Shown one piece after another: positions 1 through 64,000 of a stretch of DNA of 64,000 nt. The stretch covers positions 62,001-126,000 of the forward strand of contig JACQQD010000001.1 in NCBI GenBank assembly GCA_016207165.1, read 5' to 3'. How positions within the stretch are numbered: the stretch's first letter is position 1; every line of letters begins with the position of its first letter. The position numbers and the translations under genes were made by a program. Below the pieces are notes generated by a model, which worked only from the letters and a program-made list of their open reading frames with translations, was not told the origin of the DNA and ran no database searches. The stretch comes from Microcaldota archaeon. GTDB taxonomy: Archaea > Micrarchaeota > Micrarchaeia > Norongarragalinales > Norongarragalinaceae.

Positions 1-875
1 TTTTCGCCCAAACGGTGGTTTTGGCGGGTTCTGACTGTCTTCGGGCCTATTTTCCGCCTGGCCCTGTTTTTTACTGCGTTGGGCCCCTAAAACCTAAGTC
101 GTTTTTTTCGCGTCCTACTGGTTTTCGGCACCAATTTTTCATCCATCGCCAAAACATGGGCATTTTTTGGTCGATTTTTGGCAAAATTTTCTCGTTATTA
201 TCGGAAGAAAAACACCATTAGTGGAACTTTGGGGTATTGTCCAATATCTTTTTGGTATTGCGTTTACTTACTCTCCCACTCCGTAATGGTGTTTTGATTT
301 TGTGCCTTAGGAATGCATTTGGAGTGGTTTTTGGCTTGCTTTTTTGGTTCTTATCTTCTTTTTGTGTGTTTGGCTTATTTTTGGAGTTGTGTGTTTGCTT
401 TGCGTCTTTTCTGTTTTCTCCAACCACGAGATTTATAAACTCCCTCATTATGGTGTATTGGTTAGTACGGGAATTATCTTGTTTTGATGGAACAAAATTA
501 GCGGAATTGGCGCTTTTAGGGCTTTTTAGGCCAGAATTTCGTTTTGGCCCCCCCAAGTGGCCGGTGAACCTTATTTAATATCATAATGAGGAAACCTAGG
601 TGCTTGGGCGTGTATTCGCGCCCTCTCCTTTTAACCCTTAGTTGTTTATTGTTATGGTGTTTGCTTTATTATATTACTCCAAAATGGTATTTGACTACTT
701 GGTTCCTTTTCAGTGGAACTAATTAGTGCTTTCGGCCTATTTTCGACGGGTACTTTTCATGAAACCCTCAAATTCGGCCTTTTCAAGGCCTCTGGAAGCC
801 CGTATTGGCCGTCGTTTTCCTGAGGTGGTGGGCCAAACAGGCAAATTCAACGCCTTTAGTTCCATTAAAATCAAA

Positions 876-1139
876 CTATTTTCCAGTTTTTTCGGCTTGA
901 AACGACTTATGGTGCAATGAAAACCACTTCATCGAGTCGGCAAATTCTTCGGCTTCCCCGGCTTTGGCGGTTTTAGGCGTCCTAGCGCCTTGCTTTTGGC
1001 CCTTTTCAGCTAAGAGGTTTTGAATGGCTTTGTCCAAGCTACATTTTTTACCGGATTTGGCTTGAATTCGTCCAGCCAATTTTTGAAGCGATTTGTAGGT
1101 CTCATCTTGTACGCGAATCAATTTCGTCATTTCAGTCAC
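876..1139 (-). CDS. Small antitoxin/RHH-like DNA-binding protein (tentative)
   Basis: 87 aa ORF, MTEMTKLIRVQDETYKSLQKLAGRIQAKSGKKCSLDKAIQNLLAEK resembles VapB-type antitoxin N-termini; upstream repeated GTTTAC motifs. Confidence 0.45.
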   Translation of the reverse strand: MTEMTKLIRVQDETYKSLQKLAGRIQAKSGKKCSLDKAIQNLLAEKGQKQGARTPKTAKAGEAEEFADSMKWFSLHHKSFQAEKTGK

Positions 1140-1142
1140 TTA

Positions 1143-1300
1143 TTGTTTACTTTGTGACTTATATTTAATCCTTTTTACCTCTAGAACTCCGATTCTTTTC
1201 TTCATTTTTAATTTGTATTCTTAGTATTTTTTGTTTACTTCATTTAACTGTATTTTGTAAACTATAAATTGTTTACTTTTTAGTATATTTAATTTACTTT
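1143..1300. promoter_or_regulatory. Cluster of GTTTAC / TTGTTTACTTT motifs upstream of the 876-1139 gene
   Basis: TTGTTTACTTT at 1143-1153, TTGTTTACTT at 1231-1240, TTGTTTACTTTT at 1269-1280, ATTTACTTT near 1292-1300; GTAAAC-N8-GTTTAC inverted repeat at ~1257-1276. Confidence 0.4.
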
Positions 1301-2397
1301 CTGTTCTTTGCTTCCGGTAAAAATGAACTCAATTTTTTGAACTTCAAGCCTAAATCTGCCTACTTTTTGCCCAAAACGCTTTTTCCGAGCCTTTATTCCT
1401 ACAAAAATTGGCGCAAACGCGTTTTTTTGCCGTATTCCCTGGTTTTTTTGTTTTAATCCAAAAAAATGCCTATTTTAATCCTTTTTTCTCGGTTTTGGGC
1501 CCTTCTCCAACGGCCTTTCTGATTTCCAGGCCTAATTTCAATTTTTTTGGTGAAAATCTGCCTAGTTTCGATGTTTTTGTGTGTTTTCAAGACATTTAGA
1601 CGGAGTTTTGATCAATTCTCCTCGGATTTTATGTGAAAAACTGCCCATGACCGGTTTTTCCCGCTTTTTTTGGGGTCGGCAACCTATTTTTCAGTATTTT
1701 GAGGTAAAACATGCCTACTCTTGGGTTTTTTTGGCTTGCCTTACGTCTTTTTTTGTCGAAAACTGGCTATTTGACGGGGGTTTTCCTTGTTTTTGAGGTA
1801 AGCCGGGTTGGTTGCGGGCTTGAAATGATTTTCTTTGGCCTCTTGGTCCGTTGGGATTCGGCTTTACTTCTTGTTCTGGGACTGTTTTTGTTTCCCAAGT
1901 AAAAAACGATTTATTTTTGCGTTTTTCTGCCTATGTTTTTTCCTGCCTATTTCGATTGACCCCCGTCCAAACCATCGACATTTATAAAGGCTTTATAAAT
2001 CTCTTTTGGGGTGGCGGGGGTGTGTGTCATGAGCTCTTTGGTTTGAATGTGCCAAATTCCAGGGTTTGGCGATGTTTGGGCGTTTTTGACGGGTTGCTGG
2101 CGGGTCTTGGGATGGCGGGCGTTCCGGTCCGTACAACTTTTGGCGGTATACCGCTGCTAGGGGTGGCGGGGGGTTTGGGGCGGTCACGTAGTAAATGGCG
2201 TTCGGGCATCCTTGGCGTTGGCCTGCGTCAAATTGTTTTCCGTTGGTTTTGTGTTCGTGGAATTAGGTTCGCATGTCTGCTCTTGCACGCGTTTCTGTGT
2301 TTTTTTTTCTCTTGGTTTTTCGGTAACTTCCGGGCTGTTTGTGTTTTTTGACGTGGTGGCTTTCTTTATTGAACGCGGGTGAATCATAGTATTCGGT

Positions 2398-5010
2398 ATG
2401 TCCTTTGATCCGTCGCTGTACCTTCACTCCGAGGTCCTGCATTTGGCAAAGCGGCGGGGGTTTGAGTCTTTTACTTTGGTTCAGCAGAAGGCGTTTCCGG
2501 AGGTGGCGGCGGGAAAAAACGTGTTGGTCATGGCGCCGACGGGTTTTGGAAAGACGGAGGCGGCCATGCTGCCGATTTTGTCCAAGTTGGTCCAGGAGAA
2601 AGGCGAGGGGGTTCAGTGTCTGTACATTACGCCGTTGCGCGCCTTGAATCGGGACATGTTGTCGCGCATGGAGTTTTTCTGCAAGATGCTGGGGTTGCGC
2701 TTGGGGGTGCGGCATGGGGACACGACGGCGTACGAGCGCGTCAAACAAAAAGAGCAGCCTCCCCACGTCTTGATCACTACGCCGGAGAGTCTGGGCGCGC
2801 TTTTGGTGGCCGGCATGCGGGACTCTTTGGTCAACGTCCGGTTTGTGGTGGTCGATGAAGTCCATGAATTGGCGTACTCCAAGCGGGGCGTGCAGTTGAA
2901 CTTGGCGTTGATTCGGCTGGGGTTGTTGGCCCCGTTTCAAGTCATTGGGTTGTCCGCCACGGTTTCGGCTCCAAGGGACGTGGCGGCGTTTTTGGGGGAA
3001 GGCGTGGGGGTGGTGGACGCGTCGGAGTTGCGGTCGCTGGATTTGTCGGTGGAGTACCCCAAAAAAGCGGTGGCCATGGAAGGGTTGAAACCGGATACGG
3101 CCGCCCGGTTGGTGCGGTTGGAGCAACTCATTGCGTCGCACGGCAAGACGTTGGTGTTCGTCAACACGCGGTTCATGGCTGAAGCGTTGGGGGCCTTGCT
3201 TCGGCCGCTTTTGGGCGAGGATTTTGCTGTTCACCACTCGTCGTTGTCCAAGGAGGCCCGTCTGGAATCCGAGGAGGCGTTCAAGAAAGGGCAACTCAAG
3301 GCCTTGGTCTGCACGTCTTCCCTTGAACTAGGCATGGACATTGGGGACGTGGACTTGGTGGTTCAAGTGGGTTCCCCCCGCCAGGTCACGCGGTTGGTTC
3401 AGCGGGTGGGGCGGTCGGGTCACAAGCATCATTTGACGCCCAAAGGCGTGGTTTTGGCGTTGGATGAGTTGGATGAATTGGAGGCGAAGGTGTTGGTGGA
3501 CTTGGCGCATGCGCGTTTGTTGGAGCCGCAGGCGCCGCGGTTGGGCTGTTTGGACGTGTTGGCGCACCAAATCTGTGGGCTGGCGCTTGAATTTGGCCGC
3601 ATCCGCTTGGAGGGCGTGGTCAAGAACTTTCGGACATCCCGCCTTTATGCCGGGTTGCTGGTTTCTGTTGCTAAAAAGGTGGTCGGTCAGCTGGTTTCGG
3701 AGGGGTTGCTGGCTTTTGACGGCGAGTTTTTGGAGCCGACCAAGCGGACGAAGTTTTACTATTACGAGAATTTGAGCACGATTTCGGATCTCAAGAAGGT
3801 GTTCGTCAAGAACGCGGAGTCCAACAAGAACGTGGCGCTTTTGGATGACGTGTTCGTGTCGAATTATTTGCAGGTTGGCGTCGCGTTCATCGCACGGGGC
3901 CGCGCGTGGCGGGTTTTAAGCATGGTGGACGATGAGTTGGTCGTCGAGCCGTCAAAAGACGTGTCGGCGGCCATTCCGGATTGGGTGGGGGAAGAAATTC
4001 CAGTGGCCCGGGGGGTGGCCGCCAAAGTCGCCGGCGCGCTTTCCGAGGGGTCTACGGCGTTTGGTAAAAAGCAGGCCGCGTTTTTCGTGCCGTCGGCTTC
4101 GGAGTGGGTGGTGGAATCCGAGGGCCCGGTGGTCGTGGTGCACTCTTTTTTGGGCCACCGCGGCAACGAAGCCCTTGCAAAACTGTTGGCGTTTTCTTTG
4201 GCGGCCAAAGGCAAATCGGTTCGGACGCGGGCGGGCGCGTACCACGTCTTGGTTGAATTTGGAAAGTCGGCGGACGCGGAGGCGGTGGCGGCCGTTCTTT
4301 TGGTTTGGCGCCAAAAAAGCGTGGCCGCGTTCCTCAAAACGCATTTGGTGGATTCGCCTTTGTTCGCGTCGCGGTTCGTGCACGTGGCCAAGCGGTTCGG
4401 TTTCCTGCAAAAAGACCGGGACTACCAAGCCGTTTCCGTCAAAAAGTTGGCGGCGGTGATGAAAGATTCCGTGATTGCCGAGGAAGTCTTCGCCGAATTG
4501 TTTTACGAGAAGCTGGACGTTTCAACGCTGGAATCGGCGTTGTCTTCGTTTCGCGTTTCGGTTCGGCCGTCGGGTTTTTCGCCTTTGGCCCGGCACGCCG
4601 TGGCGTTGGGTGGTTTCAGCGAACTGATTACGGCGGCGGAGCCGACGGAGAAGGTGGTGGCCGCGTTTGCCGAGGAATTGCGGTCTAAAAAGATTCAATT
4701 GCATTGCGGGTACTGCAACCAGCGCTTCACGAAATCCTTGGGCTTTTTGGAGGAGGCCCAATGCCTGTTTTGCGGGTCGCCTCGGATTTTTCCGGAGACC
4801 TATTCGGCGAAAAAAGACCAGCGCGTGGTCATGGATTTGGTGGCGGCGTACGGAAAAAACGCGTTGGTTGCGTTGAGTGCGTATGGCGTTGGGCCGGAGG
4901 CGGCCAAGCGCATTCTTTCACGGCTGCACAAGTCGGAGGACGACTTGTTTTACGACTTGCTTCAAGCCCAGAAGGATTTCATTCGGACGAAGAAGTTCTG
5001 GAAGGTCTAG
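2398..5010 (+). CDS. lhr: Lhr-like superfamily 2 DEAD/DEAH helicase
   Basis: APTGFGKTEA Walker A, VVDEVHEL (DEVH), LSATVSAP, QRVGRSGH motif VI; 870 aa; CxxC pairs near C-terminus. Confidence 0.9.
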   Translation: MSFDPSLYLHSEVLHLAKRRGFESFTLVQQKAFPEVAAGKNVLVMAPTGFGKTEAAMLPILSKLVQEKGEGVQCLYITPLRALNRDMLSRMEFFCKMLGLRLGVRHGDTTAYERVKQKEQPPHVLITTPESLGALLVAGMRDSLVNVRFVVVDEVHELAYSKRGVQLNLALIRLGLLAPFQVIGLSATVSAPRDVAAFLGEGVGVVDASELRSLDLSVEYPKKAVAMEGLKPDTAARLVRLEQLIASHGKTLVFVNTRFMAEALGALLRPLLGEDFAVHHSSLSKEARLESEEAFKKGQLKALVCTSSLELGMDIGDVDLVVQVGSPRQVTRLVQRVGRSGHKHHLTPKGVVLALDELDELEAKVLVDLAHARLLEPQAPRLGCLDVLAHQICGLALEFGRIRLEGVVKNFRTSRLYAGLLVSVAKKVVGQLVSEGLLAFDGEFLEPTKRTKFYYYENLSTISDLKKVFVKNAESNKNVALLDDVFVSNYLQVGVAFIARGRAWRVLSMVDDELVVEPSKDVSAAIPDWVGEEIPVARGVAAKVAGALSEGSTAFGKKQAAFFVPSASEWVVESEGPVVVVHSFLGHRGNEALAKLLAFSLAAKGKSVRTRAGAYHVLVEFGKSADAEAVAAVLLVWRQKSVAAFLKTHLVDSPLFASRFVHVAKRFGFLQKDRDYQAVSVKKLAAVMKDSVIAEEVFAELFYEKLDVSTLESALSSFRVSVRPSGFSPLARHAVALGGFSELITAAEPTEKVVAAFAEELRSKKIQLHCGYCNQRFTKSLGFLEEAQCLFCGSPRIFPETYSAKKDQRVVMDLVAAYGKNALVALSAYGVGPEAAKRILSRLHKSEDDLFYDLLQAQKDFIRTKKFWKV

Positions 5011-5269
5011 CTTTCCTTGTAAAATGCACGGCGCGCCAGACAGTGGTGTTGGGTGCGCCAAACCGCATGCGGTGCGCGAGTGAGATTCCCTCGCGTTGCC
5101 GTTCTTTGATTACTCGGTCAATCCATATGGGTAGCGAGGCTTCCATGAAGCCGATTTTTCTGCCGGTAAGTCTCGCATACGGAATGTAGACGCCGTGGCC
5201 TTTGACTTGGGCGTAAATCTTGTTTTCTAAAAGAATTTTTCGGAGGGCGTTCGCCGCGTCTTCGGGCAT
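4979..5269 (-). CDS. Conserved-looking hypothetical protein
   Basis: 96 aa ORF, overlaps the 3' end of the helicase gene convergently. Confidence 0.45.
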   Translation of the reverse strand: MPEDAANALRKILLENKIYAQVKGHGVYIPYARLTGRKIGFMEASLPIWIDRVIKERQREGISLAHRMRFGAPNTTVWRAVHFTRKARPSRTSSSE

Positions 5270-5333
5270 GTGGGTTTTGTTTTGCGGCGCGGCATTTATG
5301 GGTTTTCGTTTGGTTTAACCGTGCGGTTTTGTT

Positions 5334-5762
5334 TTACTTGCGCGTTTGCTGCATGCGTCGGTTGTGGACCAAGAGCGCGATTTGGGCTTCGATGTGAGGG
5401 TTGCGGCCGCCTTGCCGGCGGAGGCTGGCCACAGCGTCTTGAAATTCTTCATCCGTATCGGCTCTGGCCGCGTCCAGAAAGTGGCTGGCGTTGAGGTTGG
5501 ACAAGTTGGCGGCATTGGCGGTTCGACCGGCTTGCGTGTTTCCAAGCCCTTGTCGCCGCAATAGGTTCAACAGTTCTTGGGGGCTTCGTGCTCGTCGGAC
5601 TGCGTTGGAGGGAAGCCGCCACGCCGAGTGGTTGGCGGAGGGGCGGGTCGTCGAACGGGTGGGTGGCTGGCTCATGCGCGGGGCTTGAAGAGTGGGTCGC
5701 GTATTTCGTGCGGCGGCGGAATGGTGCGTGGGCGGGCGCCGGGCACTGGTTTTAACGGCCAT
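5334..5762 (-). CDS. Hypothetical low-complexity protein (last ORF of Ub-like operon?)
   Basis: 142 aa (or 114 aa from M at 5678); same strand, 23 nt after the preceding small ORF; Arg/Ala/Asn rich. Confidence 0.4.
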   Translation of the reverse strand: MAVKTSARRPPTHHSAAARNTRPTLQAPRMSQPPTRSTTRPSANHSAWRLPSNAVRRARSPQELLNLLRRQGLGNTQAGRTANAANLSNLNASHFLDAARADTDEEFQDAVASLRRQGGRNPHIEAQIALLVHNRRMQQTRK

Positions 5763-5785
5763 GGTTGGCTTTTTTCTGGCCGGCT

Positions 5786-5911
5786 TTATTTGGTTTTGCT
5801 TTGGTTGGGTGCGGGATGCTTTTCCAGGAAGTCGTAGTCGTCTTCCGTCGGCGGCTTTTTTTCTTCCAAGGCGGGTTCCGTGACGTGCACGATGCGGGGT
5901 TTGCCGTTCAT
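5786..5911 (-). CDS. 41-aa acidic small protein
   Basis: MNGKPRIVHVTEPALEEKKPPTEDDYDFLEKHPAPNQSKTK; start overlaps the upstream stop (TGATG); not in the supplied track because short. Confidence 0.45.
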   Translation of the reverse strand: MNGKPRIVHVTEPALEEKKPPTEDDYDFLEKHPAPNQSKTK

Positions 5912-6327
5912 CAGTTGTCGGACACCTTTCCAGGCTTGAATTCAGTGGGTTTGGGTTTGCTTTTGGGCGTGCTTGAATACGTCCCCGCGTTTTGCCTCGT
6001 GATTCTCACCAAACCCTTGGCTCGCAGAAGTTCCAGGATTTCGTTGGATTCGTGGAGGGCCAGGGGTTGGTGGAGTTGAATGTATTGGCGTCGGGTGTTG
6101 GGTTCGTCGTACTCCTCGCCCACAACGACGAGTTGGGTTTCCGTTTGGAGGAGGGTCAATTTCTCGTTGATGCCTTCAACGCCGCCCTTGAAGGGGTGGA
6201 GGGTCACCGGAATTTTTACTTGGAGGGCTCCGGACACGGATTGAGTGGCGTGGGCTTGGTTCCAGTGGATTTGTTGAATGTCGCCGTAGCGGTGTAGGTT
6301 CTCGATTTCTCGGATTAGGTTTTTCAC
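5911..6327 (-). CDS. Uncharacterised protein in the Ub-like operon
   Basis: 138 aa; ATG overlaps stop of the E2 gene; same strand and operon. Confidence 0.75.
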   Translation of the reverse strand: MKNLIREIENLHRYGDIQQIHWNQAHATQSVSGALQVKIPVTLHPFKGGVEGINEKLTLLQTETQLVVVGEEYDEPNTRRQYIQLHQPLALHESNEILELLRAKGLVRITRQNAGTYSSTPKSKPKPTEFKPGKVSDN

Positions 6328-6788
6328 AGTCCGACCACCCTCGGCCCTTTGGGTTTGTGTTGCGGCAAGTCTTGGTGTTCCAGGTAGTACCTCGCCGCCT
6401 CTTCGTTCAGGGGGCTTTGGGGGTTGGGGTTCTTGAGCAATTGGATGAGGCCGTTTACGACGCTTACGAGGTTCTGGCCTTCACTCCACTCGTTGACGAG
6501 TTGGATGCACACTACGCCCACGCCTGGGTGGATGTTGGGGTGGAAAATGGGGGTCAGCCAGAACGCCATGAGTCCGCCGGGGTAGGGGTAGTCGCGGTTG
6601 AGTTCAATGCGGACGGAGTGCTGGCTTCGTGGCACGATGGAACCGTTTTGCTGGGCGAGGCCGGGGCCTTGGATGGAGACGGTGTACGTGGTCAAGTCAG
6701 GGGTGACGTCGAATCGGATGCCGGCGGCTCTCATTTCCGCGCACTCGCTTTCCAGGCGTCGCTTCCAGATGGCTTCGGGCAGTTGCAT
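6324..6788 (-). CDS. E2 ubiquitin-conjugating enzyme (UBC fold)
   Basis: 154 aa; PYPGGLMAFWLTPIFHPNIHPGVGVVCIQLVNEWSEGQNLVSVVNGLIQLLKNPNPQSPLNEEAARYY reproduces HPN, catalytic Cys, Trp and NP..PLN signatures of E2s. Confidence 0.95.
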   Translation of the reverse strand: MQLPEAIWKRRLESECAEMRAAGIRFDVTPDLTTYTVSIQGPGLAQQNGSIVPRSQHSVRIELNRDYPYPGGLMAFWLTPIFHPNIHPGVGVVCIQLVNEWSEGQNLVSVVNGLIQLLKNPNPQSPLNEEAARYYLEHQDLPQHKPKGPRVVGL

Positions 6789-6795
6789 GCGTTTT

Positions 6796-7287
6796 TCACG
6801 TGGGTTCGACGTTAATGTTTTCCGTGTATCTTTTTAGTTTTTCTGCTTGCCGCAGCCACGTTTTTCGGGTGGGCCGGGCGTGGATTCGGAAATTCACGAC
6901 GGCATTTTCAGGAACGCGCAGGCCGGCGTCTTGTCCCCAGGCGGGCAGGGTGTCTTCAATGCCGATTCCGGTGACTTGGACGCGATGGGTGCCTCCGAGG
7001 TGGCGTTGGAGGCGTTGCTCCAAGTGGCGGCGGATGGCCAGCACGACGTCGGCTTCCTGAGGGGTCGGCATCCAATCTTGTTCTTTGGACGGCGTCCAGG
7101 TGGATGGATTTGAGAGTACCGCGTTTCGGTACGCGTCCTGAATTTTTTTTGGGACTTGTCCCGTCCATCGGGCGGTGGCACGGATGGTGACGTTGAATTC
7201 GTCGCCTTTGGGTACGGCGTCCACGGAAAGAATGGTTGTTTCAGTCAATGGCTTGAACAACAAGAGGCGTTCCAAGGCGCGCAGCAT
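6796..7287 (-). CDS. Uncharacterised protein in the Ub-like operon
   Basis: 163 aa; between Ubl (stop 10 nt upstream) and E2 (start 7 nt downstream). Confidence 0.75.
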   Translation of the reverse strand: MLRALERLLLFKPLTETTILSVDAVPKGDEFNVTIRATARWTGQVPKKIQDAYRNAVLSNPSTWTPSKEQDWMPTPQEADVVLAIRRHLEQRLQRHLGGTHRVQVTGIGIEDTLPAWGQDAGLRVPENAVVNFRIHARPTRKTWLRQAEKLKRYTENINVEPT

Positions 7288-7297
7288 GGTGTGGGGT

Positions 7298-7540
7298 TTA
7301 CCCGCCGGTGGGGTCCGGCATCAGCAAAAGCTGGTCGTTTTCCTTGAGTCCCGCTTCTTGGACGGTGACTTCCGGGCCCAGGATCTTGTGGTCGGCTGTG
7401 GCCAACACGAAGCGGTCTTTGAGTTTGAGGCTCTCGGAAAGCACGTCCAAAATCGAGGAAACGGTAAACGCGGGTTCGACGGCAACCACGATTTCCTTTC
7501 CGGACGTCGTGTGCATGATGGTCACGTTGAATTCACTCAT
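7298..7540 (-). CDS. Ubiquitin-like modifier with C-terminal Gly-Gly
   Basis: 80 aa MSEFNVTIMHTTSGKEIVVAVEPAFTVSSILDVLSESLKLKDRFVLATADHKILGPEVTVQEAGLKENDQLLLMPDPTGG; Ub-like order (strand-strand-helix, ...L.ENDQLLLMP) and terminal GG; operonic with E2. Confidence 0.88.
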   Translation of the reverse strand: MSEFNVTIMHTTSGKEIVVAVEPAFTVSSILDVLSESLKLKDRFVLATADHKILGPEVTVQEAGLKENDQLLLMPDPTGG

Positions 7541-7653
7541 GAAGGATTGCACCTCTTTAGCGGTTTTTCTTTTCACTCTTGACTCTTAAATGCGTGTTGG
7601 TCGGCCTCTGGCGCGAAACCTTGATTAACGCCTGCTGGCAAACGGTTCGTATC

Positions 7654-8427
7654 ATGGACAAACCCAAGATCGTGTCGGTGTCCGGCGCGGATTCAGACCA
7701 AACACAGCGGGACGCGTTGGGGGTGCCCCCGTTGCCTGGCGGCGAACCGCAGCCAAAAAGGTCGTCTCCGGAAACCCGACTCGTGGCCCCCCCAAACCTG
7801 CAACGCGGGCAGACGAATCAATCAAGCCTTCAACCCAAGCAAACGGTTCTTCAACCCGCATTTGAATCCGAGTCCGAAATTCCTCCGGAACGAATGACGC
7901 CGGAATCGCCGCTTGTTTCACAACCCGTTTCCAGAACGCAGACGGAATCCGAAGTTTCAATGCCGCGTCCTGTCGCGGAGCCGTCACCATCGAAACCGGA
8001 AAACCCGGAGCAATCCACGCCGGGTGCCACTTCCAAACCGCCGGACCCGCTTGCTGTGGAGCCGGAGCAACCCGTGGTTCAAGTCCGGCCCGTTTTGTCC
8101 GACCCCGTTTCGGCGCCGCCGTGGGTGGCGCGGAACCAGCCGCGTCCGAAAGTGTTTATGCGTCCCGAGTTTGACGACCGCGAGGACGAGGCGTTGGCCC
8201 GCGACTTGTTGTCTGATTCAAAGCCCCGCATCGTGGCCCGCCGGGACGTGGCCCAGGAATACCGTGAACAGGCTTCCCGTGACATTCTGCCACCGTCCCC
8301 GCCTCCGCATCCGTTGACCATGGACGAGCAGCGGGCGCACGCCAAGGGGCTGGCGCAGAAAATCCACGAGGGAAAACAGTCGGAAGGCTTTTTCTCGAAA
8401 CTCAAACGCAGGCTTGGGTGGCCGTAG
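7654..8427 (+). CDS. Proline-rich, probably disordered protein upstream of JAMM protease
   Basis: 257 aa from MDKPKIVSVSGAD; Pro/Ser/Glu-rich; overlaps JAMM start; C-term FFSKLKRRLGWP. Confidence 0.75.
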   Translation: MDKPKIVSVSGADSDQTQRDALGVPPLPGGEPQPKRSSPETRLVAPPNLQRGQTNQSSLQPKQTVLQPAFESESEIPPERMTPESPLVSQPVSRTQTESEVSMPRPVAEPSPSKPENPEQSTPGATSKPPDPLAVEPEQPVVQVRPVLSDPVSAPPWVARNQPRPKVFMRPEFDDREDEALARDLLSDSKPRIVARRDVAQEYREQASRDILPPSPPPHPLTMDEQRAHAKGLAQKIHEGKQSEGFFSKLKRRLGWP

Positions 8428-8870
8428 CCTTGTACGACGTGTACTTGTCTGCGGACGTGGTGGAAAAAGCCCAAACGCATTTCCGCACCGCCGCGTCCCG
8501 GGGCAAGGAAGCCATGGGCTTGTTGTTGGGGTCCGCCTTCGTCTGGAACGGCAACCCGTATGCCGTGGCGGAACGGTACGTGACGGCGTCCAACGACGCG
8601 ACGGCGGTCAGCGTTCGCTTTTCTCGCGAGGCGTTTTCCGATCTTTCCAAAAAACTCAACGGCTTTCGCGTGGTGGGCTGGACGCACAGCCATCCCGACT
8701 ACGGGTGTTTTCTGTCGTCCACCGACGTGGCGACGCAGGAATCGTTTTTTTCGGAGGACTTCCATTTTGCGTTCGTCGTGGACCCGGTGCGCGGCGAAAA
8801 GAAATGCTTCAAAGTGCGAAACGGTCAAAGCGTGCCCGTGGGTTTCGCCGTGATTCGGAGGAAGCGCTAA
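8418..8870 (+). CDS. JAMM/MPN+ metalloprotease (Rpn11-like deubiquitinase)
   Basis: HSHPDYGCFLSSTD = HxHPx(6)SxxD-type motif with upstream E in KEAMGLLLG; 150 aa, GTG start. Confidence 0.92.
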   Translation: MAVALYDVYLSADVVEKAQTHFRTAASRGKEAMGLLLGSAFVWNGNPYAVAERYVTASNDATAVSVRFSREAFSDLSKKLNGFRVVGWTHSHPDYGCFLSSTDVATQESFFSEDFHFAFVVDPVRGEKKCFKVRNGQSVPVGFAVIRRKR

Positions 8871-9658
8871 TGGAGGAACGGCAGGACGGTGTGTTGGCCT
8901 CCGATGGCGCGGTTCCCAAGCAAGCGCCCAAAACCAGGAAAAAGCGGAAAGCCGCCCAGCGCTTCAAGGTCACGCGGTTTGACAAGGATTTAGTCAAACT
9001 CATTCACGCTGGCACGACGAACCTCAAAGACGCATGCCAACAATTGGGCGTGGACTACGACTCGGCGCGAAGCCGTGCGCTGGCCATGGCGGAAAAAAAG
9101 TGGCTGGTCACCGACCCCTCGCATGCCGACGTGTTCCGCTTGGGTTTGGAGGGCTACAACCAGTTTGCCTCCGTCGTCAAACCCAAAGCCAAGTCATTGG
9201 CGGCCAAGGCGTCGGGGCGGTCGCCGCCCAAGGCGGCGGTCGCCGATTCGGAACCCGTGCCTCCACTGGAAGACGTGGATTCGCTGCCTTCGGCGTCCAA
9301 TGCCGTGGACTTGGCGGACTTGCTCCGCCGGGGCGCGCCCAAGTTGACGTCGGGGGAGCCGACGGATTACGGGTTGCCTGCGCCGTCACCTTCGCTGCCG
9401 GTGCCGCCCGTGACGCAGAAAAACGCCGCGGAAAGCACGGTGTGCGAACTGTGTCGGGCGCCGTTTAAGTTGTCCGTCAAGAATCTGGAGGGCGCCAAGT
9501 ACGCGCACTGTTTCTGCGGGGCCGCGTACCACAAGGACTGCTATCACGCGTTGGTGGAAGGCGGGGGCCGGTGCGCGCGGTGCGGAAGAAAGCTTTCACT
9601 CATCCTGGATCGGCACGCGGATGAGGCCCTCAAAAGCGTCAAGGATTTGTTTGACTAG
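8870..9658 (+). CDS. RING-like zinc-binding protein, candidate E3 (N-terminal HTH-like region)
   Basis: 262 aa; CELC-x(18)-CFCGAAYHKDC-x(10)-CARC cysteine/His spacing; start overlaps JAMM stop (TAATG). Confidence 0.8.
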   Translation: MEERQDGVLASDGAVPKQAPKTRKKRKAAQRFKVTRFDKDLVKLIHAGTTNLKDACQQLGVDYDSARSRALAMAEKKWLVTDPSHADVFRLGLEGYNQFASVVKPKAKSLAAKASGRSPPKAAVADSEPVPPLEDVDSLPSASNAVDLADLLRRGAPKLTSGEPTDYGLPAPSPSLPVPPVTQKNAAESTVCELCRAPFKLSVKNLEGAKYAHCFCGAAYHKDCYHALVEGGGRCARCGRKLSLILDRHADEALKSVKDLFD

Positions 9659-9660
9659 GC

Positions 9661-10044
9661 CTATTCTTTTGCTTGAATGGTTACTTTGTGAGTCAGAAAC
9701 GTCAGAAACTCAAGGCCCGAATGGCCGTGGTCGTCGGTATGCAACGACGCAATTACTTGCTTTTTTTTGTTTATGATTTCGACTCGTTTCCGCAGGTATT
9801 CTAGGACTTCGTCCGCCGTTGCAGGGTTTTTTCTACCGCGCCGGGAAGTGATGCTCGCGTCTTCTCCCTCTACCTTGATCTCGGTTCGAACCAGGTTGTT
9901 TCGCCGGAGGTGGGCGAGCCTCGGTAACCCGGAAGACCGGCGCAGGGTTTTTTCTCCCGGGTGACGAATGTATGCGGTCAACGAGTACGTTATTCCGGCA
10001 CGATTTAATCGTCCTATCAGGCTCTTCGTCGCTGCGTACACCAT
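9661..10044 (-). CDS. Uncharacterised protein downstream of E1-like gene
   Basis: 127 aa from ATG at 10044; co-directional with E1-like gene, 35 nt gap. Confidence 0.6.
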   Translation of the reverse strand: MVYAATKSLIGRLNRAGITYSLTAYIRHPGEKTLRRSSGLPRLAHLRRNNLVRTEIKVEGEDASITSRRGRKNPATADEVLEYLRKRVEIINKKKQVIASLHTDDHGHSGLEFLTFLTHKVTIQAKE

Positions 10045-10079
10045 GATGACTAATTTTCCAGGGTCTTTAACTGCGTTTC

Positions 10080-10850
10080 TTAGGGATGCACCGGGCACGT
10101 TTTTCTTTTGGGAACCTCGAAGGTTTGCGTTTGCTGGGTTAAGCCGTTGTAGTGCACGTACGTTCCCGCGCCAGAGTTTTGTTGCAACAAGTTGGCCAGC
10201 CAGGCGTTGACTTGCATGGCGGACACCACGGACGTGGTCGTCGGAAGGGCGGGGGTTTTGGGGTCCAGGTAATCCAGGACTTCCCCGACGCAGCTGTACT
10301 TTTTCCACAGCAGTTTGTAGTCGCGGTTGTTCATGCCGCACTCCAGGCATGAAGACGGTTTGGATACGACCTGCAGCTTTCCAAAGAATCCGTTGGTGCC
10401 GCCATCAAACAGGGGCGCGTAATGATAGGTTTGGGCGTTTGTGTGAAGGCGCGCGCCCAGGTTGTCCAAACAACCAAAAACGGCGTCGTGCGTTTGGAAC
10501 GCGGTTTCCGGAATCGTTTCCACGGCCCGGTGGTCCGGCGTGATGGCGGTGTCAGGAAACGTTTTGGCGGCTTTTTCGACGATGACGTCGGCCTTGAATC
10601 GGTGCGTTTGCGCGTCGCTTGAATCAAAGAAGACGCAGCGGTTCAAGTTGGCCGGAACCACGGTGTCAAAGTCAACGACGGTGATCTTTCCGACGCCCAA
10701 TTGAAGCAAGAGCTTGACGGTTTCGTTGCCCAAGGCCCCTGCTCCGATGACCAAGACGTTTTGCTTCCTGATTTTTTCCTGGTCCCATTGCGCAACGCGT
10801 TTTTGGCGGTCGAAGCGGTCCGCGTCCACAACCTTAATTTCAGGCGCCAT
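10080..10850 (-). CDS. E1-like / ThiF-MoeB family adenylyltransferase
   Basis: RFDRQKRVAQW, VLVIGAGALGNETVKLLLQLGVGKITVVDFDTVVPANLNR, CLECG...CPVH zinc ligands, PTTTSVVSAMQVN; 256 aa. Confidence 0.93.
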   Translation of the reverse strand: MAPEIKVVDADRFDRQKRVAQWDQEKIRKQNVLVIGAGALGNETVKLLLQLGVGKITVVDFDTVVPANLNRCVFFDSSDAQTHRFKADVIVEKAAKTFPDTAITPDHRAVETIPETAFQTHDAVFGCLDNLGARLHTNAQTYHYAPLFDGGTNGFFGKLQVVSKPSSCLECGMNNRDYKLLWKKYSCVGEVLDYLDPKTPALPTTTSVVSAMQVNAWLANLLQQNSGAGTYVHYNGLTQQTQTFEVPKRKTCPVHP

Positions 10851-11643
10851 GCACGCCTTGTACGTGCCAACGTTTTTCTATTCGACGGACGACGCGGCGG
10901 GCGTGAACGCGGCAAACGCGCTGCGCCACGCCCGACTAAACCGGCCCTTGAAAATCAACGGGTTTGCGGCGTGGCGGTTTGACGGGTTTGATTTGGTGGA
11001 AACGGGTTCGCGGACGGTTCAATTCCAGGATGCGGATTTGTTTGAAACGGATTTGGTCGTGTTCTTGTCTCGTCATGCGTCCGCCTCCAAGACTCCGTGC
11101 TTTACGTGTCACGTGACCGGCAATTTTGGGCCCGCCAATCCGGATATGGGCGGGCGGGATGGAACGCTTTCCCGTGCGTCCGCGTTTTGGTTGAAGCGAT
11201 TTTATCTGGCGCTTCAGGAACGCGCGGGCCACGTCTTTTTGGAGGCCACGCACCACGGCCCAACCCTTCAAACGCCGAGTTTGTTCGTGGAAATTGGTTC
11301 GGAAGGGGCCGAATGGAAGAAACCGGAGAACGGCGTGGCGTTGGCCGAATCGGTGCTGGCCGCGTTGTCTCGAAAGGATGAAGGCAAGGCGGCTTTGGGG
11401 TTGGGTGGCGCGCATTACTGTTCCGCTTTCGCTCCGCTGATGCAGGAGGGCTGGGCCTTGTCGCATGTCGCTTCAAAGCATTCCGTGGGTTTTGTGACGA
11501 AGGACCTCGTCAAGCAGGCGGTGGAAAAGACGGTGGAGCCGGTGGAACATGTTTTCCTGGACTTCAAGGGTTTGCCCGCGGAAAAGAAAAAAGAGATTCC
11601 GGCTTGGTGTGAACAACTGGGTTTGGCGTGGGAGCGGGTTTAG
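10849..11643 (+). CDS. dtdA: D-aminoacyl-tRNA deacylase, archaeal DTD2 type
   Basis: YSTDDAAGVNAANAL, FLSRHAS, EATHHGPTL, GGAHYCSAF, SKHSVGFVT motifs; 264 aa. Confidence 0.85.
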   Translation: MHALYVPTFFYSTDDAAGVNAANALRHARLNRPLKINGFAAWRFDGFDLVETGSRTVQFQDADLFETDLVVFLSRHASASKTPCFTCHVTGNFGPANPDMGGRDGTLSRASAFWLKRFYLALQERAGHVFLEATHHGPTLQTPSLFVEIGSEGAEWKKPENGVALAESVLAALSRKDEGKAALGLGGAHYCSAFAPLMQEGWALSHVASKHSVGFVTKDLVKQAVEKTVEPVEHVFLDFKGLPAEKKKEIPAWCEQLGLAWERV

Positions 11644-12491
11644 ATTCGCGGCCGGTATGGGTGCTTGGGGGTTGGTTTTTTGCCTGCGGCGTGGATTCGT
11701 CGCCACGCGACTTTGACGCGGGCCGTGTTGGGAAGCCGGTAGCTTGGCCGGACGTTGAATCGGGTGGGGCGTTCGGCGTTGGTCAGCTCCGCCAGGGGCA
11801 TGTGTTGGTTGATGTCGCTGGCGGTGGCGTTCCAATTGGCTTGCAGGGATTCGTCGGTGTGGTGTTGTTGGTTCAAGTGCTCTCGCCAAAGACGGATGAG
11901 TTCTTCGTCGCTGTAGCGGTCCATGGCCTTGAGTTGTTTTGGCTCGGGAGACGGCATGGGTGGGCCAGTCAGGTGGCGGGTTTGGTGCTGAAAACCGTTG
12001 AAAAGCAAGTTTCTTTTGATGTGGTTCATTTCCACGCGTCGCGTCAACTCCAGGACTTCGCCGCGGGTGAACGGCCGGAAGCCGTGTCGGGCGTAGAACG
12101 ATCGGAGTTCGTCGCTAGAAAGCCTGCGGTCGCCGATGGCTTGCGGATGCAGGTAGAGTGGCACGTTGGATTTCTTGGCCAATTGCACGACGAGACGGAG
12201 CAGTTCGGAGCCGATTCCTTGTCCGCGGTACGCCGGCGCCACGGAGAGCTGGCTTAACTCGACCCATTCGGAACCCGTCTTGGCGAGCATGTGGCCTTCT
12301 CTAGTCCGGAAGCCCGCGTACGCGACCAAATTGCCCGTTTGCAATTCCCGTACTTGGATGACGGGTTCGCCTTGAAAGTCGCCAGACCAGTGCAATAGTT
12401 CTTCCACCACGACTTTCTTCCCGTCCACGGTGGCTTCGGCGATTTTCCGGGTGCGGGCCACGCGGCCCGTCTCCGTGGCTTTTTCTTCCAT
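11640..12491 (-). CDS. GNAT acetyltransferase with C-terminal extension
   Basis: LSVAPAYRGQGIGSELLRLVVQLAKK, FYARHGFRPF; ~110 aa C-terminal extension. Confidence 0.8.
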   Translation of the reverse strand: MEEKATETGRVARTRKIAEATVDGKKVVVEELLHWSGDFQGEPVIQVRELQTGNLVAYAGFRTREGHMLAKTGSEWVELSQLSVAPAYRGQGIGSELLRLVVQLAKKSNVPLYLHPQAIGDRRLSSDELRSFYARHGFRPFTRGEVLELTRRVEMNHIKRNLLFNGFQHQTRHLTGPPMPSPEPKQLKAMDRYSDEELIRLWREHLNQQHHTDESLQANWNATASDINQHMPLAELTNAERPTRFNVRPSYRLPNTARVKVAWRRIHAAGKKPTPKHPYRPRI

Positions 12492-12563
12492 GAAGGTGAC
12501 TTATGGGGTTTGATTTCAAAAAACTTTTCATGCGTCAAAGTTCGGTTGCTTTTTCCCCTTGCT

Positions 12564-13679
12564 TTAGTACTGAGAAAGTTTCCTCTGGGTTAAAATCCGG
12601 CTTTTCTTGAGGTATTGGCTCCAAGGCTGTTTCAAGCGTTTTTTCAGTTCTGTTACGGCGTCGTTGAAGTTGGAGGTTTTGAACGGCGGCCGGGTGAAGG
12701 CGTGCCGCACGTTTTCTCGAACCTCCCAAACGCCTACGGGCACGACGTATTTTGGTGAGACTTCTCGGAACACGATGGCGCGCGCCTGCCGCTTCATCTT
12801 GAAAAGCGCTTCCGCGACGCCGAAGCGTCCGGCGTAGTAGCCGCCGCCCTCGCCTTCCGCGTAACGGGTTCGGCCTTCAAACGCCTCGTATTCGTGTGCG
12901 ATGTTGGACTGGTTTTCAAAGGATTCGAATTGCTCGAACTCCCACGCGCCGGGAAGCAAGAGGATTTCGAAGTGGTTGTACAAATAGTTGTTCGAATAAA
13001 TTCGGTACTCGCCGGTTTCGGGAAACCCTCGGATTTGTTCCAGCCACTCTTTGGCAATCATGTCGTCCGTGGCGGTGATGCTCCACTTGGTTGGAACTAG
13101 TTTTCGCTTTTGGCCCAAAATCCCGGCGGACAACAGTTTTTGGACGTAGTGGTAGTCAAACCGCGGCAGCAGTTCGGAAAGCGCATCTTTGACCTTGAGT
13201 TTTTCCTGGATTAACGCGTCGACTTTCTTGGGCACTTTCGGGTTTTCCGTCAGCCGCATGCGCTCCAAAACCCCGGAGGGCCCCATGGGTTGGACGTGTT
13301 CTGAAAACGAGAGGGAAAACCGAGGCGTTTTTTCGAATTGCATTTCCACGTCCAACGGCTTTTGCGCGGCCGCCAGCCAGAACGCTTCTTCCTCGGTGCG
13401 GTGGACGTGTTGGACGGTGAAGCCGCGGGCAAGCAGTGCGCGGTGGCGCAAGAGTTCCGGGTAATTCAGCCCGTACAAGTCCGTGGGCGCATCCAGTACG
13501 CCTTCATCCAGTCCCACCAGGGGCCCGGCGCGAACGGACGGATACCCGTATTCGCCGACGAACACGTTGGGCGGCGAGGGGCCAAACGTGGTCTTGGATA
13601 GCCTCGGCAAAACCTGGTTTTCCAGGTCCCGCATCCACGTCTTGCCCCGGATCCACTCGTACACGGAATCGCGCTGCAT
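12564..13679 (-). CDS. nreA: NreA-like DNA repair protein
   Basis: FGPSPPNVFVGEYGYPSVRAGPL, VEMQFEKTPRFSLSFSEHVQPMGPS, archaeal Nre family pattern; C-terminal QRKLSQY resembles a PIP box. Confidence 0.85.
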   Translation of the reverse strand: MQRDSVYEWIRGKTWMRDLENQVLPRLSKTTFGPSPPNVFVGEYGYPSVRAGPLVGLDEGVLDAPTDLYGLNYPELLRHRALLARGFTVQHVHRTEEEAFWLAAAQKPLDVEMQFEKTPRFSLSFSEHVQPMGPSGVLERMRLTENPKVPKKVDALIQEKLKVKDALSELLPRFDYHYVQKLLSAGILGQKRKLVPTKWSITATDDMIAKEWLEQIRGFPETGEYRIYSNNYLYNHFEILLLPGAWEFEQFESFENQSNIAHEYEAFEGRTRYAEGEGGGYYAGRFGVAEALFKMKRQARAIVFREVSPKYVVPVGVWEVRENVRHAFTRPPFKTSNFNDAVTELKKRLKQPWSQYLKKSRILTQRKLSQY

Positions 13680-13719
13680 GACCTGCCTTTTCCACGCCCC
13701 CGTTTAAGCCCTTTTCCAG

Positions 13720-13835
13720 ACCCAACTCTTTTACCAGTCTCTTACAAGCCTCTTACTAGTACCTCACGAGCCTTTTACGGACCACCAATGGCATCTTATT
13801 GGTCTCTTATGCGGTATCTTACAGAGTCCTTGGTA
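13720..13835. repeat. Degenerate ~11-nt periodic repeat (AGNCTCTTACN)
   Basis: AGTCTCTTACA-AGCCTCTTACT-AGTACCTCACG-AGCCTTTTACG... read directly. Confidence 0.4.
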
Positions 13836-13899
13836 TCAGAGGTGCCCCTTATTCGGCCAATACCGGAATCGTAAGTCTTTTATAAGGCTCCGACGTATC

Positions 13900-13982
13900 C
13901 CTTACTTGTGCCTGTTGGGCACGAAACATCTGTGGTGGGGAAAGAAAGCCAAGGGGGTTCACGCCCCCTCGGTTTTCTTTTC
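13900..13982 (+). ncRNA. Candidate short structured RNA or 5' leader
   Basis: TATA-like CTTTTATAAGG at ~13876; hairpins GTGCC-TGTTG-GGCAC and AAAGAAAGCCAAGGGGG-TTCACG-CCCCCTCGGTTTTCTTT followed by T-rich tract. Confidence 0.3.
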
Positions 13983-14030
13983 GGTTTCGGGTGACTTAGT
14001 TTCGTGGAAGTTTTTCAAGCCAAGGAAAAA

Positions 14031-15131
14031 ATGCTGGCCAATTTGGGTTGGAGCGAGAACCCGTTTGTCAAGGATTTGCGGTTTTCCGAGAGGGATTACT
14101 TTCTGAAATTTTATTACCCGTTGGAGGCTCAGGAGATCCTCAAGCGCTTGGCTTTTGACGCCAAGGCCTGCCTGTTCTTGGGGCCCAAGGGTGTTGGAAA
14201 GACTTCGGCCATGTATTTTGTGGCGTACGGCTTGCCCAAAGACCAGTTTGACACCGTGATTTTCAAGGAGCCGCCGCAAAGCTTGGAAGAGTTGGCGGAG
14301 CAAAGCGGTTTTGGCCGGCAAGGCTTCTTGGACAAATTGCTCAAAAAGCCGTTTTCCCGGCAGAACCTCGTGGACGCGCTCAAGCGCCACGGCAAGAAAA
14401 TCGTTTTTTTCCTGGATGAGGCGCATTTGGAGAAAAACCATTCGATGTACATGGAGTTCAAGTATCTTTTGGACGACGTGCCGAACTTGCGGCTGGTCTT
14501 GTCCGCGTTAAGCAAGGAGGGTTTTCCCGACTCGCTTCTGCATTTGGTCGGCGAGCCCAACACGTTCTTGCGCCGGAGTTTCACCGGAGGGGAAATGACG
14601 CGGCTGATTTCGCACCGCATTGCGGCGGTCGGCGGGTCGCCGCTCAAGCCGTTTCCGCAGGCGTATTTGGACTCCATGTTGACGGAACAAAACCTGCTGT
14701 CGCCTCGGTACGTGTTTGACGAGCTCAACGCGTTTCTGGCGGGCTTGGCCACCGGGGAGTCCACGTGGAAGGGCGCGGCGGAGTACGCCGGCAACCCGAT
14801 TGTCGAGGCGGCGGTGGCCGCTTCGGTGGGAACCACGCGGTCGCATGCGGAGTGGTGGCCGCAGTTGTCGCCTTCTCAGAGTGCCATCATGGATTATTTG
14901 TTGCAACAGCGCGAGGCGACCCTTCAAGACATCATGAAGGCCACTTCGTTGTCGCAGAACACGTCGTTTAACGCCTTGTACCAGTTGCGGGGCGATGACG
15001 CGGCGGAAAAAAAGCGCAAGCCCAAGGTGCCTTTTCCTTTGGTCAAGGCCAAAAGCGTGAGGGTGGGCGCGCGCAAGAAGAACGTGTACGTGGTGGTGGA
15101 CAAGGTACGAAACCTGTTCACCACGCATTGA
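14031..15131 (+). CDS. AAA+ ATPase with C-terminal winged-helix-like region
   Basis: FLGPKGVGKTSA Walker A, IVFFLDEAH Walker B; alternative GTG start at 14004. Confidence 0.8.
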   Translation: MLANLGWSENPFVKDLRFSERDYFLKFYYPLEAQEILKRLAFDAKACLFLGPKGVGKTSAMYFVAYGLPKDQFDTVIFKEPPQSLEELAEQSGFGRQGFLDKLLKKPFSRQNLVDALKRHGKKIVFFLDEAHLEKNHSMYMEFKYLLDDVPNLRLVLSALSKEGFPDSLLHLVGEPNTFLRRSFTGGEMTRLISHRIAAVGGSPLKPFPQAYLDSMLTEQNLLSPRYVFDELNAFLAGLATGESTWKGAAEYAGNPIVEAAVAASVGTTRSHAEWWPQLSPSQSAIMDYLLQQREATLQDIMKATSLSQNTSFNALYQLRGDDAAEKKRKPKVPFPLVKAKSVRVGARKKNVYVVVDKVRNLFTTH

Positions 15132-15147
15132 AGTGGGGGGAGAGACT

Positions 15148-15282
15148 ATGAAGACGTTGAAGCAGGTGGTTGACGAATTGGCGGAAAGCCGGTCGTCGTA
15201 CAAGTTTTCGGTCCAAAACGGGAAAGTCAAGATTGCCGTGGACGGCTTGATGCACTCGTTGCGCAAGCCGTTCTTGGGTTAG
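15148..15282 (+). CDS. 44-aa small protein between ATPase and histone
   Basis: GGGGGGAGAGA ribosome-binding site, MKTLKQVVDELAESRSSYKFSVQNGKVKIAVDGLMHSLRKPFLG. Confidence 0.5.
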   Translation: MKTLKQVVDELAESRSSYKFSVQNGKVKIAVDGLMHSLRKPFLG

Positions 15283-15319
15283 TTCCGGTCATCGGTTCTG
15301 AAGGGGAGAGCAGAACGTT

Positions 15320-15541
15320 ATGGCCATTCGACCCACCAGTCTGTCGTTGTTTGACTCCGATGCCTTGCTTCGCCAAGGCGGCGCCGAGCGCGTCGGCGAG
15401 GACGCGTCCCGCAAATTGGCGGAGATTTTGGAGGACAGCGCTCAGCGCATTGTGGTCGATGCCCAGCGCTTGGCGCGCCACGCGGGGAGGAAACGCATTT
15501 TGCGGGAGGATATCCTGTTGGCGGCCCAAATGATCCGCTAG
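15320..15541 (+). CDS. Archaeal histone
   Basis: GGAERVGEDASRKLAEILEDSAQRIVVDAQRLARHAGRKRILREDILLAAQMIR histone fold. Confidence 0.93.
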   Translation: MAIRPTSLSLFDSDALLRQGGAERVGEDASRKLAEILEDSAQRIVVDAQRLARHAGRKRILREDILLAAQMIR

Positions 15542-15568
15542 CTTTTTTGGGGGTGGAGTCTGACGCGT

Positions 15569-16975
15569 TTAGCGGAGTTGCAGTTGGACTTCCACGACTT
15601 GCTTGATTTTTTTCAGGAACGTTTTGACGTTTTCAGGCGTGGCGTCCAACGAGGCGCCGGCGGCCACGGCGTGTCCTCCACCAAATCCTTGGACGTCTTC
15701 CGCCGCTTTTTTCATGGCTTCGCCTAAATCCAGGCCTTGGGTGCACAAGTCTTTGGACCCGCGTCCGGAGGCCTTCAAGGCGCCTTGCTCGTCGACGCTC
15801 AAGCCGATGACGGGCTTGGTGCGTTGGACCAGTCCCGAGGAAAAATACGCTCCGCAGACGACGCCGATGATGGTGTCCGAAATTGTTCCGCGTCCGTCGA
15901 TCAGATAGAATGCGCCGGCGTCCACCGCGTTTTTCTTGGCGAATTCAATGCCTTGTCGGACGGCCAGGCGGTGTTTTTTGAGCAGGTCTTGTGCTTGTTG
16001 CAGGGCTCCGTCTTGGCCCAGGCACGCGCCAATGCCGATTTGGGGCGCGTCGTGGCGCCCGCAGGCGTTCAACAAGGTGGAGAATTCGTAGGCTTCTTTT
16101 CGTTCGGAGCCCTCCGGTTCAAAGGGAAACACGTAGACGTCCCCCACCATTTGCCGGATGAGTTTTTCCTCCACGCCTTGCGCGTACGCGTACTGGATGA
16201 GGGCGGAGGCGAGTTTTTTCCGTTCAAACACGTTGAGTCCGTAGTAGGAAAGCGTTTTTCCGTCGCGGTACGTGGGAACGCCTTCGTTTTTCAGGAATAC
16301 GGCGCAGGCCTTGTCGTCGCCGGTCAAGCCCGGAAGCACGGGTTCGGTGCAGTACGTCAGAAACGACACCAGGGAGCGCGTGACTTTGCCGAACAATTTG
16401 AGGTCGTTGGTGTGCAGGACTTGTCCTTGGTTTACGGCTTCTTGGAACATGCGTTGGTTGAGTCCCTGGAAACCGTTTTGGTCCTGCATGTCGCCGACGG
16501 CTCCGACGATGCCCAGTTGCGCGGAGAGGCCCGTATGACGGAAGCAGTACCAGGCCGTGGAGGCCGAGCAGGCGTCCACGGCTCCGTCAAATTCGAAGTC
16601 ATGGCAGTTGATTCGTTCAATGTCTGAGTCTTTGGAGGGCGGGTGGTGGTCGATGACCACTTTTTTTGGGTTGGACATGCCTTCCACGAGTTCCAGTTGT
16701 CCGGCGCCCAAATCGGTGAAGACCAGTTCCTTGTCCGGCGGGATGGACTTGGCGGAGGCGTCGTCGAGTTTCTTGAGCATCAAGGTCGGCGCGTTTTTGC
16801 CTTTCAACTGAAAGGCTTTTTTGGCCAACGCCGCGGAAGTCAGTCCGTCGCAGTCCAGGTGGTGGACGATGAGCGGGTCCTGAAAGGCCAATGCCCATTC
16901 CCCGATTTGGCGGGCCTTTTTCTCGAAGCCGTCCGCGTCCGGGGAACGGGGCGCCGTTGGCAGCGTGGTTTGCAT
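15569..16975 (-). CDS. DHH/DHHA1 phosphoesterase, RecJ-like exonuclease
   Basis: HHLDCDGLTSAAL, VIDHHPPSKD, GFGGGHAVAAGAS (DHHA1); 468 aa. Confidence 0.88.
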   Translation of the reverse strand: MQTTLPTAPRSPDADGFEKKARQIGEWALAFQDPLIVHHLDCDGLTSAALAKKAFQLKGKNAPTLMLKKLDDASAKSIPPDKELVFTDLGAGQLELVEGMSNPKKVVIDHHPPSKDSDIERINCHDFEFDGAVDACSASTAWYCFRHTGLSAQLGIVGAVGDMQDQNGFQGLNQRMFQEAVNQGQVLHTNDLKLFGKVTRSLVSFLTYCTEPVLPGLTGDDKACAVFLKNEGVPTYRDGKTLSYYGLNVFERKKLASALIQYAYAQGVEEKLIRQMVGDVYVFPFEPEGSERKEAYEFSTLLNACGRHDAPQIGIGACLGQDGALQQAQDLLKKHRLAVRQGIEFAKKNAVDAGAFYLIDGRGTISDTIIGVVCGAYFSSGLVQRTKPVIGLSVDEQGALKASGRGSKDLCTQGLDLGEAMKKAAEDVQGFGGGHAVAAGASLDATPENVKTFLKKIKQVVEVQLQLR

Positions 16976-17027
16976 GGAGTTTGAACTGGATGAAACCGCT
17001 TAAATGGCTTGGCGTTAAATTCTCGTC

Positions 17028-17285
17028 ATGTCCCGCATTTCCCGCGAGCGCTTCCACAAGATTGCCGAGCAGGTGTTGGGCGTCTTGTACGACTCTTTTC
17101 CCATACCGCTTTCCACGCGAAAAGTCGCCGAGGAAATCGCGCGGGACAACGAGTTCACGTTGAAGGTCCTGCTTTTCTTGGAGCAACAAAAACTGGTGTC
17201 GAAAGTGGACCAGGGCAAGACGGGTTTGCTTGAAAGAACGGTGCGGTGGAAGATTTCTGCGTCGGCCAGAACCAAAATGGGTTGA
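17028..17285 (+). CDS. Small winged-helix DNA-binding protein
   Basis: 85 aa; LSTRKVAEEIARDNEFTLKVLLFLEQQKLVSKV wHTH pattern. Confidence 0.65.
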   Translation: MSRISRERFHKIAEQVLGVLYDSFPIPLSTRKVAEEIARDNEFTLKVLLFLEQQKLVSKVDQGKTGLLERTVRWKISASARTKMG

Positions 17286-17312
17286 CTTCCGAGTGCGACA
17301 ACGCTTAAATAC

Positions 17313-17322
17313 GTGCATGCAC
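17313..17322. promoter_or_regulatory. Palindrome GTGCATGCAC upstream of VapBC-like pair
   Basis: Perfect 10-bp palindrome between TATA-like CTTAAATA and antitoxin start. Confidence 0.4.
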
Positions 17323-17344
17323 ACGTTATTTCAGGTGTTTGCAC

Positions 17345-17587
17345 ATGGTTAATGTGACGCTGAGCATTCCGCCAAAGCTCAAGGCGAAGATGTCAAAGAT
17401 GAATTACGTCAACTGGAGTGCGGTTATCCGTTCCATCATCGAGAAAAAGATAGAGGACTTTGAGGTGGCTGAGAAACTATTGTCCAAGAGCCGGTTTTCG
17501 GAGGCGGACCTCAAGAAGTTCATGGTGGGCGTGGACGAGGACTTCCGCCAGGAAGGGCGGAGGCTGTTGGATGAGGCTCACGGTTGA
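17345..17587 (+). CDS. VapB-like antitoxin
   Basis: MVNVTLSIPPKLKAKMSKMNYVNWSAVIRSIIEKKIED RHH; overlaps PIN gene. Confidence 0.85.
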   Translation: MVNVTLSIPPKLKAKMSKMNYVNWSAVIRSIIEKKIEDFEVAEKLLSKSRFSEADLKKFMVGVDEDFRQEGRRLLDEAHG

Positions 17588-17984
17588 CGCGAACGTGTTT
17601 TTCGCGGCATTGATTCGGTCTGGCCTTTCTCGGCGCATCCTGTTCCACCCGGACTTGGACCTGTCGTCGCCTTACTTCCTCTTGGACGAGGTTCGCAAGT
17701 ACCGTTCCGTTCTGCTTGCCAAATCGCGTTTGCCGGAAGCCGAGTTTGATGACGCAATGGCCCTGTTTTTGTCCCAGATTGAATTGGTTCCCAAGAACGC
17801 GGTTTTGCCGTACGTGCCGGCGGCATCCCAGTTGGTGGTGGATCCCAAGGACTGGCCGTATTTGGCGTGCGCGTTGGCCAAGGATTCTGAGATCCTTTCG
17901 AACGACCCCCATTTGCACGCCCAAAAGAGGGTAACGGTTTATTCCGTTAATCAGTTGGCCAAGACCCTGAGCCTGATTCGGTAG
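17571..17984 (+). CDS. VapC-like PIN-domain toxin
   Basis: LTVDANVFFAALI, acidic residues, PYLACALAKDSEILSNDPHL PIN pattern. Confidence 0.88.
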   Translation: MRLTVDANVFFAALIRSGLSRRILFHPDLDLSSPYFLLDEVRKYRSVLLAKSRLPEAEFDDAMALFLSQIELVPKNAVLPYVPAASQLVVDPKDWPYLACALAKDSEILSNDPHLHAQKRVTVYSVNQLAKTLSLIR

Positions 17985-18000
17985 CTTGGGGCTTGGCGGC

Positions 18001-19308
18001 TTAAATCTTGATTTGTTCGCCGACGCTTGGAACGTGGATGGAGGCGTTCTTGTGCACGCGCTGGGCGGCTTGGGCGAGTTCTTCGGCTTTTTCTTTTTCG
18101 CCGTGGACGATGAAGACGTCCTTGACGCCCTGGGTTTGGCGGATGAATTGCAAAAGTTCCTGGTGGTCTGAATGCCCGGAGAACTTGGTTTCCGTGATTT
18201 CCATGTGGATGGGCACGACGTGGTCGTCCAGCGTCAACTCGCGGGCGCCGTCGACGAGTTCCCGGCCGCGGGTCCCCTTGGCTTGGTAGCCGACGATCAA
18301 CAGCGTGTTTTCGGGGTGGGGAGCCAAATGCTTTAAGTAGTGCAGGACGGGCCCGCCGTTGAGCATGCCGGAGGTCGCCAGGATGATGGCTTTTTCTTCG
18401 CTCAAGACGTCGCTTCGGTCCTTGGTTTGGGGGATTTTGTAGTGCTCGCTTTTGAAGGGGTCGTCGTCTGAAGTCAGGATGCGGTGCTGGACTTCCCTCT
18501 TCAAATACAAGGCGTTGTGGCGGTAGATGCGCAGGACCTTGTTGACCATGCCATCCAAGTAGATGGGCACGGTTTCCAAAAGCCCTGAACGCATGTAGTT
18601 TTCCAGGGTGAACAAGAGTTCTTGTCCGCGGCCGATGGCAAACGTGGGAATCAATACTTTGCCGTTTCGGTCCAACGTTTTTTGGATGGTTTTCATCAGT
18701 TGCGCCGTGCTGGCCTTCAGCGAGAGGTGCTTGTCGGTTTTGGCGCCGTACGTGCTTTCGATGATGAGGGCGTCGGCGGGGATGCCGGTTTGCGCGCCGT
18801 CCAACAGCCTGGTTTCGCGGAGGTTGATGTCTCCGGTGTACAACAGCGTCTTTTTTCCGGGCAGTTCCAGGCGCGTCATGGCGGCGCCCAGGATGTGTCC
18901 GGCGGGGTAAAGCGTCATGCCGTTGGAGACTTCGTTAAACTCGGTAATCCGCGTGTTTTTCAAGAGTTCCAGGACGTCTTTTTGTTCGTAGGGTGACGCG
19001 CCTTGGTTGATGCGGAGGTAATCCGCTAATAACACTTGGATGAGGTCGCGGGTGGGCTTGGTCATCACGGCTTTGGCGCGGGTTTTCTGGCGGTAGAGGT
19101 AGGGCAAAAAACCGCAGTGGTCCAAGTGGGCGTGGGATAAGACGATGGTGTCCAGGCGCTGGATGTCCCGGGCATCTAAGACGGGGTATTCTTCTTCGTC
19201 TTCGGCTAGTTTCACGCCGCAGTCCAATAGGACTGGTTTTTTTTGTTCCAGCAAGAACGAGGAGCGGCCGACTTCGCCGGCGGCCCCCAGGAAGTGGATG
19301 GTCGTCAT
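18001..19308 (-). CDS. MBL-fold beta-CASP ribonuclease (CPSF-like)
   Basis: LSHAHLDHCGFLPYL, IIESTYGAK, GRGQELLFTL, SGHSDHQELL; 435 aa. Confidence 0.92.
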   Translation of the reverse strand: MTTIHFLGAAGEVGRSSFLLEQKKPVLLDCGVKLAEDEEEYPVLDARDIQRLDTIVLSHAHLDHCGFLPYLYRQKTRAKAVMTKPTRDLIQVLLADYLRINQGASPYEQKDVLELLKNTRITEFNEVSNGMTLYPAGHILGAAMTRLELPGKKTLLYTGDINLRETRLLDGAQTGIPADALIIESTYGAKTDKHLSLKASTAQLMKTIQKTLDRNGKVLIPTFAIGRGQELLFTLENYMRSGLLETVPIYLDGMVNKVLRIYRHNALYLKREVQHRILTSDDDPFKSEHYKIPQTKDRSDVLSEEKAIILATSGMLNGGPVLHYLKHLAPHPENTLLIVGYQAKGTRGRELVDGARELTLDDHVVPIHMEITETKFSGHSDHQELLQFIRQTQGVKDVFIVHGEKEKAEELAQAAQRVHKNASIHVPSVGEQIKI

Positions 19309-19425
19309 TTTTTCACCGGGACGCCGAACTGCGAGCCAAATCGCGTTTCGGCGCTGTTGAATGGCTTTGGGCGTGGGGAGCTTTTAAACTCCCTGTTTAA
19401 GTGTTTTGGCGGCCAATGTTTTTTC

Positions 19426-19953
19426 ATGTTGGAGGCGGAGTTGGAGGCGCGGTACCTGCAAAAAATCGTGGAACGCTACAAGGACTACGTCAATCTCAAC
19501 GAACAGAAAAGCATTCCTGACCTCAAGGCGCTGGCGTCTCCCAAGCAGGCTGACGCCGTGCGCCTCGCGGAAAAACTGGGAACCGTGGAGGCGGCCTTTG
19601 ATTTTGTTTCCGCGTTGGACACCGTGCACATGGGTTTGCCGGTGTCGTTTTGGCTGGATTTAAGCGACGTGGTTCAATTGGGGGCGGGCGATGCGTTGGA
19701 CAAGGCGCGGCTGCTTTGCGGCGTGTTGGGGGCGCTGGGGAAAACGTCTTGGATTCGGGTGGTGCGCTTGAGTCAAGGAGGCCAGCACGCCTTGGTGTGG
19801 CTGGACGAGAAACCCGTGCGGGTTTTTGACGCCGTTCACGGGAAAACGTGGACCGGGGACTCCGTTGAAGACGCGTTGGAGCGCTATCCCGTTCCGCACG
19901 CCATCGGAAAGAGCTTGTACGAATTCAACGCGGACGCGTACCGAGAGCTCTAG
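19426..19953 (+). CDS. Hypothetical protein
   Basis: 175 aa from MLEAELEARYLQK; ends with coding overlap to opposite-strand ORF. Confidence 0.65.
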   Translation: MLEAELEARYLQKIVERYKDYVNLNEQKSIPDLKALASPKQADAVRLAEKLGTVEAAFDFVSALDTVHMGLPVSFWLDLSDVVQLGAGDALDKARLLCGVLGALGKTSWIRVVRLSQGGQHALVWLDEKPVRVFDAVHGKTWTGDSVEDALERYPVPHAIGKSLYEFNADAYREL

Positions 19954-20201
19954 ATTTTGGAGAGTTTTTGCAGGAACTTTTTGTGCGCCAGCTTGGTGCG
20001 GGCAATGTGTTGTTTGAGGGATTCTTTTCCGGCTAAAATGCGTTCGTGGATGTTGATTTGCTCCTGGATGTGGTCGTTCCAAAGATCCAGAAAGACGTGG
20101 AAGCGTTTTTCGGCGTGCTTGTCTTTTTTGGGCAGGGGTTTGGGTTTATGGCCGGATGCCTTTTTTTTCGCCGCCTTCTTACGGGTTTTTTTCGTTGCCA
20201 T
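19950..20201 (-). CDS. Lys-rich small basic protein
   Basis: MATKKTRKKAAKKKASGHKPKPLPKKDKHAEKRFHVFLDLWNDH...; 83 aa. Confidence 0.6.
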   Translation of the reverse strand: MATKKTRKKAAKKKASGHKPKPLPKKDKHAEKRFHVFLDLWNDHIQEQINIHERILAGKESLKQHIARTKLAHKKFLQKLSKI

Positions 20202-20311
20202 GGCATCGCTTACGGAATCTGGGTTTTTAACCTTTCCCCCGATAGGGTTTTAAATCGGGAAGGGTACGTCTTTGTTTCCTGTTTCTGCGTTTTTTTGGGT
20301 GACGAGTTTTC

Positions 20312-20506
20312 ATGGCTAGGAAAGTCAAGTTCGAGGAATTGACCAAGTACGAGAAAGCCCGCATCATGGGGGCGCGCGCCTTGCAGTTGTCCATGGACGC
20401 GCCGCCGCTCATGGACGTGCCGGTGGGCATCATCGACGCCGTGCGCTTGGCGCGCGCGGAGTTCGAAAAGAAGCTGATTCCCCTCCAAGTGCTCCGCGAC
20501 GAGTAG
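20312..20506 (+). CDS. rpoK: DNA-directed RNA polymerase subunit K (Rpb6 homolog)
   Basis: LTKYEKARIMGARALQLSMDAPPL...PLQVLRDE. Confidence 0.95.
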   Translation: MARKVKFEELTKYEKARIMGARALQLSMDAPPLMDVPVGIIDAVRLARAEFEKKLIPLQVLRDE

Positions 20507-20551
20507 TTGCCGCAATCAATCAAAACCCCTATAAGCCGCTTTTCCCTCTAG

Positions 20552-21094
20552 ATGCGTACGGGGGTGGCGGGCTTGGTCGCGTCGCAGAAAGTGGCCAAAT
20601 ACTTCTCTGATCGCCTATCCAATGCTCCCTCGCTGTCCAACGTGTTCTCGCTGGTCAAAGACGTGGTCCACCGGGTGCATGGCCGGCGGCGGTCCGGCTT
20701 GATGCTGGGCTTGGGGGAGTTGGGATACGCGGACCAGGGTTTTGTCGGCGCGTATTATCCCGTGGACTCCAACTTGATTGTCGTCAACCAGTCGGTGCTT
20801 GACGTCATCCGGGAAAAGCATCCTCGGCTGTACAACGCGTATTTGTTTCACGTGCTTTTGCATGAGTACGTGCATTCCTTGGGGGTGCACGACGAGGCGC
20901 AGTGCCGAAAGACGGTGGCCGAGATTTGCGCGCAGGGCTTCGGCAAGAAGCATGCCGTGACGCGGTTGGCCGTTGACCCCTCGTTTTTGGCGCCGATTTT
21001 GTACGCCGAGCCCACCACGGCGGAATTCAACATGCAGGCGCCAGTGAATTTGGTCAAGGGTTTTGACGAGGACGCGGCGCGGTACTACTCGTGA
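20552..21094 (+). CDS. Zincin-like protein (HExxH)
   Basis: HVLLHEYVHSLGVHDE motif; 180 aa. Confidence 0.7.
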   Translation: MRTGVAGLVASQKVAKYFSDRLSNAPSLSNVFSLVKDVVHRVHGRRRSGLMLGLGELGYADQGFVGAYYPVDSNLIVVNQSVLDVIREKHPRLYNAYLFHVLLHEYVHSLGVHDEAQCRKTVAEICAQGFGKKHAVTRLAVDPSFLAPILYAEPTTAEFNMQAPVNLVKGFDEDAARYYS

Positions 21095-21844
21095 CTATTC
21101 TTTTTGGCTGAACAGCCACGCGGCAAGCCAAAGCATGAGTGCGTTGAACGCCGTTTGAATGGCCAACGCCAGTCCGGGGTCCATGCTGCTTTGGCCCAAC
21201 GCGATGAAGCGCATGAGTTCCACGCCGTACGTCATGGGGTTAAGCGAAGTGGCGGTTTGCAGCCATGGGGGCAACTGGTCCAACGGGTAAAGCGCTCCGG
21301 ACAAAAAGAACATCGGCATCATGATGAAGTTGACGATGAGTTGGAATCCTTGGAAGTCGGTGAGCTTGGCGGCAATGGCCAGTCCCATGGCCGTGAATCC
21401 GAATGCAATCCAGGTCATGGCTAACACCATCAAAACGATTTGGACGGGGTCCAGTTGCACGCCGACCAACAGCGTCAGTACCAAAAGAATGGCGGCTTGA
21501 AACATGGCGGTGGTGGCTCCGCCCAGCGTTCGGCCGATGACCATGCTCGCGCGCGAGACGGGTGCGACCAGGATTTCCTTGAGGAAGCCGAATTGCCGGT
21601 CGTAGACGACGTTGATGCCGGAGAACATGCCTCCAAACAGGAGCACCATGCCGATGACGCCGGGGGCCAAAAACTGGAAGTACGAGAGGCCGCCGCCCAC
21701 GTTCAGGAGCCGGTCAAATCCGGAGCCCAACACCAGCAAAAACAAGAGGGGCGTGCCCAAGCCGCCGATGATGCGGGACTTGTTGCGGACAAAGCGAAGG
21801 ATTTCGCGTTGCCACAAGGTGAGGATGGCTTCGGTTTGGATCAT
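21095..21844 (-). CDS. ABC-2 type transporter permease
   Basis: Six hydrophobic segments, RNKSRIIGGLGTPLLFLLVLGSGF; overlaps ATPase gene. Confidence 0.88.
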   Translation of the reverse strand: MIQTEAILTLWQREILRFVRNKSRIIGGLGTPLLFLLVLGSGFDRLLNVGGGLSYFQFLAPGVIGMVLLFGGMFSGINVVYDRQFGFLKEILVAPVSRASMVIGRTLGGATTAMFQAAILLVLTLLVGVQLDPVQIVLMVLAMTWIAFGFTAMGLAIAAKLTDFQGFQLIVNFIMMPMFFLSGALYPLDQLPPWLQTATSLNPMTYGVELMRFIALGQSSMDPGLALAIQTAFNALMLWLAAWLFSQKE

Positions 21845-22818
21845 TTGCGTCGCCCCGTCATGGCTCGATTGTAGGCTTTGAACCGGTCGCTGGTGCCGGC
21901 TTTTTCGTCGCGGATGCTGTGCCCAGTCAACTCGACGAAGATGTCTTCCAACGTGGGTTTTTTCACGTCGATTTCCGTCAACGCGAGTTTTCTTTTTTCG
22001 GCAATGGACAGCACGCGTTTAAGCGAGCGTTGGGGTTGGCTGGTTTCAATCAAGATCTTTCCGTTCTGGCGCACGGGGTTCATGGCTGAGAGGGCCTGGT
22101 ACAATTCGTCGATTTTTCCGCTGGCCACGTGCAGGGTGGCGTCGCGTTCCTTCAACTTTTTAGGCGTGTCCAGGGCCACGATTTTTCCCTGGTCCATGAT
22201 GGCGATGCGGTCGCAAAGAAAATCGGCTTCCTCCATGTAGTGGGTGGTGAGAATCACGGTGACGCCTTCGTCGCGGTTGAGTTTGCGGATGTACGTCCAG
22301 ATGTGCCGGCGCGTTTGGGGATCCAAGCCCAGGGTCGGCTCGTCCAAAAAAAGGACGTTGGGGTGGTGCATCAAGCCTCGAGCGATTTCCAGGCGGCGGA
22401 TCATGCCGCCCGAATACGTTTTCAACACGTCGTCTTGGCGGGGTTGCAGGCCCACGAGCTTCAATACTTCTTCAATGCGTTTCTTTCGCAGCTCCCAGGG
22501 CATGCCGTACAGGCGGCCGTGCATGTCGAGGTTTTCCCACGCCGTGAGTTCGTCGTCGATGGACTCGTCTTGAAAGACGATGCCGATGCTTTGGCGAACC
22601 AAGTCGGGTTGGGTTTGCACGTCAAATCCGTTGACTTTCGCCGTGCCGCCGGAAGGCGACAACAGCGTGACGAGCATGGAAATGGTCGTGGTTTTCCCGG
22701 CTCCGTTGGGGCCCAATAGCCCAAAGACTTCGCCTTTTTTCACGTGGATGTCCAGTGGATGGACCGCGGTCAACGCGCCAAAGGCCTTGGTCAATTGATG
22801 GGTTTCAATGGCGTGCAC
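21841..22818 (-). CDS. ABC transporter ATP-binding protein (DrrA/CcmA-like)
   Basis: GPNGAGKTT, YSGGMIRRLEIARGL, LFLDEPTLGLDP. Confidence 0.93.
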   Translation of the reverse strand: MHAIETHQLTKAFGALTAVHPLDIHVKKGEVFGLLGPNGAGKTTTISMLVTLLSPSGGTAKVNGFDVQTQPDLVRQSIGIVFQDESIDDELTAWENLDMHGRLYGMPWELRKKRIEEVLKLVGLQPRQDDVLKTYSGGMIRRLEIARGLMHHPNVLFLDEPTLGLDPQTRRHIWTYIRKLNRDEGVTVILTTHYMEEADFLCDRIAIMDQGKIVALDTPKKLKERDATLHVASGKIDELYQALSAMNPVRQNGKILIETSQPQRSLKRVLSIAEKRKLALTEIDVKKPTLEDIFVELTGHSIRDEKAGTSDRFKAYNRAMTGRRK

Positions 22819-22819
22819 G

Positions 22820-24049
22820 TCACTCGTACCTCAACGCGTCGACGGGGTTCAGCGTGGCGGCGGCGCGGGCCGGCATGAGGCCGGACAATCCGCCGACGAC
22901 GAAGGAAAACGCCAAGGCGCCGGCGACCAGTTCCAAACCCAGGCTGGCGTGGAAGTTGGAAAAGGCGGCTTGTTGAATGGCGACTTCCGCGATTTTGCTG
23001 AGTCCCGCGCCCAAAATCACGCCGGCGACGCCGCCGACCAATCCCAACATGCCGGACTCCATGAGAAACAGCGTGGCGATGTCCGCGTTTTTGGCGCCCA
23101 CGGCTTTGAGGATGCCGATTTCCTTGGTGCGCTCCAAAATCGCGGTGTACATGGTGTTCATGATGCCGATGCCGCCGACCACCAATGAAATGGCGGCGAT
23201 GCCAACCAGCACGAAGGTGACGACGCCAAAAACGGTGTTGAATTGCTCGGTGAGTTGTTCGGGCGTGGACACCGAAAAGGTTTCCTCGCCAACGTCTTGG
23301 TTTTTCAGTTTGCGCAGTTTGTCTTCGATGCGCAGGGCGACGTCGTTGATGGCGGTGCCGTCCTGCACGCGCACCAAAATCATGGACAATAGCTCGGGTT
23401 CGTCGAATTGCTCTCGCATGGCGTCCAGCGGCAAGTAAATGGAGTTGTCGTCGATGTCGTTGCCCAGCGTGTCGTATACGCCGACGACCTGCATGGCGGT
23501 GCCGTCCACTTCCAGGGTGTCGCCCAAGTTTACAAGTCGCGCAAACGCGCCGTCGTGGACGCGAAAGCCGATGACGACTTTGTTCTTGTCGCCGTCGCGC
23601 AGATGCCTTCCTTCTAAGAGGTTGCCGAACTGGGTTTCCTCGAATACGTCTTGCGAGCCGTCGGTGGGCACGCCAATGGCAAACGCGGAGAGCGTCTCGC
23701 GTTTGAACGACGTGCCGACGCTCTTGTAGAGGATGCCTCCGGCCACGTCAACGCCTCGGATGCGTTCAATGGCTTTCCGATCCGTTTCGCTGATGGGCTT
23801 TGCGGTGGTCGCGGATACAAACGGCGTCGCGGCCAAGCCATTGTAGCCCAAGACGGTAATCTTGTCTGCTCCCAGTTTGTTGAACTCGCCTTGGATGGTG
23901 TCTTGGAGTCCTTGGCCCAAGGCCAAAAGCGCCACGACGGTGGCGATGCCGATGAAGATGCCGACGATGGTCAGAAAGCTCCGGAGCCGCCGGTGCGTGA
24001 GGCTCTGGAATGCCAACGCCAAGAAATCGGCTATTTTTTCTTGACCCAC
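22820..24049 (-). CDS. MacB/FtsX-like ABC permease
   Basis: SLTHRRLRSFLTIVGIFIGIATVVALLALGQGL; GGIGIMNTMYTAILERTKEIGILKAVGA. Confidence 0.92.
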   Translation of the reverse strand: MGQEKIADFLALAFQSLTHRRLRSFLTIVGIFIGIATVVALLALGQGLQDTIQGEFNKLGADKITVLGYNGLAATPFVSATTAKPISETDRKAIERIRGVDVAGGILYKSVGTSFKRETLSAFAIGVPTDGSQDVFEETQFGNLLEGRHLRDGDKNKVVIGFRVHDGAFARLVNLGDTLEVDGTAMQVVGVYDTLGNDIDDNSIYLPLDAMREQFDEPELLSMILVRVQDGTAINDVALRIEDKLRKLKNQDVGEETFSVSTPEQLTEQFNTVFGVVTFVLVGIAAISLVVGGIGIMNTMYTAILERTKEIGILKAVGAKNADIATLFLMESGMLGLVGGVAGVILGAGLSKIAEVAIQQAAFSNFHASLGLELVAGALAFSFVVGGLSGLMPARAAATLNPVDALRYE

Positions 24050-25218
24050 TTGCGGTACCCCCAGCGTCCCACGAAGAACAAGACGACCAACGCCACCAGT
24101 CCCGTCAGCCAGTCGACTCCGCCTTGCGGCTCCAGTTTGAAGCGCTGGATTTGCTCGTCGGTGTACGTCGGCACGGTGACTTGGATTTTTTCCGTGTAGG
24201 CGTGGTTGTTGGCGTCGCGGTACGTCAGCGTCAAATCCAGGGTGGGACTGGCCTCTCGGACGTACAGGGCATACTCCGCGGTTTCGTAGTCGTCCGACGC
24301 AATGCTGCCGATGTACTGGCTTTTTTGCGTCGTGGTCTCAAAACCATCGCTTTCCGCCAGTTCCAAGTTCAAGAACTGCACGTCTTCCAGGCCGCGGTTG
24401 ACGATGCGGAGCGTCACGGAACCCAGGGTGCCGGGGCGTCGAATGGTGGATTCGGAGAGTTCCACGTCCAGTTTCGGCGACGCGCCCACTTGAATGCCGA
24501 TTTCGCCTTTCTGCGTGTACTTCGTCCCGCCGGTGTCCTCAAACGTGAGGGTGACCGGCACGCGGAGGGGCTTGCTTTCCGCATCCGGGGATACCACCAA
24601 GCCAAACGAAACTGTTTCTTCGGATTGGCCCACCACCAGTCCCACGATCTTCTCGGAACTGCTTTGAACCGGCACGAGCTTGTCGGAGACGTTGAGCGCC
24701 ACGCGGACGTTCTTGAAGTCGGTGCCGCCCAGGTTTTTGAGCACCAGTTCGACGTCCACGCGTTGTCCGGGCTCGACTTTTTCCGGGTTCGTCTTGACGC
24801 GGTCGATGGCGAGGTTGCCGCTTTGCGGCTGGACGTAAATGGAGAAGTTCGAGGCAATGAACGTCGACGTCGCGGTTTGGCAGCCGAAGGTAATCGTGTT
24901 GTTGCCCAGCACCGCGTCGGAGGCCACGCGCAGCGTGTACTTGTTGACCCAACTCTGTCGGCCGGTCAACAGCGGCAGGCTGCGCTCGGCGCTCTGCCCG
25001 GGTTCCAGGGAAAACGGAGACGACGGATCCAGCCGGCACGTCACGTCGCGCTGCGTTTCGCTGGCGTACACGTCCATCCATAACTCGACGTGGCGGCCGG
25101 GCTCCGCGGGATACGGCACGTGCCGCAAGGCATTCAAGGTCAACCCGCCCGACAACGCGGTGGCCGCCGCGGCCCAAAGCGGCGATAACACCAGCAGCAT
25201 CAAAAACACTTTCTTCAT
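24031..25218 (-). CDS. Secreted CARDB/COG1361-like S-layer-type protein with C-terminal TM
   Basis: Signal peptide, repeated Ig-like segments, terminal [21 protein letters not shown]. Confidence 0.75.
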
Positions 25219-25901
25219 GGTTTTCCCTCCAGTTTTCCGTCCTTGATTTGGATGATTCTCCGCGTCCTTTTCGCAATGCTTGCGTCGTGGGTGACGAACA
25301 CGACGGTGCGGCCCTGGTCATTGAGTTCGACGAAGAGTTCCAAGATTTCCCCGCCGGTTTTGGAGTCCAAGTTCCCGGTGGGCTCGTCGGCCAGCACGAT
25401 GGCGGGGTCGTTGACAAGGGCCCGGGCGATGGCTACGCGTTGCTGCTCGCCTCCCGAAAGTTCGCCGGGCCGGTGGTTTTTTCTGTGTCCCAAACCCACG
25501 CGTTCAAGCAATGCGTTCACGCGTTCTTGACGCTTTTTTTTCTCCACGCCTTGGAACACCAATGGGATTTCCACGTTTTCGGCGGCGGAAAGCGAGGACA
25601 CGAGGTTGAATTTCTGGAACACGAACCCGATTTTACGGCCTCGGAGGTCCGCCAATTCGTCGGAATCCATTTCGCTGGTGTCGTGGCCGTCCACGACCAC
25701 GCGGCCTTGGGAGGGCACGTCCAGCGCCCCGATGATGTGCATGAGCGTGCTTTTGCCGGAGCCTGAAGGCCCCATGATGGCGGACAGTTCGCCGTTTCGG
25801 ATGGATAAGTCAATGCCGCGCAGCACGGGTACGTCCAGGGTTCCCGTACGGTAGGACTTGTAAATGCCGTGCAATTCCAATGCGTTTACTTTTTTCCGCA
25901 T
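25215..25901 (-). CDS. ABC transporter ATP-binding protein (LolD/MacB-like)
   Basis: [44 protein letters not shown]. Confidence 0.95.
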
Positions 25902-26347
25902 GCGTGCATCATTTTTCGCATCGCTTCTTTCCGTTTTTCGCCCGGCAGGGCCAGAACGCGTTCGTGAAACGCCATGATTTCCTTGAAGGCCTCGGTGGCC
26001 GCGGCCATTTCTTCTTCATCGAAACCGTACGCCACGCGCAAGACGATCGGGCGGACCACCCAGAAGCCCGTTCGGCTTTCCACCATTAATTCCGCCTTCC
26101 GTTGCGCCAGGGCGCGCCGGCCTTTTTGGGTGAGGTGATAGGCAATCGAGCGTCTCCCCTGCCCGATCAATTCGGCGCGGACCAGGCCCTCTTGTTGAAG
26201 CCGTGAAAACAAGGGGTAAATGCTTCCGAAACTCGGCTTCCAATGGCCTTGGGTGAAGTACGCCACGCGTTCGGCAAGCGTTTTGCCCGTCACGCCGCGC
26301 GCCGACTCGTGAAGGGCCAGGGTCTCCAGGAGTCCGGGAATCCGCAT
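25886..26347 (-). CDS. PadR-family transcriptional regulator
   Basis: [41 protein letters not shown]. Confidence 0.9.
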
Positions 26348-26368
26348 GCGCCTTTGTTATCGCCTCCG

Positions 26369-26392
26369 ATATATATTGGCTTCGATACCAAT
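26369..26392. promoter_or_regulatory. TATA element plus ATTGG-N8-CCAAT inverted repeat upstream of PadR gene
   Basis: GATATATATTGGCTTCGATACCAAT; 8-nt spacer. Confidence 0.45.
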
Positions 26393-26426
26393 GGGGTTAA
26401 AATGCCGTTTCCCCCCAGTTCAAGGC

Positions 26427-27455
26427 ATGGCGTTAAGCAACCTGGACTGTTTTTACCTGGTGCGCGAGTTGTCGGCGCTTTTTGGGCAGCCGCTGCAAAA
26501 GGCGTTTGCCGCTCCGCCGGTGTTCCGCTTCAAGTTCAAGTCAACCAATTTCGTCGTGCATGTGCCGGACGCCGCCTTTGCCACGGAGGCGCCGCCGGTG
26601 TTCGACGCGCATCCGGGCCCTTGGGCGATGCGGCTTCGCAAACTCGTCAAGGGCCGCTTGGTTCGGGTAGCGCAAGTGGGGTTTGACCGCATCCTGCGCC
26701 TGGATTTTCCGGGGTCGTCGGTGGTCTTTGAATTGTTTGCCGACGGCAACGTGTTGGTGCTGGACGAAAACGGCGTCATCGTCTTGCCGTTGCGTCGGGA
26801 AACCTATGCCGCGCGAACGCTTTCCGCCAAAACGGCGTACCAGGCGCCGCCCATGGACAAAATGCATCCGGCCGAATTCGATGCCGCGAAGCTTCCCGTC
26901 CAGGGGTCGCTGATTTCCGCGTTGTCCAAGTGCGTCAACCTTTCGCCTCTTTACTTGGAGGAGGCGATTCTTCGGGCGGGCCTCAACAAAGTGGTGCCCG
27001 TCACCCAACTTTTGTCGGGTGAAACGCAGGCGCTTGAGGCTTCGTTGTCGGCTTTGTTGGACCAACCCCTGGATGCCCGCGTCTACTTCAAAAACGGCGA
27101 GCCTTTTTTCGCGGCGCCCTTCGCACTCTGGGTTTACCGGGATTTGCCGTGCGAACCCGTTGCCTCGTTTTCCGCCGGCTTGCAGCGCGTCTTTTCGGCG
27201 GGCAAAACGGTGGACGTCCCGGCGGCTTTGGCGGAGAAGCGAAAACACGCGGTGGGAGTACAGCAACGGGAGGCCTTGGCGCGGTTTGGGGAACAAGCCG
27301 CCGAAGCCCGTCAAAAAGCGGAGTGGATTCTTAAAAACGCGACCCTGGTCGAGTGGCTGAAATCCGATGCATCGCTTTCAGAGAAAGACGTCGAAGCGGC
27401 GGTGCCGAACCTCCGGTTCACCCGGAAGAAAAACGAGTTTGAATTCGATTTTTAG
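26427..27455 (+). CDS. NFACT-N domain protein (RqcH/NEMF-like, short)
   Basis: MALSNLDCFYLVRELSALFGQPLQKAF..., VGFDRILRLDF with DR motif; 342 aa, no NFACT-R region. Confidence 0.8.
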   Translation: MALSNLDCFYLVRELSALFGQPLQKAFAAPPVFRFKFKSTNFVVHVPDAAFATEAPPVFDAHPGPWAMRLRKLVKGRLVRVAQVGFDRILRLDFPGSSVVFELFADGNVLVLDENGVIVLPLRRETYAARTLSAKTAYQAPPMDKMHPAEFDAAKLPVQGSLISALSKCVNLSPLYLEEAILRAGLNKVVPVTQLLSGETQALEASLSALLDQPLDARVYFKNGEPFFAAPFALWVYRDLPCEPVASFSAGLQRVFSAGKTVDVPAALAEKRKHAVGVQQREALARFGEQAAEARQKAEWILKNATLVEWLKSDASLSEKDVEAAVPNLRFTRKKNEFEFDF

Positions 27456-27748
27456 GTGCGGAAGCCTTGGGGTTCAGGTTCGCCGGAGATCCCGCGGCGG
27501 TCCACGACCATGACGTCCTTGACGTCCAGCACCGAGCTGTACGGCACCGAGACGAGTCCGTCGGCGTCATGCTGGGCCCGCGCCGCGAAGCTGGAGTCGG
27601 GGTTCGGTTCGATGCTCACGCTTTCCAGTTTCCCGGTGACTTCGTCAAGGTACAAGTCGATGACGCGACCGAGTTCCTCGCCGTCCGTGGTAATCACGCG
27701 TTTACCGGCCAACTGCTTGGCAATGGCGTATTTGACCATAAGAAACAC
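27452..27748 (-). CDS. PRC-barrel domain protein
   Basis: LAGKRVITTDGEELGRVIDLYLDEVTGKLESV...VPYSSVLDVKDVMVV. Confidence 0.88.
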   Translation of the reverse strand: MFLMVKYAIAKQLAGKRVITTDGEELGRVIDLYLDEVTGKLESVSIEPNPDSSFAARAQHDADGLVSVPYSSVLDVKDVMVVDRRGISGEPEPQGFRT

Positions 27749-27853
27749 CTTCGAGGATAACCTTTCACGGATGCTCTTTAAATAGGTTCTCTTGCCTCAC
27801 CTGCGCACTTTTAAACGTGTGCACCGTAACGGGGTTGGGTTAGGTGATGCGTT

Positions 27854-28129
27854 TTGGGCGTAAAAGATGAAGTCGTGGGCATGCTTTCCATGCTCAAAAA
27901 ACAGGGCTTAAACCCGGTGGACGCCGTTTTTGAAGGAGCCATTGGCGTCAAAGAGGACACGGAACTTTCGTACTTGGACAAGTTGGACGAAAAGCAACTG
28001 GTCTCCGGAGTCATCCGCGTCATTTACACGAATTCCGAGAACCACATCCGTTTTGTAGAGATACCGGTGGGCCAAGGCGGGGAACAACAACTCGAACAGC
28101 AAGCTGGCGGCGGATCCGGCGGGTCCTAG
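27854..28129 (+). CDS. Hypothetical protein
   Basis: 91 aa, Gly/Gln-rich C-terminus. Confidence 0.55.
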   Translation: MGVKDEVVGMLSMLKKQGLNPVDAVFEGAIGVKEDTELSYLDKLDEKQLVSGVIRVIYTNSENHIRFVEIPVGQGGEQQLEQQAGGGSGGS

Positions 28130-28167
28130 CCTCTTTTTTATACGGCTTGCGCCACCGTTTTTACGCC

Positions 28168-29172
28168 ATGGCTTTCACGTTGACGTTGGAGCAGAAACGC
28201 GAGCGGTCGCCGTACTACTACATTGGGCCGTCCAAGCACGCGGCCGTGCAGACGTGCCTTTGGACGAAGAAAGCGCTGACGGGCGAAGGATTCTGCTATA
28301 AGATGACGTTTTACGGCATCCAGAGCCACCGTTGCATCCAGTGGTCGCCTTGCCCGGTGCACTGCAACTTCGCCTGCCGTTTTTGCTGGAGGGACACGTC
28401 GATTCACTCCCCGCAATGGGAGGGACCGGTCGACGACGCCGAGACGCTGGTGCAGGCCTCCATCGACGGCTTCAACCATTTGCTTAACGGCTACCCTGGA
28501 AACCCCAAGACGGTTCCGAAACGAATGGAACAAAGTCTTGACCCCATCCACACCGCCATCTCGTTGGACGGCGAACCCACCTTGTACCCGGAATTGCCGG
28601 CGCTGATTCGAGCTTTTCACAAGCGGAAAATCACGACGTTTCTAGTCACCAACGGCTCCAACCCAAAAATGCTTCGCCTCTTGGCACAAGAGCAAAGCCT
28701 TCCCACGCAAGTCTACGTTTCGTTGTCGGCGTGGGACGAGGCGTCGTTTCAATCCATCCAAAAACCCCTCCAAACCGGTTTGTGGGACAATTACTTGGAG
28801 TCCTTGGACGTCATGCGGGAAATGGACCACGACCGAAGGGTGCTGCGCATGACGTTGGCCAAGGGCTTGAACATCACGCCGGAGTCCATTACCGGCTTCT
28901 CGGAAATCGTCGGCCGAAGCGGGGCCGAATACGTGGAAGTCAAGTCGTACACGCCCGTGGGCAAAAGCCGGCTGCGCCTGGGGCCCAATTTCGCGCCTTG
29001 CCATCAAGACATGCAGGCCGTGGCCAAGGATCTGGCGGAAAAAACGGGTTACCTCTACACGGCCGAGCACGAACCCAGCCAAGTCGTTTTGCTGTGCCGC
29101 GATGAATCGGCCAAACGCAACCGCATGCTGAAGTTGCGCGAGTTGGTTGGCTCCGAACGCGCTTTTTCGTAG
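28168..29172 (+). CDS. taw1: 4-demethylwyosine synthase, radical SAM (Taw1)
   Basis: CNFACRFCWRD cluster motif, SHRCIQWSPCPVHC, SLDGEPTLYPEL. Confidence 0.93.
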   Translation: MAFTLTLEQKRERSPYYYIGPSKHAAVQTCLWTKKALTGEGFCYKMTFYGIQSHRCIQWSPCPVHCNFACRFCWRDTSIHSPQWEGPVDDAETLVQASIDGFNHLLNGYPGNPKTVPKRMEQSLDPIHTAISLDGEPTLYPELPALIRAFHKRKITTFLVTNGSNPKMLRLLAQEQSLPTQVYVSLSAWDEASFQSIQKPLQTGLWDNYLESLDVMREMDHDRRVLRMTLAKGLNITPESITGFSEIVGRSGAEYVEVKSYTPVGKSRLRLGPNFAPCHQDMQAVAKDLAEKTGYLYTAEHEPSQVVLLCRDESAKRNRMLKLRELVGSERAFS

Positions 29173-29243
29173 GAGTGCCAACCGGAAAATGACCCCGCAT
29201 TTTTTATAGGGGTTTCGCGACGTATTGTCTTAGGGCCCCCGGC

Positions 29244-30680
29244 ATGATGCGGTTTGAATCCACGAAAGACATTCCAATCCCCAAAGACCCGCTTCAACAA
29301 ATCATCGGACAACGGCACGCCGTCCAAATTGCCCGCATTGCCGCCAAGCAACGAAGAAACTTGTTGCTTGTCGGACCACCCGGCATTGGCAAAAGCCTTC
29401 TTGCCCAAGCCATTTCCTATCATTTGGAGCCCCCCAGTCAGGAAGTCAGCGTGCTTCACAACCCGGAGACTCCCGAGCGGCCGCTGGTGGAAGTCAAAAG
29501 CCGGGAACAGTTGGCCAAGGAACGGCGCATGTCCCAGCAAATCCAGGGCCGGGCCGTTACCCCTAAAGACGTGCCGAGTTTCGTCGCCGAACGCCTCGGG
29601 TTTCGCTGCCGCCGGTGCGGAAAACTCTCCGAGTCCCACGAGCGGGCGTGCCCGGCGTGCGGCGTGGACAAGTACGCGGCATCTTTCGGGCAAGGCGTGT
29701 TGAGTGAATACGTGCAGGACGTCAAGCCCCAGAACCGCGTGCACACCACGCGGCTTTTGGACGACGGCCGCGAGGAAGTGGTGGTCTACGAACGCCACGG
29801 CGAGAAAATCCGGGTGTTGGACCAACGCGCCTTGGAGAAATTGGACCAACTCAAGAAGAAAAAGCCTCGGAAAGTCTTGATGCCTTTCAACCGCCAGTCT
29901 TTCGTCATTGCCACCGGCGCGTCCGAGACGGAACTCTTGGGCGACGTACGCCACGACCCCTATGGGGGTCATGCCGGAGTCGGCGTGCAGCCGTATTTGC
30001 GCGTGGTGCCGGGATCCGTTCACGAAGCCCATGAGGGCGTCTTGTTCGTCGACGAATTGTCGGCGTTGGGCGGAATCCAGCGCTTTTTGTTGACGGCCAT
30101 GCAAGAGCGGAAGTACTCCATTGTCGGCCGCAACCCGCACAGCGCCGGCGCGTCGGTGCGTGTGGAGAGCGTGCCGTGTGACTTCATTTTGGTGGCGGCG
30201 TCCAACATCAATGACTTGCCCAACGTGTTGCCGCCGCTTCGCTCCCGCGTCGTGGGCAACGGCTACGAAGTGCTCTTGGATACGACCATGCCGGACACCG
30301 AGGAGAACCGCGACCAGTTGTGCCAGTTCGTCGCCCAGGAGATCGTGAAAGACGGCAAGATTCCGCACGCGTCCGCCGACGCCGTGGACGCCCTGCTGGA
30401 CGAATCCCGCCGCCGGGCGCGTCGCGTTGACGAGTCCGAGAACGCGTTGACGCTGCGGTTGCGCGAATTGTCCGGCGTGATTCGGTTGGCCGGCGACTTG
30501 GCGTGCGCGCAGGGAACCGAATTGATTTCCGCGGAACAAATTTCCGGCGCCATCCACCGCAGCCGCAACATCGAGGAACAACTCCGCGAAAAATACGGTT
30601 CGGTGTGGAAGGCCTCCGCCAAGGAATTCCAAACGCACTTGGAAGAGCGGTCCGCCCAGGACTCGCGGGACGTGGGGTAG
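29244..30680 (+). CDS. LonB-like AAA+ ATPase lacking Lon protease domain, with zinc-ribbon insertion
   Basis: GPPGIGKSLLAQAI, EGVLFVDELSAL, insertion CRRCGKLSESHERACPACG; ends at SRNIEEQLREKYGSVW region. Confidence 0.85.
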   Translation: MMRFESTKDIPIPKDPLQQIIGQRHAVQIARIAAKQRRNLLLVGPPGIGKSLLAQAISYHLEPPSQEVSVLHNPETPERPLVEVKSREQLAKERRMSQQIQGRAVTPKDVPSFVAERLGFRCRRCGKLSESHERACPACGVDKYAASFGQGVLSEYVQDVKPQNRVHTTRLLDDGREEVVVYERHGEKIRVLDQRALEKLDQLKKKKPRKVLMPFNRQSFVIATGASETELLGDVRHDPYGGHAGVGVQPYLRVVPGSVHEAHEGVLFVDELSALGGIQRFLLTAMQERKYSIVGRNPHSAGASVRVESVPCDFILVAASNINDLPNVLPPLRSRVVGNGYEVLLDTTMPDTEENRDQLCQFVAQEIVKDGKIPHASADAVDALLDESRRRARRVDESENALTLRLRELSGVIRLAGDLACAQGTELISAEQISGAIHRSRNIEEQLREKYGSVWKASAKEFQTHLEERSAQDSRDVG

Positions 30681-30688
30681 TTTTCCAC

Positions 30689-31258
30689 ATGGCGAAGTTC
30701 AACCTCCGGAAACTTTTTGGAAACTTCAGGCCGCCGGAGCGCGTGCAAGCCCGGCAAAAAATCCGCGGTCTTGTGGCCCAGCGCGACGCGTCGCGCTTGC
30801 GTCATGTCTTTCGCGTGTCGGACTTGTCCCCCAGAGCGCGAAAAGCGTTGGTGGCGGCGTTGGTGGGAACCGCTTTGTTGGGCGCCAGCGCGGCGGGCCT
30901 GTCTTTGCTTTCCAGTCATTTGAACCGCGTCAACCGCCAACTTGACGTTGAAATGCAGCGTCAACAAGTGCAATCCCGGCAACAGGAATTTCGCTCCTAC
31001 CAGAACGAACAAGCCGCGCGTCGGCGCCGTGGGATGCCGGTCCAAACCTTGGACGAATACCACCGAAGCACCTATCAAGTTGCCCCGGAAGCGCCGGATT
31101 GGGTTCCAAAACCCGAACAAACCCCGGCGTTTAAGGCTCCAAAATGGGTGCCTTCCGAAGAAGAGGCTTCGCCTCGCCCGTCGCCTTCAACCCAGCGACC
31201 AGCGGATTTGAGGAAATTGGCTGGCCGGACGCGGCCAAGACGAATGGCAAGACGCTAG
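30689..31258 (+). CDS. Single-TM hypothetical protein
   Basis: 190 aa; hydrophobic ALVAALVGTALLGASAAGLSLL; follows LonB-like gene by 8 nt. Confidence 0.65.
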   Translation: MAKFNLRKLFGNFRPPERVQARQKIRGLVAQRDASRLRHVFRVSDLSPRARKALVAALVGTALLGASAAGLSLLSSHLNRVNRQLDVEMQRQQVQSRQQEFRSYQNEQAARRRRGMPVQTLDEYHRSTYQVAPEAPDWVPKPEQTPAFKAPKWVPSEEEASPRPSPSTQRPADLRKLAGRTRPRRMARR

Positions 31259-31261
31259 AAC

Positions 31262-31699
31262 TTATTTCTTTTTTTTGTGGTGTTCCACGGCTTTCTGGAT
31301 GAGCGTCTTGTGGTGTTCCACGATGCGTTGGTCGTACTCTTCCAGCGGGACAATGACTTTGCCGGATTGGTAGACCATGACGGCGACGACGGCGACTCCG
31401 AACCAGAACAAGAACGTGGCCGCGGGGCCCAACATGACGCCGAGAAAGTCTTCGTACGTGAACGTGTAGAATCCGCCGAAGCTCGAATCAATGCTCCAAC
31501 CAAACAGTTGCGGCACCAGCGTGGGGTCAATCAAGGCGGCTCGCGCTTTCTCGACTTGGACGAAGAGTTGGTACAGGCTTTCCGCCAGCTTGAGCACGGA
31601 GGCGAACACGAAGAATGCGCCGGCGGTTTTCAACAAGTGCAGTCTTCGGCCGCCGATTTTCAGCCACATGACGCGGTGCAATGCCATAACGGTTTTCAC
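31262..31699 (-). CDS. Predicted membrane protein (3 TM)
   Basis: 145 aa, hydrophobic segments, basic C-terminus. Confidence 0.65.
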   Translation of the reverse strand: MKTVMALHRVMWLKIGGRRLHLLKTAGAFFVFASVLKLAESLYQLFVQVEKARAALIDPTLVPQLFGWSIDSSFGGFYTFTYEDFLGVMLGPAATFLFWFGVAVVAVMVYQSGKVIVPLEEYDQRIVEHHKTLIQKAVEHHKKKK

Positions 31700-31758
31700 C
31701 TTCTACCCAAGTAACGGTTTGGCGCTTTTAAATACTTGGGAAAGCACTCTGCGTTTTC

Positions 31759-31831
31759 GGGTCCGTAGTCGAGTGGTTAAGACATCTCCTTTACGAGGAG
31801 AGGATCCCCGGTTCGATTCCGGGCGGGCCCA
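31759..31831 (+). tRNA. tRNA-Val (TAC)
   Basis: GGGTCCG...CGGGCCC acceptor, GGTTCGATTCC T-arm, loop TTTACGA. Confidence 0.92.
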
Positions 31832-31884
31832 TTTGCATAAAAATCAACCGAATCTTTAAATCCCGCTCCGTGCAGGTTGTTTCC

Positions 31885-32094
31885 ATGGAGAAAAAGTTCC
31901 ACGTCGTCCTTGAAGCCCAGGAGGAAGGCGGGTTCGTGGCCTATGTTCCGGAGCTTCCAGGGTGCCACACACAAGGCGAGACGAGGAATGAAGCGCTTGA
32001 AAACATTCGGCAAGCCAAGGAGCTGTATTTGGAGACCGTCAAAGGGAGGAAGGCCAGTCTACCGCACGTTGAAGTGCGCCTTCTTCCCGGTTGA
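31885..32094 (+). CDS. HicB-like antitoxin-family protein (orphan)
   Basis: FHVVLEAQEEGGFVAYVPELPGCHTQGETRNEALENIRQAKELYLE. Confidence 0.88.
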   Translation: MEKKFHVVLEAQEEGGFVAYVPELPGCHTQGETRNEALENIRQAKELYLETVKGRKASLPHVEVRLLPG

Positions 32095-32217
32095 TTTTCT
32101 TTGGCCAAGTTACCGGTGTTGACAGGTCGCCAACTCATTCAAGTTCTCAAACCTTGGAATCCCTCGGCAAGAGTTTTAGGCCCTGGTTTAATTTGATTCA
32201 TCTGCTTTTGTCTTTCC

Positions 32218-32625
32218 GTGTCCAAACCCCCGTTCCCAACCCCTTCCGCTTTGGCCTGCGGGCTTCTGCGCGACGGAGAACGATTCCTGTTTTTGAAGCA
32301 AAAAGACGGCCAGGGAATCGAGCACATTGGTTTTCCATGCGTTTTCGTGTTTCGCGGCGAGGATGCCGTGAAAAAACTTTCGGAAGCGTTTTTGGAACAA
32401 ACCGGGATTGACGGCCATGTCCGCGAAGTCCTTTTGGAGGCAAGGCACAATGCGGGCTCCCGCCGGAAAAAGCGTTTCATTGCGTGCCTGGGGTTCTTGG
32501 TGTCGGCAAAGTCCGCCAACGCAGCCCCCGGCAAAGGCTTCACGGGTTTCGTTTGGCTGTCCTTGAAAGATGCGAAAACACGGAAGCTTTTGCGCTTTGC
32601 GGAATGGATTTTGAGTGGCCGCTAA
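32218..32625 (+). CDS. Nudix-like hypothetical protein
   Basis: 135 aa, weak Nudix-like pattern. Confidence 0.4.
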   Translation: MSKPPFPTPSALACGLLRDGERFLFLKQKDGQGIEHIGFPCVFVFRGEDAVKKLSEAFLEQTGIDGHVREVLLEARHNAGSRRKKRFIACLGFLVSAKSANAAPGKGFTGFVWLSLKDAKTRKLLRFAEWILSGR

Positions 32626-32657
32626 GCCCTTAAAACCGCGCTCCGCGTTCTTGTTTC

Positions 32658-33683
32658 ATGGCGTTCGTCATCGCTTCCCATGCCGAGGACATCGCTTCCG
32701 CCAAAAGGCAGGCGCTCGTCGTGAAAGCCGCCGTGTACCGCCACGACGTGGCGTGGAGTCTGCACTCGGATTTTGCGGGGGTCGGCATTTGGGCGAAGGC
32801 GTTTGCCAAGACGTGCGGGTTTGAAGTCTTTTACTCGAACGCCGAAAAACTGCCGGGACCCGCGTTTTCGGGGCCGCACGGAGGCTTCAATGCGGGCTTG
32901 CTTTTGGGTTTTCTGCATGACGCGGGTGTCGTGTGCTTGCGGCACGACGTGGTCTTGCATGAGGCGGCGTTGGATGGCTTGGCTGGAACTCACGCTGGCG
33001 CACTGTTGGGGGCGTGTCACGGCTTTTGCCAGCACCCGGTGGCCGCTCGAACGAAAATCCAAGAGGTTCTTCACAGCGTCAAGGCCGGCGTGGTTTCCAA
33101 GGCGTTTGCCAGCAAGCAGTTGGCCGACGTGGTTTCCGGGAAATGGGATTCCGACGAGTTTCACCCGTGTTTTGACAGCTTGTTCGTCTCGCCGCATGCC
33201 GCGGGGTCGTGTCCGATTCCGCCGTGGAGCGTGGAGCCTTTCTTGTTGTACAGCCAGGTCGCGTACCGGTTCGGAGTTCACGTGGGGCAAGCCGATCGGC
33301 CGTGGACCCGGCACGAACAAAACGTTTCAACGCCCTTGAACGTATTGTGGCGGGATTACCACGCCACGCAGGCGCTGGCGGGAGTCATTCAGTACGTGTT
33401 GGACAAGACGTCGTTTCGGACGGTGTCGGATTACTTGTTGGACGAGGCGGCGACGTCCGTCTTATGGGACGATGAACCGTTTTTGACGTCCAACCTTTTG
33501 GCCGCCGTCTCCGCCGTGGACGAGCCCCTGGCGAAGTCTCTTGACGCCTTGAGCCGGCCAGTGCCGATTCACGCGAAGAACCTCAAGGTTCCCGCGAAAC
33601 TTTTTTTGGAGGCCCAAACGTCTTGGGAGAAAACCCTTCAGCACGCGGGGCAAACCGGGTTGGTCGAGTCGCTTCGGCTTTGA
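32658..33683 (+). CDS. Hypothetical protein
   Basis: 341 aa, archaeal start context, no family recognised. Confidence 0.65.
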   Translation: MAFVIASHAEDIASAKRQALVVKAAVYRHDVAWSLHSDFAGVGIWAKAFAKTCGFEVFYSNAEKLPGPAFSGPHGGFNAGLLLGFLHDAGVVCLRHDVVLHEAALDGLAGTHAGALLGACHGFCQHPVAARTKIQEVLHSVKAGVVSKAFASKQLADVVSGKWDSDEFHPCFDSLFVSPHAAGSCPIPPWSVEPFLLYSQVAYRFGVHVGQADRPWTRHEQNVSTPLNVLWRDYHATQALAGVIQYVLDKTSFRTVSDYLLDEAATSVLWDDEPFLTSNLLAAVSAVDEPLAKSLDALSRPVPIHAKNLKVPAKLFLEAQTSWEKTLQHAGQTGLVESLRL

Positions 33684-33727
33684 ATCCGTTGCTATTAACT
33701 AGGGGCTTTGCCTTGGTTTTCTCGGTT

Positions 33728-36508
33728 ATGCGTTTCGTTCCGGCGCTCTGTTTTTTCCTGGCCTTGGTTACGGCCGTTTCCGCTTCGCCTTTGGATGACG
33801 TGGCCGTGCATGCGGCCCAATACGAGCGGGGGGAAACCAGTTTTCTCCAACTCAAGGTGTTGCTGGTGGAAAGCCGCGACGAATTGATGCGGTCCGTGGA
33901 ACGCGACTTGGTCCAAGTCAACCCCGATGACGAGCATTTCCGGGGCTGGCCGAAAGAAGCGGCGGAACGCATCTTGGGCGAACCCACGCGTGTGGAGCAA
34001 TGGGTGTGGATTGAAAACCTCCAGGAAAGCCGTTTTGTCGTTGAAGGCCAGCCCGCGTGGGACCGGGTTTTGTTTGATGGCGAGAAACTGGAGGTGCGCG
34101 TGCGCGCGTTTCCCCATGCCATTGAACAGGGTAACCAATTGCTGCCGTTTTACTGGATTGATTTTGACACGACCTTGAAAACTTCGGAGCCGGATGTCGA
34201 CGTGTTGGCGGAGTTGGAGGCGTTGCGCGTCATGTTTTCGCTGTACCAGCAAACCGGCCAGGGCTTGCCGGACATTGCGAAGAAAGCCGTGGGTTTCGAG
34301 CGGTCGTTTCACGACCGCGATTTTTCCGCGGCCTCTTGTGAGGCGTCTTTGTCGGAACTCTTCAAGCAGTCCCTGCAAGCCGAGGAGCGCCTCATTTGGC
34401 GGGGTCTCTTGTATCAAGGCGCCGACGGGGCGCTTTGGTTGCAGGTCGACGAGCGGCAAAACGAGAACTGGCATGGATTGGACTCGTGGGTGGAAGTCAA
34501 CGTCAATTATCCGTACCACGATGTTCGAGGGGTGGACCGGGAATCCTTCAAAACCCGTCCGGCGTCGGAGCTCTTGGCGTTGTGGAAACAACATGTCGCG
34601 GCGCTTGAACAAAACGGGCCTTCGGATTCAGGTTTTGCGCGTCGCGTGTCGGAAGTCAACGCGTTGGGAAACGTGTTATCCGAGAAAGCCAACGATGTTG
34701 CCGACCCATTCACCGTTGAACAATGGCAGGCGGAACTAGAGTCCGCGTTTGACGCCTACACCACCGGCTTTTCGAAAACCCTGGTGCGCGAGAAAAACGT
34801 GCACATCGCTTTGTTGTCCATGAACCAGACCCGTTCGAACTCCTATTGCCAGCCCGAACACCAGGAATGCGGGTTTTCGGACCGCTGCGAGAACGCGCAA
34901 TGCGTGTTGGACCCCAGTCGCGGACCCCCAGAACCCGAGTTTGAACCTCCGGAATTCGTGGAACCGGTTCCGCCTATTGAACTGCCAGCGCCCGTGTCGG
35001 AACCCGTTGGTTCCGCGCCCACGGAAAACCCCTCGCTTTCGCCGACTCCGTCTGGTTCCCCGGCTGCAAGCCCGACGCCTTCCGTTGAACCCAGTGCCTC
35101 GCCGTCTCCGAGTCCCTCTGCGAGCCCAAGCCCGTCTCCGTCCGCGGAACCATCGTCTTTACCTAGTCCATTTCCAAGTCCGTCGCCCGCCGCCAACTTG
35201 TCCGCCCCAAGACTCTTCACGGGTTTTCTGACGCTTTCGGTTCCCGAAGAACCGGTGAGCTGCAATGCCAACCAGGTGTTCAACCCGGAATTCGGTCACT
35301 GCACGTGTTCCGCAGGATTTTTTGACTGCGACGGGGACTGGATTAACGGCTGCGAGTCGACGGTACAATGTCGTGAGTGTCAAGCGGACGCGGATTGCGC
35401 GCTGGCGCGCTGCGACGGCGACTATTCCACGGTCCGGTTCGTCTGCCGTTCAGGCGAGGCGTTTCAAGAACAGGTGGCGGCCGCGGAATTCGGCGCTTTT
35501 TGCCGGGAGGGCGTTGCGCGCGACGAATTCGGCGCGTGGGTCAGTGCATGGGGCGAAGGGTTCGAGTCCTTTGACCGGTTCAAGCAGGACGCGTGGAACG
35601 AAACGGAGAACCAGTGGTGCCAGCAGGAATTTGAATCGGCTCGGCTGGAGCGCTTGGCGTTGCAGGAAAGTTTGAACGACGAGTTCTTGACGTGGTTTTT
35701 CTCGGAGTTCGTGGACGAAAACGCCCGCGACTTTGAATCGCACGGCCGGTCGGTGCACGCCGTTTTTGACGCACTTCAAAGCGTGAACAGCGAATTGGCG
35801 CGCAGCATGGGCTGCTTGAAAATGACGGAATTGCCCGCCGAATTCAAGCCGGTATCCGTTTCCTTTGATTCCTTGGGGGGCGACGTGACGATTTGGGAAG
35901 AAGTCAAAACCGATGAAGAATTCGGGGAAGGAAAAACGCCCGTGATTTCCCCCTACGTGAAGATGTGGTTTTTCCCGCCCAAGGAAGAGTTCAAGAAGAT
36001 CTTCACGGAAAAAGTCAAGGAAAACTTTGTCGGCCCCACGCCGTCGGAAATCCAGTTCATCCGCCAGGACGAACAAGCCATGGCGAAAATCCGGAGCATT
36101 GCCAACGCGTTTGGCGGCGACGCCCGCATCGTCTTGGAGGTGCGCGACGGCGATGAAGTGGTATTGCGCAATTACAACGTGATCAACGAACGCGACGTCA
36201 TGAAAGTCTCTTTCGTGGATGAAGCGCCGCCGGACGCCAAAGTCACTTTGGTCATCGAATTTGACTTTTTGTATTCCATGATGGAAACCATCATCAAGGA
36301 TTTGGAGGGCGCCCGCACCCAGGGCCCGTGGTGGGAGGACCAATCCGAGCGGCCCCACGAATTCAACGAGGACCTCATCCCCATTCGCATGTTCTTGGGT
36401 TTGGTCGCCGGCATCTTCACCGGCGACATTCAAGTCCAGCCCGTCGACCAACTGCCGGCTGTAATCAGCGTGATTTCGGAATTGATGCAGGTCATGCCGA
36501 AACAGTAG
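33728..36508 (+). CDS. Large secreted protein with Ser-Pro linker and Cys-rich domain
   Basis: Signal peptide MRFVPALCFFLALVTAVSA; SPSPSPSASPSPSPS linker; CNANQVFNPEFGHCTCSAGFFDCDGDWINGCES. Confidence 0.75.
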   Translation: MRFVPALCFFLALVTAVSASPLDDVAVHAAQYERGETSFLQLKVLLVESRDELMRSVERDLVQVNPDDEHFRGWPKEAAERILGEPTRVEQWVWIENLQESRFVVEGQPAWDRVLFDGEKLEVRVRAFPHAIEQGNQLLPFYWIDFDTTLKTSEPDVDVLAELEALRVMFSLYQQTGQGLPDIAKKAVGFERSFHDRDFSAASCEASLSELFKQSLQAEERLIWRGLLYQGADGALWLQVDERQNENWHGLDSWVEVNVNYPYHDVRGVDRESFKTRPASELLALWKQHVAALEQNGPSDSGFARRVSEVNALGNVLSEKANDVADPFTVEQWQAELESAFDAYTTGFSKTLVREKNVHIALLSMNQTRSNSYCQPEHQECGFSDRCENAQCVLDPSRGPPEPEFEPPEFVEPVPPIELPAPVSEPVGSAPTENPSLSPTPSGSPAASPTPSVEPSASPSPSPSASPSPSPSAEPSSLPSPFPSPSPAANLSAPRLFTGFLTLSVPEEPVSCNANQVFNPEFGHCTCSAGFFDCDGDWINGCESTVQCRECQADADCALARCDGDYSTVRFVCRSGEAFQEQVAAAEFGAFCREGVARDEFGAWVSAWGEGFESFDRFKQDAWNETENQWCQQEFESARLERLALQESLNDEFLTWFFSEFVDENARDFESHGRSVHAVFDALQSVNSELARSMGCLKMTELPAEFKPVSVSFDSLGGDVTIWEEVKTDEEFGEGKTPVISPYVKMWFFPPKEEFKKIFTEKVKENFVGPTPSEIQFIRQDEQAMAKIRSIANAFGGDARIVLEVRDGDEVVLRNYNVINERDVMKVSFVDEAPPDAKVTLVIEFDFLYSMMETIIKDLEGARTQGPWWEDQSERPHEFNEDLIPIRMFLGLVAGIFTGDIQVQPVDQLPAVISVISELMQVMPKQ

Positions 36509-36621
36509 CTTGCATTCTTGATGTGGCTCCTGACTCCAAAGCCCTTTTAAACCAATTCTTGCAAACCTTCTTCCTTGGGTTTGGCGGTGGCCGCTTCGCG
36601 GAAATCGTTCGACCTCAAGAT

Positions 36622-36819
36622 GCCGCTGTAGCTCAGCCTGATCGTTTAAACCCGGTTCGGGTTTAAGGCGAGGCTATGGAGAGCGTTCGATTTTCCTGAT
36701 GAGTTTTCATCCGGGAAAGACGAAGCTGAAGACCTGTCCTAGGCAGAAACCGATAGGAACCTGGCCCGTTTGGGTTTGGTTCTCGGTAAGTGCCGTGAGT
36801 TCAAATCTCACCAGCGGCA
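36622..36819 (+). tRNA. Intron-interrupted tRNA, isotype unresolved (possibly Phe-GAA)
   Basis: Perfect acceptor GCCGCTG/CAGCGGC + A, T-arm GTGAG-TTCAAAT-CTCAC, D-arm GCTCAG...GGAGAGC; 198 nt total with extra sequence in D-loop and anticodon regions; CTGAAGA at 36726. Confidence 0.65.
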
Positions 36820-36901
36820 TTTTTCTTTTCTATTCTATTTTTGGTTTGCCGGTCCAAGCTTATTCTAACCTTTTTATGGTTTGGCGACGTATTTTTTCGT
36901 C

Positions 36902-37687
36902 ATGGCGAATCGTCAAACGGCTTTGATCACCGGCGCGTCCAGCGGCATCGGCTTGGAGTTGGCCAAGGTGTTTGCAGGACACGGGTATGCCTTGGTGTTG
37001 GTGGCGCGTTCGAAAGACGCGTTGGAAAGGGCGGCTGCTTTTCTTCGATCCGAGTTTGACGTAGCCGTTTTCGTGGTGGCCTTGGATTTGTCGGATTCGT
37101 CGGCGCCCAAACGGCTTTTTGACGTGTTGAAGAAAAAGCGGATTGCCGTGGACGTGTTGGTTAACAATGCGGGGTTCGGCTTGCACGGCGAGTTTGTGGA
37201 CACGGATTTGAAGACGGAGTTGTCCATGATTCAAGTCAACGTGTCGGCGTTAACCGCGCTTTGCAAGTGGTTCGTCGGCCCCATGGCCCAAAAAGGTCGC
37301 GGCCGGATTCTCAACGTGGCCTCCACCGCCGCGTTTCAACCCGGTCCCTTCATGGCCGTCTATTATGCGTCCAAGGCGTATGTGCTTTCTTTTTCCGAGG
37401 CGTTGTCCGAGGAACTCCGTGGAACCGGGGTGACGGTGACGGCGTTGTGTCCGGGCCCCACGCGCACGCAATTCCAGCGCCAGGCCCGACTCGGTACCAA
37501 CCGACTTTTTTCAGGTCCCTTGGTCATGGATGCCTCGGACGTGGCGCGCATTGGTTTCAAGGCGTTGATGCGGGGAAAGCCGGTGGTCGTGACGGGTTTT
37601 TTGAACAAGTTGTTTTCGGAGGCCGTGCGTTTTACGCCGCGTCGCGTGGTGCGGCGGTTGGTGCGCAAGGTTCAAGAACGACGTTGA
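36902..37687 (+). CDS. Short-chain dehydrogenase/reductase
   Basis: TALITGASSGIGLELAK, NNAGFG, YYASKAYV. Confidence 0.92.
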   Translation: MANRQTALITGASSGIGLELAKVFAGHGYALVLVARSKDALERAAAFLRSEFDVAVFVVALDLSDSSAPKRLFDVLKKKRIAVDVLVNNAGFGLHGEFVDTDLKTELSMIQVNVSALTALCKWFVGPMAQKGRGRILNVASTAAFQPGPFMAVYYASKAYVLSFSEALSEELRGTGVTVTALCPGPTRTQFQRQARLGTNRLFSGPLVMDASDVARIGFKALMRGKPVVVTGFLNKLFSEAVRFTPRRVVRRLVRKVQERR

Positions 37688-37778
37688 ACTCCAACCCTGG
37701 ATTAGGGGGTTGTCGCGTAGCGGCCTGAACGTATTCTTTAAAACGGGGGACGTCGTGGGTTGTGTTGGTGTAGTTTGC

Positions 37779-38192
37779 ATGAAGTGGTTTGGCCTTTTTT
37801 TGCTGTCTTTTTTGGCGTTGGGTTGTGTGCAACCTGGACCGCCCCTCGCGTCGCCGACGCCTTCGCCGGGCGGAAGCCAGTTGGCCAACCCCGCGGCGGT
37901 TCACTGTGCGGCGTTGGGCTATGAAAACAAGATTGCGGACGGGGCTGGAGGCCAATATGGCGTCTGCGTGTTTCCGGACGGTTCGTCCTGCGACGACTGG
38001 GCGTTTCTGCGCGGCGAATGCGGGCAAGCCTTTAGCGCGTGCGCGAAATCCGGGGGACGTCTTGGAGGGGTTTTGATGGGCCCCAACGGCCCCGTGACGT
38101 CCAATTCGACGTGCCAGTTTTCGGATGGCTCGATTTGCGAGGAATCGGATTTGGCGTCGGGTTCCTGCAAGCCGGCGCAGCAATTGCCGTGA
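37779..38192 (+). CDS. Putative lipoprotein with DUF333-like repeats
   Basis: Lipobox LALGC; NPAAVHCAALGYENKIADGAGGQYGVCVFPDGSSCDDWAFLRGEC. Confidence 0.75.
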   Translation: MKWFGLFLLSFLALGCVQPGPPLASPTPSPGGSQLANPAAVHCAALGYENKIADGAGGQYGVCVFPDGSSCDDWAFLRGECGQAFSACAKSGGRLGGVLMGPNGPVTSNSTCQFSDGSICEESDLASGSCKPAQQLP

Positions 38193-38279
38193 TTTTCCGT
38201 AATCCGGCAACGCCTTTAAAACCCTTATCGCGCATAAGGTTTTTCCCTTTTTTGGCGAATTTCAAGGCACGAAACAAAC

Positions 38280-38350
38280 GCGACCGTGGTCTAGTGGTAT
38301 GATACGACCTTGCCAAGGTCGAGACCCGGGTTCGATTCCCGGCGGTCGCA
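38280..38350 (+). tRNA. tRNA-Gly (GCC)
   Basis: GCGACCG/CGGTCGC acceptor, CGACC-TTGCCAA-GGTCG anticodon arm, GGTTCGATTCC. Confidence 0.95.
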
Positions 38351-38381
38351 TTCTTTTTTTTTGGATTCCTTGGAAGACGTT

Positions 38382-38477
38382 TTAGCGCTTGATGCGCCGC
38401 CGGTACTTGTATTCCGTGGATTCGCCCCAGCGACAGGCGGGGTTCTGCGGTTTTTTCGGTTTGTATGATTTCGCCAT
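38382..38477 (-). CDS. 31-aa basic small protein
   Basis: MAKSYKPKKPQNPACRWGESTEYKYRRRIKR; TATA-like CCATAAGA upstream. Confidence 0.4.
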   Translation of the reverse strand: MAKSYKPKKPQNPACRWGESTEYKYRRRIKR

Positions 38478-38676
38478 GTTTTCTTATGGTGTGGCTAGGT
38501 AATAACCCCTCGGCTTGCGCTGTAACGTACCTAACCGGCTTGCCGATTCCACGAGTGCATCGGGGAACCGTTCAAACCTTTTCTTCGACGAGTTGTTTTG
38601 GTTTTTCCGGTTGAAGGGCAAAAACCGTTTACGAGGCCCACAACCAAATCCGCGCCACCGACCAACGCCAAGAGTT

Positions 38677-39864
38677 TTATCTTGAAAGGCAATCCGAAGC
38701 GTAGCAGGGGCTGTTTTGCCCTTGACTTTTTTCCACGTCGTCGCATACGCCGTCACACCAGATTTTTCCGCCGGGCGGAGCGCCTTGGGCTGGTTGGTTC
38801 AATCCATTGGGTGGCGAGCCGAGGGTTCCGGTGGCGTTGTTGACTTTGTACGTCATCGCGTATGATCCATCGGAAAGACGGACTACGTCGGGGTCGCATA
38901 CGACGCCTCGGACTTGGCCTTGGAAGATGTCGCCTTGTTCTTTGGTGAACGTCGTTGCGTCCGGGGCGAAGGCGGTTTGGATGCCCATGCCGCAGGCGAA
39001 CAACCGGACGCCGTCGGGTGTGGAGATGGCGGAGGGCACGCCGCCGAGGTTTCCGCCGGTAATGGATCTTGCGGTGAACGTCAGTCCGTCGTCGCTGACC
39101 GCCAGTTCTGTGGCCTGGCCCACGGAGTAGTACATGAGCCATTGGCCGTTGTGCTCAATGACGTCGGGGTCGGTGAGGCCCTCGTCTTCAAACCGGGTTC
39201 CCGGTTCCGCGGCGAACGAGATGCCGTCCGTGGAGACGGCGCTGTATACCTTGTGCTTGCCTTCGGCACGGGCGGGGTCGCCGGTTGTGACTTCCGAGCC
39301 GAAAAAGTAGAGGCGAATTCTTCCGTCCTCCAATTGGACGATGCCGGGGTCGACCGCCGCTCCTGCGTTCTGTTTTCCGGTGATGGCCACGACGCCTTGG
39401 TCCGTCCAGGTTTTTCCTTGGTCGCTGGAGTAAAGCACTCGGATGTTCTCGGATCCGGGGGTAATGAATTGCGAGAAGTCCACGTAGTAAATCAGCAGGC
39501 CGCCTGGTTCAAAAGCCCCGGCGGGTTTTTCCAGGCGCAATAGCCCGGGCACCGAGGCTTGTTCGGCGACCCGCGGCCCGGGTTGCCAGTTTTTGCCGTC
39601 TTGCGAGAACGCGATGTACGTTTTGTCGTTCCAGGGGCCGTTGCCTTGGGTTTGGGCGATGGATGGCCGTGGACTGGCGGAAGGCGTGGGGGCTTGAGGC
39701 TTTGTTTCGTCGGAGTCGCAGATTTCGTTGCCGTTTTGGTCTAGACAACAGCTTGTGCCGACCAAGATGTAGGGCGCGTTGCACACGAAAGCGGGGGTTT
39801 GCGTTTGCAGGCATCCGGCCAAGAAGGCGGCCAGCATCACGACAGCAACCCACTTCATGAGCAT
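38677..39864 (-). CDS. Lipoprotein with sialidase/beta-propeller-like repeats
   Basis: Lipobox LAGC; IRVLYSSDQGKTWTDQG, KVYSAVSTDGISF (Asp-box-like). Confidence 0.75.
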   Translation of the reverse strand: MLMKWVAVVMLAAFLAGCLQTQTPAFVCNAPYILVGTSCCLDQNGNEICDSDETKPQAPTPSASPRPSIAQTQGNGPWNDKTYIAFSQDGKNWQPGPRVAEQASVPGLLRLEKPAGAFEPGGLLIYYVDFSQFITPGSENIRVLYSSDQGKTWTDQGVVAITGKQNAGAAVDPGIVQLEDGRIRLYFFGSEVTTGDPARAEGKHKVYSAVSTDGISFAAEPGTRFEDEGLTDPDVIEHNGQWLMYYSVGQATELAVSDDGLTFTARSITGGNLGGVPSAISTPDGVRLFACGMGIQTAFAPDATTFTKEQGDIFQGQVRGVVCDPDVVRLSDGSYAMTYKVNNATGTLGSPPNGLNQPAQGAPPGGKIWCDGVCDDVEKSQGQNSPCYASDCLSR

Positions 39865-39925
39865 ACTTTTTTTTTGAAGTATAAAACCAAAGCGTTTTCT
39901 TGGGCTTCATTCTTTTCCAGTTCCC

Positions 39926-40393
39926 ATGGATGGATTCGCGGTGAAACTGGAGGCGTACATGAAGGCGCACGGCGTTCAAGGAGAGTTGCTGTGGTTTGAT
40001 CAGTCGTGCCATTCCGTGGCCGAGGCGGCGCACGCCGTTGGTGCGCCTGAGTCGGATTTCGTGAAAAACATTTGCATGGTCGCGTCTGACGGAAGGCTGG
40101 TGGTGGCCGTGGTCAAGGGCGAAAATCGCGCCAGCACGACGGCGGTGGGCAACGTGTTGGGTTTGGCGGAGCGGCCGCGGACGGCGACGCCCGACGAGAT
40201 TCTTCAGAAGACGGGTTATCCGTGCGGGGGCACGCCGAGTTTCGGTTATTCCGCCGTTTTCTTGGTGGACGAGCGCGTGTTGGAAAACGAGGTCGTGTAT
40301 TCCGGCGGGGGTTCGACTCAGGCGTTGGTGAAAATGGCGCCGGTGGACTTGCTTTCAGCCAACCACGGTCAAGTGGCCCGGATTCGAAAGTAG
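39926..40393 (+). CDS. YbaK/ProX-type aminoacyl-tRNA deacylase family
   Basis: VKNICMVASDGRLVVAVVKGENRAS, ATPDEILQKTGYPCGGTPSFGY. Confidence 0.9.
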   Translation: MDGFAVKLEAYMKAHGVQGELLWFDQSCHSVAEAAHAVGAPESDFVKNICMVASDGRLVVAVVKGENRASTTAVGNVLGLAERPRTATPDEILQKTGYPCGGTPSFGYSAVFLVDERVLENEVVYSGGGSTQALVKMAPVDLLSANHGQVARIRK

Positions 40394-40397
40394 CGCT

Positions 40398-40823
40398 TCA
40401 AGTGAAGTGGATGCGGACGCGGTAGCGTCTTGGTCCCGGGCTTCCGTCGGGGTTTTCCATGTTCATGCCCACGTGGATTTCGTGTTGGATTCCGGGTTGC
40501 ATTTCCCCGAAGGGGTGGATTTGCCCTTTCGTCAATGGCGTGGGTTCTCCGCGTGTTGAGGCCGCTTCCGCCGTGTTTCGGCTGAAGTGATGGTAGTAGA
40601 GCCGCCCGCCGGAAATGACGAAGGCCCCGTGTTCGTTGGAAATGCCTTCAATGCTAGGCTTGATTTCTTCGCCTCCTTGGCTCTTTACGGCGAATCCGAG
40701 GTGGGATTGCGGGTGGCGGCCCATTTTAACGGTGAGGCCGTCGCGCGCGGGTTCCTCGTGGGACGCGTAGGGTTCGTATGTTCCTTTTTGGTTTCTTCGC
40801 TCCACCACGAAGCGCACGTTCAT
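40398..40823 (-). CDS. FHA-like domain protein
   Basis: VKMGRHPQSHLGF...IEGISNEHGAFVISGGRLYYHHFSRN. Confidence 0.55.
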   Translation of the reverse strand: MNVRFVVERRNQKGTYEPYASHEEPARDGLTVKMGRHPQSHLGFAVKSQGGEEIKPSIEGISNEHGAFVISGGRLYYHHFSRNTAEAASTRGEPTPLTKGQIHPFGEMQPGIQHEIHVGMNMENPDGSPGPRRYRVRIHFT

Positions 40824-40833
40824 TTTTTCCACT

Positions 40834-41166
40834 TCAGTAGATTCGAGTGCCAATGGGCGCGTCGCCGTCGGGGACCAGCAATTGGATGGATTCGTGGGTT
40901 TCGCCGGCGGCCAAAAGCATGCCTTCGCTTTGCACGCCTTTCATGGTTTTGGGTTCCAGGTTGCAGAGCACCACGATTTTTTTTCCGGCCAGGTCCTCGG
41001 GCGCGTAACGGAGGGCCAGTCCGGCGACCAGGGTTCGGGGCGCTTCTTCGCCGGTGTCCACGGAGAGTTTGAGGAGTTTGTCTGCGCCTTGGATTCTTTC
41101 GGCGGATAGGATTTGGCCGACGCGGATTTCCAGTTTCGAGAAGTCCTCGTATTTGACGGAGTCCAT
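40834..41166 (-). CDS. tRNA-binding domain protein (MetRS beta/CsaA-like)
   Basis: FSKLEIRVGQILSAERIQGADKLLKLSVDTG, NLEPKTMKGVQSEGMLLAA. Confidence 0.93.
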   Translation of the reverse strand: MDSVKYEDFSKLEIRVGQILSAERIQGADKLLKLSVDTGEEAPRTLVAGLALRYAPEDLAGKKIVVLCNLEPKTMKGVQSEGMLLAAGETHESIQLLVPDGDAPIGTRIY

Positions 41167-41249
41167 CGCGTTTTTCCCTTTGTTCGATTCCTGGGTTTAG
41201 TGCGGCAGAGTGCTTTTGTTTGTTTGGGTTGGCCAGGCGGGTTTGTTTC

Positions 41250-42119
41250 TTACTCCAGGATTTCTACGGCGTCCACCACGCCGTCGCCGTCCTCGTCAAA
41301 GCCTTGAACAACGTGGGCGAAGGGTTCGGTGGAGAGCTTTTTGGGGTGTTTGGACAGGGCCAGCACGGCGGCGCGGGTGGCGTTGTGCGAGAGTCCGGCG
41401 ATGACGAAGAGTTTTTTTCCTTCGGTAAACGGGCTGTCCGCGGATTGGACGACGCCGACGTTGTCGCCGTATTTTTTGTGGGTCAGCGTGGAGTGGATGT
41501 CGAAGGCTTCGGTGAAGCGGATGGGCAAATGCGCGTTGGCTTCGTGCACCAGGGTGTTGACTTTGGGTCCTCCAACTAAAAACAGGTTTTCGTTGCGGAC
41601 GCGGTCCAGCGCTTCCGTGTCCAAGTAGTACAATGGATAGGGGCATTGCGCGTATTGGGAGAGGAAGGCCGAAAGCTCGATGGCGGCGAACTCCGAGCCG
41701 CGGGCGCGGTACGCTCCGTGGGGTTCCGGTGAGCCCACCACCAGGCGGGCGTTAAGCGTCCCGTCCTTTATGAATGCGTCCAAGAAGGCGGGCGGTTTTT
41801 TCGGGTTTTGGGCAAACGGGTGGAATTCCTCCGTCAGCGGCAGGGCGAGGGCTTTGGCGGTGGAAACGTATTGCTTGGCGATGCCTCCGTGCTTTTGTTC
41901 GAACCGCTCCAACTTGATGAGGCCCTCTTTTGAAAGAATGCGCAGGTGGTAGTACGCGGTCTGGGGATGCATGCGGAGCGTTTTGGCCAAGTCGGCGGCG
42001 TACCGAGGCTTTTCCGCCAAGGCCTTTAGAATGCGGAGGCGGTCGGGGTTAAGCACGCCCAACGCGTTTTCGTCGACTTGCAAGGCGTCCAGCGCCATTG
42101 AATCCTTGAGCAGTTTCAT
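41250..42119 (-). CDS. ArsR-like winged-helix regulator with C-terminal domain
   Basis: DRLRILKALAEKPRYAADLAKTLRMHPQTAYYHLRILSKEGLI. Confidence 0.85.
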   Translation of the reverse strand: MKLLKDSMALDALQVDENALGVLNPDRLRILKALAEKPRYAADLAKTLRMHPQTAYYHLRILSKEGLIKLERFEQKHGGIAKQYVSTAKALALPLTEEFHPFAQNPKKPPAFLDAFIKDGTLNARLVVGSPEPHGAYRARGSEFAAIELSAFLSQYAQCPYPLYYLDTEALDRVRNENLFLVGGPKVNTLVHEANAHLPIRFTEAFDIHSTLTHKKYGDNVGVVQSADSPFTEGKKLFVIAGLSHNATRAAVLALSKHPKKLSTEPFAHVVQGFDEDGDGVVDAVEILE

Positions 42120-42880
42120 GGCCGCACGTCCTGGATTTGTCGGTGGATGGAACGGCTTGAAGCGATGATGAATGACGTTTTCTCCATGGTTGTGTCAATC
42201 GGTTTTCCGTTGGCTTGCGTGACGATTGCTCCGGCTTGTTTGGCGATGTGGGCGCCGGCGGCGATGTCGTAGGGGTTCACCCGGTAATCAAAGGACGCGT
42301 CGGCGCGGCTGGCGGCCACAAAACATGCCGAAAGCGCGCAGGAACCCAACGACTTGAGACTCATGTGGCGGTCCAGCAACGCGTTCATCCATTGCCTGTT
42401 TTTGGTGAATCCCTCGAGGCTGCGGGTGCAGATTTCCAGGCAGACGACGTCCAGGGTTTGGCTTGGCCGCACGCGCAGGCGTTTTTTGTTCAGGAACGCT
42501 CCACTGGATTCCGCGTAAAAAAGTTCGTCGGTGACGGGGTTTGACACGACGCCAAGAACGGTTTTCCCATTTTGGCCCAAGGCGATGCTGGTGGCAAAAT
42601 AGGGGATGCCGCGGATAAAGTTGGTCGTGCCGTCGATGGGGTCCACGATCCACGTGTATTTTTCTCCGTCGCGTCGGCCGGTTTCCTCGCCCCAAAACCC
42701 GTGGTCCGGGAAACGTCGGGACAAGACCTCGCGGATGGCGTTTTCCGCGGCGTGGTCGGTTTTCGTGACTTCCTCGCCATTTGGTTTTCGGTCTGCGCGC
42801 ACGTTTCGGCCGTACTGGGATTCAATGATTTCTCCTGCGGTTTTGGCGGCTTCCAACGCCACGTCCAAAAATTTAGTCAT
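42116..42880 (-). CDS. Inositol monophosphatase/FBPase family
   Basis: WGEETG, WIVDPIDGTTNF, NPYDIAAGAHIAKQAGAIVT. Confidence 0.93.
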   Translation of the reverse strand: MTKFLDVALEAAKTAGEIIESQYGRNVRADRKPNGEEVTKTDHAAENAIREVLSRRFPDHGFWGEETGRRDGEKYTWIVDPIDGTTNFIRGIPYFATSIALGQNGKTVLGVVSNPVTDELFYAESSGAFLNKKRLRVRPSQTLDVVCLEICTRSLEGFTKNRQWMNALLDRHMSLKSLGSCALSACFVAASRADASFDYRVNPYDIAAGAHIAKQAGAIVTQANGKPIDTTMEKTSFIIASSRSIHRQIQDVRP

Positions 42881-43003
42881 TTTAATACTATTTTTATGGT
42901 TTTGTTTAAAATCATATGGTTTGGGGCTAAAAATTTGAGTTTTCGGTTCAGCGGGCTTTATATGCAAATGTAAAGCATACTTTACTTTCCTTTTGGGATT
43001 GTT

Positions 43004-44773
43004 ATGTGCGGTATCTTGGGAATTGTTTCAAACAGACCAGTCGGACCCCTGGTTCTTGAGGGGCTCAAGAAACTGGAGTACCGGGGGTACGATTCGTGTG
43101 GAGTTTGCGGAGTCGACGGAGCGCTTCACGTCCGAAAGGGCGTCGGCAAGATTGACGACGTGGAGCAAAAGCACCGACTTAGTGACGTTCCTGGAAACAC
43201 CGTGATTTCCCACACGAGGTGGGCGACGCATGGGGGCGTGACGGATCCCAACGCGCACCCGCACCTGGATTGCCGGGGGGAAGTCGCGGTAGTGCACAAC
43301 GGCATCATCGAAAACTACCAGGAACTGCGCCGAACCCTTCAGGCGAAGGGCCACCACTTCGCTTCGGAAACCGATTCGGAGGCCATTGCGCACTTGATTG
43401 AGTCTGCGGCTTTTGGCTCCCTGGAGGAACGGGTGCAGGCGGCGGTAAAGCAATTGCACGGCAGTTTTGCGTTGTTGGCCGTGTCGGTGCGCGAGCCGGA
43501 TAAATTGGTGGCCGTTCGAAAGGAAAGCCCGATGGCCGTTGGGCTTGGAAAAGAGCACACGTTCGTGGCGTCGGACGTCATGCCGTTTCTTTCGCACACC
43601 AAACAAGCCGTTTTCCTTGAAGACCACGAAATGGCGGTGGTCACGTCCCAAGGCGTCCGGTTTTTGGACAGCCGGTCTGGGCAATCCGTGGAGAAGTCGC
43701 CGAGGACCCTGGAGTGGGATTCCGAATCCGCTTCAAAGGAAGGCTACCCGCATTACATGATCAAGGAGATTTTGGAACAACCGCAGGCTATCCGCAACGC
43801 GTTGCGTCAGGATCCAGAGAAATTGGAGGCCTTTGTGACGTTGCTGAAGGCAAGCCGGGACGTCAAGTTCGTCGCTTGCGGCACGTCGCGGCATGCCGCC
43901 TTGGTGGGGCGGTATGCCTTGAACCAGTTGGCGGGCCAAAGTGCGGAGGCCTACATCGCGTCTGAATTCGATTACTTTGCGGATCAGTGTACAGCCGATA
44001 CGCTTGTGGTGGCGGTGTCGCAAAGCGGCGAGACGGCCGACGTTTTGGTGGGTTTGCGGAAAGCCAAGGCAAAGGGTGCCAAAGTCGCGGCCATTGTCAA
44101 CGTGGCGGGGTCGTCCATTGACCGGGAAAGCGATGTGTGCCTGTACTTGAATTGCGGTCCGGAGATTGCCGTGGCGTCCACCAAGGCGTTTTTGGCGCAG
44201 TTGACGGTGTTCTTCGTGGTGGCGCATGCATTGGCAGGCAAACGTTCAGAAGGCGTGGCCACCATGACCAAGGTGGCCGACCAAGTGGAGGAATTCTTGC
44301 CGAAGTGGGAAACGCAGGCCAACGATTTGGCGGCGTCCTGGTCCGAAGTCCGCCACATGTATTACTTGGCGCGGGGAGTGAATTTTCCGGTGGCCCTTGA
44401 GGGCGCGCTCAAGATGAAGGAAATTTCTTACGTTCATGCGGAAGGCATGCCCGCCGGCGAACTCAAACACGGCACCCTGGCTCTTATCGAGAAAGGCACG
44501 CCGGTGGTGCTGGTCAACCCGAAAGACTACACGTTTTCCGATACGCTATCCAATGGTTTGGAGACCCAAGCCAGGGGCGCCTTTTTGGTGGGCGTTTCGG
44601 ACGAGCAAAACGAGGCGTACGACGCTTTCGTCGAATTGCCGAAAGCGCCGGCATTGTTTTACCCGTTGCTGGCTACCGTTCCAATGCAGTTGCTGGCGTA
44701 TTACGCTTCGGTCAATCGGGGTCTGGATCCAGATCACCCCCGATCGCTTGCGAAATCCGTGACCGTGCGCTAG
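43004..44773 (+). CDS. glmS: Glucosamine-6-phosphate synthase
   Basis: MCGILGIVSN, SHTRWATHGG, SIS domains, C-term LAKSVTV. Confidence 0.97.
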   Translation: MCGILGIVSNRPVGPLVLEGLKKLEYRGYDSCGVCGVDGALHVRKGVGKIDDVEQKHRLSDVPGNTVISHTRWATHGGVTDPNAHPHLDCRGEVAVVHNGIIENYQELRRTLQAKGHHFASETDSEAIAHLIESAAFGSLEERVQAAVKQLHGSFALLAVSVREPDKLVAVRKESPMAVGLGKEHTFVASDVMPFLSHTKQAVFLEDHEMAVVTSQGVRFLDSRSGQSVEKSPRTLEWDSESASKEGYPHYMIKEILEQPQAIRNALRQDPEKLEAFVTLLKASRDVKFVACGTSRHAALVGRYALNQLAGQSAEAYIASEFDYFADQCTADTLVVAVSQSGETADVLVGLRKAKAKGAKVAAIVNVAGSSIDRESDVCLYLNCGPEIAVASTKAFLAQLTVFFVVAHALAGKRSEGVATMTKVADQVEEFLPKWETQANDLAASWSEVRHMYYLARGVNFPVALEGALKMKEISYVHAEGMPAGELKHGTLALIEKGTPVVLVNPKDYTFSDTLSNGLETQARGAFLVGVSDEQNEAYDAFVELPKAPALFYPLLATVPMQLLAYYASVNRGLDPDHPRSLAKSVTVR

Positions 44774-44798
44774 ACTTTGTTTGTTGTGTGTGATTTTC

Positions 44799-45428
44799 GT
44801 GACTATCAAAGCCGTGTTATTTGACGTGGACGGCGTGCTGTTGGATTCCGAGGAGGCCTTGGTGCGCATGCATTCGGATGCCTTGGCGCATTTTGGTTTT
44901 CCTCCAGCGTCCCGGGAGGCGATCGTGCGGACCAACGGCCACTTGTTCGTGAATTGTGTCCGGATGCTGGTGCCCGGCATCCCGGATTTTCAGGCCGAGG
45001 CGTACGCGGAATGGACGAATCCGAGGTTCACGTCGCACTACATCCCCGCGTTTTCCAATGCGTTTCCTGACGTGGCAGATGTCTTGCCGGCGTTGTCGGA
45101 CCGTGGAGTTCGTTTGGGGGTGGTGACTAGCCAGAACCGCGCCCAGTTTGCAAGCACGCTCAAGCGCATTGGCTTTAATGGATTTGACGTAGTGGTTACC
45201 GCGGATGACGTTAGGAGGCCCAAACCAAATCCCGAACCCCTTGAAAAAGCGTTGGCGGTTTTGGGCGTAGTCGGGCGCCAAGATGCCGTGTTTGTGGGGG
45301 ACTCTGAAGTGGATGTGCAAACCGGTCGGGTTTCCGGCGTCCAAACCGTGCTGATGGCGCGTCCTTGGAACGCGCATTTGGACGGGCCGCGCCTAAATGG
45401 ATTGTTGGATTTGTTGGAGTGGGTCTGA
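44799..45428 (+). CDS. HAD-superfamily phosphatase
   Basis: AVLFDVDGVLLDSEEA, VFVGDSEVDVQ. Confidence 0.9.
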   Translation: MTIKAVLFDVDGVLLDSEEALVRMHSDALAHFGFPPASREAIVRTNGHLFVNCVRMLVPGIPDFQAEAYAEWTNPRFTSHYIPAFSNAFPDVADVLPALSDRGVRLGVVTSQNRAQFASTLKRIGFNGFDVVVTADDVRRPKPNPEPLEKALAVLGVVGRQDAVFVGDSEVDVQTGRVSGVQTVLMARPWNAHLDGPRLNGLLDLLEWV

Positions 45429-46667
45429 GTGGTGCAATACGTCATTCTCGCCGCGGGCCGTGGAAGCCGTTTGTGGCCCGTTGGAGAGAGCTTGCCCAAA
45501 TGCATGGTGCGGGTTCTTGGAAAACCGTTGCTGGAATGGATTCTGGATGACGTGGTGGGTTTTGCGTCGAAAGTCGTGGTGGTGGTCGGCTACAAAAAAG
45601 AGTTGGTCACGGACTATTTTTCCAAGAAGCCATATTCCAAGAAACTGGTCTTCGTGGAACAGGCGGAACAAAAAGGCACGGGGCACGCGCTTTTGTGTGC
45701 CAAACGCCATGTTTCCGAGTCGTTCGTGACGGTCAACGCCGACAGTTTTTCCGAGCCGGCTTTGTTCGGCTTGATGCGTGAACGCATCGAAAAAAATCCG
45801 ACGCAGTTTTTCGGTTTGTCCAAGTTCGTGGATGACGCGCGGGCCTTCGGATTGTTTGACGTGAAAGACGGCCTCATTGCCGGCATCCGGGAAAAACCGA
45901 AGGAAAAAGTCGCGGGTTGGGTGGGTTTGGGCAATTACTATTTGCCCAAGGAATTCTTCGATTATTTGGAACGAGTGCCGTTGTCGCCGCGGGGCGAGTA
46001 CGAGTTGACGGATGCGTTGGTGGCGTTCTTGAACGCCCAACCCCTTCGTGCCGTGGAATTCCAGGGGTACCGAAGCGAAATCACGTATTTTTGGGACCAC
46101 TTGGACATCAACATCCACGCGTTGGAGCGCCTCATGCCCGAACGCGTGGAGGGCACCATTGAATCCGGCGCCGTCGTGCAGGGAAAACTCTTCTTGGGCA
46201 AGGGCAGCGTGATTCGGGCGGGAACCCGCGTGGAGGGCCCGGCGTACATCGGCGAGAATTGTCTGATTGGTCCGAACGCCTTCATCCGTCGGGGTTCCGT
46301 GATTGAAAACAACTGCCACGTGGGCACGTGCGAAATCAAGAATTCCGTGGTCATGAACGGCGCGAACGTCCCGCACTTTTCTTATGTGGGGGATTCCGTG
46401 CTCTGCGAGGACGTCAACTTGGGCGCGGGTTCCATGATCGCCAACCTTCGGTTTGACAACGAGCCCATCTTGGTGCACTTCAAGCAGGGTTCCGTGGATT
46501 CGGGGCGGAGGAAACTGGGGGCCGCCATCGGTTCCGGCACGAAGGTCGGCGTGAATTGTTCGATTAACTGCGGGGTCTTGATTGGGCACAACTGCCGGAT
46601 TTACCCGGGTGTTCAAGTCAAGCACAACTTGGATAATGAAACCGTGTTCAAGGGCGATGGAAGTTGA
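45429..46667 (+). CDS. GlmU-like sugar-1-phosphate nucleotidyltransferase/acetyltransferase
   Basis: ILAAGRGSRLWPVGESLPKCMV; hexapeptide repeats C-terminal. Confidence 0.93.
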   Translation: MVQYVILAAGRGSRLWPVGESLPKCMVRVLGKPLLEWILDDVVGFASKVVVVVGYKKELVTDYFSKKPYSKKLVFVEQAEQKGTGHALLCAKRHVSESFVTVNADSFSEPALFGLMRERIEKNPTQFFGLSKFVDDARAFGLFDVKDGLIAGIREKPKEKVAGWVGLGNYYLPKEFFDYLERVPLSPRGEYELTDALVAFLNAQPLRAVEFQGYRSEITYFWDHLDINIHALERLMPERVEGTIESGAVVQGKLFLGKGSVIRAGTRVEGPAYIGENCLIGPNAFIRRGSVIENNCHVGTCEIKNSVVMNGANVPHFSYVGDSVLCEDVNLGAGSMIANLRFDNEPILVHFKQGSVDSGRRKLGAAIGSGTKVGVNCSINCGVLIGHNCRIYPGVQVKHNLDNETVFKGDGS

Positions 46668-47968
46668 CGGACGACCCATCCTGTTCGCCGAACGCTTCAA
46701 GTACTTCTTCCAAGGCGAACTTGCTTGAAGACAATTTTTGCAAGGCCTATGATTTCCGGGGGAAATACGGTTCCGAGGCCACGGAGGAAAAGTGTTTCCG
46801 GTTGGGGTTGGCCTGCAATGCCTTTAAGCGGCCGATTGCGTTGGGCATGGATTACCGGGAGCACAACGATTCGCTGGCCAAGGCGTTTCTGCAAGGGTTC
46901 AAGGGCGAGGTGCGTTTTGCCGGCGCCGTGCCGTCGCCCGTGATCGGCTATAACGCCACGGCGTGGGGCGTCGTTTTTACGGCGTCGCATAACCCGGCGG
47001 GGTACAACGGCGTCAAATTCAAGAAACACAAGCGGTGCTTTTTCGAGGGGGAGCTGGCGAAGCTTCGGGAGTGGTACGATGCATCCAACACGCCGTTTTT
47101 GTCCCAGGGAACGCCTTTGCCGGACGTGGATGGATCGCTTCGGCAAACCTATTTGGACGCGTTGCCGGAGTTTGAATCCGGTGTCTACGATTTGGCGGGT
47201 GGAGCCGTGTGCGCGGTCAAAGAGGTTTTCCCGGATTCCGTATTTTTTGATCCGGATCCCGCCTTTGAAAAGCACGCGCCGGAGCCGAAAAGCGGCGCGC
47301 TTTCCGTCTTGCAGAAAAAATCCATTGACTCAAAGAAGGTGGGCTTCGCGTTTGACGGAGACGGCGACCGCTGCGTGGTGGTGGACCGCGGAAACGTGGT
47401 GGACGGCGGTATTCTGGCGGCGTTCATTGCTTCCCGTCATCTGCCCAAAAAAGCGAAGGTGTTGGTGACGTTGGACACGCAAGCCGAAGTGTTCCGATTC
47501 CTGGAGGATGAGGGCTTTTCCGTGGCGTACACGGCGGTGGGGGACGTGTTCCTGTTGAAGGAAATGCTTTCAAGCCAAGCTGATTTTGCCGCCGAGCGGT
47601 CGGGACATTACTCGTTCAAGAAGCACATGCCGGATTCCGACGGGATTTTTGCGGCGGCGTTGTTGTCCGGCACGCGTTTTGGCGAGGTCGCGGACTTTGC
47701 CTTCCAGTTCAAGCAAGTTTCCTTGCAGCAAGAGGCGCGTTTTGCCTTGGACTTCTCAAAACTCAGGGCGCTGGCCGAGGAAAAGGCGGTGCGCGTGGAC
47801 GCGCTGGACGGCGTCAAAGCGGAATTCGAAGATTTCACGTTTTTGGTGCGCGCGTCCAGGACGGAGCCCAAGGTGCGGATCAACGTGGAAGCGGATTCCA
47901 AGGAATTGGCGGAGAAGGGCTTGGCATGGACGTTGGAGGCACTGCACCGTTGCCGGGTTCACTCGTAG
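46664..47968 (+). CDS. glmM: Phosphoglucosamine/phosphomannomutase
   Basis: YDFRGKYG, TASHNPAGYNGVK, FAFDGDGDRC, AERSGHYSFK. Confidence 0.93.
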   Translation: MTDDPSCSPNASSTSSKANLLEDNFCKAYDFRGKYGSEATEEKCFRLGLACNAFKRPIALGMDYREHNDSLAKAFLQGFKGEVRFAGAVPSPVIGYNATAWGVVFTASHNPAGYNGVKFKKHKRCFFEGELAKLREWYDASNTPFLSQGTPLPDVDGSLRQTYLDALPEFESGVYDLAGGAVCAVKEVFPDSVFFDPDPAFEKHAPEPKSGALSVLQKKSIDSKKVGFAFDGDGDRCVVVDRGNVVDGGILAAFIASRHLPKKAKVLVTLDTQAEVFRFLEDEGFSVAYTAVGDVFLLKEMLSSQADFAAERSGHYSFKKHMPDSDGIFAAALLSGTRFGEVADFAFQFKQVSLQQEARFALDFSKLRALAEEKAVRVDALDGVKAEFEDFTFLVRASRTEPKVRINVEADSKELAEKGLAWTLEALHRCRVHS

Positions 47969-48801
47969 GGGTTCAGGCCTTCCAAGAATGAATCCAATTT
48001 CTCGCGAACCCATTCGGGGTAACGCGTGTGCGGAAAATGCGTGTTTTTGTCCAAGACGCGGATTTCCGCGTCTCCGTACATCCTCTTAAACTCATCGATG
48101 GGTTCTCGGGTGACGAGGAAGTCTTGTTGCGTGTGCAATACGCACAAGGGCGGCGGGTGGGCGATGGCGGGGGCTTCGGCGGTGTTGAATGCCAGGGAGT
48201 GGTTCTGGAGCACCTTGAGGGTTCCGCCCTTGAACGGGTTGAACAATCCAAGGACTTCCCGGACGCCGAAGCGGCCTTCGGTAAGCAGGTTGAGGGCCTT
48301 GAGTTTGAGCAGTTGCCTTCCGATCCGGTGGGAGAGGCTGGCCCCTGTTATTTCCAAGTCGTGTAGTTCCGCAAGTGTTGCGATGAGTTGCCGCGTTTCC
48401 TCTGGCAGTTTCCGGTAGGAGTTGACCAACGCCAGGGCTTTGACTTGGTTCGGGTGGTCAGCGCAAAATTGTTGGGCGATGACGCCGCCGTCGGAGTGGC
48501 CGACCAGCACGGTCCGTTGTACGCCGAGGCGGTCCAGGATTTTCTTGAGGCCGTCGGCGTGTTCCTGGAGGGTCAACGTGCCGTCGCCCGTGGATTTCCC
48601 GTGGCCGTCGAGGTCGTAGGTGATGACGCGGTAGCCTTTTCGGCGGTAGTGTTCGGCGTACGAGGACCAGTTTTCTTGGCTGGAAAAGCGGCCGTGGACG
48701 AAAACCAGGGTTTGCCGGCCGTTGTTCCCTGTTTTGGAGTCTTTGACGGCCCAGGTGTGGCCTGGCCGAATTTCGACGCGGTGGGTCTTCCAGTTATTCA
48801 T
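47959..48801 (-). CDS. Alpha/beta hydrolase
   Basis: VFVHGRFSSQENW, YDLDGHGKS, VGHSDGGVIAQ. Confidence 0.93.
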   Translation of the reverse strand: MNNWKTHRVEIRPGHTWAVKDSKTGNNGRQTLVFVHGRFSSQENWSSYAEHYRRKGYRVITYDLDGHGKSTGDGTLTLQEHADGLKKILDRLGVQRTVLVGHSDGGVIAQQFCADHPNQVKALALVNSYRKLPEETRQLIATLAELHDLEITGASLSHRIGRQLLKLKALNLLTEGRFGVREVLGLFNPFKGGTLKVLQNHSLAFNTAEAPAIAHPPPLCVLHTQQDFLVTREPIDEFKRMYGDAEIRVLDKNTHFPHTRYPEWVREKLDSFLEGLNPYE

Positions 48802-51013
48802 GCCGCCGTCGTTCCCGGATTTCCTGGAGGAGGTCTTTCATGAATTCTTGCTGTTTTACGCCGTGTTTCTGGGTGCCGTCGCGTTTTCGCACGGAGACGG
48901 TTTTGGATTCCGTTTCCTTTTTGCCGACGACGAGCATGTACGGGACTTTGAAGAGTTGCGCGTCGCGGATCTTGCCTTCGATTTTACCGGAGGAAATGTC
49001 GGCGGTGGCCCGGATGCCGTTTTGTCTGAGTTCGTCGCGGACTTTTTCGGCGTACGCGTTTTCGTGGTCGGTGAGGGCAAGGACGCGGACTTGTTCGGGG
49101 GAAAGCCACGTGGGGAACGAACCGGCGAAGTGTTCGATGAGTATTCCTAGAAACCGTTCAAACGATCCGTAAATGACGCGGTGAAGCATCACCGGGCGTT
49201 TTTTGCCTTGGGGCCCTTCATAGTGCAAGTCAAATCGTTCCGGCATCTGGAAATCCAGTTGGATGGTGCCGCATTGCCACAGTCTTCCCAGCGCGTCCTT
49301 GATTTTGAAGTCAATTTTTGGGCCGTAGAATGCGCCGTCGCCTTCGTTGACTTCGTATTTCTTCTTGTTTTTCTCCAGCGCTTTCTTGAGCGCGGATTCG
49401 GCTTTTTCCCAGAGTGCGGGGTCGCCCATGGCTTTCTCGGGTTTGGTGGAAAGCTCGATGGAGTACGAAAAGCCGAAGGTTTTGTACATGAAGTCGATGA
49501 AGTCGATGAAGTTTTTGACTTCGTCCAGGATTTGATCTTCGGTGACAAACAGGTGCGCGTCGTCTTGGGTGAACGCGCGCACGCGGAACAGTCCACTTAG
49601 AACGCCGGATAATTCGTGGCGGTGGTCAACGCCGTTTTCGGCCAAGCGCAGCGGCAGTTCGCGGTAGGACCTGGGTTTGGTCTTGTACACCAGGATGGCT
49701 CCGGGGCAATTCATGGGTTTGACGGCGTGCGGTACGCCGTCGATTTCCGTGAAGTACATGTTTTCGTGGTAGTGGTCCCAGTGCCCGGATTGCCGCCACA
49801 AGTCTTCGTTGAGAATCAACGGCGTCTTGATTTCCTGGTAGCCGCGCTTTTCGTATTGTTCGCGCAAGAATTTTTCCAGTTCCTTGTAAAGCGTCATGCC
49901 GTTGGGGTGGTAGAAGATGAAGCCCACGCCTTCCTCGTGAATGCTGAACAGGTCGAGTTGTTTGCCGATTTTTCGGTGGTCGCGGGCTTCGGCTTCCTTT
50001 TGGAGTTGCTTGAATTCCAAGAGGGCGTCCTGGTTCTTGAAGACTTGCACGTGCACGCGCTGGAGTTTGGCGTTCTTGGAATTGTTTTTCCAGTACGATC
50101 CCCCGAATTTCGTCAACGCAAAGGCGGAGACGTCTTGCGAGGTCTTGGTGAAGGGCCCCGGCAGGAAATAGGTGTGTTTTCCAAAGCCTTGCACGAGCAC
50201 TTCCTTGGCTTTCGTTTCGGAGAGGGCTTCATTCAGGTACCGGTTTGGCATTTCCGCGTTTTTGCCGGTTTTTTTAAGTTCGATGGGCCACGCTTTTTGT
50301 TGGAGGGCGTGCATGGCAGACTCCAATTGGTTGAGGGTTTCCGGGGACACGCCGGGGCCTTCGAAATCCAGGTAGCCTTCGTTGTCTTTGCCGAAACCGG
50401 TTGTGGCTTTGCCGCCTAACTCGGTTTGAACGGCGTGGGCCAGCAAAAGCAGGGCGGTGTTGCGCCGGGCTTCAAGGGTTTGCGTTGGTTTGAGCGTTTT
50501 GGGGGTGGCGGCGCCGTAGTCCTCGAAAAGCGAGGGGAGTCTGAAGACTTCCGCGTCTTTGCCTCCCAATGTTTTGACTTGGGTTTGCAGGGTTTCCGAC
50601 GTGATGGTCTTTGAGAGTTCCGCCAGTGGGTGGCCCTTGCATTTCAACTCGAATTCCTTGTAGTATCCAAACGGCGATTTTTGCGCGTTGGGAGCGAAGG
50701 CGCGGACCTTGATCAGGAACGAGTCCAGCAGGGTTTGCGCCAGGGCGGGTTTGGCCAACTTGTGGGAGAGGTGGGCGTAGGGGTAGACCAGGACGGAGTC
50801 GGCGTTGACTTCCTTGAAGTTTTTCTGGATTTCAACGACGGCGCGCTCCAGGACGGATTCGTCGTCGCCTTCTTCAAATGAGCTGAACACGACGAGCACG
50901 TTTTCCATGCGGACGCCTTTTTTCTCGTCTTCGCTCAATTCGCCGATGCTTTTGAGCGCCTTCTTTTTGGGTAAGACGTTGATGTAGTCGCAGTGCAGTT
51001 CAAGCAAACGCAT
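48794..51013 (-). CDS. thrS: Threonyl-tRNA synthetase, archaeal type
   Basis: MRLLELHCDYINVLPKKKALK N-domain; MNCPGAILVYKTKPRSYRELPLRLAENG; class II motifs. Confidence 0.96.
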   Translation of the reverse strand: MRLLELHCDYINVLPKKKALKSIGELSEDEKKGVRMENVLVVFSSFEEGDDESVLERAVVEIQKNFKEVNADSVLVYPYAHLSHKLAKPALAQTLLDSFLIKVRAFAPNAQKSPFGYYKEFELKCKGHPLAELSKTITSETLQTQVKTLGGKDAEVFRLPSLFEDYGAATPKTLKPTQTLEARRNTALLLLAHAVQTELGGKATTGFGKDNEGYLDFEGPGVSPETLNQLESAMHALQQKAWPIELKKTGKNAEMPNRYLNEALSETKAKEVLVQGFGKHTYFLPGPFTKTSQDVSAFALTKFGGSYWKNNSKNAKLQRVHVQVFKNQDALLEFKQLQKEAEARDHRKIGKQLDLFSIHEEGVGFIFYHPNGMTLYKELEKFLREQYEKRGYQEIKTPLILNEDLWRQSGHWDHYHENMYFTEIDGVPHAVKPMNCPGAILVYKTKPRSYRELPLRLAENGVDHRHELSGVLSGLFRVRAFTQDDAHLFVTEDQILDEVKNFIDFIDFMYKTFGFSYSIELSTKPEKAMGDPALWEKAESALKKALEKNKKKYEVNEGDGAFYGPKIDFKIKDALGRLWQCGTIQLDFQMPERFDLHYEGPQGKKRPVMLHRVIYGSFERFLGILIEHFAGSFPTWLSPEQVRVLALTDHENAYAEKVRDELRQNGIRATADISSGKIEGKIRDAQLFKVPYMLVVGKKETESKTVSVRKRDGTQKHGVKQQEFMKDLLQEIRERRRHE

Positions 51014-51106
51014 GGTGTTTGGGACCTCTTGGAAATGGATTGTGGGAAATGCCTTAAAGGGGTTGCGCTTCGCTTTTTTAAGTTGCCGTCCCAAGAATTC
51101 ATTTGC

Positions 51107-52201
51107 ATGAAGCGGCGCATTGAACGGCAGATGAAGCGGGCAGGCCGGACGCCGCCTCCTTTTTACCGGCGCTGGTTTTCCAGTTTAACGCAAGGCGCCC
51201 GCGACGCCTTGGCGGCCCTTGGGGCACGGTTGCGCCGCCTCAAGGAAAGAAACAAGGCGGCCCAACGTGTTGAACCCCAAGTGGAGCCGGAGCGTTCTTC
51301 CGTTTCCTCGGGCGCGCAAATCCCCCCAGAACCCACTCCAGAGATGCCGCAAAAATCCCCCGCCTTCGGAATGGCTTCTGCCGATCCAGTAGGCCGCGAC
51401 TTGAGGAGCTTTTTCCATCTGCGTCCGGATGACGTGTTTTCCATGCACGACTTGGAAAGGGAACGCATGATGCACGGACTTGACGAGATGCCGTACCAAT
51501 TGCGCCAGCGGACGGGCACCTCGGTGAGAATTCTTTCCGTGATGCGTGGACTGGACGGCGGGTCGGAGGACCACCAACTATCCATGGTCCTGGCGCGCGC
51601 CATGCATCGTGCGGAGTTCAAGTTCAAGAAAAACACGGCGGAACGCCTCCACGATTTTTTCATCCGGCATCCGCGTGCCATCAACGAGGAACTGGACTTG
51701 CATCCCGAAAGCCGGCGTCTTTACGGTGAAGTGGCCGCGTTGCGTCGGGGGTTGGCCGTCCGGTTGGGTCTCGTGCAAGCCGAGCGAGCGGTTGTTTCTG
51801 AGGGCGAACCGGTTCGTTTGCCGTTTTCCGAGGAGACGTTGGCGCATTTCGGCCGGATTGGCGTTGACCCCGACGTGATTTCCCACATTTTGGCGCACGG
51901 TTTTTCGGTTCAAGGACGTGGGGTTTTTGGCGCTTCGCATTTCAAGAAAAACTTTGTTTTCAACAACGTGCGGAACAAGGTGGGACGAAAGGTCGTGGAT
52001 TCCAGGCCGTACGCGCAAGCCTATGCCGCGGCGTGGAGTTGGTTGACTAGAACCAGCGTGGTGTGGGTGCGCAAGCGCGGTGGCCGGGAGGTCTCCATCA
52101 ACCCGCGGCCGGACACGTTGGTTGATTCGCATGCGCGCCACACGGCGGCGCTGATTGGGGAGTACTTCCGGGGAAAAGACGGGGGCGACTCCAGTGCTTG
52201 A
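51107..52201 (+). CDS. Hypothetical protein
   Basis: 364 aa, basic N-terminus, no recognised family. Confidence 0.6.
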   Translation: MKRRIERQMKRAGRTPPPFYRRWFSSLTQGARDALAALGARLRRLKERNKAAQRVEPQVEPERSSVSSGAQIPPEPTPEMPQKSPAFGMASADPVGRDLRSFFHLRPDDVFSMHDLERERMMHGLDEMPYQLRQRTGTSVRILSVMRGLDGGSEDHQLSMVLARAMHRAEFKFKKNTAERLHDFFIRHPRAINEELDLHPESRRLYGEVAALRRGLAVRLGLVQAERAVVSEGEPVRLPFSEETLAHFGRIGVDPDVISHILAHGFSVQGRGVFGASHFKKNFVFNNVRNKVGRKVVDSRPYAQAYAAAWSWLTRTSVVWVRKRGGREVSINPRPDTLVDSHARHTAALIGEYFRGKDGGDSSA

Positions 52202-52277
52202 GTCCGGAAAGAACAAGGTCTGCCGCCGGGGCCACCGTTTTGAGGGGAGCGGGCCCGCGTCCGGCGTGTTGGATAGG

Positions 52278-52613
52278 TTATTTTGGTAAGTTGTCCAAGA
52301 CGCGTTGGGCTTCTTTTCGCAAATTTTCGTGGTGGGCCAGTGCTTCCAGGACGGCGCGCACGTGCTTGGGTTCTTCAAGCGTCAAGAGGAATCCTTGACC
52401 GGTTTTCGCAAAGCCGATGGCCACGTGGCCTCTTCCGTGAGGGTTTAGTTGGCTTTCGATGGTTTCTCCCAATTCCAGTGCGTGTTCGGGTTGGATTCCG
52501 TGGATGTGTATTTTGTGGTTGGAACTTGGCTTTCGTGGTTTTTCGTACGTCAAGCCGGTGGCGGGGCCCACGTGTCTTCTGATTTGTCCGTAGAATTCAA
52601 GGCTGGTTGGCAT
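52278..52613 (-). CDS. Hypothetical protein
   Basis: 111 aa; next to primase operon. Confidence 0.6.
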   Translation of the reverse strand: MPTSLEFYGQIRRHVGPATGLTYEKPRKPSSNHKIHIHGIQPEHALELGETIESQLNPHGRGHVAIGFAKTGQGFLLTLEEPKHVRAVLEALAHHENLRKEAQRVLDNLPK

Positions 52614-52630
52614 GCTTGTTTCCAGGTTGT

Positions 52631-53752
52631 TCAGGGTATAAACGCTTTTTCCTGGCAGGCCAGATAGATGCCTAGCGGCAGGGGGACTTCAGAGAAGCGC
52701 GCGCGCGGCAGGGTCCAGATTTCGTCCAAGAATTCGAATTTGAGGTCTTGGCGGGCAATCACGGTGGTTTGTTGTCTGGAGTCGAAGGCGAGCACGTCCC
52801 GGATGCGGAATGTTTCGGGGTCTTCCAGGGGCTTTGTGATGAACCCGGTGGAACCGTGGATGGAGCCGGGGACGCGGATGAGGCGGGACAAGTCGTAGGT
52901 GACGGCTTTGTCGGTTTGCACGACTTGGACGTCGGCGATGAGTGATTCGGTGTTGGGTTGTTTGTCTTTTCCCAACAGTGCGCCCCAATGACCGCTGTTG
53001 ATTTGTGAAAGCGCGGGCGCGGGGTCGTCTTGGATGGCGGAAACGGTTTTGCGGGAGAAACCGTAGCGCTTCAACGCGGAGACGTCTTTTTCTTGGATGG
53101 CGCGTCGGACGCGTTGATAGATTTTGGCCGTCCACCCCGTGCTTTGGGAAGAGGGGCCTTGGAGGGTTTCAACGGGTTTGACGTGGTGTTCCAAGTCGTA
53201 AGCGGTTTTCCGAAATAAGGTGGAGGCGTCCAGGCCTTCGGCGGCCACGTATTCGGCGAGTTGGCGTCGGGCGTCTTTGGACAAGTCCATGACGTCGGGG
53301 GACTGGACGTGGACGTGGAATCCTTTTTGCCCGGAGAAAACGAGTTTGGGTTGCTGGAACCCGAAGTCCTCTTCAAGCATTTTCTTGAGCTGGAGGGCTT
53401 GTTGGTGGATGTCCTCCAGGCACGTCCTGCATAGTACGGGTTCGTGGTCGTGTTCTTGTTTGGGGGAATCCAGGTCGAAGACCAAGTCGGCGCCTTGGAA
53501 GCCTTTTTCGCCCATGGGCTGTTTTTCGGGGAATTGGTAGTATGCCAGGGAGTACGACATGTAAAGCGGGGCTTCCTGGCGGACGAATTGCTCGTACTCC
53601 CATGAAGAGATGAAGCCGCGGTGGCGGTAATCGATTTTGCTTTGCCAGCCGAAGCCGAATTCGCGTTGGCTGACGGCCGGAGGAACCGGGACTTTTTTTT
53701 GGTAGAATCCTTGGACGTGGTGTTGGACGAAGCGGCGCTCTTTTTCGTTCAT
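52631..53752 (-). CDS. priS: DNA primase small subunit
   Basis: REFGFGW, GADLVFDLDSP, LVFSGQKGFHVHVQ. Confidence 0.95.
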   Translation of the reverse strand: MNEKERRFVQHHVQGFYQKKVPVPPAVSQREFGFGWQSKIDYRHRGFISSWEYEQFVRQEAPLYMSYSLAYYQFPEKQPMGEKGFQGADLVFDLDSPKQEHDHEPVLCRTCLEDIHQQALQLKKMLEEDFGFQQPKLVFSGQKGFHVHVQSPDVMDLSKDARRQLAEYVAAEGLDASTLFRKTAYDLEHHVKPVETLQGPSSQSTGWTAKIYQRVRRAIQEKDVSALKRYGFSRKTVSAIQDDPAPALSQINSGHWGALLGKDKQPNTESLIADVQVVQTDKAVTYDLSRLIRVPGSIHGSTGFITKPLEDPETFRIRDVLAFDSRQQTTVIARQDLKFEFLDEIWTLPRARFSEVPLPLGIYLACQEKAFIP

Positions 53753-54492
53753 AGCGCTTCGGAGGCCTCGCAGGCGTCGGCGTACACGTGAAACGCGCCG
53801 GCGCGTTCGAGTTGTTTTTTCGTGGCGGCGCCGCTGAGAACGCCGATGGGCACCGCCTGAGCGTTTTGGGCGGCGATCATGTCGGATTGCGCGTCGCCGA
53901 CGTAGTACGCGTCCGTGGGGTTGACGTCCAGTTGTTTGGCGCAGGCCCAAATCCCGTCGGGGTGCGGTTTTTTTCTGGGCACGTCTTGTTCAGCCAGAAT
54001 GGCGCCGAAAAACCCGTCCAATCCGTGGAACGAAAGCCACGCGCGGTTGAACGCCGTGCCGCCGTTGGAGAACGCGCCGACTTTGTATTTTTTGGTGAAG
54101 TTTTCAAGGGCTTGCCTGGATTTCGGAAGCGGGTGGATGGAGGCGAGGTGGTCGGCGTCGGTTCGGCGGAAGTCGGCTTTGGCGTCCTGCGCGATTCCGT
54201 GTTTGTCGGGGAGGGGGTGTTTTTTCACGGCGTCCGCGATTTTTTCGGGGTTTTCGATGGCGTCTTGCACGTCCACGTTTTCGTCTTGCAATGCGCAAAT
54301 GGCTTCGATGGCGTTTTCCACGAGGTTGTATTCGGTTAATCCCCGTAACCGGTAGGCGTGGTCGGCGGAAGCGGTAACCGCGATGCCTTTCGCGGAAAGC
54401 GCGCGGCGGCAACTGTCCCAGATGGCTTGCCGGTTGTCGCGGAGCACTCCTGAAACGTCCAGGATGACGGCCTTCACGTTTTCTTCCTCCAA
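53749..54492 (-). CDS. HAD-superfamily hydrolase
   Basis: KAVILDVSGVLRDNRQ, YYVGDAQSDMIAAQNA; overlaps priS and priL. Confidence 0.88.
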   Translation of the reverse strand: MEEENVKAVILDVSGVLRDNRQAIWDSCRRALSAKGIAVTASADHAYRLRGLTEYNLVENAIEAICALQDENVDVQDAIENPEKIADAVKKHPLPDKHGIAQDAKADFRRTDADHLASIHPLPKSRQALENFTKKYKVGAFSNGGTAFNRAWLSFHGLDGFFGAILAEQDVPRKKPHPDGIWACAKQLDVNPTDAYYVGDAQSDMIAAQNAQAVPIGVLSGAATKKQLERAGAFHVYADACEASEAL

Positions 54493-55307
54493 TTCAGGGG
54501 ACAGGCGGGGCAGTACGTGCCTTCGAATCCGTTGTCCATCATGACTTTGCAGGAAAACCCGATGTCGCGATCATACACCCAGTTCAGCGTGCTTTCCCCT
54601 TCGCTTGGCGTGAAGGGTTTGGTGCCGGAACACCGCGAAACGTAGTCTTGCATGAGTTTTTGTGCGGCGTCTTTGGGCACGCCGTCGCGGCGCGCGGCAA
54701 TGCTTAACCCCATGGCGCCGTAGAATCGCTTGCCTTCCGGCGAACCGGTTAGAATGGATTGGATGCAGCCGAGGTCCAAAAACTTTTTGCCGTAGCTTTT
54801 CTTTTTGGGTTGGTCGTCCAATGCGCTGGCTTTGCGTTGGATGGCGTCCGGCACGTCTTGGGCGGCGGAGTCGGTGAATTTTTCGGCGATGGCTTTGCTC
54901 AAAAGGGCGTTGAGTTCCTGGTTGTTGATGGCCACCCGCCCGTCGCGCGCGGTTTGGTGCACGAGGTTCTCGCCGAACCTCAGGTAGTCGGAAAGCGTCA
55001 GCGAATAGCGTTCGCCTTCCGCGTGCAGGCTTTCCAGGAAGGCGCGTCCGACGGAGAGCTGTTCGTTCTTGCGGTTGATGCGTTGGACGTACTCTTCGGC
55101 TTTTTTCTTGGCGTACTTTTTTTTGACGTAGTCGCTCAAGCAACTCAAGAGTGCCTTGGAGAGGGCGTACAATTTGACGTGGCGGCCGGTGTTCTCGTAG
55201 GTGGATTCCGTGACGGGTTGTTTGAGGAACAAAATCGCGGCGTCGATGTCCGCGTCGTTCAGGCCGGGCTCCAGTTGCGCTTTGGCGTCGGGAAGAAACG
55301 GGTACAT
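54474..55307 (-). CDS. priL: DNA primase large subunit (Fe-S)
   Basis: C-terminal region CIQSILTGSPEGKRFYGAMGLSIAA, YVSRCSG, IGFSCKVM, CPACPL. Confidence 0.9.
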   Translation of the reverse strand: MYPFLPDAKAQLEPGLNDADIDAAILFLKQPVTESTYENTGRHVKLYALSKALLSCLSDYVKKKYAKKKAEEYVQRINRKNEQLSVGRAFLESLHAEGERYSLTLSDYLRFGENLVHQTARDGRVAINNQELNALLSKAIAEKFTDSAAQDVPDAIQRKASALDDQPKKKSYGKKFLDLGCIQSILTGSPEGKRFYGAMGLSIAARRDGVPKDAAQKLMQDYVSRCSGTKPFTPSEGESTLNWVYDRDIGFSCKVMMDNGFEGTYCPACPLNWRKKT

Positions 55308-55409
55308 GATGCATGGGCCCTGTGGCGGCCAAACTATAAATGGTCTTGCGGCGCCGCGGCTTGAATCAAAGCCCGGTGTTTAAATCCGGTTTTTCCTACA
55401 ATCCATGGT

Positions 55410-55862
55410 ATGAAGTGCCCGTACTGCGACCACGAGCAGACCAAGGTGTTGGATTCGCGGGACGCCGAGGACGTGGAAGTCACGCGCCGGCGGCGCGAGT
55501 GCGAGAAATGCCAGAAGCGGTTCACCACGTACGAACGCGTGGAACTCTTGGACTTGCACGTCATCAAGAAAGATGGGCGGAAGGAAAAGTTTTCCCACGA
55601 CAAACTCCTCCACGGCTTGCAAAAAGCGTGCGTCAAGCTGCCGGTTACGCACGAGCAACTCGCGGATTTGGTGGACAAAGTCGAGCGGGACTTGCGGCGG
55701 AGGGCCTCCAGCGAAATTCCTTCGGCCAAAGTCGGCGAGTTGGTGCTCAAGCGGCTGAAGAAACTCAACGAAATCGCGTACATCCGTTTTGCTTCGGTGT
55801 ACCGGAACTTTTCCGACTTGGATTCGTTCGTCGCGGAAGTCAAGAAACTGCAGAGCGAGTAG
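55410..55862 (+). CDS. nrdR: Transcriptional repressor NrdR (Zn ribbon + ATP cone)
   Basis: MKCPYCDHEQTKVLDSRDAEDVEVTRRRRECEKCQKRFTTYERVE + ATP-cone. Confidence 0.95.
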   Translation: MKCPYCDHEQTKVLDSRDAEDVEVTRRRRECEKCQKRFTTYERVELLDLHVIKKDGRKEKFSHDKLLHGLQKACVKLPVTHEQLADLVDKVERDLRRRASSEIPSAKVGELVLKRLKKLNEIAYIRFASVYRNFSDLDSFVAEVKKLQSE

Positions 55863-55864
55863 GC

Positions 55865-57226
55865 ATGCAACGATTTGGCCAAGTGTACCGGCAGGCTGGC
55901 AACATGCTTTTGTTTACGTGCAGTCCTTGGATTGTGGCGTTTGGACGGCCTACTTTCGAGGTGTACGGCAAGGCGGTTTCGCCGTTCGCATATTACTACC
56001 AGGGAACGCGGTTCGTCAACGTGTACGAGAAAAGCCGTTTGGACGAGGTGGCGTACGCCGCTTTAGAAAAGCTGGGTACGCCCCAACGGTTTGAATCGGT
56101 GTACCGCAAATGGTTGGAAATCGCCCGTCGCCTGGATGAACAGTCCTGGTCGATTTACCAAGGCAACTTGGCTTCTTTTGAGTCCATGTGGCGGGAACTT
56201 GTTTCATACTGGGGTCATTCCGTTTTCATCGACTGTTTTGACGCGGGCGTGGACTTTTTGGAAATGAGCCGCATTGCGTCGGAGCATGATTTGTCGCGGG
56301 AAGACATCCAATTGTTGACGACGCCCACGGAGTTGTCGTACTTGCAGGATTATGAACGCGAACTTTCCAACGCCGCGATTTCCGGGAACTTTTCCGAGTT
56401 TTTGCGGACATTTTACTGGTATCCGACCAACTACGTGGATTTCGGCTGCATTTCGGAAGAAAAAGCCAATGCCCTGGCCTCCGCGGCAAAACGGGAAGCT
56501 CAAAAAACGCTGAGGCTTCTTTCCGCCCAAGTCGTTTCGCTTGAAGACCGGCAGAGCGCCTTGTTGGACGACAAAGGCCTTTCGGAGAACCCGTTGTGGC
56601 TGTACCAAAAGTTGGTGGCGTGGCGGGACTTGCGCAAGCGCCTGAATTTTACGGCTTTGTTTGGCTTTGACGTTCTATGTCGGCAATGGCTGAAGGAACA
56701 GGGCATCGATCCGGAGCTTTTCGGAGCGGTTTGGCCTTTTGAGGTCTTGGAAGGCCGCGTCTTGGAGAAGACGCTCAAGGCGCGTCGGGTTCATGGCGTA
56801 CTGGTTTGGGCGGATGTGGATTCGTTTGATTTTCTGGTGGGGCCGGCAGGCGCCAAAAAATTGGCGGAATTGGATGTCGGCCCGAAATCCGAAAAGCTGG
56901 AACTAAGAGGCCAGCCGGCGTGTCTGGGTCGCGTGATCGCGTCGGTGCGGATCGTGAACGACCCGTCGGAAGACTTTCATGCGGGCGAGATCTTGGTGAC
57001 GGCCATGACGCGCCCTGAATTCGTGCCGTTGATGAAGAAAGCGGTAGGCATCATCACGGACGAGGGCGGCATCACCTCGCATGCGGCCGTGGTGTCCCGC
57101 GAGTTGAACAAGCCATGCATCGTCGGAACGCAGGTTGCCACGCGCAAGCTCAGAACCGGTGACGTGGTGGAACTGGACGCGTTTCACGGATTGGTCAGGA
57201 GCGCGCAACTGATTCGTTCGCCCTGA
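55865..57226 (+). CDS. PEP-utilizing mobile-domain protein (N-terminal domain unknown)
   Basis: GIITDEGGITSHAAVVSRELNKPCIVGT swivelling His domain; 453 aa. Confidence 0.85.
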   Translation: MQRFGQVYRQAGNMLLFTCSPWIVAFGRPTFEVYGKAVSPFAYYYQGTRFVNVYEKSRLDEVAYAALEKLGTPQRFESVYRKWLEIARRLDEQSWSIYQGNLASFESMWRELVSYWGHSVFIDCFDAGVDFLEMSRIASEHDLSREDIQLLTTPTELSYLQDYERELSNAAISGNFSEFLRTFYWYPTNYVDFGCISEEKANALASAAKREAQKTLRLLSAQVVSLEDRQSALLDDKGLSENPLWLYQKLVAWRDLRKRLNFTALFGFDVLCRQWLKEQGIDPELFGAVWPFEVLEGRVLEKTLKARRVHGVLVWADVDSFDFLVGPAGAKKLAELDVGPKSEKLELRGQPACLGRVIASVRIVNDPSEDFHAGEILVTAMTRPEFVPLMKKAVGIITDEGGITSHAAVVSRELNKPCIVGTQVATRKLRTGDVVELDAFHGLVRSAQLIRSP

Positions 57227-57309
57227 CGCGGTTTCCGCCTCTTTTTTCCCGGGGTCTGTCTTTTGCCGTTTCCGCGCGTTTTTATTTGCGGGCGCCGTGA
57301 TGAAGGGTC

Positions 57310-59217
57310 ATGAGCCTGGACGTCAGCCAATTGCCCGTCATTGCGTTGGGCGTCATTACGTTAGTCGCTCTTCTGGTCGGCGTCTTGTTCACGCGCCTGG
57401 GCTTGTCATCGTCGTTGGGCTACATTTTCTCCGGCATTTTTTTGGGGCCCATGGCCTTGGGCTTCATGGTGCCGGGCGAGCCCATCACGCTTTTGTTTGG
57501 CGAGATCGGCGTTTTGATGCTCTTGTTTTACTTGGGCTTGGAGTTGAGCATCGAGAAATTCAAGAAGAACGGCGTGGTGGCGCTGATTTTGGCGTCCGTG
57601 GAAATGGCGACGGCGTTTGTGGCGGGCTTTGCGGTCGCCAAGTTCTTCGGTTTCGGGGATGTGGAGGCCATCGTGGTCGGTTCGCTTTTGCCGGCCACGT
57701 CCACCGTGATCGCGCTGAAATTCATGCTGGAGAAAAAGATTTTGGACCGCTTCGAATCGCAGATTGCCGTGAGCGCCTTGATCATTGAGGACTTCTTCGC
57801 GATTTTGGTCCTGGTTCTTCTGACCAGTTTTTCGGCGGCCACGTCGTTTAACTTCCTGGTTTTAAACGGCTTGTTTTTCGTGGTGGCCATGTTCGTCGTG
57901 GTGCGGCGCTTCTCCCCGTTGGCGTTATCCTACTTGGCCCAAATCGGCCACGAGGACAAGATGGCGTTGTATGCCGTGGGCGTGGGCATCGTGGTGGGCT
58001 ACTTCGGGCAGCTTTTGGGCCTCTCGCCGGCGTTGGGCGCGTATTTTGCCGGGTTTGCGCTGGCGGAGTCCAAGTACGGCGTGCGCATCAAGCGGGAACT
58101 GGGCCTGTTTCGCGAATTTTTCATCCTGTTTTTCTTCGTCTCGTTTGGCGCCACCGTGATCTTTCCGGCGTCCATCACCCTCTACGCGCTTTTGGCGTGC
58201 TTGTTGGTCGCCTACTTGGTGGCCAAGATTCTCGCGTACGGCGTTTTCGGGTCCGCCATTGGGTTGAACACGAAGTCGGCGATCACCACGGGCATGCTCA
58301 TGCTTTCCATCGGCGAGTTCTCCATCATCATTGCCGCCGCCGCGGCCCCCCTGGTGTCCAATCCCGCGGACATCACGGCGTTGGCGTTTCTGTTGACGAT
58401 CACCACTGGCTTTTTGGCGCCGGTGTGCTTTGCGCGCAGCGACCGGATCGCGGACGCGTTTCTCCGCGTCTACCCCAAACGCATCCGGAATGCGTTGTCG
58501 GTGGTGGGCCAGGAAATGCATGCCGTGGAGGCGTTCTCCAAGGCGTTTGAAAAGCCGTTCTGGCGATCGGTGCAGAACCTGTTGGCGAATTTTGTTATCG
58601 CGTTGGCCGTGGTCTACGTGGCCGCGCTTCTCAATACGTACTTCATCTTTCCGGCGTTTCCCGATCTTCCTTCTTCCGCCACCCTGGCGGTGTTGGTGTT
58701 GCCCTTCATCGTGTGGCCGATTTACCGGTCGCTGCAGGAACTGAAATTCCTCGTCGAAACCTTGGTGCGGCACCTGGTTCACCCCGTTTTGGTGGAGCGC
58801 GCATCGGAGTTGTTTGTCGGAACGTTTTTGGCGCTCTCCAGCCTCTTCGTAGCCGCGTGGCTGTACTTCCAGAAGACGCCGCCGCTGTTCATCCTGCTTC
58901 CCGGCGTCTACTTCGTTCTGGCTTTGGTGTTTCTTTCGCGGGCCGTGTGGTCGTTTTTCGACCGGTTGGAATCCGTGGCTTCTTTGGCCGGCGGCGCGGA
59001 CGCGTCCACCCGGCGTTTGGCCAACGCGTTTGACGCGGAAGGCTTGGCCTTGGACCGGTTGAATGACCTGCGGGTCGTGTCCAAGGACAAGATATCCAGC
59101 GCGCTTCGGTCCGGCAAGCCTGGCTTGGCCCGCAAGCGGTTGTCGGATTTCCAAAAAGACCGGTCCCGGTTGCTCCGACCCGCTTCTTTCCGCCGGAGCC
59201 GAAAGCCCCGCCGCTGA
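57310..59217 (+). CDS. CPA2/Kef-type cation:proton antiporter
   Basis: LGYIFSGIFLGPMALG, EIGVLMLLFYLGLELS; ~12 TM segments. Confidence 0.93.
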   Translation: MSLDVSQLPVIALGVITLVALLVGVLFTRLGLSSSLGYIFSGIFLGPMALGFMVPGEPITLLFGEIGVLMLLFYLGLELSIEKFKKNGVVALILASVEMATAFVAGFAVAKFFGFGDVEAIVVGSLLPATSTVIALKFMLEKKILDRFESQIAVSALIIEDFFAILVLVLLTSFSAATSFNFLVLNGLFFVVAMFVVVRRFSPLALSYLAQIGHEDKMALYAVGVGIVVGYFGQLLGLSPALGAYFAGFALAESKYGVRIKRELGLFREFFILFFFVSFGATVIFPASITLYALLACLLVAYLVAKILAYGVFGSAIGLNTKSAITTGMLMLSIGEFSIIIAAAAAPLVSNPADITALAFLLTITTGFLAPVCFARSDRIADAFLRVYPKRIRNALSVVGQEMHAVEAFSKAFEKPFWRSVQNLLANFVIALAVVYVAALLNTYFIFPAFPDLPSSATLAVLVLPFIVWPIYRSLQELKFLVETLVRHLVHPVLVERASELFVGTFLALSSLFVAAWLYFQKTPPLFILLPGVYFVLALVFLSRAVWSFFDRLESVASLAGGADASTRRLANAFDAEGLALDRLNDLRVVSKDKISSALRSGKPGLARKRLSDFQKDRSRLLRPASFRRSRKPRR

Positions 59218-59274
59218 CCCCCGCGTTTCCAACCCGCTTCCGGATGCCTGGCGAGTTCGTCGTTAGACGTAAAA

Positions 59275-59322
59275 ACACTATGGGTGGTGGTTGACTGTTG
59301 TTTTTGATACCATATCTGGGCA
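59275..59322. promoter_or_regulatory. Candidate tandem NrdR boxes upstream of nrdA
   Basis: ACACTATGGGTGGTGG (59275) and ATACCATATCTGGGCA (59307), 32-nt spacing, followed by TATA-like ACTTATTTATAGG. Confidence 0.4.
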
Positions 59323-59423
59323 ATACTTATTTATAGGGGTCAACCGAAATGAACCGGGGCAGTCCGTTTGGGTAGCGGGTGGCCATGCCCTTTCGGGATC
59401 GTTTTCCAGGTGGTGTTTTTTTG

Positions 59424-62279
59424 ATGGAGGCTTCCAAACTTCTCATTTCCAAGCGCAACGGCGACGTAGTCGCCTTCGATTCGGCGCGCATCGAGAACGC
59501 GATTACCAAGGCCGTCATTGCCAGCTCCAGTGACGTGCCCGCGGCGCAGGTTCAAGAGCTCACGCGCGAGATTGTGGGGGAGGTCCGGGAGCGCTTCGTC
59601 GACTTTTTCCCGAACGTGGAAAACATCCAGGACATCGTGGAGAAGCACCTCGTCAAATCCGGCCTTTACGAGGTCGCCAAGTCGTACATTTTGTACCGGG
59701 CCAAGCGCCAGAAAGAGCGTGAGGAAGAACGAAGGAAAAACATCGAAAAGACGTTGTTGGGCAAGCTGACCGTCCAGAAGCGGGACGGGCGGCTGGTATT
59801 GTTTGATTTCCGCAAGTTCAAGGAGGCCGTGGCGCGTCACGCGCGGGATCTGGAGGGCGTGGACGTGGACAAGGTCTGCCACGAGGCCATCAAGAACATT
59901 TACGATGGCGTGCCCACCCAGGAAATCGAGCGGGCCTTGGTGTTGGCGTGCATTTCGTTCATCGAGAAGGACCCGGCCTACGATTACCTGTCCGCGCGCG
60001 TGTTTTTGCAGAAGCTTTACAAGGAAGTCATTGGCCTGTCGGTCACCGAAGGCGTGCTGGAGGCCGGTTACCGCGACGCGTTCGTCCGCGGGATCCGGGA
60101 CGGCGTGTCCCGGGGCCTGTTTGACCCCCGCATGGCGGAATTTGATTTGAAGAAGATGGCGCAGGGCCTTATCGTCGAGCGCGATGGCCTGTTCAAGTAC
60201 ATGGGCATCCAGACGCTGTACGACCGCTATTTTGCGAAGTGGGAAAACCAGCGGCGCGAGTTGCCTCAAGCGTTTTGGATGCGCGTGGCCATGGGTTTGG
60301 CGTTGGAAGAGGAAAACCGTGAGGAAAAGGCGTTGGGGTTCTACGAATTGCTGTCGTCCATGCGCTTCGTCTCGTCCACGCCGACGCTGTTTCACGCCGG
60401 TACCCTGCACCCCCAGCTTTCCTCGTGTTACTTGACGACGGTGGAGGATGATTTGACGCACATTTTCAAGTGCATCGGCGACAACGCCCAACTTTCAAAA
60501 TGGTCCGGGGGCTTGGGCAACGACTGGACGAACGTCCGCGCCACGGGCGCCTGGATCAAGTCCACGGGCGTGGAGAGCCAGGGCGTGGTGCCGTTTCTGA
60601 AGATCGCCAACGACGTGACGGTGGCGATCAACCGTTCCGGGAAACGCCGGGGGGCCACATGCGCGTATTTGGAGACGTGGCACTTGGACATCGAGGACTT
60701 CCTGGATTTGCGGAAGAACACCGGAGATGACCGCCGGCGCACGCACGACATGAATACGGCGAACTGGATTCCCGATCTTTTCATGCAACGCGTTTTAAGC
60801 GATGGGTCCTGGACGCTGTTCACGCCCAACGAGGTGCCGGAATTGCATCACGTGTTTGGCGACGCGTTCAAGAAGAAATACGAGGAATGCGAACTGAAAG
60901 CGCGCGAGGGAAAAATCCGTAAATTCAAGGTGGTCTCGGCGCAAAAGCTGTGGCGCCGCATGCTGTCGAGTTTGTTTGAGACGGGTCACCCGTGGGTCAC
61001 GTTCAAGGATCCCTGCAACATTCGTTCCCCTCAGGACCACGTGGGCGTCGTGCACTCGTCGAACCTCTGCACGGAAATCACGTTGAACACGTCCTCGGAG
61101 GAGACGGCCGTGTGCAACCTGGGTTCCGTCAACTTGGAGCGGCACGTGATTGACGGGCGACTGGACGAGGACCTTTTAGCGGAGACGGTCCACACGGCGA
61201 TTCGCATGCTGGACAACGTCATCGACATCAACTTTTATCCCACCACCGAGGCCAAAACGTCCAACGTGCGCCACCGGCCCATTGGTTTAGGCATCATGGG
61301 CTTTCAGGACGCCTTGTTCAAGTTGGACTTGGCGTTCGAGTCCAAGGGCGCCTTGGAGTTTTCCGGCCGCAGCATGGAGTTTGTTTCTTTCCATGCGATT
61401 TTGGCGTCGTCCCGTCTGGCCCAGGAACGGGGCCCGTATGAGTCCTACCGGGGTTCCAAGTGGGACCGAGGCCTCATGCCTTTGGACACGTTGGACCTCT
61501 TGGAAAAAGAGCGCGGCATGAGGGTGGACGTTTCGCGGCACGCTTCCATGGATTGGACGCCGGTGCGCGAGCACGTGAAGCGACACGGCATGCGCAACTC
61601 CAATACCATGGCCATTGCGCCAACGGCCACGATTTCCAACGTTTCGGGGTGTTTTCCGTCCATCGAACCGATTTACAAGAACTTGTACGTCAAGGCCAAC
61701 ATTTCCGGCGAGTTCACCGTCGTCAACGCGTACCTGGTGGAGGACCTCAAGAAACTCGGGCTTTGGGACCAGGAAATGCTGGACCAACTCAAGTACTACG
61801 ACGGCAGCGTACAAAGCCTTGCGCGCGTGCCGGACCCGCTCAAGGCCAAGTACAAGGAGGCCTTTGAAGTCGATCCGGAGTTCATGATCAAAATGGCGGC
61901 GGAACGCGGCAAGTGGATTGACCAAAGCCAGTCGCTCAACGTGTTTCTCAAGGGCACGTCCGGAAAGCAGTTGTCCGACGTGTACCTGGCGGCGTGGCGC
62001 ATGGGTTTGAAGACCACGTATTACTTGCGGACACTGGCCGCCTCGCAAATCGAGAAGTCGACTCTGGACGCGTCCAAGTTTGGCTTCACCCAGAAGCGCG
62101 AGTACGCGGAAGTGCCGGAACAACCAGACGCCAAGGCGTTCACTGTCCAAGCCGGGCCGGAGGCAGACCGTGCCGTGGTTCACGCCGTAACGCCGCCTCT
62201 GAAGTCCCTGATGCCGGCGTCGGATGCCGCACCCAAGACGTGTTCGATTCTGGACCCGGATTGCGAGGCCTGCCAGTAA
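59424..62279 (+). CDS. nrdA: Ribonucleoside-diphosphate reductase alpha subunit
   Basis: Two N-terminal ATP-cone-like segments, CNLGSVNLE, NSNTMAIAPTATIS, C-terminal CEACQ; upstream in-frame starts at 59379 (GTG) and 59385. Confidence 0.95.
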   Translation: MEASKLLISKRNGDVVAFDSARIENAITKAVIASSSDVPAAQVQELTREIVGEVRERFVDFFPNVENIQDIVEKHLVKSGLYEVAKSYILYRAKRQKEREEERRKNIEKTLLGKLTVQKRDGRLVLFDFRKFKEAVARHARDLEGVDVDKVCHEAIKNIYDGVPTQEIERALVLACISFIEKDPAYDYLSARVFLQKLYKEVIGLSVTEGVLEAGYRDAFVRGIRDGVSRGLFDPRMAEFDLKKMAQGLIVERDGLFKYMGIQTLYDRYFAKWENQRRELPQAFWMRVAMGLALEEENREEKALGFYELLSSMRFVSSTPTLFHAGTLHPQLSSCYLTTVEDDLTHIFKCIGDNAQLSKWSGGLGNDWTNVRATGAWIKSTGVESQGVVPFLKIANDVTVAINRSGKRRGATCAYLETWHLDIEDFLDLRKNTGDDRRRTHDMNTANWIPDLFMQRVLSDGSWTLFTPNEVPELHHVFGDAFKKKYEECELKAREGKIRKFKVVSAQKLWRRMLSSLFETGHPWVTFKDPCNIRSPQDHVGVVHSSNLCTEITLNTSSEETAVCNLGSVNLERHVIDGRLDEDLLAETVHTAIRMLDNVIDINFYPTTEAKTSNVRHRPIGLGIMGFQDALFKLDLAFESKGALEFSGRSMEFVSFHAILASSRLAQERGPYESYRGSKWDRGLMPLDTLDLLEKERGMRVDVSRHASMDWTPVREHVKRHGMRNSNTMAIAPTATISNVSGCFPSIEPIYKNLYVKANISGEFTVVNAYLVEDLKKLGLWDQEMLDQLKYYDGSVQSLARVPDPLKAKYKEAFEVDPEFMIKMAAERGKWIDQSQSLNVFLKGTSGKQLSDVYLAAWRMGLKTTYYLRTLAASQIEKSTLDASKFGFTQKREYAEVPEQPDAKAFTVQAGPEADRAVVHAVTPPLKSLMPASDAAPKTCSILDPDCEACQ

Positions 62280-62409
62280 GGTGAATTGTCATGAGCATCA
62301 TCAACAATCCCAGGACCGCGGGAGGCTCCGCCTCCCCCAGTCCCATGGTCCCCCTGACCCCTCCGACTCAAGGTGAATTGACATGAGCATCATTAACAAT
62401 CCCAAAACC
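62278..62409 (+). repeat. 40-nt direct repeat flanking ~52 nt: duplicated nrdB start region
   Basis: AAGGTGAATTGTCATGAGCATCATCAACAATCCCAGGACC (62278-62317) vs AAGGTGAATTGACATGAGCATCATTAACAATCCCAAAACC (62370-62409), 36/40 identical. Confidence 0.95.
62291..62386 (+). CDS. 31-aa ORF from duplicated nrdB start, overlapping nrdB (ATGA)
   Basis: MSIINNPRTAGGSASPSPMVPLTPPTQGELT*; TGA overlaps nrdB ATG. Confidence 0.5.
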   Translation: MSIINNPRTAGGSASPSPMVPLTPPTQGELT

Positions 62410-63378
62410 GATCCGAACAAGATTCTGCCCATGAAGTACTTGTGGGCGCGCGAGCACTACAAAAGCGGTGTGGCGAACAACTGGGTGCCGGAGGAAGTCT
62501 CCATGCAGAAAGACGTGGAGCAGTGGAAGGATCCAAGCGTCTTGTCGGAAACGGAGCGCCGCATGATTTTGTGGAACCTCGGCTTTTTCTCGACGGCGGA
62601 GTCCCTCACGGCCAACAACATCGTTTTGGCGGTGTACAACCACGTGACGAACCCCGAATGCCGCCAGTACTTGTTGAGGCAGGCGTACGAGGAGGCCGTG
62701 CACACCGACACGTTCATTTACTGCTGTGATACGCTGGGCTTGGATCCCGAGGAAATCTACAACATGTACAAGACCATTCCGTCCATCAAGAAGAAAGACG
62801 ACTTCGTCGTTGACCTGACCAAATCGATTTTCGACCCGCACTTTACCACGGAAGGCACGCAGAACATTCAGGCTTTTTTGCGGGACTTGGTGGGTTTCTA
62901 CGTCATCATGGAGGGCATCTTCTTTTACGCGGGCTTCGCCATGATGTTGGCGCTCAAGCGGCAGAACAAGATGGTGGGCGTGGGCGAGCAGTTCGAGTAC
63001 ATCATGCGGGACGAGAGCCTGCACTTGGCGTTTGGCTGTGACTTGATCAACCAGATCAAGGCGGAATTTCCCCAGGCGTGGACGCAGGAGTTCCAGGACG
63101 AAATCGTTGACTTGGTCAAAAAATCCGTGGTCTTGGAGCAGACGTACGCCGACGACGCGTGTCCGCAAGGGCTTTTGGGCATCAATTCCAAGGAATTCAA
63201 GAAATACGTTGAGTACATTGCGGACCGGCGGCTGTTGAGACTGGACTTGCCGAAGGTCTACAACCGGGAAAACCCGTTTCCCTGGATGAGCACGGCGACC
63301 GACTTGAACAAGGAAAAGAATTTCTTCGAGACGCGGGTCACGGAGTACCAGACCGCCGGATCGCTTGAATGGGATTGA
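62383..63378 (+). CDS. nrdB: Ribonucleoside-diphosphate reductase beta subunit
   Basis: ETERRMILWNLGFFSTAESL, QAYEEAVHTDTF, MEGIFFYAGFA, RDESLHLAFG. Confidence 0.96.
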   Translation: MSIINNPKTDPNKILPMKYLWAREHYKSGVANNWVPEEVSMQKDVEQWKDPSVLSETERRMILWNLGFFSTAESLTANNIVLAVYNHVTNPECRQYLLRQAYEEAVHTDTFIYCCDTLGLDPEEIYNMYKTIPSIKKKDDFVVDLTKSIFDPHFTTEGTQNIQAFLRDLVGFYVIMEGIFFYAGFAMMLALKRQNKMVGVGEQFEYIMRDESLHLAFGCDLINQIKAEFPQAWTQEFQDEIVDLVKKSVVLEQTYADDACPQGLLGINSKEFKKYVEYIADRRLLRLDLPKVYNRENPFPWMSTATDLNKEKNFFETRVTEYQTAGSLEWD

Positions 63379-63416
63379 CTTTTAGTTTTTTTCTTTTTTC
63401 CCAGGCGAAAAGCACT

Positions 63417-63968
63417 CTAGCTTTTTTTCTTCTTTTTCGCAAGCGCCGGCTGCCTTTCGGTTTTGTGCGTTTTGTCGTGGGAGTCTTCGTGGAAGACGCG
63501 TCGGCCGGAGAGCTTGAGGTTGGCCCAATTCAACACCACGAACGTGACGAAGTACGACGCCATGGCGTGCACGCTGGTCCAGCCGTTGGCGTACGTCAAC
63601 AACTTGTAATCCAAGAGCAGGCCTTCAATGCCGACGCCGACCATGGCCAGCAACAGCGACGTGGACACGACGTACAAGGCGTCGGCGCGGGGCTGCATGA
63701 TGAGGTGGTAGGCCATGCCGGCCAGAATCGCGATGAAGACGACTTGGATGGGAACCGCCCACAGGAACAGGGGGCTTCCAAAGGAAGTCCAGAGCCCGGC
63801 TTGTGCGCCGAAGTTTTCGAACACGAAGTCAGCCAGCGCCAGAAACAATCCGAGGAGAATCGCTTTTTTCAGGGTTTCCGCATTGGGGCGGAGGTAGGCG
63901 ATGATTGTGGCGAGGAGGCCGACTCCCAACGCAAAAAGGTACGTCCACAACGTGATTTCGACGAGCAT
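63417..63968 (-). CDS. Polytopic membrane protein
   Basis: 183 aa, multiple TM segments, Lys-rich C-terminus. Confidence 0.8.
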   Translation of the reverse strand: MLVEITLWTYLFALGVGLLATIIAYLRPNAETLKKAILLGLFLALADFVFENFGAQAGLWTSFGSPLFLWAVPIQVVFIAILAGMAYHLIMQPRADALYVVSTSLLLAMVGVGIEGLLLDYKLLTYANGWTSVHAMASYFVTFVVLNWANLKLSGRRVFHEDSHDKTHKTERQPALAKKKKKS

Positions 63969-64000
63969 GGAAGGCTTACGCGGACTTGGTTTTTAAACCA

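Follow-up and report, generated by a model that had tools for sequence, protein, structure and literature searches.

Does the locus examined here encode a complete ubiquitin-type conjugation system in an archaeon and, if so, to which of the known kinds of system does it belong? The window, that is, the whole stretch of 64,000 nucleotides that was analyzed, comes from Micrarchaeota, and inside 5 kb of it we observed genes for a ubiquitin-like modifier (Ubl) with a C-terminal GG, an E2, a ThiF/E1 enzyme, a JAMM protease and a RING-like protein (Table 1). The source organism is a tiny-genome archaeon, distant from the archaea thought to be closest to eukaryotes. A preliminary description had claimed that these five genes form a complete eukaryote-like Ubl-E1-E2-RING-JAMM set, possibly of distinct architecture. 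All five were found where it had placed them, and the claim is supported by profile searches, alignments and a model of the Ubl. We consider it very probable that the locus encodes a complete conjugation-deconjugation cascade of ubiquitin type, passed on by vertical inheritance within one Micrarchaeota order and best read as a new variant among archaeal systems of this type. Its activity is inferred; as there is no biochemistry, the word functional remains an inference.

Table 1. Features of the ubiquitin-type locus, with coordinates given as positions in the window
Feature	Length (aa)	Coordinates	Strand	Elements and remarks
p41 micro-protein	41	5786..5911	-	KPRIV (5888-5902), then EE..PP and EDDYDFLE elements
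ORF downstream of E2	138	5911..6327	-	This genome only, no homologue in other loci
E2	154	6324..6788	-	HPN 83-85; catalytic Cys94 (6507-6509); tail motif GPRVV (P149-V152, 6333-6344)
ORF between Ubl and E2	163	6796..7287	-	Two species only: this genome and congener L017 (seen also as L012)
Ubl modifier	80	7298..7540	-	Ends MPDPTGG-stop; GG codons 7301-7306
Disordered "adaptor", Pro-rich	257	7654..8427	+	KPKIV 7660-7674; KPRIV 8221-8235; core ASRDILP; basic-hydrophobic end GFFSKLKRRLGWP
JAMM/Rpn11-type metalloprotease	150	8418..8870	+	E31, H90xH92, S100, D103
Candidate E3	262	8870..9658	+	N-terminal winged helix (about 8975-9142); DLAxLLxRGAP linker motif; C-terminal C4HC3 RING-like domain (9443-9583)
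ORF downstream of E1	127	9661..10044	-	This genome only, no homologue in other loci
E1, single adenylation domain	256	10080..10850	-	Candidate catalytic Cys187 (10290-10292); Zn ligands C168, C171, C252, H255

The Ubl, E2 and RING genes were observed together in the same 28 of the 30 genomes of the window's order, among them all eight genomes of at least 90% completeness. The two genomes without them are G203 (61% complete) and G207 (79% complete and the sole member of its family), and no E2 was found in any of the 178 other Micrarchaeota of the phylum sample searched. Gene order and orientation are conserved in the related genomes as p41-E2-Ubl / adaptor-JAMM-RING / E1 / DTD, the cluster occupies order-wide a fixed chromosomal place between the Lhr helicase and DTD/Nre, and the JAMM gene is clustered with the Ub, E2, E1 and RING genes in nearly all loci. 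Chance is excluded because the three genes occur in the same genomes with conserved order and orientation. The neighbours of the cluster are DNA-repair and chromatin genes. A single-sequence contig search yielded no more than one archaeal relative, besides actinobacterial E2-like matches. Coupling to the proteasome was also considered through co-occurrence, which is uninformative because the 20S proteasome is present in all 30 genomes of the order, including the two that lack the cascade.

In Pfam searches the E2 matched UQ_con (E=6.7e-18), the protease JAB (2.9e-14) and the E1 ThiF (9.1e-42, as a single domain at residues 19-254), and the Ubl and the RING protein of this genome stayed below the cut-off. 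The HPN motif, C94 and the tail P149 of the E2 are invariant in 27 relatives; this alignment (A2) leaves out the most divergent E2, that of L053, which likewise retains the catalytic Cys. The best PDB matches of the E2 were UBE2H/UBE2A (1e-18). The JAMM motif is invariant in 22 relatives, and the protease matched yeast Rpn11 (6.7e-22) and CsRpn11 6fjv (2.4e-19) best, with BilC at only 0.007. Judged by profile, the two enzymes are closest to eukaryotic UBE2H/A and Rpn11, respectively, and not to the bacterial systems.

The Ubl, which is very acidic, gave by itself a Rad60-SLD/SUMO-like match of 20.8 bits, under the Pfam cut-off; among its relatives, Rad60-SLD was matched by 20 of 26 (best 1.8e-6) and ubiquitin by 15 of 26. 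Residues K15, P75, D76, G79 and G80 are invariant in the 26-member alignment. The AlphaFold model (pLDDT 80) is a beta-grasp, and Foldseek placed it at TM about 0.81-0.87 to SUMO, ubiquitin and the Caldiarchaeum Ub structures 6fj7/6fno, so the modifier is predicted to be a beta-grasp protein close to these three. Loss of the E2 Cys or of the Ubl GG in relatives, or a Ubl that is not a beta-grasp, would have refuted the claim of the preliminary description; both elements proved invariant, and the modelled fold is the expected one. In seven of the 26 relatives the Ubl carries a C-terminal extension past the GG.

The identity of the RING-like protein is weak by sequence. Its eight ligands (C192, C195, C214, C216, H221, C224, C235 and C238, spaced CX2C-CX1C-X4-H-X2C-CX2C) are invariant in 16 relatives, and the protein of the window matched no Pfam family above its cut-off. 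Its relatives matched zf-RING_2 weakly in 16 of 20 cases (best 2.3e-4) and Prok-RING_1, also weakly, in 14 of 20, with competing matches to C1 and RH_dom. Against the PDB the RING-like part gave weak matches to the AMFR/RCHY1 RINGs, and in a structure search the winged helix alone found a match, the RING part none. The winged helix, modelled at pLDDT >90, resembles Lrp/AsnC regulators (8.7e-5). This likeness, the basic pI of the protein (median 9), the adjoining DNA-repair and chromatin genes, the RING models under cut-off and the competition of C1 and RH_dom would all suit a DNA-binding zinc protein (winged helix plus treble clef) without any E3 role, which would leave a cascade of E1, E2 and JAMM only. 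We regard this as improbable, though it cannot be set aside lightly, against the ligand spacing, the weak and yet consistent zf-RING_2 and Prok-RING_1 matches, and a gene that adjoins JAMM and is co-distributed with E2 and Ubl. We retain the protein as a candidate winged-helix and C4HC3 RING E3, with E3 activity inferred.

The E1 found its best PDB matches in yeast UBA1 and human UBA3/UBA6/SAE2 (E about 1e-35 to 1e-32), with MoeB behind at 7e-26, and its best single-stretch match in UBA3 (120.6 bits). By profile it is closest to eukaryotic UBA1/UBA3 and not to bacterial systems, with the caveat that the general ThiF fold supplies part of the score. It is a UBA3-like adenylation domain that has neither a second Rossmann domain nor the Cys domain of ~80 residues nor a UFD; UBA3 also bears a UFD, at its C-terminus. 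Where UBA3 has ~80 residues holding the catalytic Cys, the window E1 has a loop of roughly 22 residues with Cys187, whereas the Zn-ligand region and a P-A-x-x-T motif match in both. Cys187 and the Zn ligands are invariant in 20 relatives, and Cys187 is inferred to be catalytic. UBA5 of the UFM1 pathway, which works with UFC1 and recruits it through its C-terminal tail, is a known case of a compact E1 with a single adenylation domain serving an E2. UBA5 can be aligned with the window E1 over the whole domain, but at lower similarity (1e-19), and the tail lies on the E1 in the UBA5-UFC1 pair while the tail motif lies on the E2 here.

The size and single-domain plan of the E1 are also those of MoeB/UbaA, and NCBIfam models of MoeB, ThiF and UbaA do match it. 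The E1 and Ubl might then serve mainly in sulfur transfer or in SAMP-like, E1-only tagging, with the E2 and RING decorative or decayed. We think this very unlikely. The NCBIfam scores are far under their cut-offs (57.8 bits against 450 for UbaA), Cys187 is invariant and lies in the loop at the position of the UBA3 Cys domain, and decay would not have preserved the invariant Cys and HPN of the E2 or the zinc ligands of the RING protein. An E1-only SAMP/UbaA system would be expected to lack an E2, yet all 28 genomes of the order (out of 30) that carry the Ubl carry the E2 as well. Further ThiF proteins, encoded elsewhere in many genomes of the order, the window's own included, could do the sulfur chemistry.

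Bacterial Bil, 6A and Cap2 systems have the E1, E2, JAB and Ubl logic in common with the window system, but acquisition of an anti-phage Ubl system of this type (Bil, 6A/E1-E2-JAB or CBASS Cap2-like) is very unlikely: the E1 matches PADLOC E1-E2 models only over the adenylation domain (best 1.1e-14) and the JAMM matches the JAB models weakly, whereas E2, Ubl and RING have no PADLOC match, the E1 is unfused to the E2 and nearer UBA1/UBA3, the JAMM is far nearer Rpn11 than BilC, and the cluster is order-wide at one chromosomal place instead of in a patchy defence island. Membership in a defence system was thus rejected on the PADLOC search, for want of an E2 or Ubl match.

A close counterpart of the proposed cascade is the Ub-E2-E1-srfp operon of Caldiarchaeum subterraneum with its Rpn11 (PMC5654768, PMC6043591), which likewise clusters a GG Ubl, E1, E2, RING and Rpn11-type JAMM; the JAMM and Ubl of the window come close to the structures of CsRpn11 and CsUb. 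PMC5654768 reports that Caldiarchaeum pro-ubiquitin is cleaved by the Rpn11 homologue, and the Ubl extensions of seven species parallel this precursor, which we count in favour of the cascade. The same paper models CsE1 with an inactive Rossmann domain, a Cys domain and a C-terminal UBL/UFD, all of which the window E1 lacks. The systems also differ in that srfp is a small RING-H2 (C3H2C3) whereas the candidate E3 has 262 aa and combines a winged helix with a C4HC3 RING-like domain, in gene order (three blocks in the window) and in phylum. E1-E2-RING-Ub clusters are reported in Asgard archaea (cited in PMC5654768), a different lineage from the DPANN-type system described here.

What has no counterpart in the Caldiarchaeum literature, as far as the available parts of PMC5654768 and PMC6043591 extend, are the adaptor, p41 and the motif that they share. 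The preliminary description had mentioned several extra unassigned ORFs. It gave too little weight to the Pro-rich and 41-aa ORFs, which are core, order-wide parts of the system, and the 163-, 138- and 127-aa ORFs turned out to be lineage-specific. The adaptor opens the JAMM-RING block wherever the Ubl-JAMM gap could be read, and iterative profile searching recovered p41 from 25 loci, 24 of them non-redundant; neither has a Pfam family. For the other three, no family-level relatives were detected in Pfam or by comparison of the other loci: the 163- and 138-aa ORFs have no Pfam family above cut-off, the 127-aa ORF none in Pfam or NCBIfam, and the 163-aa ORF is absent from the corresponding gap in L018.

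The shared motif, (K/R/G)P(R/K)(I/V)(I/V), was observed in the tails of 27 of 28 E2s, in all 24 p41s and in 20 of 22 adaptors (loose form), and in its strict form in a single one of 381 other neighbouring ORFs. The adaptor often carries two copies. A role as lysine acceptor was rejected, as R and K are interchangeable at the position that follows Pro; for this reason we infer that docking is likelier than modification. It is possible, though we hold it only tentatively, that the motif is a new docking element through which the E2 tail, p41 and the adaptor all bind a single receptor, be it the Ubl, the E1 that lacks a UFD or some other protein of the cascade. It would then take the place of UFD-based E2 recruitment and scaffold the winged-helix E3, perhaps on DNA or chromatin. 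An amphipathic membrane helix at the adaptor C-terminus, MinD-like by eye, found no support, as the hydrophobic moment of 0.375 hardly differs from the 0.366 of background C-termini; only the charge of this end stands out (+3.1 versus +0.9).

In the proposed mechanism, the JAMM would trim the Ubl precursor back to its GG wherever a species has an extended Ubl. The minimal UBA3-like E1 would adenylate the Ubl, hold it as a thioester on Cys187 and hand it to Cys94 of the E2, a transfer that is inferred; the winged-helix RING E3 would promote transfer to lysines of substrates that are likewise inferred, and the JAMM would take the Ubl off them again. The adaptor and p41 may bind one common partner with the E2 tail and so scaffold or tune E2 recruitment, a partner inferred from the same docking motif and from an E1 without UFD.

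We found no published description of this Micrarchaeota system, although some of the genomes might be among the clusters in the supplement of PMC5654768; most subscription papers and all supplements lay outside the search. The system adds to the known parts two accessory proteins of its core and the motif they share, which are outside the families searched, and because its E1 is pared down to a single adenylation domain, the need for UFD and Cys domains becomes directly testable. Complete eukaryote-like ubiquitin cascades have entered the discussion of eukaryogenesis through Caldiarchaeum and Asgard archaea. A fixed, order-wide version in Micrarchaeota broadens that picture and offers the natural variation of about 28 genomes in one syntenic locus.

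The preliminary description had read the stretch as a complete ubiquitin-type conjugation locus, and this is a real finding, well read. In the 1.27 Mb genome that carries the window, E2, E1 and JAMM were each identified by Pfam; the Ubl and RING-like proteins gave weak Pfam matches from the window sequence alone, and both are backed by the families of their relatives. The genes form three blocks, and a gene-neighbourhood survey in relatives found gene order and orientation kept across the families of the order to which the window genome belongs. The cluster is neither a chance grouping nor a stray acquisition. The closest named relative is a Candidatus Micrarchaeota MAG (L012), with an E2 that is 68% identical.

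Features of the conjugation cluster and its conserved surroundings (window coordinates)
Feature	Position	Strand	Content or remark
Block 1	within 5.8-10.85 kb	minus	p41 - (138 aa) - E2 - (163 aa) - Ubl
Block 2	within 5.8-10.85 kb	plus	adaptor - JAMM - RING
Block 3	within 5.8-10.85 kb	minus	E1 - (127 aa)
Lhr-like helicase	2398-5010		conserved supercluster around Ub genes
D-aminoacyl-tRNA deacylase (DTD2)	10849-11643		same supercluster
Nre DNA-repair protein	12564-13679		same supercluster
AAA ATPase with C-terminal HTH-like region	14004-15128	plus	conserved beside cluster
Histone	15320-15541		same supercluster
DHH/RecJ protein	15569-16975		same supercluster

A functional pathway, as had been proposed, calls for a conserved E2 cysteine and Ubl GG and for a Ubl predicted to be beta-grasp, and both expectations hold. 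In alignments of relatives, the HPN and Cys94 of E2 and G79-G80 of the Ubl are invariant, as are Cys187 and the zinc ligands of E1, E31, H90, H92, S100 and D103 of JAMM and 8/8 ligands of the RING-like protein. The Ubl model is a beta-grasp (pLDDT 80) that matches SUMO, ubiquitin and Caldiarchaeum ubiquitin with a TM of about 0.81-0.87.

Of the order's 30 genomes, 28 were found to carry E2 (PF00179), and these same 28 also have Ubl and RING; they include 8/8 genomes with a completeness of 90% or more. When 197 genomes from across the phylum were sampled, the 19 belonging to the order were the only ones with E2. Clusters that seem incomplete (G003, G188, G200, G123) have their missing parts mostly on other contigs or spread across ~20 kb. 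No E2, Ubl or RING was found in two genomes of the order, G203, only 61% complete, and G207, 79% complete and sole member of its family. G207, the only fairly complete genome without them, has proteasome genes and gave no ThiF match at all; its lineage either lost the cascade or split off before the gain.

Relatedness was ranked by profile searches against solved structures, which do not amount to a phylogeny. The best matches to E1 were yeast and human E1s and UBA3/SAE2 (E about 1e-35 to 1e-32), with MoeB (7e-26), ThiF and UBA5 all behind. E2 was nearest to UBE2H/UBE2A and JAMM to Rpn11 and then the Caldiarchaeum Rpn11 homologue, whereas bacterial BilC matched JAMM at 0.007 only. A PADLOC search of the cluster matched no E2 and no Ubl, and no NCBIfam model reached its cut-off. 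We found no description of this order's cascade in the searched literature, which excluded supplements and most subscription papers. Outside the window, the same genome encodes a second strong ThiF-family protein (G000:C1:42903-43520), presumably a MoeB/ThiF-type adenylyltransferase. The E2 scan also returned short E2-like stretches (28-33% identity) in the actinobacteria Dactylosporangium and Frankia (L013, L014, L015), possibly bacterial conjugation systems.

The E1 is only 256 aa long. Where UBA3 has a segment of ~80 residues with the catalytic-Cys domain, the aligned window E1 has ~22 residues including Cys187, and it has no UFD, since the chain terminates at the CPVH zinc motif. The candidate E3 joins a winged helix (Lrp/AsnC-like by profile, 8.7e-5; modelled at pLDDT above 90) to a C4HC3 RING-like C-terminal end, whereas the small RING protein of Caldiarchaeum (srfp) is a RING-H2 (PMC5654768).

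Throughout the order, the Lhr-like helicase and DTD2 flank the cluster, and beyond DTD2 come Nre, the AAA ATPase, the histone and the DHH/RecJ protein. The ATPase was strong in 11/14 sampled members of the order and gave merely faint matches in 3/45 other members of the class; essentially confined to the order, it is possibly a partner or an order-specific replication protein. In a Micrarchaeota genome without the cascade (L097; G147:C12:122000-141500), Lhr, DTD and Nre lie close together with no cluster, which is consistent with a single insertion between Lhr and DTD or a single loss elsewhere and makes this locus a candidate empty site, marking the place of the cluster's gain or loss. That the cascade is tied to DNA repair or chromatin is only a hypothesis, and a doubtful one.

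Two accessory proteins, p41 (41 aa) and the disordered proline-rich adaptor, are core proteins of the cascade. With the consensus KPRIVxVKE...EExxPPsExxYxF, p41 is present in 25 loci. The adaptor opens the JAMM-RING block, and its central part varies freely around constant elements, namely one or two KPRIV-like motifs, a basic-hydrophobic end and often an A-S-R-D-I-L-P-like core. Even in G123, from the most divergent family, E2 and Ubl are flanked by short motif-bearing p41-like and adaptor-like ORFs. The common motif, (K/R/G)P(R/K)(I/V)(I/V), lies at the extreme C-terminus of 27/28 E2s, near the N-terminus of 24/24 p41s (a few taken from a separate reading because automatic start calls were wrong) and, in a loose form, in 20/22 adaptors, frequently twice. 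Ubl, JAMM and RING do not carry it. Among the remaining ORFs of 100 aa or more in the window and its flanking DNA, the strict motif occurred in 6/386, five of them adaptors missed by the homology search, which leaves a background of 1/381. Because three proteins of one pathway bear the same short element, a single receptor is suggested. We favour the Ubl or the UFD-less E1, between which the evidence does not decide; median pI is 4.5 for Ubls versus 9.4 for p41s and 8.6 for adaptors.

Every part was observed to be present and conserved, and the parts look active; the individual transfer steps are inferences from the protein families. Most likely, JAMM would mature the Ubl precursor, E1 would adenylate the Ubl and hold it as a thioester on Cys187, the Ubl would pass to Cys94 of E2, RING would aid its transfer to lysine and JAMM would reverse the conjugation. 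Residues follow the GG in 7/26 Ubls, and in species with such extended Ubls maturation by JAMM is the likely first step, by analogy, because the similarly extended Caldiarchaeum pro-ubiquitin is cleaved by an Rpn11 homologue (PMC5654768). A docking site that gives the cascade its organisation may be shared, or competed for, by the E2 tail, p41 and the adaptor. Docking is a hypothesis, and both this idea and the two accessory proteins deserve experiments. The cascade is a known kind in a new form, one that adds two core accessory proteins, and does not make up a kind of its own.

Follow-up and report, generated by a model that had tools for sequence, protein, structure and literature searches.

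An Rpn11-like JAMM protease encoded beside a ubiquitin-like protein that ends at Gly-Gly in the archaeal order Norongarragalinales

A gene for a ubiquitin-like modifier (Ubl) that stops directly after Gly-Gly, encoded close to a JAMM metalloprotease, raises the question of what the protease does when the modifier carries no tail to be removed. Such a locus lies in the window analysed here (the whole stretch of DNA, 64,000 nucleotides in length), whose source is an uncultured DPANN archaeon of the phylum Micrarchaeota, order Norongarragalinales, with a genome of 1.27 Mb in 12 contigs; all of the sequences compared are metagenome assemblies. Outside eukaryotes, the complete ubiquitin-type cascades on record come mainly from Aigarchaeota and Asgard archaea, and the open-licence papers searched, two on Norongarragalinales among them, did not report a ubiquitin system for Micrarchaeota.

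The Ubl is encoded on the minus strand at 7298..7540 and was characterized by translation, homologue alignment, Pfam, AlphaFold2 and Foldseek as an 80-aa beta-grasp modifier (MSEFNVTIMHTTSGKEIVVAVEPAFTVSSILDVLSESLKLKDRFVLATADHKILGPEVTVQEAGLKENDQLLLMPDPTGG*). Its gene closes with ...LLLMPDPTGG-TAA, the TAA stop occupying 7298-7300 and the two glycine codons 7301-7306, and the coding sequence thus ends at the reactive glycine. The first-pass annotation had read this end as PDPTGG-stop without a C-terminal extension, and both the translation and the homologues bear it out, since 19 of 26 also stop at Gly-Gly. Between them these 19 use every stop codon (13 TGA, 5 TAA, and 1 TAG), in keeping with a correctly called stop and making stop recoding or readthrough unlikely. 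The start was likewise correctly called, as the ATG at 7540 lies 3' of a Shine-Dalgarno-like stretch (GAGGTG) and an M-x-E-[FY] start is found at the equivalent position in almost all of the 26 homologues. A chance Gly-Gly end was rejected because Gly79 and Gly80 are invariant in 26/26 sequences that share 43-85% identity with the window Ubl, and the longer PDPTGG is present in all except G024 (DSEGG). The encoded product (residues 1-80) has a monoisotopic mass of 8618.5 Da, and its computed tryptic remnant is 14 residues long (ENDQLLLMPDPTGG, +1480.687 Da), so that standard K-GG enrichment would miss it. The computed remnant is DPTGG (+427.170) for Asp-N and PTGG (+312.143) for mild-acid cleavage at Asp-Pro.

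By profile and by fold, the protein resembles SUMO and ubiquitin. Pfam gives a Rad60-SLD/SUMO-like match (E=3e-4) just below the curated cut-off and a ubiquitin match that is also sub-threshold, and does not place the Ubl in the ThiS family. The AlphaFold2 model (pLDDT 82) adopts a beta-grasp fold for which Foldseek retrieves SUMO1, ubiquitin, ISG15, and Caldiarchaeum Ub with TM-scores of 0.83-0.86.

Homologues of the Ubl occur in 26 of 301 Micrarchaeota genomes, at one copy per genome and in every case within Norongarragalinales, where 26 of 29 genomes carry it and the three that do not are 61-79% complete; its start, fold and Gly-Gly are kept across all 26. Searched independently for the Pfam E2 model, the 301 genomes yielded precisely these 26, and a search for JAMM returned all 26 together with one incomplete member of the order and one weak match elsewhere. 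This last match (G033:C5:7041-7394; 31% identity) falls within a 1029-aa open frame in a complete genome of another order and is possibly a JAMM fusion. In the cluster itself, the Ubl and E2 genes share one strand, the JAMM and RING genes lie on the opposite strand, and the E1 gene is back on the strand of the Ubl, an order and orientation kept in nearly all relatives with sufficient flanking sequence. Because the E2 and JAMM searches return the Ubl genomes and the gene order is conserved, the Ubl, E2, JAMM, RING and E1 genes are taken to form one inherited system. An unassigned 163-aa protein is encoded between the Ubl and E2 (6796..7287, minus strand); it has no significant Pfam family, is absent from most loci and has a homologue only in the congener G002 (31% identity). 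Being confined to close relatives, it was rejected as a component of the system and probably lies outside the core set.

The E2 (154 aa; 6324..6788, minus strand; Pfam UQ_con, E=6.6e-18) has an HPN motif at residues 83-85, a catalytic Cys94 and the C-terminal sequence GPRVVGL, and HPN...VCI is kept in 24/24 relatives. The E1-like enzyme (256 aa; 10080..10850, minus strand) is matched by Pfam ThiF over residues 19-254 (E=9e-42), and its PDB matches, UBA7, UBA1, UBA6, UBA2, and UBA5, agree with an adenylation domain. It carries zinc ligands at C168 and C171 and in a C-x-x-H near the C-terminus; its sole invariant non-zinc cysteine, Cys187 (KYSC-G-E, 21/21), is a candidate for the catalytic residue that would load the E2. 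Cys187 lies somewhat upstream of an LPTT stretch that resembles UBA5. With ThiF spanning nearly the whole chain, no separate catalytic-cysteine region, C-terminal ubiquitin-like domain, or E2-recruiting domain is visible in the 256 residues. The enzyme is far shorter than the E1s that have been studied. The RING-type E3 candidate (263 aa; 8867..9658, plus strand) has eight C4HC3 zinc ligands (C193, C196, C215, C217, H222, C225, C236, and C239) that are invariant among 13 aligned homologues; its Pfam match is below the cut-off, and Foldseek pairs its low-confidence model (pLDDT 69) best with the RING domains of TRIM21 and RBX2, at E-values of about 2.5e-3 to 6e-3. The ligand order is that of RING-CH/MARCH-type fingers as opposed to the usual C3HC4, and the middle of the protein is long and of low complexity. 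The functions given to the E1 and RING-type proteins are predictions from sequence.

The JAMM metalloprotease (150 aa; 8418..8870, plus strand; Pfam JAB, E=3e-14) is Rpn11-like, with putative catalytic residues Glu31, His90-x-His92, Ser100, and Asp103. Its best PDB matches are, in order, yeast Rpn11 (E=1e-11), CSN5, and Caldiarchaeum Rpn11, followed by BRCC36 and AMSH. The catalytic Glu and the H-x-H-P-x6-S-x2-D motif are complete in G001 and at each of the 25 loci checked, irrespective of whether the accompanying Ubl has a tail.

Such tails, of 1-18 residues following the invariant Gly-Gly, are present in seven of the 26 relatives. They read N, F, SA, LN, NFSNIARE, YQRSPRTPNAANGC, and YEKGLAQSSKSTRGKYSS, and have no sequence in common. 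One pair falls within a single genus, in which G015 stops at Gly-Gly and G026 continues for 14 aa (L051 about 963-1205; L040 9230-9472), a difference that represents a recent gain or loss of a propeptide. On a tree built from eight neighbouring proteins, the tail state has changed at least about five times, and well-supported branches require three of these changes; in the clade to which the window belongs, all four members keep the Gly-Gly stop. Since no other order has the Ubl, the phylum offers no outgroup for polarity, and hand-counted parsimony is indecisive between a Gly-Gly ancestor (5 steps) and a tailed one (6 steps). The Gly-Gly stop was also considered as a device for abutting the E2 gene, an idea that was dropped as the Ubl-E2 distances of tailed and tail-less groups overlap.

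For the window Ubl, the earlier proposal that activation requires no maturation protease is upheld: the gene stops at Gly-Gly, and in Caldiarchaeum a Ub with its stop right after Gly-Gly is activated by the E1, to which the tailed precursor is refractory (PMC5654768). The accompanying proposal, that JAMM acts in deconjugation rather than in maturation, is the best-supported reading for the window species, given that tail-less relatives keep the active site, and finds no support as a general rule, as seven of 26 relatives encode a tailed Ubl beside the same JAMM. With that many tailed loci and at least about five changes of state, the distinction can be drawn species by species but not for the JAMM family as a whole. 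The intact catalytic residues of every tail-less relative indicate that JAMM has been kept for a job other than maturing the Ubl, and deconjugation is most likely its role in the window, being the candidate best supported by the comparison of loci and by analogy with known enzymes. The seven tailed relatives, by the same token, place maturation within the ancestral or current repertoire of the JAMM family, which across Norongarragalinales is probably bifunctional, serving in both maturation and deconjugation. Evolutionary rates were compared as well. The divergence of JAMM relative to E2 is 1.14 in tail-less pairs and 1.11 in tailed pairs, and relative to E1 it is 1.46 and 1.20, respectively, the pairs being non-independent. 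The higher ratio to E1 would fit a mild relaxation, but relaxation of JAMM in tail-less lineages was not adopted, given the absence of an effect against E2 and a small effect against E1 in non-independent pairs.

The remainder of the genome offers other candidate partners for ubiquitin-like proteins and JAMM proteases. It encodes a 66-aa SAMP/ThiS-like Ubl (L079 1498-1698 (-), C12) that also stops at Gly-Gly (...FVGIIYGG-stop), and a further, Prok-JAB-type JAMM (HSHPDPDTAYPSDED; L083 1276-1851, C11), with which the SAMP-like protein is probably paired. Given this separate pair, SAMP processing is not required to account for the Rpn11-like JAMM; nor are tailed substrates that would explain its retention evident in the genome. 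Alpha/beta-type subunits of a 20S proteasome are present. SAMP-type and ubiquitin-type systems thus seem to coexist in this genome, as they do in Caldiarchaeum.

We consider it likely, the proposed role of JAMM included, that the window Ubl is a genuine modifier of the ubiquitin/SUMO fold that would already be mature when it leaves the ribosome. The starting points are the observed sequence end, the fold prediction, gene linkage, the co-occurrence of Ubl and E2, catalytic conservation and the lability of the tail. In the pathway envisaged, the 256-aa E1 would adenylate Gly80 and probably take the Ubl onto Cys187, from where it would pass to Cys94 of the E2, a step suggested by the intact E2 motifs, and the RING-type protein would direct its transfer to lysines. 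The Rpn11-like JAMM would then cut conjugates directly behind Gly80, which would undo the tag and free the Ubl for reuse; this step draws on the active site, on its retention in tail-less species and on the activity shown for Caldiarchaeum Rpn11. In the tailed minority, the same JAMM would very probably also trim the Ubl precursor.

This pathway has to be weighed against other readings of the same locus. An assembly or gene-calling artefact, or readthrough of the stop, might be suspected in a metagenome assembly, although no result backs it, and comparison refutes it: 19 independent genomes share the identical end, through TAA, TGA, or TAG, no conservation extends 3' of the stop, and the E2 start codon lies 3-20 nt further on in several genomes. 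We give it practically no credence. Only slightly greater weight attaches to the Ubl being an unconjugated sulfur carrier or cofactor protein of the ThiS/MoaD/Urm1 kind, its free Gly-Gly serving for thiocarboxylation. Sulfur carriers do likewise stop at Gly-Gly and work with ThiF-type E1s that lack large cysteine domains, but the Ubl matches SUMO and ubiquitin rather than ThiS in both profiles and fold, a ThiS search of the genome matches a different gene, whose product is a separate member of that family, and the Ubl strictly co-occurs with an intact E2 and is accompanied by an Rpn11-like JAMM and a candidate RING-type E3, for which a sulfur carrier has no need. This reading is accordingly held to be very improbable.

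The two remaining alternatives concern the history of the tail. JAMM could be foremost a precursor-processing protease, the tail-less species having lost the tail recently and retained the enzyme through inertia or for an unrelated substrate, a history compatible with the seven tailed relatives, the divergent pair G015 and G026, the maturation of CsUb by CsRpn11, and the slightly raised JAMM/E1 ratio in tail-less pairs. A maturation-only protease should, however, decay in tail-less lineages, whereas JAMM evolves at equal rates relative to E2 with and without the tail, and in several deep tail-less clades every JAMM retains all of its catalytic residues; we therefore regard this history as improbable. 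Less easily set aside, though still rather unlikely in our judgement, is that the Gly-Gly stop and the tails of 1-2 residues are neutral variation without functional meaning, generic carboxypeptidases or JAMM exposing Gly-Gly in any case. The unconserved length and sequence of the tails, their repeated changes, and the nearly equal cost of the two ancestral histories all accord with neutrality, which is opposed by the predominance of the Gly-Gly stop, including in the whole of the window's clade. Neutral variation is in fact compatible with JAMM as a deconjugase and competes only with an adaptive value of the end.

How so small a set of proteins might be brought together is suggested by the short sequence P[RK][IV][IV], after which x-[VIL] often follows. 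This motif occurs in the last 12 residues of the E2 in 24/24 genomes (0.53 expected after shuffling for the whole set), and in the window the C-terminus of the E2 (6324-6360) reads ...KGPRVVGL; among the 122 ORFs of at least 100 aa in the window, the E2 alone has the motif at its C-terminus. The motif recurs in a low-complexity, proline-rich linker protein (257 aa; 7654..8427, plus strand; no Pfam match) that is encoded upstream of JAMM and overlaps it, and that begins with MDKPKIVSV before repeating the motif, as in SKPRIV. In 19 linkers, 33 motifs were counted against 0.70 expected, a figure that is inflated because the choice of ORFs was partly guided by the motif; a list drawn up blind to the motif shows the same. 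There is one occurrence in the E1, and none in the JAMM, RING, or Ubl proteins. The spacing is similar to that of a SUMO-interacting motif, with flanks that are basic instead of acidic. The motif may serve in archaea to dock proteins on the Ubl, drawing E2 and JAMM to it, or the small E1 could be the site at which both are docked. A shared docking motif is an attractive idea because this E1 lacks the domain by which larger E1s recruit their E2. Only tentatively, then, can the Norongarragalinales system be put forward as an independent minimal ubiquitin pathway with a labile Ubl end, its parts held together by P[RK][IV][IV].

A tag encoded in its mature form is not in itself unusual, as the same is true of Urm1, ATG12, and FAT10 (PMC11354881) and of the SAMP-like protein of the same genome (...YGG-stop). 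New here is that a DPANN order has a complete predicted E1-E2-RING-JAMM-Ubl cluster, in which the E1 is minimal at 256 residues, the propeptide has been gained or lost naturally, and a putative docking motif is common to the C-terminus of the E2 (24/24) and to a disordered protein adjacent to JAMM. Repeated gains or losses of the propeptide, next to an Rpn11-like protease that stays the same, amount to a natural experiment that separates the making of a tag from its removal, and which of the two protease jobs came first, or is essential, becomes testable with small, expressible proteins.

Several known systems share parts of this arrangement. Urm1, ATG12, and FAT10 expose their reactive glycine end at translation as the window Ubl does, though the Ubl lies outside their sequence families. 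To our knowledge, no Rpn11-like JAMM gene lies beside that of Urm1, ATG12, or FAT10. The bacterial Bil/Bub operons, like the window cluster, bring together a Ubl, an E1, an E2 and a JAB-type protease; their E1 similarity is weak (BubCD, E=2.6e-6), no RING-type protein is reported for BilABCD, and BilA is processed by BilC. Among archaea, SAMPs end at Gly-Gly. Haloferax SAMP1 and HvJAMM1 constitute an archaeal Ubl and a JAMM that reverses its attachment, as proposed here, but SAMPs resemble MoaD and ThiS and work without an E2 or RING, and HvJAMM1 is of the JAMM-1 type and not Rpn11-like (PMC4443979). The closest parallel is the system of Caldiarchaeum subterraneum (Aigarchaeota, with relatives in Asgard archaea), in which counterparts of the five parts predicted here are clustered and JAMM is transcribed opposite to the Ub gene (PMC5654768, PMC6043591). 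Its Rpn11 both matures the Ub precursor and removes isopeptide-linked Ub from conjugates (PMC5654768, PMC6043591). The two systems have in common a beta-grasp ubiquitin with C-terminal Gly-Gly, an E2 with HPN and Cys and a JAMM closest to Rpn11, and the RING-type protein of the window is a candidate counterpart of the Caldiarchaeum one. CsUb, however, shares only about 21% identity with the window Ubl in a structural alignment and is made with a 9-aa propeptide (CGEPIRRAA) that the latter lacks, and CsE1 has additional catalytic-cysteine and C-terminal ubiquitin-like domains, whereas the window E1 is 256 aa, all of it ThiF. Because of these differences in precursor form and E1 architecture, the window system is not strictly of the Caldiarchaeum type, and the linker protein with its P[RK][IV][IV] motifs is a further component that Norongarragalinales have in addition.
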